From NCBI GenBank assembly GCA_029717555.1, contig JAMDHS010000090.1, positions 18,087 through 82,086 of the forward strand: a stretch of DNA of 64,000 bases, read 5' to 3'. The translations under genes and the position numbers were made by a program. The stretch comes from Peribolospora baueri. Lineage: Eukaryota > Basidiomycota > Peribolosporomycetes > Peribolosporales > Peribolosporaceae. Positions 1-64,000 of this stretch are shown here, piece after piece. The notes under the pieces were generated by a model. That model saw only the letters and a list, made by a program, of their open reading frames with translations, had not been told where the DNA came from and did not search any database. The first letter of the stretch is position 1. Every line of letters starts with the position of its first letter.

Positions 1-831
1 TCATCCAGCGTGCTCCCCTCTCTTCCTTGCACTCTCCTCCCCCATTCGGCCGAGCTGAATGCTGGCTTGATCGTCAAGCTCCTCGACCTCTCGCCAATGG
101 ACGTACCAAGATTGCTCGCTCTCTTGGATAAGATCGAGGCTGCCAAGCGTCCAACGCGGGGCAGCAGGGGCTTTCGTCTGAGTAGAAGAGGATGGGGGTC
201 CAGATACATGGCTGTGTACATATATACGGGTGCTCAATCCGATGAAGCCCTGCCATCACGAGAATCACATGGAGTGAACGCAGGCCGGTCGCCTTCCGTC
301 TACGTCTCCGCCAGTCTCGCAGAAAGAGCGCACACAAGTCCGTGTGTCGAGATGAAAAGGTCATGTTCTATGGCGAGCTGGTGGGGTCGATCCCTGCAAA
401 TGTACCCTCCGCCCACCCCTCTTGCTCGGGCTTGAAAGCAACACTCGTCAATGCCAGAAGATGAAACAGACAAAGAGCAAGGGAGGCTCACGAAGAGTAG
501 CCACGTGACTGTCACGTGCTATACGCGATCAGACGCGTGCCTCCTGATGTCCAAGAAGATCGGGACGGGCGAGTAGTCGTTGCTCCTCTCCTCCTCTCTC
601 CATCCCTCACGCCTCCTGCCCGTTGCCTTCCCCATACCTCTGCTTGCATTTGAGAAGTTTTCGTCTTTTTGCACCTGCTTGCTTGCACTTCTTGGTTCCC
701 TTGGTACCGCTAGAGTTTTGCATTTCTCAGACTTCAATCGCCTTCCCCATCGCTCCCGACGCACCGCATCTTGCTTTCTCCCAATTCTGTTTTCACCGCA
801 TCGCATCCCCGCACCTCAGCTGTTTGGCTCA
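1..831. other. upstream region and pyrimidine-rich leader of the first gene
   Basis: No gene can be supported here. Short open frames at 1-435 on both strands lack ATG-supported family similarity. The block 585-830 is strongly C/T-rich and runs into the ATG at 832, as expected for the promoter and 5' leader of the downstream gene. It also carries a paired CACGTG element, listed separately. Confidence 0.5.
502..518. promoter_or_regulatory. inverted pair of CACGTG E-boxes
   Basis: CACGTGAC-T-GTCACGTG is a perfect inverted repeat around one central base. Each half contains a CACGTG core, and the cores start 11 bp apart, about one helical turn. Such cores bind Cbf1/USF-type bHLH proteins in fungi. 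The element lies 314 bp upstream of the ATG at 832. Binding is inferred, not shown. Confidence 0.5.
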
Positions 832-3800
832 ATGGCCACAGGGACTTGCTCCGACTCTTTTTCATTGCACTCTCACTCTCAGCCCGCCAGCCCTCCTTCG
901 CTCCCTCTAGCCCGCGTGCACCGCCTTCTCCGCCCACTTCGCACCAAGGTCACAGCGCTTACTTCCCTCCTCGAGCGACAGCCTATTGACGCTCCGTCTG
1001 AGGCTGGCCTCTACCAAGAACCCGTACGTGGAAATGGCGAGGCCGTTTCCGAGCTCGAGCGAGAGGACGACGCCGTCTTTCGCAACCCCATATCTCGCTG
1101 CCCTCGCGTGACCTACGGCGGACGAGCCAAGCGAGGTGCCTCAACCGGAGCATCTTCCTCTACTCGCGGTTGCAGGTCCGGAACTTTTGCCGCTTCCGGC
1201 GCTGGGACGAGTGCTAAGGCCAGGGAAAGGAGGAGCGCGACGGGCACGTTGGCCTCCTCCGCCGCTGGGACCTCTTCGCCTTTTCAACACCCTTATGCCT
1301 TCGACGATCGACGCCCTTCCTCCTTCGGCCCAAATGGAAACCGCCCCGTTATCTTCTACAACGCCTCCTCTCTTCTCTATTCAACCACGACTACGACTGC
1401 AAATAACAACAGACGTCGCAGGACCCTCTCCACCTCATTTCCTTCTGACCGCACGGCATCCATTCCCCTTCCAATCCCGGCGCCGGATTTGACTCGCCCG
1501 TCGGACGAGCTGAACAAGAAGATCAAGGGAGTCGTTGATGCGTTTCGGAACGTTCTGGAGGTATGCTGTCGAAGTGAAAAGGGCTTGACAGCCTCCCATA
1601 ATCCTGGCGTGACACCGATGGGGACGAGGACAGGGAGGTGCCTGCCCTCCCTCGCCACGCTTGCCGCCCGCGTCGTAGGCTCCCATATCGAAACCAACCT
1701 CCTTCCTTCTCCGGAAACCGATGCTGAGGAAGGAGTGCGGGGAACCTCGCACACGGACGATGAGTCGATGCAGCGGACAGATGAGTGGTATGAGGCCGTT
1801 CCTGCTCACTACCGATGGTGAGTTCGTCGAGTCTTTCCTTTTCTTTCCCGTCGTTTCACGTGGTGACCGATTGACTGACTTTGGTGTTCTTTTTGCATCC
1901 TCGCTCCGAATCTTTACTACGCTTCCCTCAAATTTCAGTCCTGCTCTGGCCCATCACGCCGTGCATGTTATCACCGAGCACTTGCCCTTGCCACCACCCA
2001 TCGGGCTGTTGGAGCACTTGCTCATTGCTTGCGTTCAGACGGGCGCAGAAGCTGAGGTGAGCTGGGTTAAGAGAGAAGGGACGGACGGGGTTGGGCACTG
2101 GTGGCAGTCAGGCTCACTGTATCTTTTGCCGGATATGCATTTCTGTTTCAAGGCCCACCAGCTCGCCACTCTCTTCCTCCCCGCTCTGGTTTGCTCTCTC
2201 TCCTCCGAACCTCCCACGTCGACCACGGTCATCTTCAATGCAGACGGCCTTCTCCACACCCTTCATCGTGCCTGCCTCGCCCTCGGCCAGCCCTTTCTAT
2301 TTGCTTCGGAATTGACCAAGTCTTTTAAAGAACATGCGGCGGACCACTCCCCGGACCTCGTGTGGCTCTCGTCGCGCGTGGACGCTTTCGCCCGCACGTG
2401 CCAGGACGCGAGTCTCGTGGGACGACTGGCCGAGGGGATGATCTATAACGTCCTGGCTGTCGACGTGTCCAAGCCTCGCTTCGTTGACGAATACGACATC
2501 GATGGTCAGGATAACGTGGAGAGCAACCCCATGGAATCGGGCATCCGGCTCTCCGAACAACCGCCGCGCAAGCGGCAGCGTTTATCTGATGTCATAGGTA
2601 ATCGCCCTGCTTCTAGTGGCGAAGCCTCGAGCCTACACGCCAGAGCATCCAACTCGAGCTCGAGCGCCTTCTTGCAAGACTCCTCTCTTCAAGAAAGGCA
2701 CGACACCTCAGTATCTCTTCCCATTTGCCTCTCATCAGCTTCAGAATTGGCGAAACCGCTTCGGTCCCAAGGAACGCGGAAGCTCGACCAGTCGGTCCTT
2801 CTAGCAAGCGAAGCTCGTCTAGGAGCTTGGTTGAAGCTCCTCTTTAAGCTCTCAGCTGCTGGAGCTACCGGAGACTCAGCCGCCGAAGAGTTAGCGGAGT
2901 TCTTGATGCAGCTCCCCGTGTCGCCAGAGTGGGGTGCGGCGTTGGCTGGTTTAAACGGGAACAAGGCCCAAAAGGCAACTATAGGACGAGGATGTGCGGA
3001 GAGGAACCGCGGCCAAGCGATAACGGCTACGGTGATGGCCAGAGAGGCAGCCGCTGCGATTGACAGCATTGGGAATTTGCTCGCAGGCCTCGTCCTTCCC
3101 GCTTTGGATGATGAAGCGGAGCTTTTGGATGACTTCACGTCCCAAAAAGCCCCACGTCTCCGGCCTGTCTGGTCGGGTCAATCTGGAGACAGCAGAGGCT
3201 GGTCCGCCATTTTCGCCAGATTGGCAATCGCTTGCTCCGTCCACGCTCTCGACCACACTTACGTCCACCAATCTCCTGCGAATCTCATCGGCGACGAACC
3301 TTGTTCTATGGCCGACTCTGCGCTGTTGCTGAGACGCCGCAAGGCCCTGGCGCGACGCATCTCGCTTCTCTCTGACCTCATTTCTGCGAGCTCCGCACCC
3401 GGGCTGGACGCTTCTGCTGCCCACCCTTCTAGGCCCCGCGCCGAGACATCTCGTTCTTGCCCATTCACCCTCTCCCATCGCTCCCATACCCAACCGCTCT
3501 CGTCCCTATACGCCCACTCGCACACCGATCCCCCGCGACTTATCCGCCTTGCGACTGCCCTCGGCGAGGCTGGACTCCCCGTTCTAGAGGCCGCAACGCT
3601 CAAGAGAGCACTAGCGAGTTGGGAGGCTTGGGAGACGGCCTTGCTCTACAAAGCTTCTGCGACAAATGCGAGGGATGACGAAGACGCGAAGGAAGGGAAC
3701 GAGCTGCGTTTGGCCGAAATGCTGAGCTTCCGATTCGCAGAACTCGGAGAGCGGCTCGAGGATGCGGAACGGAGGGCCGTCCGGACTGCTCTTCGCCAAC

Positions 3801-5410
3801 TTCCTGTCTCTCGCAATGGTGAGTCGGCTGGGGTCGAGGTCAGTGGTAGGACCGACCAAAATAGGAAAACGCGGCGGGACGAAGCGCAAAGGAGAGGCGA
3901 TAATGACGATGACCGAAAGGAGTGGAGGTATGAGGATGCGCTCGGAGCATGGTATCTTGCTACTCCTGAACATCGAGACGACAAGAGAGGGGACGGAGGA
4001 TCTGAAGCACGGTTTAGGTTGAGGTTGGAATCGGGTTCCTTCGACGATCCATACGTCCAACGCAGCTTGGACGAGCACCGGGGGGATGATTCGAGTCTGC
4101 CTCCCTCGTCCCCGGAGTTGCCTCAAACCAGAAGAAGCACAGCCGTCTTTTGCCGGCACCGCCCACGACCGGCCATTCGGTCTGTCGCGCCCGCTAGCCG
4201 TCCACGGCCGTCTCGAACCGCATCGTCAGAAGAAGAGGGCGACCGCCTTTCCTTCCTCTCTTCCGATTCCGAAACAGAAGCAAATCACTCAGACTCTTCG
4301 TACTTTGATGGCACCTTCTCGGCAAACGATCGTCCTCCACGTCGTCCCTCCGTGTCTCCCGAAACTTCTTTTACCACTATCGCCTCCTCCGCCTCACCTT
4401 GGAAGACCCCGCTTTCTCGAGGCTCCTCGCCGCCCTCTCTCTCCGGCTTCGGCCACGAAGAAGCAGAGGCGGCGAGACCGAGGCCGTTCGTCATCTCGAT
4501 GACGCCCGGACTGGGGCCCTTCGTCAGGAGCAGCAGCTCCTCGCCTTTTGTCGCTGCTGCGTGGAGGGGGAGACATGCTGCAGGAAGTGGCTCTGGCGTT
4601 GCTGGTGCCCGCGTCAACGGCAAGAAGGGTAGGACGATGCTCGGACCCCAGCAGAGGGCGAGTCGCGTTTCTACCTCCTCCGACACGTTCCATTCGCGAC
4701 CGTCCGCAAGGCATCACCGGGCCGCCTCGAATTTGACCCTGGGCAGCGGGACTGGGACCATGAGCATGTGGCAGCCTGCATCTACGAGCGAGGCTTGGTT
4801 GCCTAGCTCGCCTACACCCCACCTTGACTTTGCGAGCCGGGTGTCTGCGCGGAGGGGTGGGAGCGGAAGGAAGAGGGCTTGGCATGTCGCACTTGAGCAG
4901 ACCTCCTCCGCGGACGGCAGGGATGGGCTCCACGAAGTTGGAGAGCCCGAGAACGGAGAGGTCGAAGATGTGCAAGAGCGACGCCGCCGGAGCGACGCAG
5001 GACTGGCGTCCGAGTCTGCGACGGAGGCCTCAAGCTCTTCAGCAACGCAGCGCGATGAGGATCTTGATTATGAAGGGGACATGCATGAAGAGGACTCATC
5101 CGTCCTCTCCACTTTTCCAAATAGACTGACATCGAAGGTTCGGCCGGGACGTCCACACCTCGCTCGATCCTCTGCCGTAGCATCATCTCACCTTCCGACA
5201 TGTGCTTCCTACTCCGACCGAGCCCGTACCCTCGCTCCTAAGCCGATGGGTCATATTACGCCTCGCCGTCCACGCCGGAATTCTCGCCCGCGGCAGGGAC
5301 GGACAACTCACGAGGCGGGCGCCAGTAGAGTGAGGTTGGACGAGAACGATCACGACGACATCGATCTGTTTGCCGTGTCTTCTCCCGTCGTGCCGGGGGC
5401 GGGGAGATGA
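832..5410 (+). CDS. large orphan protein, N-terminal helical part and Ser/Arg-rich tail
   Basis: A 1.2-kb first part (ATG at 832, chosen because the in-frame sequence before it is pyrimidine-rich leader) joins a frame open for 3.7 kb up to the stop at 5408-5410. Likely introns begin at 1561 (GTATGC) and about 1819 (GTGAGT; acceptor TTTCAG near 1938). A third, about 2057-2152, is a multiple of three and leaves the frame intact. The middle (about 1940-3800) is Leu/Ala-rich and probably helical. From about 3800 to the end the protein is low-complexity, rich in Ser, Arg, Pro and acidic patches, and looks disordered. It ends with an acidic DENDHDDIDLF-like patch. I do not recognise a family or catalytic motif. 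The long stop-free frame and its consistency with splice sites make it a real gene. The function is unknown; a nuclear scaffold is one guess from composition only. Confidence 0.7.
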
Positions 5411-5817
5411 TAAGAAGATTGGGCAGTTGAGGAACAGATGCACCCAAAAGCGAGCGCGCTTTGTATGTAGAGCGGCTCACGATCTTATGCCAATGCAGAA
5501 TTGGAGACGGTCTGAACCGTACCTTCTCTTAGTGAACGACGATGGGAAGATGACTCGACATCTGTGTAGGCGTACGCCTGAATTCCCGTGTAAGTTAGTC
5601 CGCTGTGATGAGATCTAGTCTACATTCAGAATGGTAAGGAAGCGACGCCGGCCGGGATAGCTCTTCTCAGATGATGGTGTCTAGTGTTCCTGGGCGGATG
5701 CGTGAGTGCATGAAGATCCAGCCGGGAAAATGGAAAACGTTGTTATCCTAGCTTCGCTACTCTCGAAGCTGCCACTGTCCTTCTCGGCCATCTCGTCACC
5801 GGACCAACGGATACCTT
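5411..5817. other. convergent 3' intergenic region
   Basis: These 407 bp lie between two genes that end towards each other (the orphan at 832-5410 and the MFS transporter). They should hold both 3' UTRs. I see no other gene or repeat in them. Confidence 0.5.
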
Positions 5818-8800
5818 TTACCGCTCTGGCCGCCGAGAGGACGGCGGCGTCGACAGTGCTGTCTGGGAGGGGTCATCTGTCACAGGACTGCCATCCGGGG
5901 ATGCGGGGCGAGTGGTGGACAAAGGCGTATTTGCGGCACTCCTTCTGTTCCGACGCTTCTCCTTCTGCTTCTCCGCCCACTCTTTGCCCCGGGCCTTGAG
6001 CTCCTCCTCGTCGTCGCGTGAGAGATTCGTCTCCCGCACGCCCAAGAGGACGCTCACAAGGGCAACGCCACACGCCGCTGAAGGTTAGGGGGAGGCAAGG
6101 GATACGAACACAAAAGATATCGTCAGTCTTCCCGCCTGAAAAGACTCTCGCTATAAATGATTATGCCCACCAGTTGCGAAATAGAAGACCTGCCATGGCG
6201 CAATGCGGAACGAAGATGAGCATCGTAGGGAAAGGGCAAGCGGACTAGTGGACGGTGTATGACGCTCACATTGTGAAAGCCTTTAGTGTAGGCATCAATG
6301 ATGGCGCTGCGCGTAGCAGCATCGACGTTCAACCTCGAATAGACAACAGTAGGATCGTTGAGTACGGCCGAGATCGTCCCGTCGTCCAAGCCGAGGCCCC
6401 TGAGATTGGAAAGAAGCGAGTTGTTGAGGATGGCAAAGCAGATGGCCAGCGAGATAGTCCCGCCGAGGAGTCGGATAAAGTTGCGTAATGCGGTCACGAC
6501 TGCCATATCCTTCCTCTCCACGACGGCCTGCGCTGCGATGAGGGTTGTCTGGAGCGTACCGCCAACGCCGACGCCAGCGATGAGAAGGAAACCGATGCCT
6601 TGTCCCACGGGCGAGGAGGGTTCGAAAAGGCCAAGCAAGCCGACGGCAAGGGTGAAGAGGACGAAGCCAGTGAGAATGATCGCTTTGTATCGGCCCGTTT
6701 GGGAGACGACGATGCCAGCAATGGTGGAGCAAATGCCTTTGAATGAAGATTTGGTCACACGGGAAATGAACAATGACAGTTGTGGTCTCATATTAGCACG
6801 CGCACCGGTTGCGACAAGGAGAGGAAAGACCACTCACTCTGAGTAAACATGAGGGGGAGAAGCATGACGCCAGCGAGTACGCCAGAATAGCCTCGAACGA
6901 CTTGATAAAATTGGGGAACGAAGTAAAGCAAACAGTACTGGACGATACCATTCATCAATGTTTGTATCATCACTGAGCAAATCGTGACGTTCTTCGAGGA
7001 CAGGAAAAAGCAGGAAAGGCAGCAGGTCAGCGTTGGGGCCAGGGAGCGAGAAAGGGGTGACTTGATCGACAGACTTTGAACAAGTGCATCGGCATGATGG
7101 GCAAGGAGACGAGCTTCCACTCGACCAAGCAGAAGACGATCATCAGGACACAGCCGATGATCAGAGTGGAGAGGACGTGCGCCGAGGACCAAGGGTAGGT
7201 CGTTCCGCCCCTGCGAATTCAATGAAGGTAGACATGCGGTGAGGAGACCGGGTTGCGAATGACGACAGGGAGCAGGCGGACGAGTACACTTACCAGTTCA
7301 AAGGCAGCAAGATGAGGATGGTGGCGGCGAGGATGAGGAAAGTGCCCCACCAATCGACCTTGACCAGTTTACCCTTGACGTCGCCCTTGACTCGTTTCAG
7401 AGGCAGGAGGAAGACAATCACAGCTGTGGCTATGAGTGTGAGGGGGACGGAGATGATGAAGCTGATATGGGCGGGACCGCGGGACCGCGTAGTTGCAAGG
7501 GCAAAAGAGGGTCAAACAAGTTATATCGCCCAACTATGTTGACTCTTGCGTACAAATGGAGCGTTCAAATGCCAAAACGGGAAAAAGAAGACGACTCACC
7601 ACCACCGCCAGCTAGCTTCGCTCAGCACACCACCAAGCAACGGGCCGACAGAGTTGGAGATGGCCACGACGGATCCCAAAATACCTTGGTATTTGCCTCT
7701 GGGAGACCGAGTGATTGATGAAAGCGTTTGAGCTTTAAATCCATGCCTGACAAACACACGTCCTCTTCGGAAACGACCTTGCAAAAGCAAACTCACCGTT
7801 CTCTGAGAGAGACGACGTCGGAGACGATGGTCATCACGAGCGTCACTATTCCACCTCCGCCAATGCCGGCGATGGCTCGGAATGTGATCAACTGGGTCAT
7901 CGTTTGAGCGGCGGCGCAGAGGGCTGAGCCGATGCTGGATAAGGTGAAAATCATGCGTACGAAAGTGTGGGTGGAGGACAGGCGTACAGTGTCCGACGTT
8001 GCAGGCTCAGCGAACAAGGTTGTTCGGAACCAGTAGACCAGAAGAGGATGGACAATGATATGCGCGAAAGACAGCGCGAGCTCACAGAAACATGACAAGG
8101 GCAAAGATCATGACGCTCTTGCGACCGAAGATATCAGAAAAGCGTCCGTACAAGGGTTGGAAAGCTTTTCGCGTTGCGGGAAGACGGTAAAAGAGCTGTG
8201 AGCCGGTCGTCTGCGTCTGTGCCTCCACTCGCCCTGCAAAGCACAGCGCTAGAACCAACGGGTCCCAGCACTCACCCGTACTGGTGACTAGATAACTTGT
8301 TCCAACCCAAGCGCTATCCTGACCTTGGTGGAACGCGCTGGCGATCTTTGGCAAGGCGGTGGAGACGATGGTCTGATCTAGGAGGGAGCAGAGGAGGGCG
8401 AGAGAGAGCGCCATGAAGACGGTGATGATCTGTGTCGAAGAAGAAGGGGACACAAGACGAAGGTCGGTACGATTCCACGGGTAGATCCGTTTTTAAAGGT
8501 TGTCTAAGCTCGACCGAAAGGTGGGCAAGACGAAAGGACGGAAGACAGGGACAGACCTGCTTCGTGGGCAAGAGGTTCGTCTGATCCTGGATCTGACTGC
8601 TTTCCTTCTTCCTCTTGTCTGAGCCAGTCTGGTCATCACCGGCGGTGCCACCACTCTCAGGGCGCTCGCTGTGGTCCCTCGAGTCTGGTCGTCCCTCCGC
8701 CTCTTCCCTCTTCTGCGCAGCAACCGTGACCTGCCCTGTCGACTCTGATCGAGGCGTCTCTGGAAACGCGACACGACCTTCCTCCATGCTCTTCTCGACG

Positions 8801-9087
8801 GGCTGATGCACAGCGTCGGTCCTCTCGCCAGTGAGGTCCTCCACTTCGTCGCCTTCGTCCACGCCCCCGGCCCGGTCACCTTGCGGCCCTCCCATCGCGC
8901 CCTCAACGCCTTCGTTGCTGGCGCCCACCTCGAGGGTCTCCCTGGTAGCTTCACGGAAGCTGAACACGGAGCGAGAGGAGGAATGGGAGAGGGAAGGAGC
9001 GAGTGGGGAGAAGGCAGGAGAGGAGGCGGCGGCGGTCGACGCCCCCGTCCTCGTTTTTGCGGGGGACGATAATGGCGGCGGTTTCAT
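5818..9087 (-). CDS. MFS transporter, DHA2 (14-TM drug:H+ antiporter) family
   Basis: Predicted polytopic plasma-membrane or vacuolar exporter. Translation of the minus strand gives, in order: a hydrophilic N-terminal tail of about 175 residues rich in Ser, Glu and Gly; TM1 with the LLDQTIVSTALPKIA signature of DHA2 proteins (8429-8345); motif A (GRFSDIFGRKSV, near 8130); GIGGGG; antiporter motif C (NSVGPLLGG, near 7640); further TM helices to about 6030; and a basic/Ser-rich cytosolic tail. The ATG at 9087 is preferred because it starts the long hydrophilic exon; the first intron runs from about 8556 to 8430. At least eight introns interrupt the TM region, and one exon (6189-6171) is only 19 nt. 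The substrate cannot be read from sequence; vacuolar basic amino-acid transporters belong to the same superfamily branch. It is divergent from TFB1 with a shared 530-bp promoter. Confidence 0.88.
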
Positions 9088-9343
9088 GTTCGCATGCGTT
9101 GTCTGCCTCTCATGTGCTCCCAAGAGAAGCGAAAGACGGACGAGCGATCGTCGAACGAGGGAGGGAAGAAAGGGTTTGCTGATCAAGCGGAGACAGGACG
9201 TTACGCATGTCGATGGTGTCGCCTGTAGATATACACACTCTCTCTCCCCTTTTCCGACCTCACTCCCCTCCTTCCTCTCTCTGTCGCCCCCATCTCATCT
9301 GATCTGATCATCTCTGCCTTTCGCTCTACCCGATCCGCTCGGG

Positions 9344-9360
9344 TAAAAAGTAGCTTTTTA
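9344..9360. repeat. perfect inverted repeat in the divergent promoter
   Basis: TAAAAAG-TAG-CTTTTTA: 7-bp arms around a 3-nt spacer, in an otherwise GC-rich promoter. It could be a palindromic factor site or a small hairpin. Confidence 0.6.
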
Positions 9361-9410
9361 GCCGCCGCAGTCGCTTTCAGTGCCGAGGTGCCCGCTTGCC
9401 GAGCTCGGAG

Positions 9411-9438
9411 TTGGTCGGATTTGGTCGGATTTGGTCGG
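9411..9438 (+). repeat. 10-bp tandem repeat TTGGTCGGAT, about 2.8 copies
   Basis: Two exact copies of TTGGTCGGAT and a third partial one lie head to tail, immediately followed by shorter CGTCGGCA copies to about 9460. The 10-bp period puts each copy on the same face of the helix. It lies 180-207 bp upstream of the TFB1 ATG, in the promoter or 5' leader. Confidence 0.7.
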
Positions 9439-9617
9439 CCTTCGTCGGCACGTCGGCACGTCGGGCGATCGTCGGACGACCGAGCCGATCGCCCTCGGCC
9501 ACCTCTCGCCCGTCTATGCCCGCTCGTCTCCGCAAGCATGAGCTCGTGCACGCGATCGCAGCCGTCCGGAACGAGCGACTCGCTGCCTCGCCGGACCTTC
9601 ATCCTCCACGGGCAGCC

Positions 9618-12541
9618 ATGGCGGACAGGACAACACACACGCACTCCCGTCAAGCTGCTGCGAGCTATAAGAAGAAAACCGGAGTTCTTCTTCTTGATGG
9701 GGCCACTGCAAAGCTCACCTGGACCGAGACTGGGCAGGAGAAGCCGACAGTAGTGGTGCCATATAGGAGCGTCGCCGGTGAGCGGGAGAGAGGAAAAACG
9801 AGATGTTTTGGGAGCTGCGTGAGAGGCAGCTTTAAGGAAAAGTAGATTGGAGCAACTAATGGCCTTTGCCTTCAACCCCTCTGCCATCCGCCACCCCGCC
9901 AGCACTGTTCGTCTCCAAAGACGGAGCGCCGCAATCCAAGTTGCGAGTGTCGATCACCGACGCTGCGGGAAACAAAGACGACGTCAACTTCACCTTTACC
10001 AACGCCTCTTCCGCCGTCTCAGATAAGGAGCAATTCAAAGCCGACCTCACGCAGATTGTCGCCTCCAATCGCGCCGCCGAGGCAGCTAACAAGGCCGATG
10101 TCCCTCCCAGCGGGGCCGGCACTCCGGTCTCCGGCGCAAGAACCGCAGAGACGCCCAGGCCGACTGCGAGCGCAGGCGTCACTGGTGCGGGCGCGACACC
10201 GGCGCTGACGTCCACAACCACTTCGGCCAGAGACACTCCAGAGGCGGGAAGATCCGGTGTGGACAACAGACACCTCAAGCGCAAGCTCTTGAAGGAGAAC
10301 AAGGAGCTCGGGGCGCTGTTCAAAGAGCTTGTCATGGGCAAGCAGATCACAGAGGCCGAGTTTTGGGAGGGTAGGGAGGTGCGTTGACGTATTTTTTTCG
10401 TTCTTGCATGGTCACCCGGCTGGATCTACGGGCAAAGTCTCACTGAGTCATTTCCACCTCGGCAGAATCTCATCCGCGCTGAGCTCGTCCAAGAGTCCCA
10501 GAAGAAAGGTCGCTCCGCTCAGCTGGTCGATCCGCAGATCACAACGGCGGAGAACGGCGAAGTGAGACTCAAGATCACGCCTCAGCTCGTGCACGACATA
10601 TTCGAACAGTATCCGAACGTGCAGAGGGCATATGATGAAAACGTTCCCAACGAGGTGGATGTCCGATCTCTTCTTTTGGATCTCGGCATAGGCGCGCACA
10701 TCTGCACATGCTTCTCTTTGCACCTGCTGACCAACCCCACATACCTGCCTTCTTCAGCTCTCGGAAGAAGAGTTCTGGCAACGCTACTTTCGTTCCAAGC
10801 TGTTCAACCGAAATCGCACTTCTGTTCGTGCGGCCGCCTCGCACCACATCATTCGGGATGACCCTATCTTCGACCGATACCTGGAGGCCGAGGATGACGG
10901 TCAGTGTTGCGCATCTTTTAGGTCACCGACGCGTTAGGAACGGCGTCATGCTCACGGTCCTTCACGCTTCTTCCTGGACTTCAGAGCTGGAGCCCAGACA
11001 CGCCGTCGGCGAGACGCACGACCGGCTCCTCGATCTTGGTGCAACAGAAGAGGACCACCAAGAGGTCAGCCATATCTCCCTTCATAACGCACGTCACGTC
11101 TTGTACCGAAGCCCTGACTTGCTGGATGGCATGATTGGCTGAACAGCACCATCTTCCCCCGCTGACGACCTTCCGACATCGAACAGACCGGAAACCGCAG
11201 AGACTGGACGATGCAGGCAGGAGGACAGCGAAAGACGCTGCCGTTGATGAGAAGATTCAACGACCATTCGGCCAGATTGCTCGATTCGGCCTTGTGAGTC
11301 GAAGCAGAATTGCCTCTGCCGGCATTGAGACAGAGAGTTGATGTTTCGTCGACCCGTACGCTTCGATCTTCGTAGGGGGCAGTATGTGAAACGACGACGA
11401 GTGGACGACTGTGTGGACGGCCAAGTGGATCAGAACGACGTGAGTAGACCCGTCAGCCCGGTGGTCGGGCTTCTTGTCCTGTCCACCCTGTCCTGCCTCA
11501 ATGACTTTCCCCACGACTTCGTTCGCCAGCCGGCCGGCTACTACCCTTCGATCGTGATCGACGACCTGGAAGACTCGGTGCAGATTGACCGTATCCTGCT
11601 CGAGATGCGCGATCAGCAGCGGTATTTCGAGGGAGGCGCCGGGTCGAAGCAGGGCAGTAGAGGGAGGAGAGAGAGGTCCAAGGAGGTGCGTATACCCGAC
11701 TGGATGGGTTGTCGTTCGGCTCCATCCTACATGCGATGAACCCCTTTCCTTCCTTTCCCGTTCGGATTGATCCCTCGCAGGAGGTCGAGCAGCTGCTGGA
11801 GAAGACGCAAGAAGAGTTCGTGCATTGGGAGTTGGACCTCGGCAACGTGAGTGCATGCCGGCCGTCGACCCCTGTGGACCGGAGCGTTGAAGCTTTGACG
11901 GGTTGATGGCTTCCTCCAGTTCCGACCTGCCGCTAAAGGTGTGGAGCAAGCGTGGAGGGAGATGCTCGTAAACGTCAAGATCAAGAGTCAGATGAAGAAG
12001 AGCAAAGGTGACTGGCAGAAAGGAAATAAAAAAGTTTTCGAAAAACGGTCGTCCAGTGCCATCCTCTTCTGACAACCACCTCATTTGCTTTCGTATGACT
12101 GAAACCGCAGACACCCTCCCGGCGGATCTCCAACAACCACTCTCGACCTTCCACGCGACGACCACCGAGTTTCTTCGCCAGTACTGGTCCGCCACGCTCC
12201 CTCCAGAGCCAGACCAGCTAATGACGCCGGCGAGCGCCGCTACGCCCAAGCAAAAGGACGCAAAAGCCAAGCGGATGATCGCCAGTTTGGAAAAGACGGG
12301 GGAGAGAAAGAGGGCGCTCCGTGAGGCTGCCGAGGGGATGGGCATCGCGGGGGAGAGGGTAGAGGAGGTGCGTGTCCTGATATTCGGTTCCTCGAATTGG
12401 CTGGCTGCGTTGACGGGCGACCCCGGCTGACTCCCACCTCGCGTGCCTTACCTTGCCGCTCGCTCCCTCCAGGCGCTCGCTCCTACGATGGCTGCGGTCA
12501 AAAAGGCGATAGACTTGTATTACTCCACTCACAAGCGATAG
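9618..12541 (+). CDS. TFB1: TFIIH core subunit TFB1/p62 (GTF2H1)
   Basis: Subunit of the TFIIH core, which opens promoters for RNA polymerase II and acts in nucleotide-excision repair in the nucleus. The protein starts MADRTTHTH (ATG 9618). Exon 1 (9618-9777) and exon 2 (from 9903) form the N-terminal PH-like domain (KKKTGVLLL, then VNFTFTN). BSD-type segments follow: ELVMGKQITEAEFWEGR (ending 10378), and later EEEFWQRYFRSKLFNRNR (about 10760), as in human p62. The segment after it (ITPQLVHDIFEQYPNVQRAYDENVP type) also matches p62. The C-terminal exons give a helical region ending in AVKKAIDLYYSTHKR and TAG at 12539-12541. About nine short introns are present. The intron-rich layout and all p62 landmarks in order make the call strong. 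Exact boundaries of the middle exons (10860-12110) are less sure. Confidence 0.92.
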
Positions 12542-13884
12542 CTGGCATAGCTGCCGTTCTGTACGTACTGTATTGCTCGTCGGCCTGCCTGGCTTTCACC
12601 CCGCCCAAATCCCTTTGTCAGGCTCACACGGACGCTGGCCGTGAACTTGGACCGCGCTGCGCTCCTCTGCTCGAGCAGCCTCCTCGGCATTTCTGCCTTT
12701 ATTCTTATCCTCCTCTTCGTCCATGTCGGGCCAGGCTGGGCCGGCATGACGCTCTGCCTGCGAAACAGAGCGGTTCGGCGAGCGTTGGCACGCGGCGGGA
12801 CTGGTGGTCTGTACAAAACTGCAGTTGGCCCCGATGCAGAGTCTGTAAAACGAGAGCAATCTACGCCTCATAGAAGAATGCCCGTGAGGGGCGGTTATGT
12901 CGATCTTGTTGGGAATCAGGCCAAGTTGGCCGCCGGGGAGGGGGTGGGCGGGCGGGCGGTGCAAGTCGAACTACACGCTGTCGCTGGCGTCAGTGAGCTA
13001 GCTTGAGCTTGACCGAGCGCGTCCTTACCCTTAATAACCCTTGAGTTTGACTCACAAACGGATGGCCGGCCGCGGGCGAACGAAGCGTCGCATGGCGCAG
13101 TTGGATCACCGGCGGCAAAGCGCGGCTGTGTTCATTGGCGTCGGAAAACCGGCTGTAATTTTTTATTAGCGACCGTTGCGAGCCGGCGGTGTCGCATATC
13201 GCACGGACCCCAATCCGCCGCGGCCGGCGTCGCGGTATTGGAACGGTGCGTGCGGCTACGACTGGCGATGTAGGGCCGTTGTCTCGCTGCCTTGATCAAT
13301 AGAAGACGTGGTGCGCTAATTCAGCGGTAGCTTGGTCAAGCGACGCTTGCAAGGCGCACTCTCTGCAAAGGAGATCGCAACGCTGGGATGCGGTGATGGT
13401 GAGGAAGGGAGGAAGAGGATGGTGGACAGGAGGGGTCCCACAGCGCGGCCTGCCGCAGTAGATGCACAGACCGGCGGCAGCTTTATTTCGCCTCGTCAGT
13501 GCGGACGTCGACGATCGAAGCGCTGATGGATTCTATTCCTTCTTGGCAGCCCTGGGCCGAACTCACCGCCACATCGCAATGTCGAACACTCGGGCAGTCT
13601 ATTTCCGTGCTTGTACGGGTACAGCGCAGCGCGCGCACGCAGATGTGCAAGGTTGCCTTTTCCTTTCGCCCCCCTTCGCTGCTAACGCTCACGTCCCCTC
13701 TCTGCTCACCTTCACGTCCTTCTCTTCGTATCCCAGACGACCAGTCTCTTATCACTTTTATTTTCTTGCTTTTCGTTCTGCTTTGCCCTTCGACCTTTCC
13801 GTGCTGGACGTGAACGTCCCCGGTCGTCCCCGCTGACGCACGCAGACCTGCACCCACAGTCTCCGATCCCGAACGTCGGCTGTC
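12542..13884. other. intergenic region between TFB1 and the GT90 gene
   Basis: No gene supported in 1.3 kb. The first part should hold the TFB1 3' UTR. From about 13650 to 13800 the sequence is strongly C/T-rich and is likely the leader of the GT90 gene. The stretch 13020-13330 is GC-rich with short AT tracts and shows no coding frame. Confidence 0.5.
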
Positions 13885-15868
13885 ATGGCCATCTTCTCCA
13901 GCTATGCTCCCGTGCGATCAACTGAGGATCTGGACGCGGTACCGCTGTCTGTCGCCGACGAGGAGGCGCTCCCTCCCTCTCGTCGCCAGCCGTTCTACAA
14001 GACCTTGGGCCGCCGATCTCGCACCCTTTGGATCCCCATCGCCCTCTTCCTCATCGCCCTCGTTCTCTTCTTCGCCTTCGTCGGAGGCCGGCACGAGCAA
14101 GTTTGGAAATATGCCGGCAAGTTCAAACCCGCTTCTTGGACCCATCATCTCCCGTTTCCGAGCCATTCGACCTCGTCGGCCACCGCCGGCGGGAGGACAA
14201 ACTTGTCGTACTGGGCACCGTTCAATGAAAACGATCTCACCTTCACCGAGGACGAGTGCGACGCCTTCTTCCCCGGCCTCTGGAAGGACATCGATCGAAG
14301 CGTAGACTATTACACTAAGAACCCGTGAGTTCCTAGGACGTATCACAGGACGCTAGCTGGTTATGGTCGTAAATTGGAGAGGGTGGGCCTAGCAAATGAA
14401 AGAGCCGAACTCGAATCGTACTCCCTTGACCCCATTCCGCTCTACAGCTTCACTCGGGAGTACCTGGACAAATCTTGCGACGATCCCGATTGGACGCACG
14501 CCCGCGTCGTCATCCATAACAACACCGTCTACCTCAAATACTACAAGCCGTCCGATTTCACCCGCTCCCAAGCCGCCCTCGCCTTCCTCTACCTCTCCGT
14601 CATGACCTCGCGCGAGCGATTGCCCGACGTCGAGTTCTGCATGGGCCTCCAGGATTGGGGACGCAACGGCAAGTTTGGATTGGACCGCGAGTCCGATCAG
14701 CAGGACGTTTGGCTCATGCCCGATTACGCCTGGTTCTCCTGGCCCGAGGTGAGCCGAGAAAGCGATGGAGGAGCCGCAGACGATGGCGGTCCGTTTCTTC
14801 GCGCTCCGCTCGGCTCCGCTCGTCGTCAACCTGACCACCACGAGGGCTGTTTCTTCTTTTTAAACGCCAGCACGTCGGCTCGTACACACAACTCCGAGAA
14901 AATATGCAGCGTGTCGAAGACGAGGTCGGCTGGAAGGGAAAGCACAATCAGCTCCTGTGGCGCGGCTCCATGGCCGTGGGCACCGCCGACCGAGATGCGC
15001 TCGTCGCCGCCGCGCACGGATACGAATGGGACAATGTCCAAGGAATAGACTGGGGCTGTGAGTGACGAAGCCCAGATGTCACGCCGTTCGGTTCGCGTCG
15101 CGGTGTGTTGAGACGACGCGTTCTGACAGACGTCACGTCGGCTTTCGCGCCCTCGGCGGCCTTTTTTTCTTTTCTGACAGCTCCTGTCAACACCATTTCG
15201 ATGGAAGACCACTGCAGATGGAAGTTCCACGCCGTCCCCGACGGCAACACCTACACCGGCCGCTTGCGATACCTTCAAAACTGCCACTCCGTCATCATCA
15301 CCCATGAGCCTCGCTGGATCGAGCACTTTACCCATCTCTTCAACGCAGACTGGGACAGCCCAGAGCAGAACATTGTCCTTTTGCCAAAGACTTGGGGTAA
15401 TCCCTGGGAGCACCTACCGGAGGTGATGGATGTTCTGTTGAAGAACGACGACAAGGCGAAGAGTATCGCGGACAACCAGTGGAACTTTTTCCGCAAGCGG
15501 TGAGAAAGCTATCCCCTTTCGTTCCATCCCCCGCCGTTTGTCGCCTTGGCCTCGAGAGCTGGGACGCTTCGCTGACGTGCGCTCGCTCGTGCGTCTCAGC
15601 TACATCACGCCGGCGAGCGGCACGTGCTATTGGAGAAAGGTGATCAATGGATTTGCAAAGGTGAGTGTGTTGGAATCCACCCCAGCGGAGCGCCGGAAGT
15701 GCCGACTCGATCGGCGTGAGCCCATGAGAGCGAACTCGGCTGACTGACTCGCGTCGCCCTCCCTGCTCGTCGGTCTCGCAGGTACAGCGATACGACGTCG
15801 CGCTCGACGGAAGCGAGACGAGTTATGAGAGCTTCTTGCTGATGGGAATGAGGGGGAACCACCATTGA
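13885..15868 (+). CDS. GT90 (CAP10-like) glycosyltransferase, type II membrane protein
   Basis: Predicted Golgi glycosyltransferase of the CAP10/GT90 family, whose cryptococcal founder is needed for capsule and whose relatives add xylose or glucose to glycans. It starts MAIFSSYAPV (ATG 13885). A single TM helix at residues 48-68 after a short cytosolic tail makes it a type II protein. Family landmarks follow over six exons: FCMGLQDWG, LLWRGSMAVG, then CRWKFHAVPDG...TGRLRYLQNCHSVIITHEPRW (donor-binding core), and HLFNADW. The last exon ends RGNHH with TGA at 15866-15868. Introns start near 14324, 14748, 15060, 15500 and 15660. The sugar donor and acceptor cannot be told from sequence. Cell-surface polysaccharide synthesis is inferred from the family. 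Confidence 0.9.
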
Positions 15869-16365
15869 CGGAGCCTGCCTCTTCCTTTGAGACGTCCGTT
15901 GCCGGCCGTCCTTCCGCGCCGGCAAGCATCAACGTCGAACAATTTCACCCTATTCTACACTTTTCTTCCTTCGTATACGCAGCGTCGTCCGATCCTTTTC
16001 TTTTATCTCACGCTCAACGCTCCCCATCTTTGCCACATTTCTACGTAAGCGTCCGATCTTCTCGTCGCGCTGTCCTCGTGTATTGTACTCCAGTGTGCGT
16101 CATGCTCGCCATCCATTCTTCCGTCATCGTAAGGCTCATCCATGTACTGTGAATGGACGGACGCGGAGCTTGAGCCACTCAAAAGGGAAAGGGAAAGGGA
16201 CGACGCCGTTCACCGCTGTAGCAAACAAGGAAAGCCCTTCGCTCTTCCTCCTTTCCGCAATCTCATCTTCAGGGCAGAGCGCTCGAGCGCGAGTAAGTGT
16301 ACAAACACCGACTGCATGTATCGTACATAGCGCACCACACCGTTCCGATCGCACCCTCAACGTAA
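15869..16365. other. convergent 3' intergenic region
   Basis: These 497 bp lie between the 3' ends of the GT90 and ZNHIT2 genes. The only local feature is a short purine repeat (AAAGGG units, about 16182-16200). No gene seen. Confidence 0.5.
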
Positions 16366-18370
16366 TCATAAGGCCTCCACCAAAGGCCCCCTGCTCGTCA
16401 AGGGCAAACTCCCAGACGATTCGCGCGGCTGGACGATCGTTGACCGCAGCGGCGCTGCCGTGGGCGGTCCCTCTCCCACCCCCGCCGTAGCGCTCGCCTC
16501 TAACCGTGCAGACTCGCGCTCCAGCTCCTCGGTGAGTTGGGTCAACCTACCCGGAGAGAGCGACAAGACGTGCTGGGCGTAGAAGAGGAGCTTATGCACC
16601 GCCGGTGTCATGCGCGGTGGTGGCGTCGACTCCGCTGCGAGGTGGACATGCTCAGATTCTCCTTCGGTCGCTGCTTCTGATGGCGATGTTGCCGTCGGCT
16701 GTCGTGATGAAGACGAGAAGAGAAGCAAGATATCTGAAAAAGCCCGCATCGCTGTTTGCCGCTCCAGCCACCCGCTTTCGAGGCGTCGCTCGCTTTCGGA
16801 GGGCAAAACAACCACGCTAGACGGGCGAAGGAGACGGAGTGCATCTCGCAGGAGAAGGGACAAAAGCGCGTCCGGCTTGAGCGAAGGAAACGACGAGAAG
16901 AGAAGAGAAGGTTGATGAGCAAATTGACGTAAAATGCCACGGCGAACCGTGATGGGCAATCGATTGGGCCACCACCTACCTGCTCGATGGTTCCACGGTT
17001 TTCAGACTCGAGGCGAGTCAGCAGAGTGACGTACGCCTCTTCCAGGCCGGCATACACCGTCCTGCTCTCGTCTGCCGTATCTTCGTTTTGCCGTCCGGAA
17101 CTTCTTTTCTCTGATGCCGTGGGCTGGGATTTGGCGACGAGGAAGGGGACTAGCTTAGAAAAGAGATGCTTGGCGAAGCGGCGGTCTTGATCGTTTTCCG
17201 TTGCTGATGGCGGCGTAAAGACGGCTTGCGTGTTTGTGAGCGTGCGCAAAGGTGAGGAATCACTCAGCAGAGAGGTGAATGATGAGAGAGTGAGATGTCG
17301 TAAAATGTACGCATAAGCCATGCTGACGACAAAGAGGCGACAACAGTACTCGGTAAACGAGTCAGCTCGACAGTCAAGAAGACAGCGAAGCTTGCCGATG
17401 AGGAGTGAGACGCCTTACAATACAGCAACGATGTTGTAGGTCAGATCTCGTCCCTTCCCTTTGTCCTTCGCTCCATGCCCATCACCGGCACGGCTCGCAG
17501 ACTGGAGCGACGTGAGCTGCTCGATCATCCAGGCGTTCAGGGGAACTTCTGGATCGGTCGCCTGAGACGGCTCCGCCTCTTCCCACCAAGGACGTACAGC
17601 TCCGTCGACGTCCAAGTGCGGTAGAGGCTCTTCCAGGTCTCCTTGCTCAACCCCACCTTGGGATTTCCGGAAGGCGAGCATGTCCTGAAGGAGATGTTGC
17701 GCTTCCTCTCTCCCATGTCGCTCTTCCATCTCGAGGTCTCGAAGCAGAGCCTGCGCTTTCGCCGGGTCAGAGAGGGATTGTTCAAAGTACTCGCGTTCGG
17801 AAGGTGTGAGGAGGTCGAGCAGATATTTGGCGTCAGACGAGGACTCGGCTGTGATACGAGAAGGACAAAGAGGCAAGGTTCAGTGGGTTTCCGGAATGTA
17901 CCTCTGTGCCACAACCTGCACTCACCGGCTCTGAGCTGTTCATCCACTTCTCCTTCCTCTTCAAAACCCTCTTCTTCAGCAAGCTGAGCGGCCTCGAAGC
18001 GCTTAAGCATCTCCATCATCCGCTTCCTCTCCTCTGGGTCCGCTGACCTCTGCTCCGGGCCGAGCTCCGATCTTAAGGTGCGAGAGGCGAAAGTCTGTGT
18101 GCACGCCTGATGTTCGTCGGAGCGAAAGCAGGCGAGGGAGCAGTAGGGTGCGTTGCATGTCGGGCAGGTGTAGCGAGAAAACTGGCGTTTGCAGCTGCGA
18201 AATCGGTGTCAAGGGGAGTGAACGTCGGAGTCGTTGAGCCATGCTCGCTCGGTCGCTTGGTCTCCGGCGATGCTCGCTTTCTTGGCTACTCACAAAGCAC
18301 ACACTCGCGATGGCCCAGCAACGGATGGGGAAGATTGCTCCTCCTTTGCGCCTGCTCGGCCAATATCCAT
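16366..18370 (-). CDS. HIT-type zinc finger protein, ZNHIT2-like
   Basis: ZNHIT2 proteins link the R2TP chaperone to U5 snRNP and other RNP assembly. The start is placed at the ATG 18370-18368 because only this frame, spliced over 18293-18195, builds a complete HIT finger: Cys24, Cys27, Cys36, Cys39, Cys44, Cys48, His54, Cys57 (core CPTCNAPYCSLACFR). The first intron splits the finger between Ala25 and Cys27. Downstream are an acidic/Glu-rich helix (EEEGFEEEGEVDEQL), then the ZNHIT2-like SSDAKYLLDLLTPSEREYFEQ region, a Trp-rich acidic linker, and a Leu-rich C-terminal half ending at 16366. Introns are near 17930-17850, 17417-17320 and 16980-16900. The finger is certain. Assignment to ZNHIT2 rather than another HIT protein rests on the second region and overall size. 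Confidence 0.82.
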
Positions 18371-18765
18371 AAGTTCTGTGAGGCTGGGCATGCTGGGCTC
18401 AGGCTAGCTGCGAGAGCATTCTAATCGGGACAGGGGAGGAGGGAAGGACGGAACGAAGAATGAAATGAGCTCATTGCAAGATCACCGATCATGGGCGTCG
18501 GATATGAGCGCGGATAAGCGGATTGTCAATCCATTTTTCAGCAGCCAAGTCTGATCCCGAAGCTTCCAGACGACGAGGACAAGCAAGACCACCAACGGGT
18601 GAGCGAGAGAATGCTTTCCTGTCCTGCGCGAGACGGCTGGGAACATCGCCCGCGTCTTATGACCTCGCCCTGACCTTTCCTCCTCGTGTCTCGTCTTCCC
18701 TCGCCCTCAGCTCGAACCCGATCCGACCGACTGACCAGCCAAGCCACAACTTGCAACCGGGGGCC
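18371..18765. promoter_or_regulatory. divergent promoter of ZNHIT2 and MDJ1
   Basis: These 395 bp lie between divergent start codons and end in a C/T-rich leader before the MDJ1 ATG. No distinctive element recognised. Confidence 0.45.
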
Positions 18766-20635
18766 ATGCACTCCCCTCGCCACTCGCATGCCGCCATTCG
18801 AGCGCTCGCCTCAGCTCCTCGACCATCATGCACCAGGGCAGCAACACAGCATGCTCAGCCGTGCCCTGCCGCCCGCCAGTTCCATGGAGGGCCGCCGCGG
18901 GGCAGCGCTCCCGGCGAGGCGTGGCGGTGCGGCATGGCGAACCCTGCGTCCGGCATTCCCAACCGCAGACCGGAGAGGACTTGGACCGGGTACTGGCAGC
19001 AGAAGGTGGGTATCTAGCGAGGCTGGTATATTAGATATCTGACTGTTGGTTGATTCTTCGGGGCCGTTCGGTTGGCGCTTTCCACTTTGCCAGAGGGCAG
19101 TGCACTCGTCCTCGTCATCGCATGCTGAGCACAAAGATCCTTACAAAGTGCTAGGCGTGCCGAAGGATGCGAAGCAAAGCGACATCAAGAAGGCTTACTA
19201 CCAGGTGAGCGGATTCGCTCGTGGGTTCCAGATTGTGCTGTTCGTGCTGATCAAGCCTCTCGAATCGCGCGCGTACGCTTTCCCGCCATTCTCAGCTTGC
19301 AAAGAAGTATCATCCCGACACAAACAAGGAGAAAGGCGCACAGGAGAAGTTTGTTGAGATTCAGGCCGCTTATGACGTGAGTGCCGTCCCATCAGCTTGA
19401 CTTGTGGAACTCGGGACTCACGTCGGTGTCCGTTCTCCCTCGCAGATCTTGAGCGACGAGTCGAAACGTAACGCGTATGATATGTACGGCTCCGCCTCTC
19501 AGCAGCCAGGCTTCGACCCCAACGCGGCCTATGGCGGCCGCGGCGGGCCGTTCGGAGCGGGTGGCTTTGGCGGCTTCCAGGACTTTGGCGGCTTCGCGAA
19601 CGCGGGCAACGCGGGTTCCATCTTCGAGAACCTGTTCGGTGGCATGTTCGGAGGTATGGGCGCCGGTGCCGGGGCGGCCGGTGGGGCCGGATTCGGAGCG
19701 GGGGACTTTCGAGGGGAGGACATCGAGACGGCCGTCAACATCAGCTTCCTCGACGCCGCTCGAGGGGTGACAAAAAAGGTCACCATCGCCCCTATCGTAC
19801 CCTGCACCTCCTGCCACGGAAGCGGGCTCAAGCCTAAGGCCAAGCCTATGACGTGCGAGGCGTGCAAGGGTACGGGCACAAGGACGTTCGTCATCCAGGG
19901 AGGCTTCCAGATGGCCAGCACTTGCCCCAGCTGCGGGGGCGCAGGGACGCAGGTCAAGCCGGAGGACAAGTGTACGAGCTGCGACGGCATCGGAAGGGTC
20001 AAGTCGCGCAAGACGGTCGAGGTCAAAGTCCCAGCGGGTGAGAGAAGGGCTGTCATTCAATGCCGCCCTAGGTGACGTTATTTCTTTGTCTATTTGCATC
20101 GCTGAAATGCGATCTCTCCGTCGTCTCCCTTTTTCGCTTCTCACCAGGCGTGGACGACGGCATGAAGGTCCGCCTGGACGGGCAAGGCGACGCGCCGATC
20201 AGCGGCAACGGCCCTCCGGGCTCTCTGTATGTGCGGATCAACGTGCAGCCGTCGCGCCAATTCCGTCGACAAGGGTCCAATTTGTACCACGACACGACGA
20301 TCCCGGTGCACATTGCCTTGCTGGGCGGCAAGGTGCGCGTGCCGACGCTGGACGGCGAGGTGGAGGTGCGGGTGCCGCAGGGGACGCAGGTGGGCGAGGA
20401 GATGGTGCTGCGGGGAAGAGGGATCAAGAGGTTGTACAAGGATGACAAGGGCGACTTGGTGGTCAAGCTCAACGTGCAGATCCCTAGGAGCCTCACGGCG
20501 CGCCAACGCGAGATCTTGCAGCAGTACGCTGACGAGGTGGAGGGTCGGAAGAAGTCGTCGTCGTCGTCATCATCATCCTCTTCTTCCACGAACCCTTCTC
20601 CTTCTTCGGATCCGCCGCCATCTGAAAAGTCTTGA
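18766..20635 (+). CDS. MDJ1: mitochondrial DnaJ (Hsp40) co-chaperone MDJ1
   Basis: Type I Hsp40 that stimulates mitochondrial Hsp70 for folding in the matrix. It starts [10 protein letters not shown] (ATG 18766). An N-terminal stretch of about 85 residues, rich in Ala, Arg and Ser with few acids, looks like a mitochondrial presequence. The J-domain follows ([22 protein letters not shown], then KKYHPDTNK with the HPD triad), split by two introns. Next are a Gly/Phe-rich region (19500-19710) and four CxxCxGxG zinc motifs: [32 protein letters not shown]. The C-terminal substrate-binding domain ([15 protein letters not shown]...) ends in a poly-Ser tail encoded by a TCG/TCA repeat (20555-20585), with the stop at 20635. 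Introns are near 19002, 19204, 19378 and 20040. The architecture is complete. Confidence 0.94.
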
Positions 20636-21519
20636 CCTCGCCTTCTCTATCCCTGTCGTTCATTGCGTGCTCGATCCGGAGCGGTTTTTTACGGTTCTTT
20701 TTAGTTTAGACTGGCGCGATCCGGCCACTCGTGTGCGTGTGCGCGCGATGATGCAATACACTCCCCTTCCTCCGCGACTCGCGGTCCTTTGCTTTGCTTT
20801 GCTTTGCTTTGCTCATCCCCGCTTGCGGTCCTGTGAACGCGACGGGTTTCGACGAAGGTCGTCCGGCTTGACACACGGACGACGACGCAAGACGGACTGC
20901 TTCGGCCGTTGCGTCGCGAGCGTGTGAGGATTGGAGATGGGACGGATGGATGGATGGATGGATTCAAGCGGCTCCCCTCGTCGCCCGGTCGAGCGAAAAC
21001 GATGGAGAGTCTAGATAGCCGAGTCTCCTTTCTGAGTCTCCTTTCTACCCTTCCTCCGACTTTAGCTCTGGCTCGCACTTCCACTTGGACTCCGACTCCG
21101 ATTCGGACGCCGAACTCTGACCCTGACTACCTAGAGCGGTGATGACGACGGACCTCGTACACGGACCGACGGACAGAATGGAATGGAATGGATTGGGGGA
21201 GACCGGACGGCGGTAGGACGACGAGACGAGGGGCCGGGAGTTTTGTAGGCAGCGGGCGGTCGCGGTGTGTGTGGGCGGGGAGACCGGTGGATCTTAGATA
21301 GCGAGGGGCGGTGGATGGAGGTGGAAGAGGGAGGGCGAAGCTGATGCTGGGGTGCCATCAAGCAAGGGTTGGACGGCACTCTGGAGGGGACGGGGGGAAG
21401 AGAGAAGAGAGAGAGAGGGGAGGCGTCGTCGTCGGCACGAATGATGCCGGGAGGGAACGAGGGAGAAGAGAAGTGGTTGGCGTTGGCGAGAAGAAGGGCA
21501 GCGCAGGTCGAAGATACGA

Positions 21520-21545
21520 GAAAGAAAGAAAGAAAGAAAGAAAGA
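21520..21545 (+). repeat. (GAAA)n microsatellite
   Basis: About six perfect GAAA units inside a longer purine-rich stretch (21360-21560). Confidence 0.9.
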
Positions 21546-22692
21546 CAAAAGAGACGAGGGACGACAGCGACAGACACGGTGAGCAGCACATGTTCTTCTT
21601 CCCTGTCCCCGACGTGCCCCCATCCATCATCTATCGGTGGACGGACGGCCGATGTCGGCGAGGCCCGCATCCCCAACCGTGGATTCTGGGACAGATGGGG
21701 TGAGATGGGGAGGGAGGGGAGCGTAGAGGCGCTGCAAAGGACGAACCATCCATCCCATCGGTCGACCCGTCCGTCCATATGGTGGGTGGGGTAAGCAGGA
21801 CCGGCGGCCGCGTGTTCCTATTTGCATGGCGCATGTGCCGCATCTGGTTTCGAGGCACTGCGGGCGAGCCGAAGCGAGAGGGGGGAACGTATTCGGCCAT
21901 GGAACCGTTTATTGCACTCTGGTCTGGTCCTGGTCGGGCGTACGATCTCGAGAGAACATGTATTGGATCTAGCGCGGATGGTAAGTAGGTAGGAAAGTGA
22001 GAAGAAACGTAAAACCGGCCAGAAGGCCTGCTTGCTTCGCTTGGCTGTGACGGCGGTGGAGACAGATACGGACGGCTGTGAACCGTCGGAAAGGGAACTG
22101 TCGTTGGGGGACGAACGGGCTGTGATGCTTGGACATGAGGTCGAGGTGAGTCCAATGGGGCGTGCGTCCTCGCGCCTCCTCGATGGGCCCTCCGTCCTAC
22201 GGAGCTCGTGCCAGCCGCCGTCGGAGCGGTTTGGACGTGGTGGCCGAGAGGCAGGCATGAGTGAAGTGTTGGGTGACCTATAGCCGGTCTGGACAAGTCG
22301 CTAGCAAAGGTATGCGTCAGCTAAGACGTATCGAACCAGTCCCCCGTGCCTACGTGAACCCAAAGTACCTACGCAAGCCAGCAAGCAGGGTCATGGTCTG
22401 GCCATTGCTGCTATCGACGGCGACTGCCGACAACAATCAATCAAGAGCTCAAGCGTCAGCCGACGACAAACCGATCAGGATCAGTCCACAGACGGAGACG
22501 CAGGCGGCAGGCCGAACGGGCGGCTGAGCGAAGGAAGGAAGGAAAGGAACAGAAGAGAGAAGAGAAGAGTATAGGGACGAAAGCGGGGCTCCTACACCGG
22601 GACGTGTGAGGGCTCGGAGCGGATTCGACGAAGCTGCCGACTACGAACGTACGTACTTAAATGTTGTCGGGCCGTCGTAAGAAGGCAGGACG

Positions 22693-22702
22693 GTCACGTG
22701 AT
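22693..22702. promoter_or_regulatory. Cbf1/MITF-type site GTCACGTGAT
   Basis: It matches the extended RTCACGTGAY consensus of fungal Cbf1-type bHLH factors. It sits about 2.1 kb upstream of the next start codon, so its target is uncertain. Confidence 0.4.
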
Positions 22703-23750
22703 TGAGCTGGGGCTGCGGCTGCTCGCTATCAGAAGGCTGGCTGGGGCGAAGCCGAGGTGGGGAAGGAAGCAGTTGTTAGTTAGGCCAGGGAAGCTCGATC
22801 TACGCTCTGTCGCCGCTCTTTTCTGAGCGGGCGACGAGGGAGGACGCGGAGGGCGTTCATGGGACGTCGTCGCCGGACACTTTGGAAGCGGGCTTTGGTT
22901 GCAATAGTAACGCGGTAGGACGTACGCCGAGCAAGGGAATGGATATGAACAGCGCGTTCAGTTCACTTCCCTTCCCTTCAGCCTCGCCTGCGCCACCATC
23001 CATCTTCGGTCGACCCGGGCGCGGGACGACGCCGACGGGCGCAAGCCGGAGCGAGCTGCGCTGCGACGTCCGTCCTGGACAGAGCAACCGCCGACGCCAA
23101 CGACTGACTCGGGTCCGAAGCAACGACCCGTGCGGCGACCGGTTGGAGGGCCAGGTCGTCTTGCTTTCTCATCTCGAGGTGTCCTTTCCGAGTGGGATTG
23201 GCGTGCATCCCACGACGGTATCTACCGGTGACGTATGCGGCTCCCCGTCATCGTCATCGTCATCCCGTCGTCATCGCCCAACTCAGCGCGGACGAGTGGG
23301 GGGGGTTGAAAGCAAGCCAAGAAAACGTGTTAACAAGACCGTCTTCCTTAGCCCTCCCTCTCCTTCGTTCGGCGCGGCGCGGCTGCAAATGCTCGGCTCG
23401 GTCTGGCGTGCCTCGGCTCGGGTCTTCCGCTGGCTGGCCTTGGCTGGCCTGGGCTGGAGGTAGGCTGGGTGGGGCTTGGATCGACGCTCGACCACGGCGC
23501 ACAGACAGGCAAGACGCAAGCGGGCGAGGGAGGGAGGCGAATGAATGTCTGCTCGGCTCACCTCGCTGTCGGGCCGGACTGGACTGGAAGACGTCGGTGG
23601 TCGTCCTTCTCCACAGGGATGGATGAGATGCATCGCGCAGCACTGTGCGTGTTTTTTTCTGCGCCGACTTGGAGTGTGACGGTAACGATGGGTGGGTGGA
23701 GAAGGGCGGGCGCCTACGTTGGTCGTAAGGGAGGAAGGGGATAGATAGCA

Positions 23751-23776
23751 CGAACGAACGAACGAACGAACGAACG
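23751..23776 (+). repeat. (CGAA)n microsatellite
   Basis: Six and a half perfect CGAA units in the intergenic region. Confidence 0.9.
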
Positions 23777-24781
23777 GGTCGATCCTATCCGTCCATCCGC
23801 CCATCCCATCCATTTGTCCATCCTTGTCCATGTGTACATAACATAGATAGGCAGCTGCGTGCAACGTTTGGGATTGGAATTGGAATTGGGATGGGATCGC
23901 ACAGGATATCGCGTCGGATGGGATCGCATCCGCCAAGACGGCTGGCTGGCTGGAGGTGAACGAACGGACTCAAAAGGCGTTCCCGCATCGCATCGCATCG
24001 CATCACCATCGCATTCGCATCCCCGCCTCTTTCCTTCTTTCTTCGTTCTTTTCGCTCTTAATGCTGGGTGGTGTGCCGAGTCAAATGCGCTTACGGCAAC
24101 TAGTTCATCCATCCAAGTCTCCCTCTCGTGTGTCTGTCTGTCTGTGGTGGCACTCGACAGCCTAGTCCTAGTCGTCCTTCCTTCCTCCCTTCCTTACCAC
24201 CGAGGCTGGACCGGATCGTCAAGTCAAGTCGAGTCGCCCGCTCTACTAGCCGTCGCGTAGAAGTTCTTCCCATTTCTGTTTTCTGTTTTCTGTTTTCTGT
24301 TTCCTGTTTCCTTGCCCTGCCTCGCTCGTCCGCTCTCTCTCTCGCTCGCTCGCTCTCCACACTGACGCCCTCTCTTGGCGTCCGGTGCGTGACTGCGATG
24401 GGAGTGCGAATGAACTGACTGACGTGACGTGATGGTCGGGATGGATGAATGAATGCGCTGGAGGATGATATGATGGAAGTCAGAGACTGAGCGTCAGTGC
24501 GACTGTGACTGTGACTGTGACTGACTGACGGAACACGGTTCGGCCCGCCAGACCCTTCTCGGCCCTTCCTTCGCTCGGCCTCCGTTCGTTGGCCCCGACC
24601 TCCGTCCTTCCCTCCTTCCCCTTAGCCGCCCCTCGCCGGCTTGAAATAGACCGACCGCCCACTGACTGCCCGGCGACGGATCCCTCTTCCCGACACCATC
24701 ACCATCTCCATCACCATCTCCATCTCCATCTCCTACTCCTACTCCTACCACCTTTTCGTCTCTCCCCCACCCCATCACAAC

Positions 24782-25733
24782 ATGAAGTTTGCTTTCACCC
24801 CCCTCGCCTTCGCCTCCCTCCTCGCAGCCCTCCAGGGCGCAAAGGCTATCATCATCAACTCCCCCCCGGCCCTCGTACAGTGTCAGCCTGCCGCGCTCAT
24901 GTGGAGCGGTGGCGCTGGTGGTACCGTCTTCTTGAGGTCAGTCCCTCCCGACGTCCCTCTGATACGTCTCCATGGATGGCTTGGCATGCTGGCGGTGGAC
25001 AGACGGACGGCTGATCACCTCATCCTCTAACCCCCTCACAGCGTCCTCCCCGGCGGCCAGACCGGCGCCGCGCCCCTCGAGGCCCTCCCGAACCAGAGCG
25101 GCGCCACTGGCTCCTACACCTGGACCGTCAACATCGCCGCCGGCACCCAGGTCACCCTCGAGGTGTGTATGCGGTCGCCTTGGCAGCACCCCAGCCGTGA
25201 ATGGGCCGTGTGATCTTGGATCGAATCCGCATCGCTCATCCCGTCCTTCCCATCCACCCCACAGGTGAACGACTCGGCCGGTGTGCCCAACTACTCCGGC
25301 ATCGTCACCATCCAGCCCAGCTCCGACACCTCGTGCCTCGGCGCCTCGCCCAGCGGCGGTGCCGCGAGCTCGAGCGCTCCCGCCTCTAGCAGCGCTTCCA
25401 CCCCGGCCAGCTCCAGCCATGCCGCCTCCTCCTCCGCCGCCACCTCTTCCTCGGCTTCGCACTCCTCCGCCGCTGCTTCCTCCTCGTCCAGCGCCGCGAG
25501 CAGCACGCACGCCACGTGAGTAGCCGTCCTACGTTCCTCATTGAGTCGCTCGCAGACAGTTGACTGTTCATCAACTCCTTTTCCCCAGCGTCCTCTCCTC
25601 GGCCGCTTCCTCTCCTACCGCCAGCGCCTCCTCTAACTCGGGCGCCTCTGCCATCCTCGGCTTCCCCTCCGTCGCCGCCATGGGCGCCGCCGCTCTCGCT
25701 GGTCTCGCCGGCGCGATCGCCGTCTTCGCTTAA
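24782..25733 (+). CDS. GPI-anchored Ser-rich cell-wall protein, KRE9/KNH1-like N-terminal domain
   Basis: Predicted secreted, wall- or membrane-anchored protein. It starts MKFAFTPLAF (ATG 24782). A signal peptide runs to about Ala22 (GAKA|III). The mature N-terminal domain (INSPPALVQCQPAALMWSGG...GSYTWTVNIAAGTQVTLEV...YSGIVTIQ) has the pattern of the Kre9/Knh1-like Ser-Thr-rich GPI family common in basidiomycetes. A Ser/Ala-rich mucin-like stretch follows, and the C-terminus is hydrophobic (FPSVAAMGAAALAGLAGAIAVFA) after small residues, the usual GPI-attachment signal. Three introns (from about 24937, 25163 and 25516) splice in frame, giving FLS|VLPGG, LE|VNDSAG and AT|VLSS. TAA is at 25731-25733. 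A structural or beta-glucan-related role is inferred only from the family. Confidence 0.9.
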
Positions 25734-26299
25734 TCGTCCGACCGCCTCGTCTTTCTGACCGTCGATTGGCAGCCCTTCGTCATCGTCCGGCTGGCCTGTG
25801 CCACCACCGCTGCCATTTCGTCTTCCCGTCCGTCCTTCCGTCTACTAATCCGCCGATCGATCGCAAATTACGTTCTCTCATGTGCTGTTTTGGGATACTT
25901 ACCCAGTCCCCCGCTTTCCCCCTGACCACTCTTGGAATGCTTTTTCTGTTTCTGTCTTTTTAGTCACCACCGCCTTCCTTTTCACGATTTTCTTTCTTCG
26001 CGTCGCCCACTGTCGGCGCTCTCGCCCGTCTCTACCGCCTTTATTCCACCCCCACCCCTGTCATAGGCCGTCCTCGCTCCTTCATCCTTCGCCCGTTCTT
26101 CTTTCGCCCTTTTACCGATTTGAATGTCATCACGTCCCTCTTTCGACCGAGTCCGTCTGTCGGCGAGCCGAGCCGCCATCCATCTCCGCCTCGGCAGCGA
26201 GGCGAGGCGAGGTACCGCGCGCATGCATGCTCCTGTCCAAAAGTCGCACGCATGAGCGGCCCTACTAAATGAACGAGCGAGAAGGAAGGAAGGCAGGAA

Positions 26300-26331
26300 T
26301 GACTGACTGACTGACTGATTGACTGACTGAC
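26300..26331 (+). repeat. (TGAC)n microsatellite
   Basis: About eight TGAC units with one TGAT interruption. Confidence 0.85.
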
Positions 26332-26639
26332 GGAATGACTGGATATCATGCCCCCCCTCAACCCTGTCCATCTACCCATCCCATCTCCATTCCACCCCAT
26401 CCCATCCATCCTAGCACACACGGACCAGAGACAAAGAAGCCAAGCCAAGTGTTAAGAATCCCAGCCGGTGCATACATATAAACTTCTGGGATTGGTTTGG
26501 TTAATTAGTTGGCTGGCTAGCCAGACTTGGACCCGAAAGTGGCCTTTTTCCTTTTTCCTTTTTTTTTTGTGCCGGCCTATCTAATATAAGATGGATTGTG
26601 TTTCTCTCAGACTTGAATCAATTCTGATACCAGCCAGGA

Positions 26640-27115
26640 CAGGACAGGACGGGCCGAGATGAAATGGAGGTAGGCACAAGTCAAGGCCAGGTCAGGATGA
26701 GCCCGAGTCAAATGAGCCAAGCCAAGCCAAGCCCCCGCCCCCCCCAGTCGAGTTACATACGCCACGCCAAGGTCAAACAAACCCCCAACCAAGTCGAACC
26801 GAACCGGACCGGACCGAGACAAGCCAAAGTCAAAGCCAAGCCAAAGCCACAAGTCGGAAAAGTCAAAGTCGAGGCCCAAGTCAGGATCCGACACCAAAAA
26901 AGAAGTCAGGTTCAGGCCGAGAAGAGAAGAGAAGAGAAGAGAGAGAGGTCGTCCATTTCGCAACAAGAAGAGCTCGGGGTCAGCCAAAGCCAGAAGAGAA
27001 GAGAAGAGAAGAGAAGAGCGGAGCTTAGGCAAAGACGAGACGAGACGAGACGAGACGAGCAAACAAACGAACGAACGAAATAAATAAATAAACAAACAAA
27101 CAGACAGACAAACCG
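26640..27115 (+). repeat. T-depleted, purine-rich tract with nested short repeats
   Basis: By eye only about 7% of + strand bases are T between 26701 and 27115. The tract is built of degenerate GCCAAG and AAGTCAAAG units, then AGAAG repeats (about 26920-26945 and 26990-27018), GACGA repeats (about 27033-27058), and AAAC/AAAT/GACA repeats (27061-27112). No gene on either strand; on the minus strand it reads as polypyrimidine. Confidence 0.8.
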
Positions 27116-27882
27116 CATCGGCCCAGCCCGCCTCGCTCCTCCTTCCGTTTCTTCGTCGCCCAAGCCCGTCTCCGTAACCCCTCCCCCCCCGTCTGTCCGG
27201 ACGTGTCCCGTCGCACGGGCGAAGACAAGCACCGCTCGCCGTCCTTCCGTCCGTCCGATCGACCTAACTCGACCGGACAGATGAGATCCGGTCCGACCCG
27301 ATTAAATCCCCGGCAGGACTGCCTGCCGGCTGGCCGGACCGGCCGCTCGGTCGGTCGGTGGGTCGGTCGGCATAGATAGAGAGATAGATAAAGAAGATAG
27401 ATACGTAGATACAGTGGACGGGACGGTTCAAAATGCCGATCCCGACCCAGTTCGTTTCTCTCCGTCGGCGTCGGCCCGTCGCGTCCCGTCCCGCCCCGTC
27501 GCTCCCCACCGGCGTATCATACGTGTTCAAAACGCCGGCTCGGCTCGGCTCCTTTCTTTTCTATTCTATTTTTTTTTGGTTCGCCGTCGTTCTCGGCGTT
27601 TATAATAATCATAATCGACCATTCCCTTGTCGGGTCGGCACGAAGCGGGTAGGCGGCGAGCAAGCTCTGTGAGCCAGTGAAGAAGCAAGATAGGAGGAGG
27701 GAAAAGCGATGGGGGACTAGCCCAGGCGCCTAAACTTTGCCGACGCGGGCAGAAGAAATGGAAAAGGGGAGAAGAAGGGCAGGAAGAGGACAGGAGGGAA
27801 AGGAGACGACGGGCTTGATGGGAAGATAGTCTACTGCGTACCGTGTCAGAGCTGGAGCTGAGAGCAAAGAGAAGGCGGGCGC

Positions 27883-30405
27883 TCATTCCCGAGAGACGTC
27901 ACGGCCAAAGATCTTGACCTTGACCCACTGTGGAAGAGACGGGCAAGACAAGAGAGAAATTGAGTGAATCCCGTCATGCTGGACCTCGCTGACCCGGAAG
28001 CCAAGGCAGGCAATCGCACTCACGTCGGCAATGACGAGCGTCCGGTTGCGGAGCGAGTAGAGCGTGGAGATGTAGGCCGATCGCCAGAAGAGGTAGGTCG
28101 CCACGCCGCCGGTTGCGACGTTGCCCTAAGGGATACGTTAAAGGACGAGAAGCCCAAAGTCAGAAGACCAGAAGGAAAGCAAAGCAGAAAACGATGACCA
28201 CGGCAGCGGACGACTCACATGAAAGAACGGCAAATCGGCGATGGCCTTCTCGCTGCCGATGTAAGCCAAGCTACCCTGGTGAGAGTAGTGGAAGGGGCGG
28301 ACCTTGCTAGCCTTGTTCAGCTGCTTGACGAGCGACTCGAGCCTCTTGGCCCGAGCCTCCTCCGTCTCCCCCTCCGCCCACGGAGCGACCCTGGCCTCCT
28401 CCAGAGCGCGCTCCAGCTTTTCCTTTTTCGCCATCTGTCCAAAGACGCGCGCCAGGTACGCGCCCTGCTGAGACGCAGCCTGGGCGGTAGGGGCGAACTG
28501 CGTGGCCGTCGCGTCGCCGAGGGCAAAGATAGAATCCTCCGCGCCCAGCAGGCGGAGGTAGTCGTCCACGAGCAGGCCGCGCCTGACGTTCTGCTTCTCC
28601 GACAACGTCGCCATGAGCTGGCGCGTGATCGGACGCTGGGTGTTGCCGGTGGCCCAGACGAGCTGGGTGCGCGAAGGACGGAAACGGTAGATGACGTTAG
28701 GGCAAGCCGGGCCTTTGGAAACGGACAGCTTAGCTCACCAAGCCGTAAGGAATTTCGACCATGTTCTTCTTGTCATCCTGCACGACGAGGTGGTCCTTGT
28801 GCACGCCCTTGACCATATGCTTGGTGAGGATATCGATCTCGTTCTCCTTGAAAGTGCTCTCTGTGTACTGGATGAGCTGCTTGGAGAAAGAAGGAAGGAC
28901 GTTGGGAAGCGCCTCGATCAACGTGATCTTGAGCTTGTTGGCAATCTCTGTAGACGGAAAATGGACTCGATCAACGTCAGCGCGAACTGCGACGTCGGAA
29001 GGGAATGTGTGCGCACACGATCGCCTAGTCAAGAGCGAGCGCAGGGAGCAAGAGCTCACCGGGGTACCACTTCTGAAGGTCGTCCACCAAGAAGTCGTGC
29101 AGCTCGCCGGCATACTCGATACCCGTCGGGCCTCCGCCAACGACGACCATGTGCAGCAGACGGTTAACGTCCTCCTCCGACTGGTCCTTCAGCGCAGCGG
29201 TCTCGACGCTGTTCAAGCGCGTACGTGCGGTGATCCAGGAAGACAAAGGCTAAGCCATCCATGTCCCAATAAACAAAGGTCCGTCTCAAAGCGCACTACT
29301 CACCAATCCATGAGCGTCTTCCGGACCTTCTCAGCGTCCCAAAGTTCCTTGAGATAGCACGCGTGCTCCTTCACGCCGGGAATGCCGAACGTCTGGGTCT
29401 CTGCGCCGACGGCGAAGACGAGATAGTCGTAGGGAATCGTGAGCTTCGCGTTGGAGGAGACGACCTCGGACTTGTCTGAGTAAGAAAAGGAATCAGAATG
29501 GGGAAAACTCGTCATCGCCCAGCTCTCAATTCACTCCAATCGACTCGCAGGAAGACAGGCCGCAAAGACAGGTCCGCGGGAACACGCACCTTCGAACGTG
29601 ACGGTCTTGTTCTTGGTGTCGATATCCTCCGCCTCTGCCTCGTACACCTGCACATAGCGCCTCTTGAACCGGGCCAAGAAGCGGGTGGGCTGGATGATAG
29701 ATCGGCTGTCGAGGGTGCCGACCGTGACGGAGGGCAAGAGGGGCGTGAAGAGGAAGTAGTTGCGCGGGGAGACGACGACCACCTGAGGGGCAAACAAGAC
29801 AGGGGGTGCGACGTCAACGTGGGGCCATAGCGCTGCACGATTCGAACGGCGAAGAACCTCCAACTCACATTGTAGTCCTCCGTATCGAGGTTCTTCAACA
29901 GGCTAGTGGCGCCCCACCCGCTACCGAGGACGACAACGGTCTTCTTCGACGGGTCCACGGGCAACTGATCCGGCGGGTGATTGCCCTCATAGACGCAGTA
30001 CCCGAACACTCCAAAGCCCACAAGTGTCGTACCGGCGGCGAGACGGAAAAGGCCGCGGAAAAAGCCGCGGCGTCGTCGGGGAGGCTTGCCGGAGGGCGGA
30101 GGACTGTTTCCGGCGCCCGCTCCGGTGGCGGCAGCTGCAGCCTTCCCGATGCCAACCTCGGCAGGCGACGGCGGTTCTCGAGGGATCTGTGCGCCTGGGT
30201 TGCCAGCCACGCCTGCGAGCGCCTCTGGAGCGGGCGAAGTGGCAGATGGAGTGATGGGCGTGCCCGACGGGGCGCGTGTACTAGAGGGAGTGTTGGTCAC
30301 GGAGCGAATGGCCACCGGCACTCGTCGTGTGACCGCGAATGGAGAAGGAGGGACGGGGAGCAGGGAGGCCCGCCGGCAAGCAAGGCGAGCGAGCGTGGCC
30401 GACAT
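27883..30405 (-). CDS. NDE1: external alternative NADH dehydrogenase (type II NADH:ubiquinone oxidoreductase)
   Basis: Single-subunit, rotenone-insensitive flavoenzyme passing electrons from NADH to ubiquinone without proton pumping, on the mitochondrial inner membrane. The ATG at 30405 gives [17 protein letters not shown], an Arg-rich presequence without acids. A Pro/Ala-rich linker and an RRRR patch precede one TM helix at residues 121-139, the arrangement expected of Nde-type enzymes facing the intermembrane space. The FAD fold follows ([17 protein letters not shown]), then [16 protein letters not shown], the NADH fold ([16 protein letters not shown]), and ALGDAT near the C-terminus. The final exons give [18 protein letters not shown] and [10 protein letters not shown], stop at 27883. 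The first intron starts at 29868; six or more others are present. No EF-hand insertion seen. External orientation is inferred from the TM. Confidence 0.93.
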
Positions 30406-31097
30406 GACGACGGGCGACAAGCAGACGCGAACAAGGCGGATGGGTTTGGAGAGGAAAGCGGCGGAACTGCCCTGGATCTATGCAGGGCTTGGTGCTGCGA
30501 TGCAAAGAGCGAAAAAGTGGAAGAGCGAAAAAAAAAAAAAAGAAAAGAAAGAAAGAAAGCCGGTAAGAGCATGTATGAAACGAACAAAGTTAGTGCCTGT
30601 CGATCCGGTTGGCCGGGCCTTGGCGCAAGTGCGCTGTACAGGGAAGTAGAGATTGCCGAGAGAGATAGCGTTCCCAGGAGCGAGAATGGGCGGCATCCAT
30701 TCATCTCATTCGGTTGACGCAGCCCGACAAGCACTCGCTCGGTCTGCATCAGGGCCCTCTCTGTGTCACAGCCTCAAGATAAACGCATACTCACGAGTAC
30801 TGGTGATGGACCTCAGGCCGAGATGGCGTGACAAAGGTAGGTGAGGTGCAGAATGCGATCGCGGGGCGCAGAAGAAGGCAGGAAGACGGAAAGGAGCGAG
30901 TTGGGACGGTGTGGGACGAAGAAGAAGAAAAGAGGGGCCTCGAGGAAAAGAGAGAAGAGGCCTTTTGAGAGGACGAACGAGTCTCGTACTGATTAATTCT
31001 CGCCCCCTCCTGGCCGACGCCGAGCTCGGCGACCTCGCACAGAATCCATGACGTCCGCTAGTTATCGATTTTTCGATCAACCCGCCTCGAGCCGATG

Positions 31098-31132
31098 CAC
31101 GTGTGCCCGACGTTTGCTCCCACGGTCACGTG
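31098..31132. promoter_or_regulatory. two CACGTG E-boxes
   Basis: CACGTG at 31098-31103 and again at 31127-31132 (in GGTCACGTGCCC), 29 bp apart, in the NDE1/peroxidase divergent promoter. A bHLH (Cbf1-like) target is inferred from the core only. Confidence 0.45.
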
Positions 31133-31218
31133 CCCTTATGTCAGCGTGCGGTCAGCTGGTAACCGGGACGACGTCGCCGAGGAGGGCGAGGGCGATCGAT
31201 GGACGAGCCGGGGAAGGT

Positions 31219-31242
31219 GTGAACGTGAACGTGAACGTGAAC
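31219..31242 (+). repeat. (GTGAAC)4 tandem repeat
   Basis: Four perfect hexamers 48 bp upstream of the upstream in-frame ATG of the peroxidase gene. Confidence 0.85.
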
Positions 31243-31289
31243 GACCGTCCGGATACAGCATGCCCGCTCCGGTCTAGCTTGCCTGTTGC

Positions 31290-32681
31290 ATGCTCTGCCT
31301 CTTGCGACGACACTTATTCGCCCCACGTCGTCTCCTTGCCGCCGGGTACACATCCTCATATAGCCATTGCTCACCCTCCTCGTCTTTCGTCGTCCCATCT
31401 CGCCTCCACTCCCCCCTCCCCGAACCTCGCTTGCCTTTGGCACTTTTCGCAAGACCGTTGTCCACCATGTCCGAGAAAGAGAAGACCAGCTTTTACGAAC
31501 TTTCTGTGAGCGTCTGATCTCCTTTTCTATCCAGCAGATCGAGCTGAGTCGTGATCCGCGTCCTGACACGAACGCACCATCCGTGAAAAAAGGCCACGAC
31601 CGGCAAGGGCAAGGAGTACCCGTTCAAGGAGCTCGAAGGCAAGGTGGTGCTCGTCGTCAACACCGCCAGCAAGTGCAGCTTCACACCTCGTGCGTCTTCA
31701 GAATCCTTTTTGATCTACAAGTTGCCCTCGCCGTTCTCTGACACACCCATGCGCGCCCTCTCCCTTCCCGCAGAGTTTGACGAACTGGAGAAGCTGTACC
31801 AAGAGTACAAGGACAAGGGCCTCGTCGTGCTCGGCTTCCCCTGCAACCAGTTTTCCAGTCAGGATCCGGGGAACGACGAGGAGATCGGCAGCTTCTGTCA
31901 GTTGAATTACGGCGTCAGCTTTACAATGATGAAAAAGGTGGGTTAGCGGTGAACGAAGGCGGGTAGAAGCTCGGCCACTGTGGTGAGATGGCGGGGCTGG
32001 GAGGGGAGTCAGAGCATGCACGGACTGTTATGCAGCTCGCCGCGTCGGGTCGCTGACATTTCGACTTTACGTCTTCTCATAAATTTCCCCGCAGTCCGAC
32101 GTGAACGGCGCAAACACGAACGAGGTGTTCAAGTGGCTCAAGAAGGAAAAGGGCGGGTTCTTGGGCACTCAGGCTATCAGTGGGTGTCTTATTTATTCTT
32201 CTGCCGGAGGTGCCGATGCCATGACTTCATAGAGGCCCCTGTACCATTCGTGGCCTGCGTTGTTTCTTGGGTTATATCTGACCTCTGCTCCCTTTTTCTG
32301 CTCCTCTTCATCAAGAGTGGAACGTGAGTTTCGATAAGTGATTCCCTTCATGCCTCTGCATGAAGGAGGCGGTAACCCGATCGCAGGCCCTGATTCGTTC
32401 GTGTCTGCCCCTTGTCTTATTACGCAGTTCACCAAGTTCCTCGTTGACAAGAAAGGCAACGTCGTGGAGCGGTGAGTTTGAGATGGACCACAGGGCGCAG
32501 GGCATTCCTTCTCACCGGGCCCATTGTCATTTCCTCGTTCCGACCATTTTCCGGTCACCATGCTGATTGCTCCGCTTGACGCGCGCGTCTCTATCGACTC
32601 CGTCTCAGTGCCTCGCCGAACACAAAGCCTTTCTCGCTCAAGTCCAAGATCGAGGAGCTGCTCGCCGCTCCGGCGTCCTGA
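31290..32681 (+). CDS. thiol-type glutathione peroxidase (HYR1/GPX3-like), two possible starts
   Basis: Reduces hydroperoxides, in fungi usually with thioredoxin as donor. The core protein starts at ATG 31467 ([13 protein letters not shown]) and is about 168 residues. It has peroxidatic Cys41 in [10 protein letters not shown], Cys69 in FPCNQF, and resolving Cys87 in SFCQLNYGV. Their spacing (28 and 18) equals that of yeast Gpx3 Cys36/64/82. Gln75 and Trp129 (IKWNF) complete the usual tetrad region. Exons join as: 31467-31505, then from GCCACGACC; QFDELEK after an acceptor near 31773; SDVNGANT; an 8-nt exon 32316-32323; 32428 onward; and 32609-32681. An in-frame ATG at 31290 without intervening stop adds 59 residues ([19 protein letters not shown]...[11 protein letters not shown]) that look like a mitochondrial presequence. 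The CDS is given from this upstream start; the shorter form starts at 31467. Confidence 0.9.
32316..32323 (+). other. 8-nt microexon of the peroxidase gene
   Basis: AGTGGAAC, between an acceptor ending TCATCAAG and the donor GTGAGT. The upstream exon ends GCT ATC A at 32179. Splicing A|AG TGG AAC|TTC ACC gives I-K-W-N-F-T, the conserved family sequence with the catalytic Trp. No other reading of this region restores it. Confidence 0.85.
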
Positions 32682-33108
32682 GACACCCTGCCTGGCTGAC
32701 CGGGTCGATAGAGCGAGCGACCCTGTGTTGCGTTTCATTCCATATTTCTCGGCTGCTCCCGTATATCGCGTCGTCTCGTGTGCCGTGATCTGTTTTAGCT
32801 CGCCCTGGGGGCCGCTGTGACTGTTGATACCGCAATTCATTTCCTTGCTCGAGCGTGGTGGAACGGGCTTCTGTTTGCCTCTCCATGTCGGAGGCATCCT
32901 GTGCTATGAAGTTACTCCGGTAGTCCGGACCGCGAGGAGCCGGCCGCCGATCACGAACCCCACAAACGCGCAACGCATGACGCACGCGCTCCTTTTGTTC
33001 CCAATCACCATCTCTTTGGTCGCCAACCGTCGACGACTCTCTCTTCGACGTCTCGCTCCTCAAACGCTCGCTGCATTCCTTCGTACTCCCGCATAGCCAT
33101 CCGTCGAC
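32682..33108. other. intergenic region between peroxidase and MPO1-like genes
   Basis: These 427 bp lie between tandem genes: 3' UTR followed by a short C/T-rich leader (about 32985-33105). Nothing else recognised. Confidence 0.45.
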
Positions 33109-34587
33109 ATGGTATTCCAACCTTTTAACCTTGAAAAGCAGGTAAGCTGCTCACCTGTCCCCTTTCCGCCGCAGAACGACACGATCGGTCGCCCTGCTCG
33201 CGATTCGCTCTCGATTTAGTACGCTCACCCATTCGTCACCTATCCCGTTTGCAGTTGAGCTTCTACGGGGCGTATCACTCGAACAAGGTCAATGTTGGCA
33301 TTCATGTGAGTCTCGTCGCTTGTATGTTGGAGGATCGCCACCCGACGCCTGAAGTTTCGCTGACGCTCTCGTTGCAGATTGTATGCGTGCCCCTGATCGT
33401 GTGGTGAGTGCCAGCTTCTCCTTCCTCTGTCCTTCCCTTTTGCCCCACTCCGCCCTTGTTGAGCCTGAACGACTGCTCTTGCTGATCGCCGACTCCATAT
33501 CTCTTCCCCCTCCCTTGCACCGTCTCTCTCCGCATTGCAGGAGCTTGGGCGTCCTCCTCGTAAGCGTCACTCCTCCCGGCGGCCTCCTCGACCTCCTCCC
33601 TCCTGAGGTACGCGCCGGCCTTTCCGTCTACGTAGCACCCAGGATCCCGGACGCGCTCAAGACGGCGGCAACCAGGTTGGACCCATCCCTCGGTCTCGAC
33701 TGGTATTCCGCGTTCCTTGGCGTGTACTGGATGTATTACATGATCTTGGATCCCGTGGCCGGGGTGAGTAGGTGCTCGAGTATCTCGAGGCAAGAAAGGT
33801 CCGTGGACCGGCTCGGCTTGGGAGGCGAATCAGAGCATGCTGACTCTCTCATCTCTCGCTCGCCTCTTGTCGCACAGATGCTGATTCTGCCCATAATGAT
33901 GCTATCCCACTCCGGCGCTCACTCCTTTGTCAACGCCTACCCGGCTCGCCAATCCGCAGGCGCGGCCGACTTCCTCATCTCCAAGCTCGGCCTGCCTCCG
34001 CCCGCCTCTGCCGCCTCCCTCGCCGGCTTCAGCGCGGCCCAGATCGCCGCGGTTTTGCACGCCTTCAGCTGGATCATGCAGTTTATCGGTCATGGCAAAT
34101 TCGAGGGCAGGGCCCCCGCACTACTCGGTAAGTTAAGGGGAGCCTAGTAGACGACGGTCGTGTTGGAGGGAAATCCATAAATTAGATAGCCTTGGGCTTT
34201 CGGGTTTTCTGACTGTCACTGATCCATGCTCTGTTTCCTCCCGTTAAATGGGACCACCAGACAACCTTCTGGGAGGTGTGTCACCTTTCATGCCCACCTA
34301 GTGCAGCTCGCGTTCATCCGTATTTCTCTCGTCCGCCGACGCATCTCTAACCCTCTCCCTCCCTTCCCCTTCTCCCGCGTGTCCGCTCCACCAAACCACA
34401 CCAACCTTCAGCTGTCGTCCTAGCCCCCTTCTTCGTCTTCCTCGAAATCCTCTTCCTCGTCGGCTACCGTCCCAACCTCCAGAAGCGCGTTAAGAACGAG
34501 ACGGGAAAGCTGATCACTCAGTTCCGTCGCCAGCGCACCGAGAAGGCCAGGGCGCAGGCCGGGAATGTGGAGAAGAAGATGGAGTGA
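33109..34587 (+). CDS. MPO1: MPO1-like (DUF962/YGL010W) 2-hydroxy fatty acid dioxygenase
   Basis: Yeast Mpo1 is an Fe(II) dioxygenase of the ER that shortens 2-hydroxy fatty acids made from phytosphingosine. The start is MVFQPFNLEKQ (ATG 33109). Conserved family blocks are LSFYGAYHSNKVNVGIH (His19, His28), a hydrophobic VCVPLIVWSLGV segment, LDWYSAFLGVYWMYYMILDPVAG, then ALHAFSW-type sequence (VLHAFSWIMQFIGHGKFEGRAPALL) and the final membrane segment VVLAPFFVFLEILFLVGY, followed by a basic tail to TGA at 34585-34587. The gene is split into small exons, including one of 26 nt (33378-33403) and one of 15 nt (34261-34275). Several hydrophobic helices fit an ER membrane protein. Activity is inferred from the family. 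Confidence 0.9.
33378..33403 (+). other. 26-nt microexon of the MPO1-like gene
   Basis: It encodes IVCVPLIV plus two bases of Trp, between acceptor GTTGCAG and donor GTGAGTG. It joins in frame to GIH before and SLGV after, restoring the hydrophobic core segment. Confidence 0.85.
34261..34275 (+). other. 15-nt microexon of the MPO1-like gene
   Basis: ACAACCTTCTGGGAG, between acceptor CACCAG and donor GTGTGT. It joins CTC G| to |CT GTC as A-L-L-D-N-L-L-G-A-V-V-L. Without it the link between the GRAPALL and VVLAPFF blocks would be lost. Confidence 0.8.
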
Positions 34588-35235
34588 CGCACATCAGGAA
34601 GGGGGAGGGGGAAGTGACTAGCTTTTGACGATCGACCTTGGGCGCACGCCGGGACGAGGTTGTGCGCCTCGGACCTGGGCGGCGAGGAGTTGATAGACGA
34701 ACACGAGAGGGATGATGCGTGCGAGCGAAAGAGATGAAGATCTTCGACATGACCGAACCTGTTCCCGCTTCTCCACCCGACCTTCGTCCTTTCTGGCCTC
34801 GCCCCCATGCAGCGTCTTTGTTTTTGTTTGTACGCCTTTCGCCAGCTTCCCAGTTTCCCTTCGCTTGCCTCTCTTATCTTCTCCGTCCTGCACTGCCGTA
34901 CCCTACCCTGACGATACTCTGCGCCTCGCCCTCTCTACCTTGCTTTCTTCCTCCCGGCGAACACGCTCGCGAGCAAGTTCGCCGCCGGCTCCGCTTCTCA
35001 GTGCCGACGTAGGACGTCGGACGGCGTGCTTAGCTAGTAAAATTCCTTTGATGAAACGGCGTCGGGCCCACCGTCGGGCCCACCTACGAGGCTGGAACGG
35101 GCCCCAGGTCGAATTTGGACTCGATGAAATCGGACAGGATTGGTATCTCGAACCCGAAGTGCAGACGGCGCCCCGATTGGCCGCGATTTACCTGCTTCTT
35201 GTCTTCCCCCTCCGATTCGATTCGAGCCGATCCGC
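34588..35235. other. convergent 3' intergenic region
   Basis: These 648 bp lie between the MPO1-like and aminoacylase genes. A tandem copy of GTCGGGCCCACC lies at about 35060-35085. No gene supported. Confidence 0.5.
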
Positions 35236-37437
35236 TCACTTCCCGTCCAAGCCAGCGCTCGACAGCCGCACGATCAGGTCGGCATAAAAGGGGATCGAGT
35301 CGAGGAAGGTCTGAACGGGAATGTATTCGTTGTGCTGGTGAAGGAGGGCTGGGAGGGAGGGGAGGTAGGAGATGCCTGATGTGGGCAAAAAGTAGAACGA
35401 GGGGGTGATAATCGGAAGAAGCGTGCCCATCAGCTTGGAATCCTCTCACTCGACCTTTCCATCAAAGAGAAAGTAGATGGAGGAAGGCGGACGTTCGCCG
35501 TGCGCTCGTCGTCCCGCTCACCGAGAGCCGGAACGCCTTTGGCTCGGACGAACCTCGAGTCCGTCGCCGCCGGAAAGACTTCTGGGTGGAGGCCGATGTT
35601 GCGAGAGGCGGCAACGCGCTGGATCTCTTTGTACCAACTGAATGAAAAGATCGGTAAGTAAGCGGGCGTGATGGTTCAGGGCCAGAAACGACAAGATAGA
35701 CGAGGCGAGCAAGGAAAGAAGGAAGTGCGTGGACGCACAAATTATCATCGTCGAGCGAAGTTACGTGGGAAGAGTTCCAGTATTGCTCGAAGCGATACGT
35801 CACTCTGGAAGCCGGTGGAGGAGGCGGGATACGGGGACAAATGGGGAGTTTTGCCTCAGAAAACTGCCCAGTCGCAGATCATAGGGAACGGGTGGAAGCC
35901 AGCACACCCTTCTTCGCTAGAACACCACTCTTTGATCTGCGCCTCAAACTGGGGTTACGAGGTTCGGCCATGCTGGATCAGCATAGGCGGCAACCAGCGG
36001 CATGAAGACATTTGGGCTCACTCACCTTGTCTTTATCGACCCACGGCGAGACGCGAATGTCAAACCCAGCCTCGGCGACTCCGGGAACGATGCTGCGAGA
36101 CGCAAAGAAGGAGGTGAATCAAAGCTTAAGTCCAATTCAGAGCACATGGCATTTCTCCTCGTCTCACTTGAAACTTTTCCCCTCTCCGGCGCTCAGCTTG
36201 GTCAGATTGAGCGTCGTCACGTCGCCCAGCTCGTTCTGGCGCCCGTCCTGCGGCCTCTTGCCGATGGAAGCGAGGGTTCGCTGCACCTCGTGGAAGGCAA
36301 GCACTTTGCCTGCGATGCGGTTTAGCTTCTCCGGAGCTGTAGGAGCATGGAATTGGGAGCCATGGCCTTCTGGGCCCGTCGCCCTTATCATGAGCCACCT
36401 GCGGCGCTTGCCGTGAAAAAGGGCCATGAGCGATGCAAACGCACAGGGCTCGATGGAGGACTTGCTCCGGAAAGACGGAAGATCGCGGAATGCCGCTCAC
36501 CAGGGCGAGCGCTCGGCGTAGAACACGCGCAGGTCGGGGCCTGCGGGATTGGCGATACCTTCGTCTGGGGTACGAGATACGAGACATGGAGAACGCAGCG
36601 GAATGTGAGTCCTCCACGGAACAGTCCACCAGCAGTGCGACTTACCGAGGGCGAAGCCGACGTTGAGCTGGTTGAAAGTCTTGTCGTCTACCCACGCCCG
36701 GACGCCTTCCTCTCCTCCAATCTCCTCGTCAGGGCCCCATACAAAGTGTACCGTCCTCTCCGGCTGCCAGGAAGGGTCGATGGTGCGGAGGTGACGCAGC
36801 GCTTCGAGGTAGGCCGCGCCTACGCACTGAAGAGGTACCGAGAAGGGGCGCACGTGAGCTTGACGGAGACGCAGAGAGGATAAGGAAAGAGGAAGCGTGC
36901 CTTCATATCCTGCGACCCCCGAGCGTAGATCTTGCCGTCGTGGATCTCAGCAGCGAAAGGGTCGTGTTCCCTGAAAGAAAGCGAAGCAGACGCGGAGCGG
37001 CTTGAGCCTTCCAAGGATTCAGACGCCCTCTAATACAATGCCTGGAAGAGAATGAATTCCAAATGTCCCGCACCATCGATCCAACGCAACGGGCACAACG
37101 TCCATATGGCAATCTGTGAAGGCAGACAAAGAGATGGTGGAAGCGACGCTCGCAAACGCGTGCGAGGTCACGCGTCAGGGCACTCACATAACATCAAGCT
37201 CGTCTCCTCCTTCTTCTTCCCGCCCAACGTCATGATGGCGACAGGGAGCCCGCTGACTGGCTCGACGGTTTGAAACTGCAAACCGAGCTCCTTGGCCTGG
37301 GCGCGCAGCCATTCGACGCACTCTGCATAAGCGGGCTCGGGATGGACGGTGCGTATGCGGAGCAAGTCCTGGAAGCGGGACACGGCGGCGTCGCCGTTTG
37401 AAGAAGCGCAAGCGGGCGTGGGGAGGTCGATGACCAT
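35236..37437 (-). CDS. aminoacylase-1-like metallopeptidase (M20 family)
   Basis: Predicted cytosolic zinc enzyme that deacylates N-acyl amino acids. It starts MVIDLPTPACASS (ATG 37437-37435). Landmarks on the spliced minus strand: YCHMDVVPVALDRW|EHDPFAAEIHDGKIYARGSQDMK, holding the first zinc His and the bridging Asp (an intron splits the Trp codon after DR); HFVWGPDEEIGGEEGV, with the catalytic Glu and zinc Glu; and near the end the ATDSR-type zinc motif exon (about 35640-35525) joined to ISYLPSLPALLHQHNEYIP, with the last zinc His. The final intron is taken from about 35522 to 35372, because this restores the GVPALG...LLHxHNE pattern of aminoacylases. Stop at 35236. About eight introns. 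Carboxypeptidase S-like M20 enzymes are a less likely alternative; those carry an N-terminal TM, absent here. Confidence 0.85.
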
Positions 37438-37825
37438 GGTCTTAAGTGTCGGACGTTCAGAGAAGGGGTTACGTGCAAGAAGTGTGGTTGCTCCACCTCG
37501 AGATTCCCCTCGCCGCCCTCTTTTCTCGACGCGGCCGTCTAGAGTCTCCCCGCAAACCTCAATTGGGCTGGTGGGCGGCCCAAGCGTCACCCGGGAACGA
37601 CAATTACGTCATCCTACCGCAGCACGAACTGCGGTGGAGAGAGTTTTTCCCACTCCCGTCGATCATCGTCGTGCCGGTGACAGAACTCCATTCGACGGTA
37701 CTTGGCATCCTCGATCACCAGATACTCTACTAGACAAGGTAAGCATACGTGCAGACGGGCGAAGTAGGTCGGTGGGGGACGACGGAGAGCTGACGGAATG
37801 GAGGTACACTCGGGCGCGGGCACAG
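37438..37825. promoter_or_regulatory. divergent promoter of aminoacylase and TOM22
   Basis: 388 bp between divergent genes. No distinctive motif recognised. Confidence 0.4.
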
Positions 37826-38474
37826 ATGGTCAAGCTCGAAGAGGTCACCGACGAGCACTTCGAGAAGAAGGCCGAGGGCTTGGCCTCGGACGACGAGTCG
37901 GACGCGCTCTCCATGGCGTCGTCGGACCTGTCGGACTCGGACGAGGAGGAGGAGGACGACGACGAGATGGCGCTCGCGCTACCTCGCGAGTCGCTCCTCG
38001 ACAGGGTGTACGCGCTGAAGGACATGGTCTCGCCGCAGACGCGGAAGAACCTGGTGGCGACGGCGCAGAACACGGCGTCGTTCGTGAGGGTGGGAGGACG
38101 GTTGGTCGGAAACGTGGTCTGGGTGGTGACCACGTCGGCGCTCCTCCTCGGTCTTCCTCTCGCACTGGCCATCGACGACGAGGGGCGGATTGTGGCGCAG
38201 GAGAAGGAGTTGCAGATGCAGCAGCAAGGCGCTCAGCAGGTGAGTGAGATGTTCCGGTGTTGGTCTGCTCTCCAACGTCGCATCGCAGTATGGGGGATGG
38301 TTAGCGCGTTGGTTGTCGTCGTCCGTCTACGCTCGTTCGCTCGAGTGACCATTTCCCCTTTTTTCTTTCGGCCCTCTCGCCCAGATGCTGTCTCCCGGGG
38401 CGATCTACGGCCAGCCGCAACAGCAGCAGCAGCAGCAGGGCGGCCAGAAGACGCTCACGCCATCAGGGTTCTAA
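37826..38474 (+). CDS. TOM22: mitochondrial import receptor subunit TOM22
   Basis: Central receptor of the TOM complex in the mitochondrial outer membrane. The protein is 167 residues from ATG 37826 with one intron (38240-38384). It has an acidic cytosolic N-terminus (DSDEEEEDDDE, residues 37-47), then the ESLLDRVYALKDMVSPQTRK helix and a single TM at about 96-116 (VVWVVTTSALLLGLPLALAI), closely matching the LLWVLSTSALLLGVPLAL block of known Tom22. The short intermembrane-space tail ends in seven Gln (CAA/CAG run near 38418-38438) and TPSGF. It is divergent from the aminoacylase gene. The polyQ-containing tail is encoded by the second exon and is lineage-variable. Confidence 0.94.
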
Positions 38475-39571
38475 GCCCAAGTGCGAGCGCGAGTCGAGTC
38501 CACGTCGAGTCGAGTTCGTCGATCGGTCGACCGTCGTTGCACTGCGTCGAGTCGGACGCGTGCCCACTCTGTCTCTTTTCCCCACCGCTTGCAAAGGCGA
38601 TGTACACGTATCCCACCCATGCCCGGAGGATCGCGATCTCCTGTCCCCCGTCTTCTTCTTCCCTTTCCTGTTTCTTCTCGCTCCATGCATCCATGCAACG
38701 AACGACCGACTGACTGACCGACCGAGCTCACTGCTTCCATTCAATTCTCACTCTCGCCTGTTGTTCCCTCGATCGTCGTCCGTACACCGCGCCATGAGCG
38801 GAGGAGGAGGAGAGAGGAGGTCGCAGGCGGGACGCTGCGCTCGTCCCATGCCATGCCATGCCATCAAGGCCTTCCTTCCTTCCTCCCTTCCTTCTTATGC
38901 TCATCCGTTCGTCACACAATCGCACCTCGCTCACTGGCTCGCTCGCTCGATCGTTCGATCGATCGATTCGATTCGATTTCCTCGCGACAAAGCAATCGAT
39001 CATTCTGAGATGGATACGGACGGTTTTGTTTGGTTATTTTTATACAGGGCCGCGTGGGAGGCGCGGGCACGGAAAGGAAAGGGAAAGGAAAGGAAAGGGA
39101 TGGGTTGGATGGATTGGAGAGGGTATTAGGGCGGAGGAAGAGGAAGAGGAGATGGAGATGGATTAGACCGGGATTCGAAGCAGGCCGGAAGACGGGAAAC
39201 GAGACTAGACGAGATGAGACGACGTGGACGTGGACGGCTATCGGCTACAGGGGGTTTGTTACGAACGACGGGCTGACTGGATAGCTGAGCTGGATTGGAC
39301 CGGGTCGAGTCGTTGTCGAAAGCGAGAGCGAGTGCGAGGAAGATGAAAAATGGGGGGATGACCGTTGGCTGTTTGGCTAGCGGGCTCGGACTGAACGGAG
39401 CCTGGAGAAGGAGGGGGCGTCGATCTGGTGGATCGATCGGATGAGAGGAGGAAGAAGAAAGGTGAGCGTTGGTTACATCCGACTACGGCGACCGTCCACC
39501 GTCGGTCTTCTTGTGCTCACGCACCCCTCTGACAGCGGAAGGCTTCCCTCAAACGGGCGGGTTGCCCGCCA
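38475..39571. other. convergent intergenic region
   Basis: 1.1 kb between TOM22 and the small gene at 39572-39850. Contains CGAT/GATC-rich patches (about 38945-38970) and a GGAAA repeat (about 39075-39098). No gene supported. Confidence 0.5.
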
Positions 39572-39850
39572 TCATGAAGCGAGGGCGTGGCTGTAGACGG
39601 CGTCGGCGTCGACGGAGTGCACCTGCATCTTGGCCTTGACCTTGGCGGGGTGCGCGGCGGCGGGGGGTACGTCGGCGACGGTGTCGTAGGCCTTGGTCAT
39701 GGGGGAGATGTGACCGAGAGAGGGAGGGGCGGCGGAGGCGGAGGCGGAGGGGGCGGCCCTTGCGAGCTTGGCGACGGCGGGGGAGGGGTTGGAGGGACGA
39801 GCGAAGACGGCGAGGGTGGGGAAGGGGACGCGCAGGGCTCTGGGGGCCAT
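39572..39850 (-). CDS. small 92-residue protein, possible mitochondrial presequence
   Basis: A single open frame with ATG at 39850-39848 and TGA at 39574-39572. The first 50 residues (MAPRALRVPFPTLAVFARPS...) contain Arg, Lys, Ser and Ala but no Asp or Glu, as in mitochondrial presequences. A more polar C-terminus follows (SPMTKAYDTVADVPPAAAHPAKVKAKMQVHSVDADAVYSHALAS). The frame is preceded on its strand by a pyrimidine-rich leader. I do not recognise a family. Coding status rests on composition, start context and the presequence-like N-terminus, so a chance frame in GC-rich DNA is not excluded. Confidence 0.55.
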   Translation of the reverse strand: MAPRALRVPFPTLAVFARPSNPSPAVAKLARAAPSASASAAPPSLGHISPMTKAYDTVADVPPAAAHPAKVKAKMQVHSVDADAVYSHALAS

Positions 39851-40524
39851 GTTGGGCTGGACGAGGTGGGTGATGGGGGGATGGATGGTGGAGAGGAGGA
39901 GGAGGAGGGGCTTCTTAAGCTTTTGAGGGCCGTCTCACTCTGGACTTTGTTGCTCGCTGTCTGCTATCTGTCTATCTGCCTATCTATCTCTCCGCACCTT
40001 CATCCGCACCTTCAGCCCGTCGTCGTCGTCCACGGCTGGCGCCGTCCGTGGTGACGTTGGCCGGGAGCGATGCGATGCGAGTCGTGTGCATATACGCGCA
40101 CATGGCACCAGAGTAAGTAAGTAAGTAAGGAAGGTTAGGATAGGATAGGATAGGCGGGGCGGGGAGCGCAGGGCAGCAGGGGAGACGAGGTGCGCAGCGC
40201 GGAGGGAAGCGCAAGTGCAAGTGGTCAGCGCAAGCGCCGCTTGCATGCGTCGACCGAACAAATGGGACGAATGAGACGAACTGATGGAACGCAAAGTCGC
40301 CTGCTCCCGACGCTGCTCATCGCGCCGGCTTGAGACAGACGTAGACAGACGGACGACCGCCTCTCCAGTGCGCCAAGCACGCCAGTCAGCGCGCCCCCTC
40401 GCCGGTGGTTAGTTAGGCCACGCAGGGTCATCTGGGCACTGGGCGGCGCCAAGCGAACGACGAACGAACGAGCGGGGGAGCAAGCGCGGGGGAGCGATGG
40501 TGGGGCGCTATATGTTTATTCGTT

Positions 40525-40567
40525 GGGGATGGGGATGGGGATGGGGATGGGGATGGGGATTGGGGAG
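40525..40567 (+). repeat. (GGGGAT)6 array, potential G-quadruplex
   Basis: Six perfect GGGGAT hexamers followed by TGGGGAG: seven runs of four G with 2-3-nt loops on the + strand. This satisfies the G4 pattern. It is internal, so not a telomere end. Confidence 0.9.
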
Positions 40568-40891
40568 ACGAGGCGAGAAAAGATTCTTGCTTGGCGATTC
40601 GGAGATGGCCGACCGAGTCCATCCAACGACCACCGTCGCCGAGAGAACAGAGAGCACAGCGCGACGTTGGGGATGCGGACCCCATGCATGCCCACCTCGA
40701 CCCGACTCAACACCAACAAACACCGCAATCGACACTTGCGTCCGTAGTTAGATGACCTGCCTGCCTGCCTAGCGCCAAGCCGCAGCCTCGCACGGACCAC
40801 ACGGGCGCCCACCCGCCCCCTCACTCCGTCCTCGCCTCCCAGCCAGCCGCCAGCGAGGCGATTCTGGGGCCGCGCAACAAGAAGAAAGGGC

Positions 40892-40911
40892 GATGGATGG
40901 ATGGATGGATG
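40892..40911 (+). repeat. (GATG)n microsatellite
   Basis: Five perfect tetramers. Confidence 0.85.
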
Positions 40912-41301
40912 GGGGCAAGGATAACCGCCCGTGCCGTGCCGTGACGTGACGTGTCCTCATCGATCGATCGGCATTCGCCCTCCGATGCGACCCGTCCGTC
41001 GCCCACTGTCCCCGCATGTACATCTGACGTGCTCGCCAGGCGGGGACACAAATCGAGGCGGCCGAACGGGCGGGCGGGCGGGAGGGATGCGAGGAGACGG
41101 TGAGGACTGACTATCCTACAGCAACGACGTTGCACGCCTTGCTTGGGCAGGCACGGCCGTCGGCGTCGCATCACCGCATCGAACGGCCAGCCAGCCTGCC
41201 TCCTCTTCCTCTCTTTCTCTTTCTCTGCCTCGGCGGACACAAACCTTTGTGGATGCCGGTCGAAGTAGCGTCGCGTTGCTGTCTGTACTCGCTCGCGATC
41301 G

Positions 41302-41302
<1 letters not shown>

Positions 41303-41334
<32 letters not shown>

Positions 41335-41335
41335 T
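41303..41335 (+). repeat. (TTTC)n microsatellite
   Basis: About eight perfect TTTC units. Confidence 0.9.
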
Positions 41336-42017
41336 CCTCTACGCACGGGCCCTGCTTGTCGTTTGTCGTTGACGGGGGAGGAAGGATTCTGCGCCGCGAG
41401 CTAAGCAAGGAAGGAGCGATGCGATGCTCGACGTGAGCGAGCCAAGCCCACTCTGTCCCCGACGGAGGGGAGGCCAAGGACAGAGACGACGCAGGGAAGG
41501 GACGGATGAGAACGTCGGCGTACAGCGCGGGGGCAACGGCGACGGCAGCGGGCGCCGGTCGAGCTGCCCTGTCCTGCCCTGTCCTGTCCTGTCGGGTCCT
41601 TCCTTCAGGATGCGCGATCTTTTTCGGATGTCGCCTTCCGTCGCCATCGTCGTTGTTGTCGTCGCCCACCTCGTCGTCGCTGCCACCTCATCACCGTCTC
41701 CGCATCGCCGTCTCGTCGTCCCCAACCAACTTCGTTCCTCGACGCCAACACCGCCATCTCCGCCCATCTCCGCCCATCTCCGCCTCCGCCTCCGCCTCCG
41801 CCTTCGCCTGATCCCTCGCTGTCCCATATCGTTTCTTTCTGCTATTCTCATCCCCTCCTTTTCTTTTTTCTTGTCCTCCCACGCCCTCCTTCGCCTTTCG
41901 TATACCCATACGGATCACGCTCCCCTTGCTCCCTTCCTTCTACGATACCCCCCCACAACGTCTCCCCACTAGCCAAGCCAACACCGCCGACAGCCGACCC
42001 TGCTACGCCGCAAGACC

Positions 42018-42692
42018 ATGGTCGACCTTCCCAACCCCGCTTGCGTCGGCCGCACCCAGCCGCCCATCCACTGGTACGCCCGCGAGGTCAAGCTCCTCAA
42101 CGCCGGCACCACCGTCACCACCACCGCCAAAACCCACGTCTCAAAAACCCACGTCTCAAACCCTGCCGCGACGTCCACCGCCGTCGCCTCCAAAGGACCC
42201 CTCACCCGCGTAGAGGACTACCTCTGGCGCAAGTGGAGGCTCTTCGAGGTCACCTTTGCGCTCTACATGGTCGAGCCCTGGGAGAAGGTCGTCATCCGTG
42301 CGTATCTTCTTTCTTTTCCTGCCTTCACCGACGCCCCCGCGTACTTGCTCGCCCCCCGCTCTGTGCACACAGATATACTCACTCGCCACGCCATTCTTCC
42401 AGTCACCTTTGCCGCCTCCGTCACGCTCCTCCTCCTCTTCTCCACCTACTACTACCTCCCCTCCCACATCAAGCTCGTCCTCCGCCGCGCCGTCTACTAC
42501 CTTTTCGACGTCGACGCCGACTCGCCTTCCTCCTTCCTTTCCAAGTCTTCCTCCTCCTCCTCCCCAGCCACCCCACCGACAGCCGAAGGCTTCGCCGCCT
42601 CCCTCCTCGCCCTCCTCGGTGCCCCCGCCCGCGCCCTCTTCCCTTCTTCTTCTTCCACCTTCGCCGCGACGGCGACGGCTGCGACGACGTGA
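42018..42692 (+). CDS. small subunit of serine palmitoyltransferase (ssSPT/TSC3-like)
   Basis: Small activating subunit of the ER enzyme that starts sphingolipid synthesis from serine and palmitoyl-CoA. The diagnostic block is residues 69-93, LWRKWRLFEVTFALYMVEPWEKVVI, matching the YMLEPWE signature of animal and fungal ssSPT. One intron (42298-42402, 105 nt) is removed, splicing C|TC. The TM helix (LTFAASVTLLLLFSTYYYLPSHI) then follows directly, as in the family. The spliced protein is 189 residues, against roughly 70-80 for animal ssSPTs. The extra length is an N-terminal arm of about 65 residues with a KTHVSKTHVS repeat and a Ser/Ala-rich C-terminal tail of about 60. The intron is a multiple of three and has no stop, so an unspliced 224-residue form is also open. 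Confidence 0.87.
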   Translation: MVDLPNPACVGRTQPPIHWYAREVKLLNAGTTVTTTAKTHVSKTHVSNPAATSTAVASKGPLTRVEDYLWRKWRLFEVTFALYMVEPWEKVVIRAYLLSFPAFTDAPAYLLAPRSVHTDILTRHAILPVTFAASVTLLLLFSTYYYLPSHIKLVLRRAVYYLFDVDADSPSSFLSKSSSSSSPATPPTAEGFAASLLALLGAPARALFPSSSSTFAATATAATT

Positions 42693-44046
42693 CGTGCGAG
42701 GCGCGTCAATGTGGTGGATGAGCTTGGATGACTCGGCGATCGGTGGGAGACGAGACAGGAGACGACGGACGAGGGGTTTTCTGCTCATCGGTACGCGGCG
42801 GTTTCGCCAGGAAGGACAAAGGCCCCGTTCAGGTTTCACGACCCTTTTTTCTGCTTCTATCCCCTCCCGTCCGGCCAAACCGCCGGCCAAACCGCCGGTT
42901 CCCTTCGAAACCGCTCAGCGGGACGACCCTTCTCTCAGCGTCTCAGCAGCTGCTGCCGATCGTCTCGTCTCCCTGAGCTGGAGCCCCCTTCCCCTTCGCA
43001 CGCTCATGTGATGTGCACGTACGCTTTACAAAGCCGCCGCCAATTCCGCCTCGTGGACACCTCTATCTTTTACATGCGCCCGTTCAACGGCGGTCCTCGT
43101 CGGGCCGAGCTGTGCTGTGCCGCGCTGCGCACCACTGTCCCGCGGCGAGCGTTCTCCTCTCCGTCCGGCTTTGCGCCTCGTTTTGTGGACCATCTCGGCC
43201 CTCCTTCCTCTCTTCTCCGCCGCCTCGGCGCCGGCGCAAGTGGCGAAGCGGGCCGGGCAGGCACCGCCGCTTCGTCGTCCGACCGGACCGAGTCGAGCAG
43301 GCGCGACGCGACGCAACGCTACGCGGCGAGTTTGTCTTCCTCCTCGTCCGTCCGACGCGATCGGCGGAGTGAACGCGGTGCTCGTCGCTCTCCTCTTTTC
43401 CTGTTCGCGTGCGGCACTTCCTCCTCTGCTCTTTCTTCCTCGATTCGATTCGCTCCCTCCCTCCCTCCCTTCGTCTTCGCCTTGCGTTCTCCCATCCTCC
43501 ATGCCCCTCCCATCTCTTCCTTCCCTTTCTTCCACCGAACGGACACTCGCGGACTCGACCGGACCGGCCCACGGGACTGGACTGAACTGGTCAGGATATG
43601 ATCTGTTGGAACGTTAGAATGAATACCCCCTCCCGCTCCCCTCCTTCCTTCTTCTTCCAACGACAGCTGTCGGTCGAGTCGACCTTTGTGTATCATACGT
43701 CTGAAAGAACAACCCCTTCCCTTCTCCTTCGTCTTTCTCTTCTCATGTACCCGGTCGGGCTGGCGACGACGCGGGAGGACGGAAATGGGATGCGTGGTTT
43801 TAAGAGAGCATTGATTGGCGCGAACACGCACGGACGTATGGCCATCCCTTCGTTCCTTCTTTCTTTCCTTCCTTCCTTCCTTCCTTCTTTCTTTCCTTTC
43901 TGGCCGAGGCACACGTTATCGCGTTGGCCCTTGGGATGGGATGGGATGGTCCGTGCGCCAAGGAGGAAGGAAGGGAGGAAGGGAGGGAGAAAGGGAGAGG
44001 CGCGACGGCGCTGCTCGCTCCTTCCTTTTCCTTCCTCGACGCCCGT

Positions 44047-44145
44047 CCGTCTGTCTGTTTGTCTGTTTGTCTGTTTGTCTCGGCGTTGTTAAATTCCTTC
44101 TTTTTTACTTTTATTTTTTATTTTTATTTTTATTTTTATTTTTTT
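44047..44145 (+). repeat. GTCTGTTT repeat followed by T-rich (TTTTTA)n array
   Basis: 44047-44080 holds GTCTGTTT units. 44101-44145 is almost pure T broken by single A at regular 5-7-nt steps, a sharp AT island in GC-rich DNA. It is 310 bp downstream of the Mim1-gene stop. Confidence 0.8.
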
Positions 44146-44418
44146 CGCTCGTCTTCTTCTTCTTCTACTTCTTCCGATTCGCGACGTGTAAAAGCGTGGC
44201 GTGTAATGTTGGGGCATAGGCAAAGTCTCTTCGGCGGCGGCGGCGGTCGGTCGATCGTCCATTGGCGGAGTCGCGACCGGGGCCGGGGCCGATGAGAGGT
44301 CGCTCCGTCGTTCGTTCGTTCGTTCTGTTCGTTGGAAGTTCCCCTCCAGACAGAGAGGGAGAGGGAGAGGAAATGCATAGCAAGACTTTTGGCGGAAAAG
44401 AGGCGGCCGAGGATACCT

Positions 44419-44444
44419 GCGCTCGCGCTCGCGCTCGCGCTCGC
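44419..44444 (+). repeat. (GCGCTC)n repeat
   Basis: Four GCGCTC hexamers just downstream of the stop codon of the Mim1-domain gene. Confidence 0.85.
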
Positions 44445-44454
44445 GGACGACGCC

Positions 44455-47154
44455 CTACTCCCGCCGCTCCCCGTCCTCCCTCCTCCCCGCCGCCCTCATC
44501 CCAAGCGCCCCGCCGCGCAAGCTGGCCGTCGACGTCGACGTCCTCTCTCCCCTCGTCCCGCCGGCGCCGCCACGGCCGAGGCCGACCCAAGGCGCGAGGA
44601 CGACACGGGCAAAGATCTCTCCGAAACCGAGCATGACGCCGTTGACAAACGGAAGCAACAGGTTGATCGTCACGCTCGACATCGCCAGGCCCATGCGCCG
44701 GGACAAGGAGAGGCCTGGGCTGAAAATGGAGAGGGTAAGGCTCGAGCTCGGATCCACGCGCGAGTCCTCCTCCTCGTCCTCGGAGCGACCGGTGTGAGAA
44801 GTGCTCCGAGGCACGACGCGGGGCGCTCCAGCCGACGCAGATCGCACCGTCTCAGGTTGCGAGGGCTCCAGCTTGTCTTTGAGTTTCGACACGACGTCGT
44901 GGCCGGCGGCAGCGCTCGACTTGGTAGCGTCGCCACCGCCGGACGACGACAACGACCGTTCAGCACGAGCCCAGGCGAAAGGGTCGTCGATCTCCCTCTG
45001 GTCCGCCGCGCCGTCCGGACCGTCGCGGTCTCGCTTGGAAGAAGAAGACGACTCCGACTCGTTGATCGCTGCTTCGGGCGCGCCCTCCTCGAGCTTGGGT
45101 CGTTTGGCGTCCTCCTCGCTCCTCTGAACGGCGCCCTCGAGCTCCTTCCGGATACGGTCATCCTCTCCGCTCGTCGCCTTCGGCGGCTCTTGCGCCTCGG
45201 CCTTGGCCGCGGTACCGCCTTGAGCGGAAGTGTTGCCCTCAGCCTCCTCGGCCTTGCCCTCGGCTTCTTGAGCCCGACGTTGCCTAAGCTCCTCTTCCTC
45301 GGCGGCGCGCAGCTGATCCTCTTCAAACTTCATCTTGTACAGAGGACTCTTGGGGTCCTCGAGCAGAGACGCTTCGCTGGACATGCGCGAGAGGGTCGAC
45401 TCGCGCACGATCTGACGTGCCGCAATTGCCCGAGGGCTCATCCCGTCCGTCACAGTCACGCTCGACCGACGCACTTCGCCCACGGGGCCGTCGAAAGACA
45501 TGACCGCCTCGCGGTCGTCGTTCACCTCGTCCTCCAGCTCGAGCTCGAGCGCGCTCGAAGCGCCGTTCACAGCGGCGCTCGCATCGTTCGCGTTCGTAGC
45601 CGCCGGAGAGACAGTACCGGACGTGAACGACTCCTGTACGAGCTCGGGGCCGGGCAGGCCGGGAGAGGAAGAAAGCGGACGGCTGCCACCCACGCGGGGA
45701 GAGGCGCGAGCGGAAGCGACGATGGCAGAGTCGAAGGACAGCCGACGTTGGGGCCAAGGAGCTGTGTCTGCCTTACCGCGGCCGTCCTCGTCCGCCGAGT
45801 CGGCCGGCTCGGGGTCGGCGCTCAGCGACGCATCTACCTCGTCAAGCGTCGGCGGGGCCACCGTGGCCGTCTGCGCTGAAGCCGAAGGCTGTTCGGCCGA
45901 CGGAGCAGCATTGTCGTCGTGGTTTGGCAGGGGCTCGATATTCTGTCCGTTGGCGGTCGTGTCCGACGTCTTGATCACTTCTCCGGCCGTTTTAGGCTCG
46001 TCGCTCCCGAGCACTTCCGTCTCCTGCCTCTGCATCTCGGTCTGCGACGTGGCTGGGACTGGCGCGACCTCTTCCGCCATGCTAGGTGCCGCCACTGCGG
46101 GTTCGGTAGGAGGAGCGGTTTGGAGCGAGGGCTCAGGACGGCCGTCCTCCAGCGACTTGGGCACGTCCGGCGTCTCGCTCCTCAGGGGCGTGTTGGCGCC
46201 GCTCTCGTCGGTCTCTTCTTCCTCCCCCTCTCCGTTGATACCAGAAGCAGCGCCGGCCGCCTTCTTGGCCTTCTTCTTCTTCTTCTTTGCCTTCTCTGCG
46301 CTACCGCCGCTGCCGGCCGGACTGGGCGCCCGCCTTCCGATTCCTTCCTCCGGGTCGAGCGGGTCGAGACCCTCAGAGATGCGTTGGTCGTTCACCTTCT
46401 TCCTCAGCTCGGCCAAGCTGGAGGCGGAGTGATGGAGGGCGTGAGTGGCCCCGGACTTTTTCTTCGTCATGCCGCGCTTTTCCTTATCCTCGCCGGATTC
46501 GGGGAAGAGGGCGAGCGGGGTAGGGGGCGTGGAAGGACGGGACGGAACGTTGAGCGACGGCGAAGACGAGCCGACGAGGACGGGGAGCTTGCTTCCTTTG
46601 CGGTGCTTGACGCTCTTGTGCGGTCGCCCGGAACTGGTGGCACTCGGACTCGGACTGGGCGTAAGGCGCAGAGAGTCGAAGCTCGAGCTCGGTTTGAGTC
46701 TGAGCGGTCCGAGGGGAGTGTCGGGGTGTGCGCTCGGGTTACTGCTCGTCCGTTGGCGGGGAGAGAGCGAGGCGCGGCTGATTGTGCGATCGCGGCGAGA
46801 GGGGGAGTGGGGGGAGACGAAAGAAGTTGTGGAGGTGAACGAGAGAGACGAGCGCGGACGGAGAGGCTGTTCTGGAGACGACCGTTCTGCCTTGCTGTAT
46901 GGCGAGTCTGGGGAGAGAGAAGGTGTGGTGCGCGAGGGCGAGGGCGATGGAGTCCTGAGGGTGGAGTGCGAGCGGGTGGGAAGGGGAATGGAAGATGACT
47001 TGTGAGCGGTGGCTCTTACTGGGCTGGCCGAAGGGGAGCGAGAAGGAGAGGGAAGGGGGATGAGAGAAGGGGATGGCGACGACCGCGGTTGGATGGGAGG
47101 AGGAGGAGGAGGAGTAGAGACAGCGGGCGTAGACGAAGAGAGGCGGGTGGACAT
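44455..47154 (-). CDS. MIM1: Mim1/TOM13-domain protein with a very long disordered N-terminus
   Basis: Mim1 inserts alpha-helical proteins into the mitochondrial outer membrane. This intronless frame of 899 codons (ATG 47154) ends in the Mim1 signature: residues about 826-856 read SSVTINLLLPFVNGVMLGFG and then EIFARVVLAPW. Yeast Mim1 has the near-identical SINLLLPFLNGMMLGFGELF, so the TM domain is clear. The C-terminal tail of about 45 residues is basic (RRE at the end). Everything before residue about 820 is low-complexity: Ser/Pro-rich (1-230), a KKKKKKAKKAA patch with acidic stretches (about 285-320), a Glu/Ala-rich charged helix (EEDQLRAAEEEELRQRR, about 615-660), then Ser/Asp-rich sequence. 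Yeast Mim1 is 113 residues. The long frame is uninterrupted, but use of an internal start cannot be excluded. Confidence 0.85.
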   Translation of the reverse strand: MSTRLSSSTPAVSTPPPPPPIQPRSSPSPSLIPLPSPSRSPSASPVRATAHKSSSIPLPTRSHSTLRTPSPSPSRTTPSLSPDSPYSKAERSSPEQPLRPRSSLSFTSTTSFVSPHSPSRRDRTISRASLSPRQRTSSNPSAHPDTPLGPLRLKPSSSFDSLRLTPSPSPSATSSGRPHKSVKHRKGSKLPVLVGSSSPSLNVPSRPSTPPTPLALFPESGEDKEKRGMTKKKSGATHALHHSASSLAELRKKVNDQRISEGLDPLDPEEGIGRRAPSPAGSGGSAEKAKKKKKKAKKAAGAASGINGEGEEEETDESGANTPLRSETPDVPKSLEDGRPEPSLQTAPPTEPAVAAPSMAEEVAPVPATSQTEMQRQETEVLGSDEPKTAGEVIKTSDTTANGQNIEPLPNHDDNAAPSAEQPSASAQTATVAPPTLDEVDASLSADPEPADSADEDGRGKADTAPWPQRRLSFDSAIVASARASPRVGGSRPLSSSPGLPGPELVQESFTSGTVSPAATNANDASAAVNGASSALELELEDEVNDDREAVMSFDGPVGEVRRSSVTVTDGMSPRAIAARQIVRESTLSRMSSEASLLEDPKSPLYKMKFEEDQLRAAEEEELRQRRAQEAEGKAEEAEGNTSAQGGTAAKAEAQEPPKATSGEDDRIRKELEGAVQRSEEDAKRPKLEEGAPEAAINESESSSSSKRDRDGPDGAADQREIDDPFAWARAERSLSSSGGGDATKSSAAAGHDVVSKLKDKLEPSQPETVRSASAGAPRVVPRSTSHTGRSEDEEEDSRVDPSSSLTLSIFSPGLSLSRRMGLAMSSVTINLLLPFVNGVMLGFGEIFARVVLAPWVGLGRGGAGGTRGERTSTSTASLRGGALGMRAAGRREDGERRE

Positions 47155-47679
47155 GGAATAATGGAACGGCGGGCGTATCCGGCTGGGCGAGGAGGAAGGA
47201 AGAGGAAGGAGGAGAAGAAGAAAGACAACGACGACGAGGTTGACGGTCTGTCTCGCTGCTCACCTCCAAGCTGCTGCTGAAGCTGGTGAAGCTGCTGGTA
47301 GTGGTGGTAGTGGTCACGCACCAAAGTCGACGTCGTTGGTGAGTCGAAAGCGGGCGAAGCAAAGGCGTCTGCTGGACTACCACCTTGTCGTGCGAGGGAA
47401 GGAAGAAAGGTCGAAGCCGGACGATGACGACCTTTTTCATTTCTTGTCCAGCGACGGAGGCAAACGCGATCGCGGGCCTTCACGGAACACGACAGGCGCG
47501 ACGACGGCGACCGACGCTCGACACAGACACCGACCCGACACAGGCACAGACACAGACACTGACACAGACACAGACACACAACGGTGAGGGGAATCATTAT
47601 CATTCCAATTCTCATCTCCTATCCACCCATCTCTACAGACAGCTCCTCCAGGCATCCGCCCACCCGGTGGCCCCTTCCT
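47155..47679. other. intergenic region between Mim1 gene and ARP2
   Basis: 525 bp: promoter and leader of the Mim1 gene (minus-strand pyrimidine-rich next to its ATG), then the ARP2 3' side with a CACAGA repeat array (about 47520-47579). No gene supported. Confidence 0.5.
47520..47579 (+). repeat. (CACAGA)n-type degenerate tandem array
   Basis: About ten imperfect 6-bp units (CACAGA with CACTGA, CACCGA and CAGGCA variants), about 100 bp downstream of the ARP2 stop. Confidence 0.8.
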
Positions 47680-49730
47680 TCAGCCAGCCCGGCCCAGCTT
47701 GTCCAGACTACGAACGCCCTGCTCGTACCACTCCTCGCGCGACACCCAGAACGTTTCACGGTTCTTCATAATGTCCGCCAACACGGCGCCGCCGAGGAAC
47801 ACCATGTGCTTCCGCCGCGGCGGGTCCTCGATGCGAATCTTGAATTTCTGTCCGGGTCGAACCGAGCCCCAGAATGAAAGCGTCAGCCGGTCCCCAAGCC
47901 CGCGGTATTCAAGAAAAAAAAAAGCTGAGACGCACGTTCAACCGGCTCGCATCGCCTCCCAAGACGCGGGTCAGGTAGAGCTGTTTCATCTCCTTCTCCA
48001 GTCGAGAAGGCAGCCCTGGGTACATCGACGACCCGCCGGAGAGGACAATGTGCTTGTACAGTTCCGTCCTCGTGTCCACCGCCGCAGCTTGGATCGTGTT
48101 GAAGAGCAGTTCTGAACCATTCCGTCGCCGAATACGCTCCGCTCTAAGCACTCGACTCATGATTCGGACAACCACTCCAGACGGACGAAAATATCCACTT
48201 ACCTGCTACACCAGGCTGTTCCACGTCCACAAGATGCGGCTGGAACATACACTCTGGAGCTTCGAAACGCTCCGAGCCGACGCTGATAGTGCGTCCGTCG
48301 GGGAGCTGAAGCGAGCAACGAAACACGCGGGGCTTCAACACCACAAGTGTCGATCCAGCGAGGAATCGCCTTGACTCACCGTATAACTTTCGACAAGCGT
48401 CGTCGTCTCCTCTGACAGCCTCTTATCAAGGTCGAGGTCGTAGCTATCGATGGAAATGGACGGGCCAACGGAAGTTTCATGCGACGACAACAAACAAAAG
48501 CTCGTAAGAGACGAAACAAGCGGCAGCATGGACTCCCCTGCCCGCCACCTCCGCCACCCACCTAACGTAGCAAAGCTTCTCCTTGATCTGCCTCACCGTC
48601 TCAAAGTCGGCGGTACGGTTGAAAGCGTAGCCGCGCATGAGCAGGAGCTTGATCAAGTACCGCGTCACGTCCCGTCCGGCCACGTCGAGTCGGCGAGTGA
48701 GGTGAGGCAGCGCAAAACCCTCGTACACGGGCACGATGTGCGTCACACCGTCTCCAGAGTCGACGACCACGCCAGTTTGGAGACCTGCAGCGAGGAACAC
48801 AGAGATACGGTATAGATGAGTACGAACCAGCTCGAGAAGGCCTAAGATGACAGCTGCATGCCGTGCGACTCGGAAATCCGAATCTCCCTAGGAAACAAAG
48901 AAAAAGGGTCGCTTTCACAAGCAAGGCCAGGCCTGTGGGTGTATCTTGCCCATTTCGAGCCGATCGCTTCTCGGCATGCCAAGCTCCAAAACTCGACGTC
49001 TCCCAGTAACCAGATCACCGCCTCGAGCCAGGCCACACCCCTACTCACCCTGAGCATATAGCGTCAAAACGGCCTGGATGGCGACGTAGACGTGGCTGAA
49101 CCCGTACTCCTCAAACATAACCTGGCACATCTTCTCCCTGTTCGCCTTGGGGTTCATGGGCGGCTCGGTGAGGAGCACCTTCTTCCCCACGGGATCCATG
49201 CGGAGCTTCTCGTCAAAGGTATAATTCCAAACGTGGCGCATGTCCTCCCAATTCTTGATCACACCGTGCTCCAGCGGCTGCGTCACCTGCAGATAGGTGC
49301 GCAGCTGCGCCGCCTCGTCGCCCACCATGATGTCCTTGATCTCCGTTGTACCCATGTGTCGCTCCTCGGCGCGCAAGATGGGTCGGCCGACAATCGAAGG
49401 GAAAACTGGCAAGCAAAACAAACACGAAGCAGCATCGAGGGTGAGACGACGACGTAAGCGAGCGGGCAACTCACCCATCAACAAACTCCCCAGGACGATG
49501 CGAACGAACCGTCTCGCCCCCATCACTCACCATGTTCGGGGAAGTTAGCGCCGGCCCAACCAACCTTGACAAACTGCAGACCGAGGCGGCAGCGATGGCA
49601 AAAAAGGAGGGCGAAATGAGCGTCTAGGGTGGTCTGTGAGGGAAGATACGTCCACCACCAGATGCGAGAGGGTCAGGTCAGCTCGGCTCACCCCCGTGCC
49701 ATTGTCGATGATGAGCGGCCGATCATCCAT
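47680..49730 (-). CDS. ARP2: actin-related protein 2 (ARP2/3 complex)
   Basis: Actin-like subunit that nucleates branched actin for endocytic patches. Exon 1 [13 protein letters not shown] (ATG 49730) splices to [14 protein letters not shown] and then VFPSIVGRP, the Arp2 nucleotide-binding P1 region. Next come [49 protein letters not shown] (P2), [58 protein letters not shown] and [22 protein letters not shown]. These match Arp2, not actin or Arp3. The last exon ends [12 protein letters not shown], stop at 47680-47682. About eight introns, the first from about 49690. Length about 390 residues, as in the family. Confidence 0.96.
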
Positions 49731-50236
49731 GTTTGCCGAGGCTCAGTCAGTTCGAAGGCGGAGAGCAGGAGTATTGGAGACGCGACGGGCAGACCGAGTG
49801 GCGCCTCGTTTGAGATGAGAAGTAAGCTAGTCCTCGAGAAGGCGCAGGGCGTTGGCGTTTGTTGGTCGTTCGTCCGTCGTTCGATTAATCGCCCACCACC
49901 CATCCGATCGCGTAGCCCGGTGGGCGAAGTAGCCGCAGCAGGACATCTTCCCACGACGAATGAAGGGCTGAAAATACGTTGTTAATTATCAATTAGTAGA
50001 AATCGTCTGGGCGATAACGACGGCGCTTGGGTATTTATTTGTACATTGACGTATTCATATGCTCTTCAAACTATCACGATCCAATGCTGGCGTCTCAAGA
50101 CCATGTCTGTCGTCACCGCTAGCTTTTTCCTTCCTCTCACTGGCACTTGATTAATGAGGTCGCGGCCATACGCCATTATGGCTACTTCGGATTGACGTCG
50201 CCTGCACCGCCACGTGGTCTTGTCGCCTTCCGTCTC
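49731..50236. promoter_or_regulatory. ARP2 upstream region
   Basis: 506 bp between the 3' end of the orphan gene and the ARP2 start, both on the minus strand. Moderately AT-rich around 49980-50060. No specific element recognised. Confidence 0.4.
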
Positions 50237-53146
50237 CTATGCGCGACGTCCGCTGCCGCCATGGAAAGTGTCAGCGAATACTCGGGCGCAGGTACCTCTC
50301 CTGCCAAAAGGGGAGGCGAAGGGCATGCGCGACCCTTCGTGGCGCGCTTTGAGATTGCGCGCGACCTCGGAACGAGGAAGGCTTGAGTGCTCGAGCCCCA
50401 TCTTCTTGAACACAGATCCTGGCCTGCCGAGAGAGGATCGTAAGAGGGACGTGGACGGCAGGGAATGCGGAGCGGAGCGGCTCAGCATACGCCTTCCATC
50501 ACTCATTCTCACCTGGCGGCCCGCGCGGGAACACCGGCCCTACTCGGGCCCTGGACCGGGTAGACGCCATCCTCGGCCAATCTCGTCTTCAGTCTCTCAA
50601 GCGCAGGACTGAGCTTGCCCCCGCTGTTAGTCGGCTGGTCGTACGCGATCTGCTGTCCTGCCAGGCAGTACGACTGACCCTTGGCTTTGAAGGTGGAAAA
50701 CCCCGACCGACCGATCTCGGAGCGGGTGGCCGGTGTCGTCTGTTGGGAACGTCTGGCTCGTCCAGCTCGCGCGAGGGTAAGAGCACGTGGTCCGAAGGCC
50801 TCCTCGTCCTCGGCGTCCCAATACTCTTCAAGAACGGGTGCCACATATCAAAGGTCGGTCATAAATTGAGCTACCCCGAACGCTACGCTCGCTTCATGGT
50901 GTCATCGCTGCGAGAGGCTCTATTGCACTCACCAGCCGACTCGTCTGCACTATCTAAGCGTTTCTCTTCCATTGGACATTCGCGCCATTCGTCCTCATTT
51001 CCTAGTTCTCCAAAGCGACTCTCGTGATCGCCCATCCAAGGTTGGGGGACTCCATCTCGGTGTTGCCGACGGTGAATATTTTCAATGGCCTGTCTCTGGA
51101 ATGCGAGGTTTCGCATGACAGATGTGCTGCGACGGAAAAGGTATTCGACGTTGAGTCGTCCTTCATCGACACCGACAACACGGAAGCTCGGCACTCACCG
51201 CATGCGTTCGTCCTCAGATCCACTTTGCGTCTCATCGTCCGTGAACGTGATCGCGTATGGCCAGGCGTCGCGATCGCAGAGCTGATTGATCGTGTCGCTG
51301 AGCCCATCCTGCTTGGCTGTGCCAGCCTGTAACCTTTGCCCGCGTTCCCTGCCGTTGGTTTCCTTTCCTTCGTCTTCGAAAGGATCAGGACGCGCCATAG
51401 GTGGAGGTTCACTCATCGTCAACCCGGGATGAGCGTGAAGGCCAGACCGGTGCATATTCCTGCCCCGGGTATTGGACGTTGACGGGGCTCTTTGGCCCCT
51501 CATATTGGCAGCAAAGCTGCTGGTATCGTGAATGTCGGAATGAATGGAAATGCGGTCGAATTCGACACGCCTATCGTTACCATATTCCAAGTCACCGATG
51601 GCGCCAACGTTGGCCAAGGTAAATGTTCCCTGATGTATGCGCGTGTCGCCAAAGCTCGCGCACTGAGAGCCATACGATGCTGATGAGGACGTACGACTGG
51701 CTGTCTGGGAGCCAATCGTCGGCTGTAGGCTCCAGTGGAGCTCCGCCTGTGAGTACTGCTCACGCCAGAGGTCACGAGTCGACACGCAGGGCGCGACAAT
51801 GGCGGTCGAGAGGCGCAAGAGCTCTGCGGTGAGGTCACGTTTGTCCTCGTCCTTCGCACCGAATGGATCCACTTCTTCCTCACTGCCAACGTCGCTCTCT
51901 TCCTCGTCGTCGGCCATACCCTCTTCGGCGGCGACAGTGGCAGTCAGATACGGTCCGGGGTCATCGTCCGGCTGCGGAGAGCATGAGCGAGAACGCTGAG
52001 CGCGGCTCTTGCCCTTGCCGATAAAGGTGGGGCTGAAAAGGTCACTAGAGTCATCGTTACAGTCGTCCATGTCCAGCTGCTGACCGGCGTCTTCGTCGTC
52101 AGCCAGGTGTCCTTCCGACGGAAAGGATGGCAGCGCGAGTCCGCACTCGAAGGCCGGACGCAGCTTTGAGACGGATATATGCGGCGCATGCTCGTTGGGA
52201 TCAAGCAGAGCCGGTTCGAAAGGCATAGCCTGGACAGCGACTTGACTGCGTAAGAATAGACCGAGGATGCTGTGGAGATGAAAACCGTGAGCGTGTGCAT
52301 AAGCGATGAGCTTGGGTACCTCCTCCGGATGCCCTGTTCGTCTTATCTACCCCGTCGCAACACTCGCCTGTCGCTAGGCACCTCGAAGCTCCTCTTTCTG
52401 AACCTCTGCTGCAGTTCTTCGCCTCGTTCTCCGAGAAGGAACTTGAAACTCGACGGGAATGACGCGGCGCTTTCTGCCTCGTCCTCGTTCCCTTCGTGGA
52501 GGAGCTCACCGACCATGCCGAAGGGCGAGCGTCGGCGAGCCCGATAATCACCGTTTCTCTGAGGCGCTACGGGTGTTGAGGTAAGGACAGCGCTAGCTTG
52601 TAGATCGTCATCCGAGTCGCCAAAGTAAGTTGGTGGCGTGCTCGAGTTGGAAAGCGACCGACCACTTTTCCGACGCTGTGCAAGTGCGACGTGCTCCAGT
52701 TTCGCGTCGACGATCGAAGTGCTTTCAGCATGGCCAGCTTGCCCCTTTGCATCCAGCGAAACCCCTACCGGGGCAACCCGCTCTAACTTCTCGCCATGCC
52801 CGTCGGCTGCTCTATTTTCGAGTCGGAGCATTTCACGTTCCTCGATGCTGTTGTCGGAAATGAGTTCTTCCATGTTGGGCCCGACCATTCCCAATGACCG
52901 GCGAGGGCTGGACGACTGGTCGCGGCTCAAAGCGGGCCTGGCGGAACCGCTGCCGCTGTTGAGAGAGACACCCTTGTGGGCGAATGCGGCAAAGGCGACC
53001 GCCTGGCTTGGCTGTTCGGTCGTTTGAGGTGTCTTGCCGAAGTTCTCTCGAGGGCAAGCGTCCGAGTCGGCATGCGACGCGGTCGAATCCGAGCCGATGA
53101 GCGAGCTGTCGAGGTGCTGGAAGGGGCTGAGGTGGGCTTGGAACAT
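50237..53146 (-). CDS. orphan Ser/Asp-rich protein
   Basis: Start MFQAHLSPFQHLDSS (ATG 53146-53144). The first exon is open to about 52350 (SSFKFLLGERGEELQQRFRKRSFEVP). A second long exon (about 52250-51195; QVAVQAMPFEPALLDPNEHAPHISVSKLRPAFECG...) is acidic and Ser-rich. Shorter exons follow at about 51180-50935 (NVEYLFRRSTSVMRNLAFQRQAIENIHRRQHRDG) and 50845-50512 (APVLEEYWDAEDEEAFGPRAL). The end is reached by splicing AG| (donor about 50511) to |G CCA GGA (GSVFKKMGLEHSSLPRSEVARNLKARHEGSR...), stopping at 50237. Family unknown. Composition suggests a mostly disordered nuclear or signalling protein with helical patches. The central frames are firm; the last exon is a proposal. Confidence 0.62.
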
Positions 53147-53688
53147 GGTGTGGACGACTGAAGAGAAGTGACAACGTAGAGAGGGACGGAGGACACTAGG
53201 TGGGCGGGTGAGAAGAGATAGGGATGTAGATTAATGATTGGCGCCTACTCGGTCGCTTCAGTAGGCACTGGCAAGAGTATATGCTCCACCAGCAGGTGAT
53301 AAATGGAGATGGTGGGAGAGTGATGAAGGGAGGCAAAAACGGGAGAAAGAGCGAGGGAAGCGGGAGGGGGCCGGTCGAGCGGTCGAGGGAGGGCGAGTGA
53401 AGGAGCGCTCGGGCCACGCGGGACGACGTGACGCGGATCGAGCGCGGAGGAAATCCATTGTGCGTCGAAGACACTCGTATACGTGCATCTTCCCGAGAAA
53501 ATCGCGCTGCTTGGGCAGAGAGGATGTGGCCCGGTATTGGAGAATAGAAATACAGATGTTCCAGTCAGTGCCGACGGATAACGGTGCAGAGATACATGAT
53601 ATCGTGTACACGCGCCGGTTGCGATGCGAGCAGCCGAAGGAGCGAGAGAGGACAAGATGCAGGAGAGGCCTCTGCTACAGCAAATTGA
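53147..53688. promoter_or_regulatory. upstream region of the orphan gene
   Basis: 542 bp between the WBP4-like stop and the orphan start, both minus strand. On the minus strand 53160-53410 is C/T-rich, a likely leader. No gene supported. Confidence 0.4.
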
Positions 53689-54869
53689 TCACACTCTGAC
53701 CCTCCCTCGCTTTGCATTAGCCCCCGCCGTCTTGCGCTTTTTAAACAAGCTGCCGCCCGTGGCTGGTGCAGTTGGCGACGCGGCTGCTGAGCCATCGAGT
53801 GGAGGCGTATCACTGCTCCTCTCGGCTTCCGTCGATCGCGGAGCATCTGCCTCTGCCTCTTCCTTTTTCACCTCTGCGCCAACGATGTCGTCCCCCTTCT
53901 CAACGTCTCCTTCACCGCCTTCCATCTTCACCGCTCCAAGACCTGGTGACGGTGACGCGAAAGACGCTGTTCCGCCGCTCAAAGACGTTCCAGCTACATC
54001 TTTCACGTCATCTGTCCTCAACTTTCCATCCTTCACTGTCGCGGCGGGCGAATTCCGACTAAGAGAGAGTGGCGTCCAAGCGGTGGGCATCTGCCTCCGT
54101 CGCTCCTCTTCCAGCTCTTCCGGAGTCGGGCCTTGTCTCCTCGGCCGCTTCTTCACCTTGATCTCGCCGAGGTCGTACTCGTCGTCGTCGCCTAGAAGGC
54201 CGGCCGACTTACGCTCTCGTATCCGGAAACTGCGTGGATCGTCCTCCTCGCCCTGATCTTGCCCAACCGAAGAGACTGATGACCTCGGAAGGGGCGATGC
54301 TCCTTGTGGAAAAGTAGATGAAGGAGGCGGAGGAGGTGCCACCATCTCCCACTCCCCGGCCCTGCCCTCCGTCTTTCGCAGCTCTTGCTCAGCTTCTAAT
54401 TGCTCGCTTTCGGGGTCGGCGATACCAAGTGATGCAGCCGTGGTGTAGTTTTTCCACACATCAGTGCTCTTGTCCTTGCCCTTACCGTCCGGAGTCGGTT
54501 GGGGAGCCGGAGGGGCAATGCCTGCCGCCGCTAGATCTTTTGCATGAGCGGCGAGGGCGGCCTGCGAAAGAAAGAGGGAGTAGGGACGGTCAGAAGGTGA
54601 AATGCGACGGCCAAAAGCACGCGCAACCCTTCCTGTAGATGAAGGGGAAACAAACGCACCTCTTCAATCTTCTTCATCTCCTTCGCTTCCTCCGCCTTCT
54701 CCCGCCTCTCCCGGTCGCCCTTCTTGTACTGTTCCCGAAGGAAGCGCTCGACGTTGCCCTTGTGGCGCAGTCCATTTTCGTGCTGCCTGCGAGATGGGAC
54801 GTCGTCATTGATGGTGATATCGCAGTACTTGCACGTCCATTTTGGTCGGGAGACCCAGTAGTCCGACAT
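53689..54869 (-). CDS. WBP4/FBP21-like spliceosomal zinc-finger protein
   Basis: WBP4-type proteins join the spliceosomal B complex. The protein is about 360 residues in two exons (54869-54660 and 54561-53689). It begins MSDYWVSRPKWTCKYC, near-identical in layout to human WBP4. The U1/matrin-type C2H2 finger uses Cys13, Cys16, His30 and His36 (HENGLRHKGNVERFL), followed by a charged helix (EREKAEEAKEMKKIEE type). The rest is acidic, Ser/Pro-rich and disordered, with an IKVKKRPRRQGPTPEELEEERR patch, and ends SLFKKRKTAGANAKRGRVRV; the FKKRK motif also occurs at the WBP4 C-terminus. No WW domain is visible, unlike vertebrate WBP4. It is divergent from ATP20 with a 351-bp spacer. Confidence 0.85.
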
Positions 54870-55220
54870 GTTTAGTCGTGTCCTTACTTGGAGAACAGGA
54901 AGCGATGAACAAAGCGCGGAAAGATAGATCCTGGAACTAGATGACCGACGTTGGAAGGAGTATCCAACGTGATCGATGCCGCCGCAGTCGAGGGTAATCT
55001 CGCCCAGCAATACAAACACGCTCAAATGCCAATTACAAGCTGCTCAAGTTCCCACGCTTTGACGATTGGCAGTCTTCTCGCTCGCCGAAGCGCTCCGCTC
55101 CGGCTCTTTCTCGCCGTATCTAAACAACCCACCTCCGCCGCTCGCTACTCCTCCTCCTTTCCATTCCCTTCTTTCCTCTTCTCTTTCCACTCTTCCGCTA
55201 AGGCGCACGCCGAACGTACC
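54870..55220. promoter_or_regulatory. divergent promoter of WBP4-like and ATP20 genes
   Basis: 351 bp with a C/T-rich leader (about 55130-55200) before the ATP20 ATG. No specific motif recognised. Confidence 0.4.
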
Positions 55221-55825
55221 ATGTTCCGCCCCGCCATCCGCTCTAGCGCGCCCGCCGCGCGCGCTGTCGCGCGTCGGTTCGCCTCCACTCAGTCCACCGG
55301 CCAGCAGGCCACGGACGCGGCCAAGAAGGCATCGGATGCAGCTCAGAAGTACATCGGCTCGGCGGTGTCCAGCGCCAGGAACGCTGCGGGCCCGGTCGGC
55401 GAGAAGGTCAGCGGCTTGCTCGGCGGTGAGTAATGCATCCCCCGCTCTACTTTATCTTACCCCGAGCCGCTTGACCGTCCTCCGAGCATACCAGCTGATT
55501 TGGGTTTGTCCTACTCACACGTCCTTCGTACGCTGGCACAATTGAAGCCTACCGCGAGCCCGTGATGTACAACCTTCGCGTGTTCGGCTCTTTGCTCAAG
55601 CAGGTTTACGTCGCCGAGAAGCTGGCGCCGCCGACGAACGCGCAGGTGTGGATGGACGCCTACCGGACGCTCTTTCAGCGCGCGCGGGACGTCAACTACT
55701 GGAGGCAACTGGTGCAGTCGGGAGAGTGGAAGCGTGTGGGTGTGTACGCGCTCGAGGCGTACGGCTTCTTTAAGATCGGCGAGATGGTCGGGCGCAGGCA
55801 CATCGTCGGGTACAAGCTCGACTAA
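55221..55825 (+). CDS. ATP20: mitochondrial F1Fo-ATP synthase subunit g
   Basis: Membrane subunit at the ATP synthase dimer interface that shapes cristae. The spliced protein is 160 residues from ATG 55221 with one intron (55426-55547). The presequence MFRPAIRSSAPAARAVARRFAS is rich in Arg/Ala/Ser. A helical Ala-rich segment follows (ATDAAKKASDAAQKYIGSAVSSARNAAGPV), then the conserved subunit-g block: YREPVMYNLRVFGSLLKQVYVAEKLAPP and, near the end, VGVYALEAYGFFKIGEMVGRRHIVGYKLD. The GEMVGRR segment contains the conserved GxxxG-like TM packing region (GFFKIGEMVGRR). Stop at 55825. Confidence 0.94.
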
Positions 55826-56295
55826 TCTTAGCGAGTCGGTCGAGCCGCAACGGATGATACATCCTCAGGTCATGTGGCAGACGCGGGCGGAGAGTCATGA
55901 ACGGGCGCTAGGACGATGTTCTTTGACGAGGCTGTGGACATTCCGGTGCAATACGGGGTTTCAAGCCATAGACGCTTTCCTTTATATGTTTCCAAGACGC
56001 CCTCCTTTTCGCAATGTCGCCCAAAATCGACTTGTTTAGCCAGTGTAGACTTCTCTGATCGACAGGTCGCCCTTCAGAACATCACGCTCCCACAAATTGA
56101 GCGAGAATGTTTTCCATTCTGATGTTGCGATGTGGTTGTCCATGTTAAAAGCACGTGTGGAGAGCATCAATCAGTGCGAGGCAGCAGTCCCGCTTCGTAG
56201 TTCTGGCACCGGCCTGGGTAAACCGCAAGGCAGAGGATGCTCTACACAGTTATCAAGTACATAGCGAGCACACCCGCCCGACCGCAGCGAAGGAT
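55826..56295. other. convergent 3' intergenic region
   Basis: 470 bp between ATP20 and CWC2 stops, no gene or repeat of note. Confidence 0.5.
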
Positions 56296-57951
56296 TCACT
56301 CCTCATCGCTATCGCTTCCATACCCTCCCAACGCCGCCAAGCCAGTAGGCGCGGAAGACTTCTCTGCAGCGGCCTCCTTTGCCTGATGTTCCCTCAATTT
56401 CTGAAGGTATTGTAGACCCGCCATTGTGTCTTTGGACAGGATCCCCCCACCCTGTCCCTCATCTCGCTCTTCGCTCCCCTTCTCGGCCCCCTCCAGCCGC
56501 GTGTTGACGGCACCGTTTAGGTTGCGCTCCGCCTCCTCATGGTCCTGTTCAATCCTCTGCCTCTTAGATCCTCCACCCTCTTCATCTTCCAAGATGCCCC
56601 GCTCAAGCCGATCTACGCTCTGCATAGCCTCCACGAAGTCCGGATCCAACTGTCGCGCGATCGCGTCCTCGCCTACCGCGGCCAGCTGACGCTTTTCTCT
56701 GCGTTGTGCGGCAGGATTCGGGTCGACCGTTGCCCAGCTGCAAGGAAAAAGAAGAGGAGAGCAGAGGTGGAGGCAGGTCGATAAGGATGGTCAGGAAGTT
56801 CAGCGATTGAACGAAGTCACAAGCTCATCAGATGGAAAACGGGAGGCTGAATAAACCTATCACTCACCGAACGTTCAACACCTCATCGTGATCCAAGCTC
56901 TGGTTGGCCATCGCTTCGCGTGCGAACTGGGCGTTGAGTTCAGACACGTACGTCACGAAGCCGCATCCACGATTGTGTAGGACACGGACTGCGCGCCGGA
57001 AAGAGAGAGTACAGAAGAAAGAATGGAGGGAACGGCAGTGAGCAAACAAGACGGGCACCCCATACGCTGAACAGGGGGAATCCTAAAAACGATGATAACG
57101 GCGCGCTCACTCCGCTCAATTTCGCCCCATTCCCCAAAGTGCTTCCTCAACACTTTTTCCGTTTCGCTCTCCCCACTCCTTCCAGTCGAGCCTTTTCCTC
57201 CTCTGCCCCTCCCTCTCGCGGCAGGTGCGCTGTTACCAAGCCTCATGTCCTGGTGCTCCTCGGTAATGCGACCCACGTAGAGCGTGCGGTTCTGTCGACT
57301 GAATGAGCCCACGCCACCCATGTCGTCGCGGTAGTCTGCGTGCTTCTCTCGAGCAAAGACATCTCGAGAAGCTTCTGGAAGAGCCATTGATGGTAAAGGG
57401 AGGGAGTGGAGGTAGTTGCAATTCGGACTGCGTGGGCATGGCGATAAATCAGAGACACGAAAGTCGTGAGAAGGATGGTGATGAATGCGACGAGACGAGA
57501 AGGCGAGCGCTCGGCGAACCAAAAGGAAATCGGACCACAACAAAAGTGTACGACGCCGTTCACTCACCCATAAGGACAGCATCCCCTGGCAAAAAACAGG
57601 CAGCAATACATCTGCCCGTTCGAGTCGCCCCTGGTGTAGCCGGCATCGCGCTCGATGGAGCACCTGGTCAACGACTTGGTCTTGGACAGCCGGGCGTCCT
57701 CTCTGTCTCCACCTGCCCATTTGTTATACCAGATGTTGTAACCTGCCAAGATACATCATAAGCATAACAGAAGAGATGAGGCGATAAGGAAATGAAGGGG
57801 CCCACTTACTCGTTCCCGTCTGCGGTTCGTTGTTACGTACGTCGCTCAGATCCGTCTCCTTGACCTGCCTTCGCGCAGGGCGCCGCTTGTGCTTCATCGT
57901 CAACACCATCTCTGGATCCATCTTGTCTTCCACTTTTGTCTTTTCTGCCAT
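56296..57951 (-). CDS. CWC2: pre-mRNA-splicing factor CWC2
   Basis: NineTeen-complex-related protein that contacts U6 snRNA and the intron at the catalytic centre of the spliceosome. Start MAEKTKVEDKMDPEM (ATG 57951). It has the Torus/CCCH region: SYNIWYNKWAGGD, then CSIERDAGYTRGDSNGQMYCCLFFARGCCPYG, then CPRSPNCNYLH. Next comes the RRM with RNP2 RTLYVGRI and RNP1 RGCGFVTYVSE. Between the two RNP motifs is a Gly/Arg-rich insertion (GNSAPAARGRGRGGKGSTG) before the FGEWGEIE helix. The C-terminal part (WATVDPNPAAQRREKRQ) runs into an acidic tail ending GGYGSDSDEE, stop at 56296. Five introns fit. Confidence 0.94.
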
Positions 57952-58406
57952 TGTGAGAGGCAGATGAATGGATGCCTTGCCCTCTACGTCTTGGTGAGGT
58001 GAGGACGGCGGAAGGGTATGCGCCTAGAAGCTTGATCGAAGGATATTGGTCGGCGTTAGTCGGCGATAACGCCACTCTCTTCCGCTCCGACGCTGGTGAT
58101 CAGGATGACGCGGCGAGCGAAGACAAGCTCGGACGACGCTTCCACCACTACCATCTTCCCCCGTCCCCTTCTCCTCCCCTAATCGGCCTCTCTTTCTATA
58201 CTACCCTAGTGTTCCAGTTCTGGGAGCAAGCTCACCTTCTACTTTTCTGCGGTGCCCTCTGCTTTTGCTCGCTCGACTCACGCCACCGTCAGACTAGACG
58301 GATTAGACGGGCAGAAAAGAGCTTCGGCAACGTCACAGGGTGGCAACCAGCTCTCGAAAGTCCACCACTTCCAAAGGAACGTTCTTTCTGAACCCTCATC
58401 ACTTTG
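57952..58406. promoter_or_regulatory. divergent promoter of CWC2 and Lon
   Basis: 455 bp between divergent start codons, with a C/T-rich stretch at 58140-58270. No specific element recognised. Confidence 0.4.
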
Positions 58407-61400
58407 ATGATGACCGCCTTTACGGCATCTCGACTCGCATCCGCTTCGGCTTCGGCGTCCTCGCGGAGGCCCTTGGCTTCCACTTCTCGTCTGTTCTCGT
58501 CTCCTCCGCCCTCGGGTGCCACCCCGCCGCGGTATTTCTCCTCCTGGAGGCCTCGGCGTCCTAACCTCGTGTCTCATCATCTCGTCCACGAACCGTGCAT
58601 CAAGCGCGGACCTGCCAGCTCCTCATCATTCTCCGTCCCCAGCACGCTCCTGCCACATGGGGAAGCTCGGCTGTTCTCCTCCTCCGCCTCGACCGCTCTT
58701 CTTCGCTCCGCGCTCTCGCCCACACTACCTCGTTTACAGCCCCGCTGGATCAACGGGCGAGGAGGCGGCTGGCGAGGTCAGGAGGGAAATGATGGAGAAG
58801 ACGGCAAGCGTGGTGGAGATAAGGACAGCGAGGGGCGATCGCGAAAACATGGGGATGAGGGCGAGGAAGGCAAAACAGTCCGAGGGGCCGGAGAAGGGGG
58901 AGGAGTGGCTGGTTCTAGTGGGGGCGCTGGCTCCGGGTCTTCGGGATCCGGCAGTGGCGGCGGCGGCCAGACCTCGCTGCAGCGCAATATTGTTCCGCCA
59001 GTCTACCCTCAAGTCCTCGCTCTACCCATCACCCGCAGGCCTCTCTTTCCTGGCTTCTACAAGGCCGTCGTGATCAACGACCCGGCAGTGTGTGCAGCCA
59101 TCACTGAGATGATGAAGCGCGGACAACCTTACTTGGGCGCTTTCCTCCTTAAGGACGCCGAGGGCGACGCGGACGTCATCACTAGCCTCGACGAGATCCA
59201 TCGAGTGGGCGTCTTTGCTCAGATCACTAGCGTTTTCCCCGTCCAAGCAAGACAAGGCGAGCAATCCACCGGCGACAAGAAGTCCGAGGAGGGCAAGCCA
59301 TCCGGCGGTCTTACCGCGGTCCTCTACCCGCACCGCCGCATCCGTATCGACGACCTCCTGCCCCCCGTCGACGCCTCGGGCAAGCGGCCGAGTGCATTGC
59401 GCGTCCACGAGATCACCCAGGCTGCACGGGACGAGGGTGTCATTGGTCCCTCGCCAGGCGAGCTAGATGTGCCCGATGCGGAGAAGGGGTACAAGACTGA
59501 GCAGGAGGCCATCGAGGCTGTTCAGCGCGGAGAGGCCGAAGAGCTGGGCGAGGTGGCCACTTGTGTCATGCAGCAAGAGGGCGAGCAGCTGAGCGAGAAC
59601 GAGGGAGCAGACGCGAGAGAATTGGAGGAGTCTCAGGTGCAGCGGAGGGAGCCTCCGGGCCATCCAGGTGAGTTTCGATCGCGGTCAAGGTTTGACATCA
59701 TAAGCACACGGCTGAAGATGCGTGACTCTCTTTCTGGTAGCTCCCTATCACACTTCCTTCCTTGAGGATTATCGTGTCTCCCTCGCCAATGTGACGAACC
59801 TCCAGACCGCGCCGTATGACAAGACGAACCAGATCGTCCGCGCGGTCATGGCGGAGATTATCAGCGTCTTCAAGGATATCGCTCAGCTTAACCCGCTCTT
59901 CCGGGACCAGATCGCCAACTTTTCGATCTCTCAAGGCGCCGGGAACGTGTTCGAGGAGCCCGACAAGCTCGCCGACTTTGCCGCTGCTGTGAGCGCGGGC
60001 GAGGTGGGCGAGCTACAAGCGGTTCTTGAGAGTTTAGTGATCGAGGACCGGTTGCAAAAGGCGTTACTAGTGCTCAAGAAGGAGTTGATGAACGCACAAC
60101 TGCAGAGCAAGATCTCGAGAGACGTGGAGAGCAAGATTCAGAAGAGGCAGCGGGAGTATTACCTCATGGAGCAGCTCAAGGGGATCAAGAAGGAGCTCGG
60201 CATAGAATCGGACGGCAAGGACAAGCTCGTAGAAAAGTTCAAGGAGAAGGCGGCCAAGTTGGCCATGCCCGAGGGCGTGAGGAAAGTCTTCGAAGAGGAG
60301 ATCAGCAAACTGCAGCACCTCGAGCCCGCAGCGAGCGAGTTCAACGTCACGAGAAACTACCTCGATTGGCTCACGCAGATTCCCTGGTGCGTCATCTTTT
60401 CTTCTCTGCTGGCGGGCATTTGGCATCTGGCATCCGGAACCCTATCTTATATTTCTTTCGTATTATTGACGGAGCAGGGGCCAACATACCCCGGAGAACT
60501 TCGACATCAAGCATGCCGTCAAGGTGCTCGATGAGGACCACTACGGACTCAAGGACGTCAAGGACCGTATCCTCGAGTTTCTTGGCGTCTCCAAGCTGCG
60601 AGGGAGCGTGGAAGGCAAGGTGAGCCGACTATGCCCCAAGCGCGCACATTGTTCAAACTGGTCCGATCTAGGGCTGACAATCATTTCACACGTATACGTT
60701 ATCCCTTAGATCATTTGTCTGCATGGGCCTCCGGGTGTGGGTAAGACCTCCATTGGCAAGTCCATCGCCCGTGCCCTAAATCGCGAGTTTTACCGCTTCT
60801 CTGTCGGCGGTCTTTCGGACGTTGCCGAGCTCAAAGGTGAGCTCTCGCAGCTCTTGAATAGATGTGATCGCTGTTTTGAGATTGAAGTCCTTGTATATTT
60901 CACTTTTCTCAGGCCATCGCCGAACCTACGTTGGAGCCATGCCGGGCAAGGTTATCCAAGCGTTGAAGAAGGTGCAGAGCGAGAATCCGCTCGTGCTCAT
61001 TGACGAGGTGGACAAGATCGGTCGTGGTCATAACGGCGATCCTAGCTCCGCGCTGCTTGAGGTCCTTGACCCGGAGCAGAATACCAGCTTCTTGGACCAT
61101 TACATGGACGTGCCGGTCGATCTGAGCAAGGTCTTGTTCGTTTGCACTGGTGAGTCCTACTCCATACCTCAAAACCAGGTTTTGCGACCGATGCCCTAAC
61201 ATATGCCTTTTTTCGTGTTTTGACAATGCCAGCCAACCTCCTTGACACGATCCCCGGCCCTTTGCTCGACCGTATGGAGCTCATCGAGGTCTCCTCCTAC
61301 ACGGCGGACGAGAAGGTAAACATTGCCCGGGGCTACCTCGCTCCGCAGGCCAAGGAGGCATCTGGTCTCAAGGATGCCAACGTCGTCTTGTCCGATGCAA

Positions 61401-62905
61401 CGATCGAGTTCCTCATTAAGCACCATTGCCGCGAGTCTGGCGTGCGAGGGTTGAGGAAGATCTTGGAGAAGGTGAGCAACTTTTCATCTTGGCCGGCATT
61501 GCTTGCCTTGAGAGCACCGGCCTAATTACTTATTAACCTTTCCCATTGATCCTTTCCAGATCTATCGGAAGGTGGCATTTAATATCGTTACGGAACACGC
61601 CGACGCCTTGGTACCTATGCCAAGACCCGACGAGAATGCCACGCGTCAGGCGACTCCTGTACCTATTTCAACCATCACCGACTCGGCCTCTATCCCGACC
61701 ACCGAAACACCTCCTTCTTCCCCTGCATCCGACTCCTCCGCTTCGCCTTCCTCCGGCATCGATTCTGCATCTGACAGCGCATCCGTCAAGTCAGGGTCGA
61801 CAGACGCCACCTCCGCAGGCGAGTCGAACCCTCAGCCCGACTCCTCTGCTCATCAACCAGGCAACTCGTCTGAGGATGAGCTGGCCAAGACGACACAGTC
61901 CCCCCCACCCCTGCGCGTGCCAGAGCACATTCGCATCGAGATTACGCCGGACAACTTGAAGGATTACGTTGGCCCGCCGGTTTACCATAAGGACCGGCTA
62001 TTCGTCAAGCAGGCTCCCGCTGGCATCAGTACGGGGTTGGGATATCTTGGCAACGGTTCAGGCAGCGTTATGGCCGTTGAGACGACTGTGAGTGATCATA
62101 TTTGACGACTGGCCGGTGGTGGCGGGTATAAATTGCGAGCGTGCTCACCTGTTATCCTATTCGTCCTTCTTTATTGAACGTCACATAGATTATGCCGGGC
62201 AAAGGCCAGCTCCAATTGACAGGCAAACTGGGTGACGTCATCCGCGAATCGGCGACGATCGCCCTCTCTTGGATGAAGAGCAATGCCTACGCGCTCGGTA
62301 TCTCCAAAACCGAGGGCGAGAATTTGCTCGAGAACCGGGACGTGCACTTGCACATGCCCGAGGGTAGCGTCGGCAAGGAGGGTCCCTCGGCCGGCGTCGC
62401 TTTCGTGTGCAGCTTGACCAGCTTGTTGACCAACCGGAGCCTGCCAACTGACCTCGCCATGAGCGGCGAAATCTCGCTTAGGGGCATCGTCATGCCTGTC
62501 GGTGGCCTCAAGGAGAAGGTGAGCGTCAGCGACCACGTGGGTCGCGTCCTGTCCGATGCAGCCCTCGCGTCTGAGCCTGTTCTAACATCGTTCTGCTTCC
62601 CCTTCGTCCATCGCTCTCTGCAGCTCCTTGCAGCTCACCGTGCGGGTATTAAGCGAGTCATTCTCCCAGCCCAGAACCGACCAGACGTAGAAACGCACGT
62701 ACCCAAGGTTGTGCTTGAGGCGCTAGAGGTGAACTACGTCTCGCACGTATGGTCGGCACTGGAGATTGCCTTCGGCAAGGATGGGCCGTGGGCGGAGAAG
62801 GCGAAGGCGATGAGGGAGCTGGAGAAGGAGGAAGCGGAGTTGACCGGTGATTACGGCAAGGGAGAGGACGCCCCCACGCAGGACGAGCCGGTGCGAGTGC
62901 GGTGA
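58407..62905 (+). CDS. PIM1: mitochondrial Lon protease (PIM1)
   Basis: ATP-dependent matrix protease removing damaged proteins. The first ATG is 58407 (a second follows at once); the N-terminus [28 protein letters not shown] is a presequence, followed by a Gly/Glu-rich linker. Then: Lon N-domain ([23 protein letters not shown]...), coiled region ([20 protein letters not shown]), AAA+ module with Walker [29 protein letters not shown], Walker [11 protein letters not shown] and sensor residues, and the protease domain with catalytic Ser in EGPSAGVAF and Lys in [16 protein letters not shown] Ser/Pro/Thr-rich insertion (61610-61910) separates the AAA+ and protease parts. Introns start near 59667, 60386, 60619, 60838, 61149, 61472, 62088 and 62518. 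Stop at 62905. All catalytic motifs are intact. Confidence 0.96.
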
Positions 62906-63258
62906 ATAAAGCGAGAAGCGTTCTCTTCCACGTTCTCTATACGGTACGGTCCTTGGGTCTTCCTTCCTTCCTCGCATCCATCCCACACCGTCCCTGTACA
63001 GGTAAACACAGTCTCGATTCGGGATGACTAGCACTATAGATTTCCGATCTTTCTCGAGATGAAAGTACGTCCCGTCCAGTGACACGAGCACTTCGAGCTC
63101 GGGGTCGTCTAAGAGGAGACATGGTACCACGGCTCAAGGAGGGTCTGAGAGCATGGCTACGACGTGCACGGCCCTATGCGAAATGCGAAGCGAGACTCAA
63201 CCGCCGCCGGGATACATTGGCGATGAAAGCGGACTTGTCCCTTGTCCTTCCTGCGCAC
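62906..63258. other. convergent 3' intergenic region
   Basis: 353 bp between Lon and methionine aminopeptidase stops, no gene seen. Confidence 0.5.
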
Positions 63259-64000
63259 TCAGTTGGCCTTTGGCGGCGCAGTAAGCACTTCGCAGCCATC
63301 TTCGGTGATGAGGATGGTCTCCTCGAACTGGGCGCTGCGCTTTCCGTCCAACGTCGCCACGGTCCAGTCGTCAGGCCACTTGGTGTCACCCGGGTCAGGG
63401 CCGAGGTTGATCATTGGCTCGATGGTGAAGACGTGGCCCGGCTTCATGAAACCGACTGCTTTCTTGCTCTTGTAGTGGTAGATGTTGGGCGCGCGGGAAT
63501 GGAAGAGCTAGCGTAGACGAGGAGATCGGCCGGAGAAGATGGTTCGAGTCGTATCGTTCAGCGACACGTTTGACGAGACAGTAAAAGGATTGTCCTCACC
63601 TTGTGAATGCCATGTCCGACAAACGTCCTCACAACGCTCATCCCATTCCTTTCCGCGATGGGCTGGATCGCTCTTCCAATCTCCTTGTACGCAGCACCGG
63701 CTTTGCAAAGGGCAATGGCCGCATCGAGGCATTCGCGAGTTACCTTGATCAACTTGGCGGATTCTTCGTCCACCTTGCCGACCGGGTACGTCGCGTTGAG
63801 ATCGCCGTGGTAACCTAGCGAAGAGAGGAGGCAAAAGAGATGAGATCACACCATCACACACTTCAGCCACTGAGGCCAAGCGATATCGGTCTCTCGGCGC
63901 CTCACCCTTGTGGAACAGCGTGACGTCCAGGTTGATGATGTCTCCCTCCTCCAACGGCCTCCTGTCCGGAATCCCGTGGCAGATGACTTCGTTGATGGAC
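63259..64000 (-). CDS. MAP1: methionine aminopeptidase 1, 3' part (cut by window edge)
   Basis: Cobalt/manganese-type metalloprotease removing initiator Met from nascent proteins. Only the C-terminal half is present; the 5' part lies beyond 64000. Exons on the minus strand read [44 protein letters not shown], then [50 protein letters not shown], then [13 protein letters not shown] and [25 protein letters not shown], stop at 63259. The five metal ligands are present: Asp in NLDV, Asp in HGDLNAT, His in GHGIH, Glu in TIEPMI, Glu in QFEET. The VICHGIP His is also present. It resembles the cytosolic type 1 enzyme; the N-terminal zinc region cannot be checked here. Confidence 0.93.

Follow-up and report, generated by a model that had tools for sequence, protein, structure and literature searches.

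We suggest that the single Mim1 gene detected in the genome of Peribolospora baueri probably encodes a Mim1 protein with a long, disordered cytosolic arm, which acts together with Mim2 as in yeast. The gene lies on the minus strand of a 64,000-nucleotide stretch of contig JAMDHS010000090.1, referred to here as the window. A long-armed protein is favoured over a short Mim1 because the coding signal is already strong more than 560 codons ahead of the domain and continues into it, and because the ORF lacks a strict intron pattern.

The TOM13 domain and the sequence ahead of it

An initial sequence-only reading had placed an uninterrupted 899-codon frame at this locus, with a Mim1/TOM13 domain at its C-terminus. 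Both the frame, at the same coordinates, and the domain were confirmed:

44455..47154, minus strand: the whole Mim1 ORF, 899 codons, with its ATG at 47154 and a TAG stop ending at 44455
44605..44772, minus strand: TOM13 (PF08219) match, residues 795-850 (Pfam, E 6e-11)
44584..44685, minus strand: helix predicted at residues 824-857, presumed to be the one membrane span (hydropathy and AlphaFold2 model)

The frame stays open for 35 codons further 5' of the first ATG, giving 934 residues from stop to stop. The ORF scores 42.6 bits against the PF08219 profile, for which the curated cut-off is 25, and TOM13 is the single Pfam family found in the 899-residue frame at E values up to 1. Since no second TOM13 match was found in the genome (22,138,560 bases, 22.1 Mb; one candidate, which was scored), this ORF is the sole Mim1 candidate found. 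As looked for in a Mim1, the conserved core carries one hydrophobic span with a GxxxG motif. The best hydropathy window covers residues 836-854 (1.58, the next best elsewhere being 0.51), the sequence GVMLG occupies residues 839-843 inside the predicted helix, and the tail that follows the helix is Gly/Arg-rich. A PDB search with the C-terminal 91 residues returned one match, to an unrelated hydrolase at E 0.97.

Ahead of the domain the protein is built of Ser/Pro, Lys, Glu and Ala blocks, and residues 1-790 contain no Cys, two Trp, two Tyr and nine Phe. The sequence is Ser/Pro-rich and basic from residue 1 to about 215, and acidic and Ala/Ser/Pro-rich over residues 301-600. The features of this region are as follows:

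44785..47154, minus strand: N-terminal arm, residues 1-790, with no Pfam match and no paralogue found
46510..47154, minus strand: Ser/Pro-rich block, about residues 1-215, in CT-rich DNA with a weak coding signal
46255..46296, minus strand: lysine-rich stretch, residues 287-300, seen from composition
45235..45435, minus strand: charged helices 574-599 and 604-640, from the AlphaFold2 model of a single sequence
44761..44784, minus strand: acidic CK2-like cluster SEDEEEDS, residues 791-798, just N-terminal of the domain

This low-complexity upstream part had been described as looking disordered, and composition, hydropathy and the AlphaFold2 model (single sequence) all agree. The model has a mean pLDDT of 40.5, with 747 of the 899 residues below 50, although, with one sequence as input, such low values taken alone give weak support for disorder. 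Its most confident part is residues 601-630 (10-residue pLDDT blocks of 83, 90 and 89). Charge-hydropathy analysis also agrees with disorder, except over residues 501-600, which fall slightly on the ordered side. Residues 1-779, scanned alone, matched no Pfam family, and a search of the genome (18 candidates scored) found no paralogue of the arm but itself.

Several short motifs are enriched in the arm relative to shuffled sequence. It holds 32 SP/TP sites where 20.7 were expected (P 0.003, 2000 shuffles), 23 RxxS/T sites (13.3 expected, P 0.003) and 19 PxxP sites (10.6 expected, P 0.002), but these shuffles ignore blockwise composition, and when residues 1-215 are taken alone, SP/TP is the one motif that still stands out (P 0.01). 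CK2-type SxxE/D sites show no excess in the arm (20, against 25.5 in shuffles), and the Atg8-type motif [WFY]xx[LIV] occurs once in residues 1-790, against 1.6 expected, which is not above chance.

Coding signal and strand

The long frame had also been read as coding on the Mim1 strand, and periodicity, codon score and a strand test all bear this out, weakly so for codons 1-228. Period-3 information, scored against 500 dinucleotide shuffles, gave z values of 30.4 for codons 229-551, 15.3 for codons 552-790 and 9.7 for codons 791-899; the value for the 300 nt upstream of the ORF was 0.2. None of 500 shuffles of codons 1-790 was free of in-frame stops, the mean being 11.5. Chance read-through is rejected for codons 229-899 on the basis of periodicity against dinucleotide shuffles, and less strongly for codons 1-228.

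A synonymous codon score trained on 20 TCP1 exon stretches (2194 codons) was positive in all 12 segments of the ORF (about 75 codons each), with a mean of 0.103. For reference, the training exons score 0.06-0.29, and random chunks of the window have a median of -0.14 and a 95th percentile of 0.064. One segment, codons 76-150, lies below that percentile (0.022), and two others lie no higher than it (0.064 and 0.065). When each region was scored against its own composition, sense frame 0 reached 0.085 for codons 229-551 and 0.087 for codons 552-790, with the other two sense frames negative; both arm values are lower than that of the TCP1 exons (0.146) by the same measure.

Antisense frame 0 came close to the sense frame, or tied with it, by this own-composition measure: 0.056 versus 0.085 for codons 229-551, 0.092 versus 0.087 for codons 552-790, and 0.059 versus 0.064 for codons 791-899. 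A separate sense/antisense test was therefore needed, since the synonymous score hardly separates the sense frame from the aligned antisense frame. This strand test, which was right for all 20 left-out TCP1 exons and for 8 of 8 other stretches of known strand, put sense ahead by 110 nats over codons 1-790, including 60.8 nats for codons 229-551 and 31.5 nats for codons 552-790. The plus strand opposite the Mim1 ORF holds long ORFs, among them ones of 515, 359 and 310 aa. None of these three reached a Pfam cut-off, the best hit being DUF6463 (E 0.085), with 13.2 bits where the cut-off is 26. The strand test speaks against an antisense gene in the frame of the 515- and 359-aa ORFs, and the frame of the 310-aa ORF has a synonymous score of -0.020 over codons 229-551; antisense genes in both frames were set aside.

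Introns inside the ORF were considered and rejected, with a scan that is insensitive on known introns. The strict donor-branch-acceptor pattern occurs nowhere in the ORF, and detects just 6 of the 18 TCP1 gaps. A relaxed pattern, which recovers 11 of those 18 gaps, has 9 matches in the ORF; in the TCP1 exons, joined to 6582 nt, it has 42. GTRNGY donors number only four in the ORF.

The start of the protein and rival readings

Four in-frame AUGs other than the first are relevant to the length of the product:

46468..46470, minus strand: Met229, alternative start, 671 aa, with G at -3
45331..45333, minus strand: Met608, internal in-frame AUG, 292 aa, with A at -3
44692..44694, minus strand: Met821, internal AUG, which would give a 79-residue Mim1 that retains the scored TOM13 core
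44682, minus strand: Met825, internal AUG, which would give a 75-residue Mim1 that retains the scored TOM13 core

The first 228 codons are CT-rich and weakly supported, so the start could be Met1 or Met229, giving 899 or 671 residues. We consider Met1 the likelier start and Met229 a real alternative; the predicted arm is long in both cases. Were Met229 the true start, the CT-rich stretch would be a 5' leader that is open by chance, and the arm would have about 560 residues rather than 790. This is a sub-case of the long-arm explanation, with which its odds overlap, and we think it rather improbable. In its favour, periodicity climbs from a z of 4.0 over codons 1-228 (4.1 for codons 1-100, 2.4 for codons 101-228) to its high value after Met229, and the first ATG has a weak context, with T at -3 where Met229 has G. 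The CT-rich tract begins before the first ATG and extends well into the ORF (0.70-0.85 at 47021-47260), and 16.6% of 500 shuffles of codons 1-228 have no in-frame stop; both points make residues 1-228 less secure than the 671 that follow. The own-composition score of codons 1-228 is about zero (0.003), yet the top of six frames, and over codons 1-100 another sense frame is slightly ahead (-0.056 versus -0.062). However, codons 1-228 are still periodic (p up to 0.008), as the 300 nt upstream are not, and the strand test gives them 18 nats for sense.

Two further readings concern the link between arm and domain. The first, already offered as an alternative in the initial reading, is that a short Mim1 is made from an internal in-frame start, either Met608 (292 aa) or Met821/Met825 (79/75 aa). 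Leaky scanning, an internal promoter or an alternative transcript start could bring this about, and the long frame would then be a second product or a longer isoform. The Met821 and Met825 products score 43.0 and 42.7 bits for TOM13, matched over residues 825-850, about as much as the whole protein does, so residues 795-820 are dispensable for the match. Met608 has A at -3 where the first ATG has T, and pyrimidine-rich tracts lie right at Met821/825 (0.68 at 44681-44740) and upstream of Met608 (0.68-0.72 at 45641-45760). Against this, gene-like codons continue through the arm up to the domain, and on its way to Met608 or Met821 a ribosome that started at the cap would meet 7 or 8 AUGs in frame, the first ATG counted, and 3 or 4 out of frame. 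On balance we regard a short Mim1 as unlikely. Far less likely still is that two neighbouring genes have been artificially joined, an assembly error, a lost stop or a frameshift running the gene of a disordered protein into Mim1. Arm and domain do differ in composition, and for the arm neither a Pfam match nor a paralogue in the genome was found, but a single frame runs without a stop over 899 codons, codon scores are similar across the border (0.127 for codons 676-750, 0.118 for 751-825 and 0.146 for 826-899), and beyond codon 583 the ORF has no GTRNGY donor, the strict intron pattern being absent throughout.

Partner proteins, possible role and known systems

The genome also encodes the expected partner, Mim2, at C112:260972-261076 (PF19117, E 4.4e-18). 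Its two-exon model has 186 residues, and the PF19117 match begins at residue 104 (104-138 of the first-exon frame), so about 100 acidic, low-complexity residues precede the domain in Mim2 as well; alone in the strand test, this extension gave a weak 3.9 nats. The Mim2 exons lie at L013:1192-1609 and 1833 onward (contig C112), with a modelled 223-nt intron directly after the matched part of the domain.

In the neighbourhood of Mim1, an actin-family gene lies upstream on the same strand, and ten copies of the hexamer repeat GACACA occupy window positions 47520-47578, between that gene and the Mim1 start. Downstream and convergent, on the plus strand at 42018-42692, is an SPT small-subunit gene (PF11779, E 8.4e-14), in which visual inspection suggests a likely intron following the domain. 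A T/A-rich simple repeat at 44101-44144, A-rich on the minus strand, has AATAAA words about 310 nt past the Mim1 stop and is possibly a 3' end signal. Tom22, likewise an import protein of the outer membrane, is encoded on the plus strand of the window about 6 kb from Mim1 (37826-38239; PF04281, E 2.6e-42).

These genes bear on whether a long Mim1 arm is ordinary among fungi of this lineage; disordered extensions may be common in their proteins, which would make the arm a lineage trait and not an oddity. This is compatible with the long-arm explanation, bears on its novelty, and in our view stands evenly balanced. The extension of Mim2 speaks for it, as do the 66 residues that precede the domain in the SPT small-subunit ORF. 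On the other side, the Tom22 domain begins at its own start codon, with no N-terminal extension like that of Mim1, and no Mim1-sized arm was seen in the exon frames with matches to Tom20 (168 and 177 residues), Tom7 (69 residues) or four small Tims (29-105 residues), although this comparison would miss an arm encoded by another exon. A search for literature on disordered extensions in Basidiomycota found none.

By analogy with yeast, we infer an N-out/C-in topology, an insertase function and assembly with Mim2. The C-terminal helix, with its GxxxG motif, would sit in the mitochondrial outer membrane and work with Mim2; by homology to yeast Mim1 the arm would be cytosolic, extending over more than 560 residues if translation starts at Met229 and over about 790 if it starts, as is probable, at Met1. 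We suggest, with low certainty, that the arm could be a phosphorylation-regulated tether or docking arm, given its SP/TP sites, in which the charged helices of residues 574-640 would be the likeliest docking element. Such an arm might draw in clients and receptors around the MIM pore or control their access. The acidic CK2-like cluster, which adjoins the membrane, possibly takes the place of the short, CK2-regulated N-terminus of yeast Mim1, and Ser791, immediately ahead of the membrane core, may occupy the position expected of a regulated site like that in yeast. A more speculative idea, which we hold to be doubtful, is that both subunits of the MIM insertase in this fungal lineage have gained disordered cytosolic arms, of about 560-790 residues in Mim1 and about 100 in Mim2. 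These would form a phospho-regulated brush over the insertase for catching clients or receptors, and Mim1 would also serve as a receptor platform for itself.

Because of its very small size, yeast Mim1 is usually viewed as nothing more than a membrane insertase whose clients are handled by Tom70 and other receptors. Part of this picture appears in passages of PMC10434574. A natural long-armed Mim1, if true, would open two questions to direct study: does the MIM complex bind clients on its own, and does its N-terminal side serve as a surface for regulation other than by CK2? If common to all relatives, the long arm would be a lineage trait easily overlooked from yeast-based knowledge. No description of a long or a basidiomycete Mim1 was found in open-access literature, a subset that includes passages of PMC6010339, PMC7609059, PMC12934571, PMC7912454, PMC10434574, PMC5955198 and PMC5674900. 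Protein databases may well list long TOM13 proteins, and the newness of a long Mim1 is judged from open-access text searches alone. Bacterial, archaeal and viral genome collections yielded no relatives, as expected of such collections. The MIM complex is described as fungi-specific (PMC6010339), and the TOM13 and Mim2 genes accordingly mark the organism as a fungus. A 58-residue stretch of its PAL gene matched 23 PDB sequences, with a PAL of Joinvillea ascendens as the best, and thereby gave no lineage for the organism.

According to passages of the published work, yeast Mim1 and Mim2 are small proteins of 13 kDa (PMC6010339, PMC5674900) and 11 kDa (PMC6010339), whose N-termini face the cytosol, the C-terminus of Mim1, a protein of the mitochondrial outer membrane, lying in the intermembrane space (PMC6010339). 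Yeast Mim1 forms a cation-selective channel (PMC5674900), and its phosphorylation by CK2 at Ser12 and Ser16 affects the assembly of Tom70 and Tom20 (PMC7912454). Fission yeast Atg43 spans the outer membrane once and binds the MIM complex (PMC7609059). Like the Mim1 predicted here, Atg43 has a cytosolic N-terminal region and a C-terminal span, with a physical tie to Mim1/Mim2. As a difference, TOM13 is the one Pfam match here, and unlike an Atg43-like mitophagy receptor the arm has a single Atg8-motif-like site, not above shuffles. Within the genome, Mim2 (PF19117) is like Mim1 in its acidic, low-complexity N-terminal extension, but belongs to a different family and has an extension of about 100 residues. 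Yeast Mim1 itself is a further close parallel: the P. baueri protein shares with it the TOM13 match, a single predicted GxxxG span, an acidic CK2-like serine cluster on the N-terminal side and a Mim2 in the same genome, and differs from the 13-kDa yeast protein in a frame of 899 codons, or 671 from Met229.
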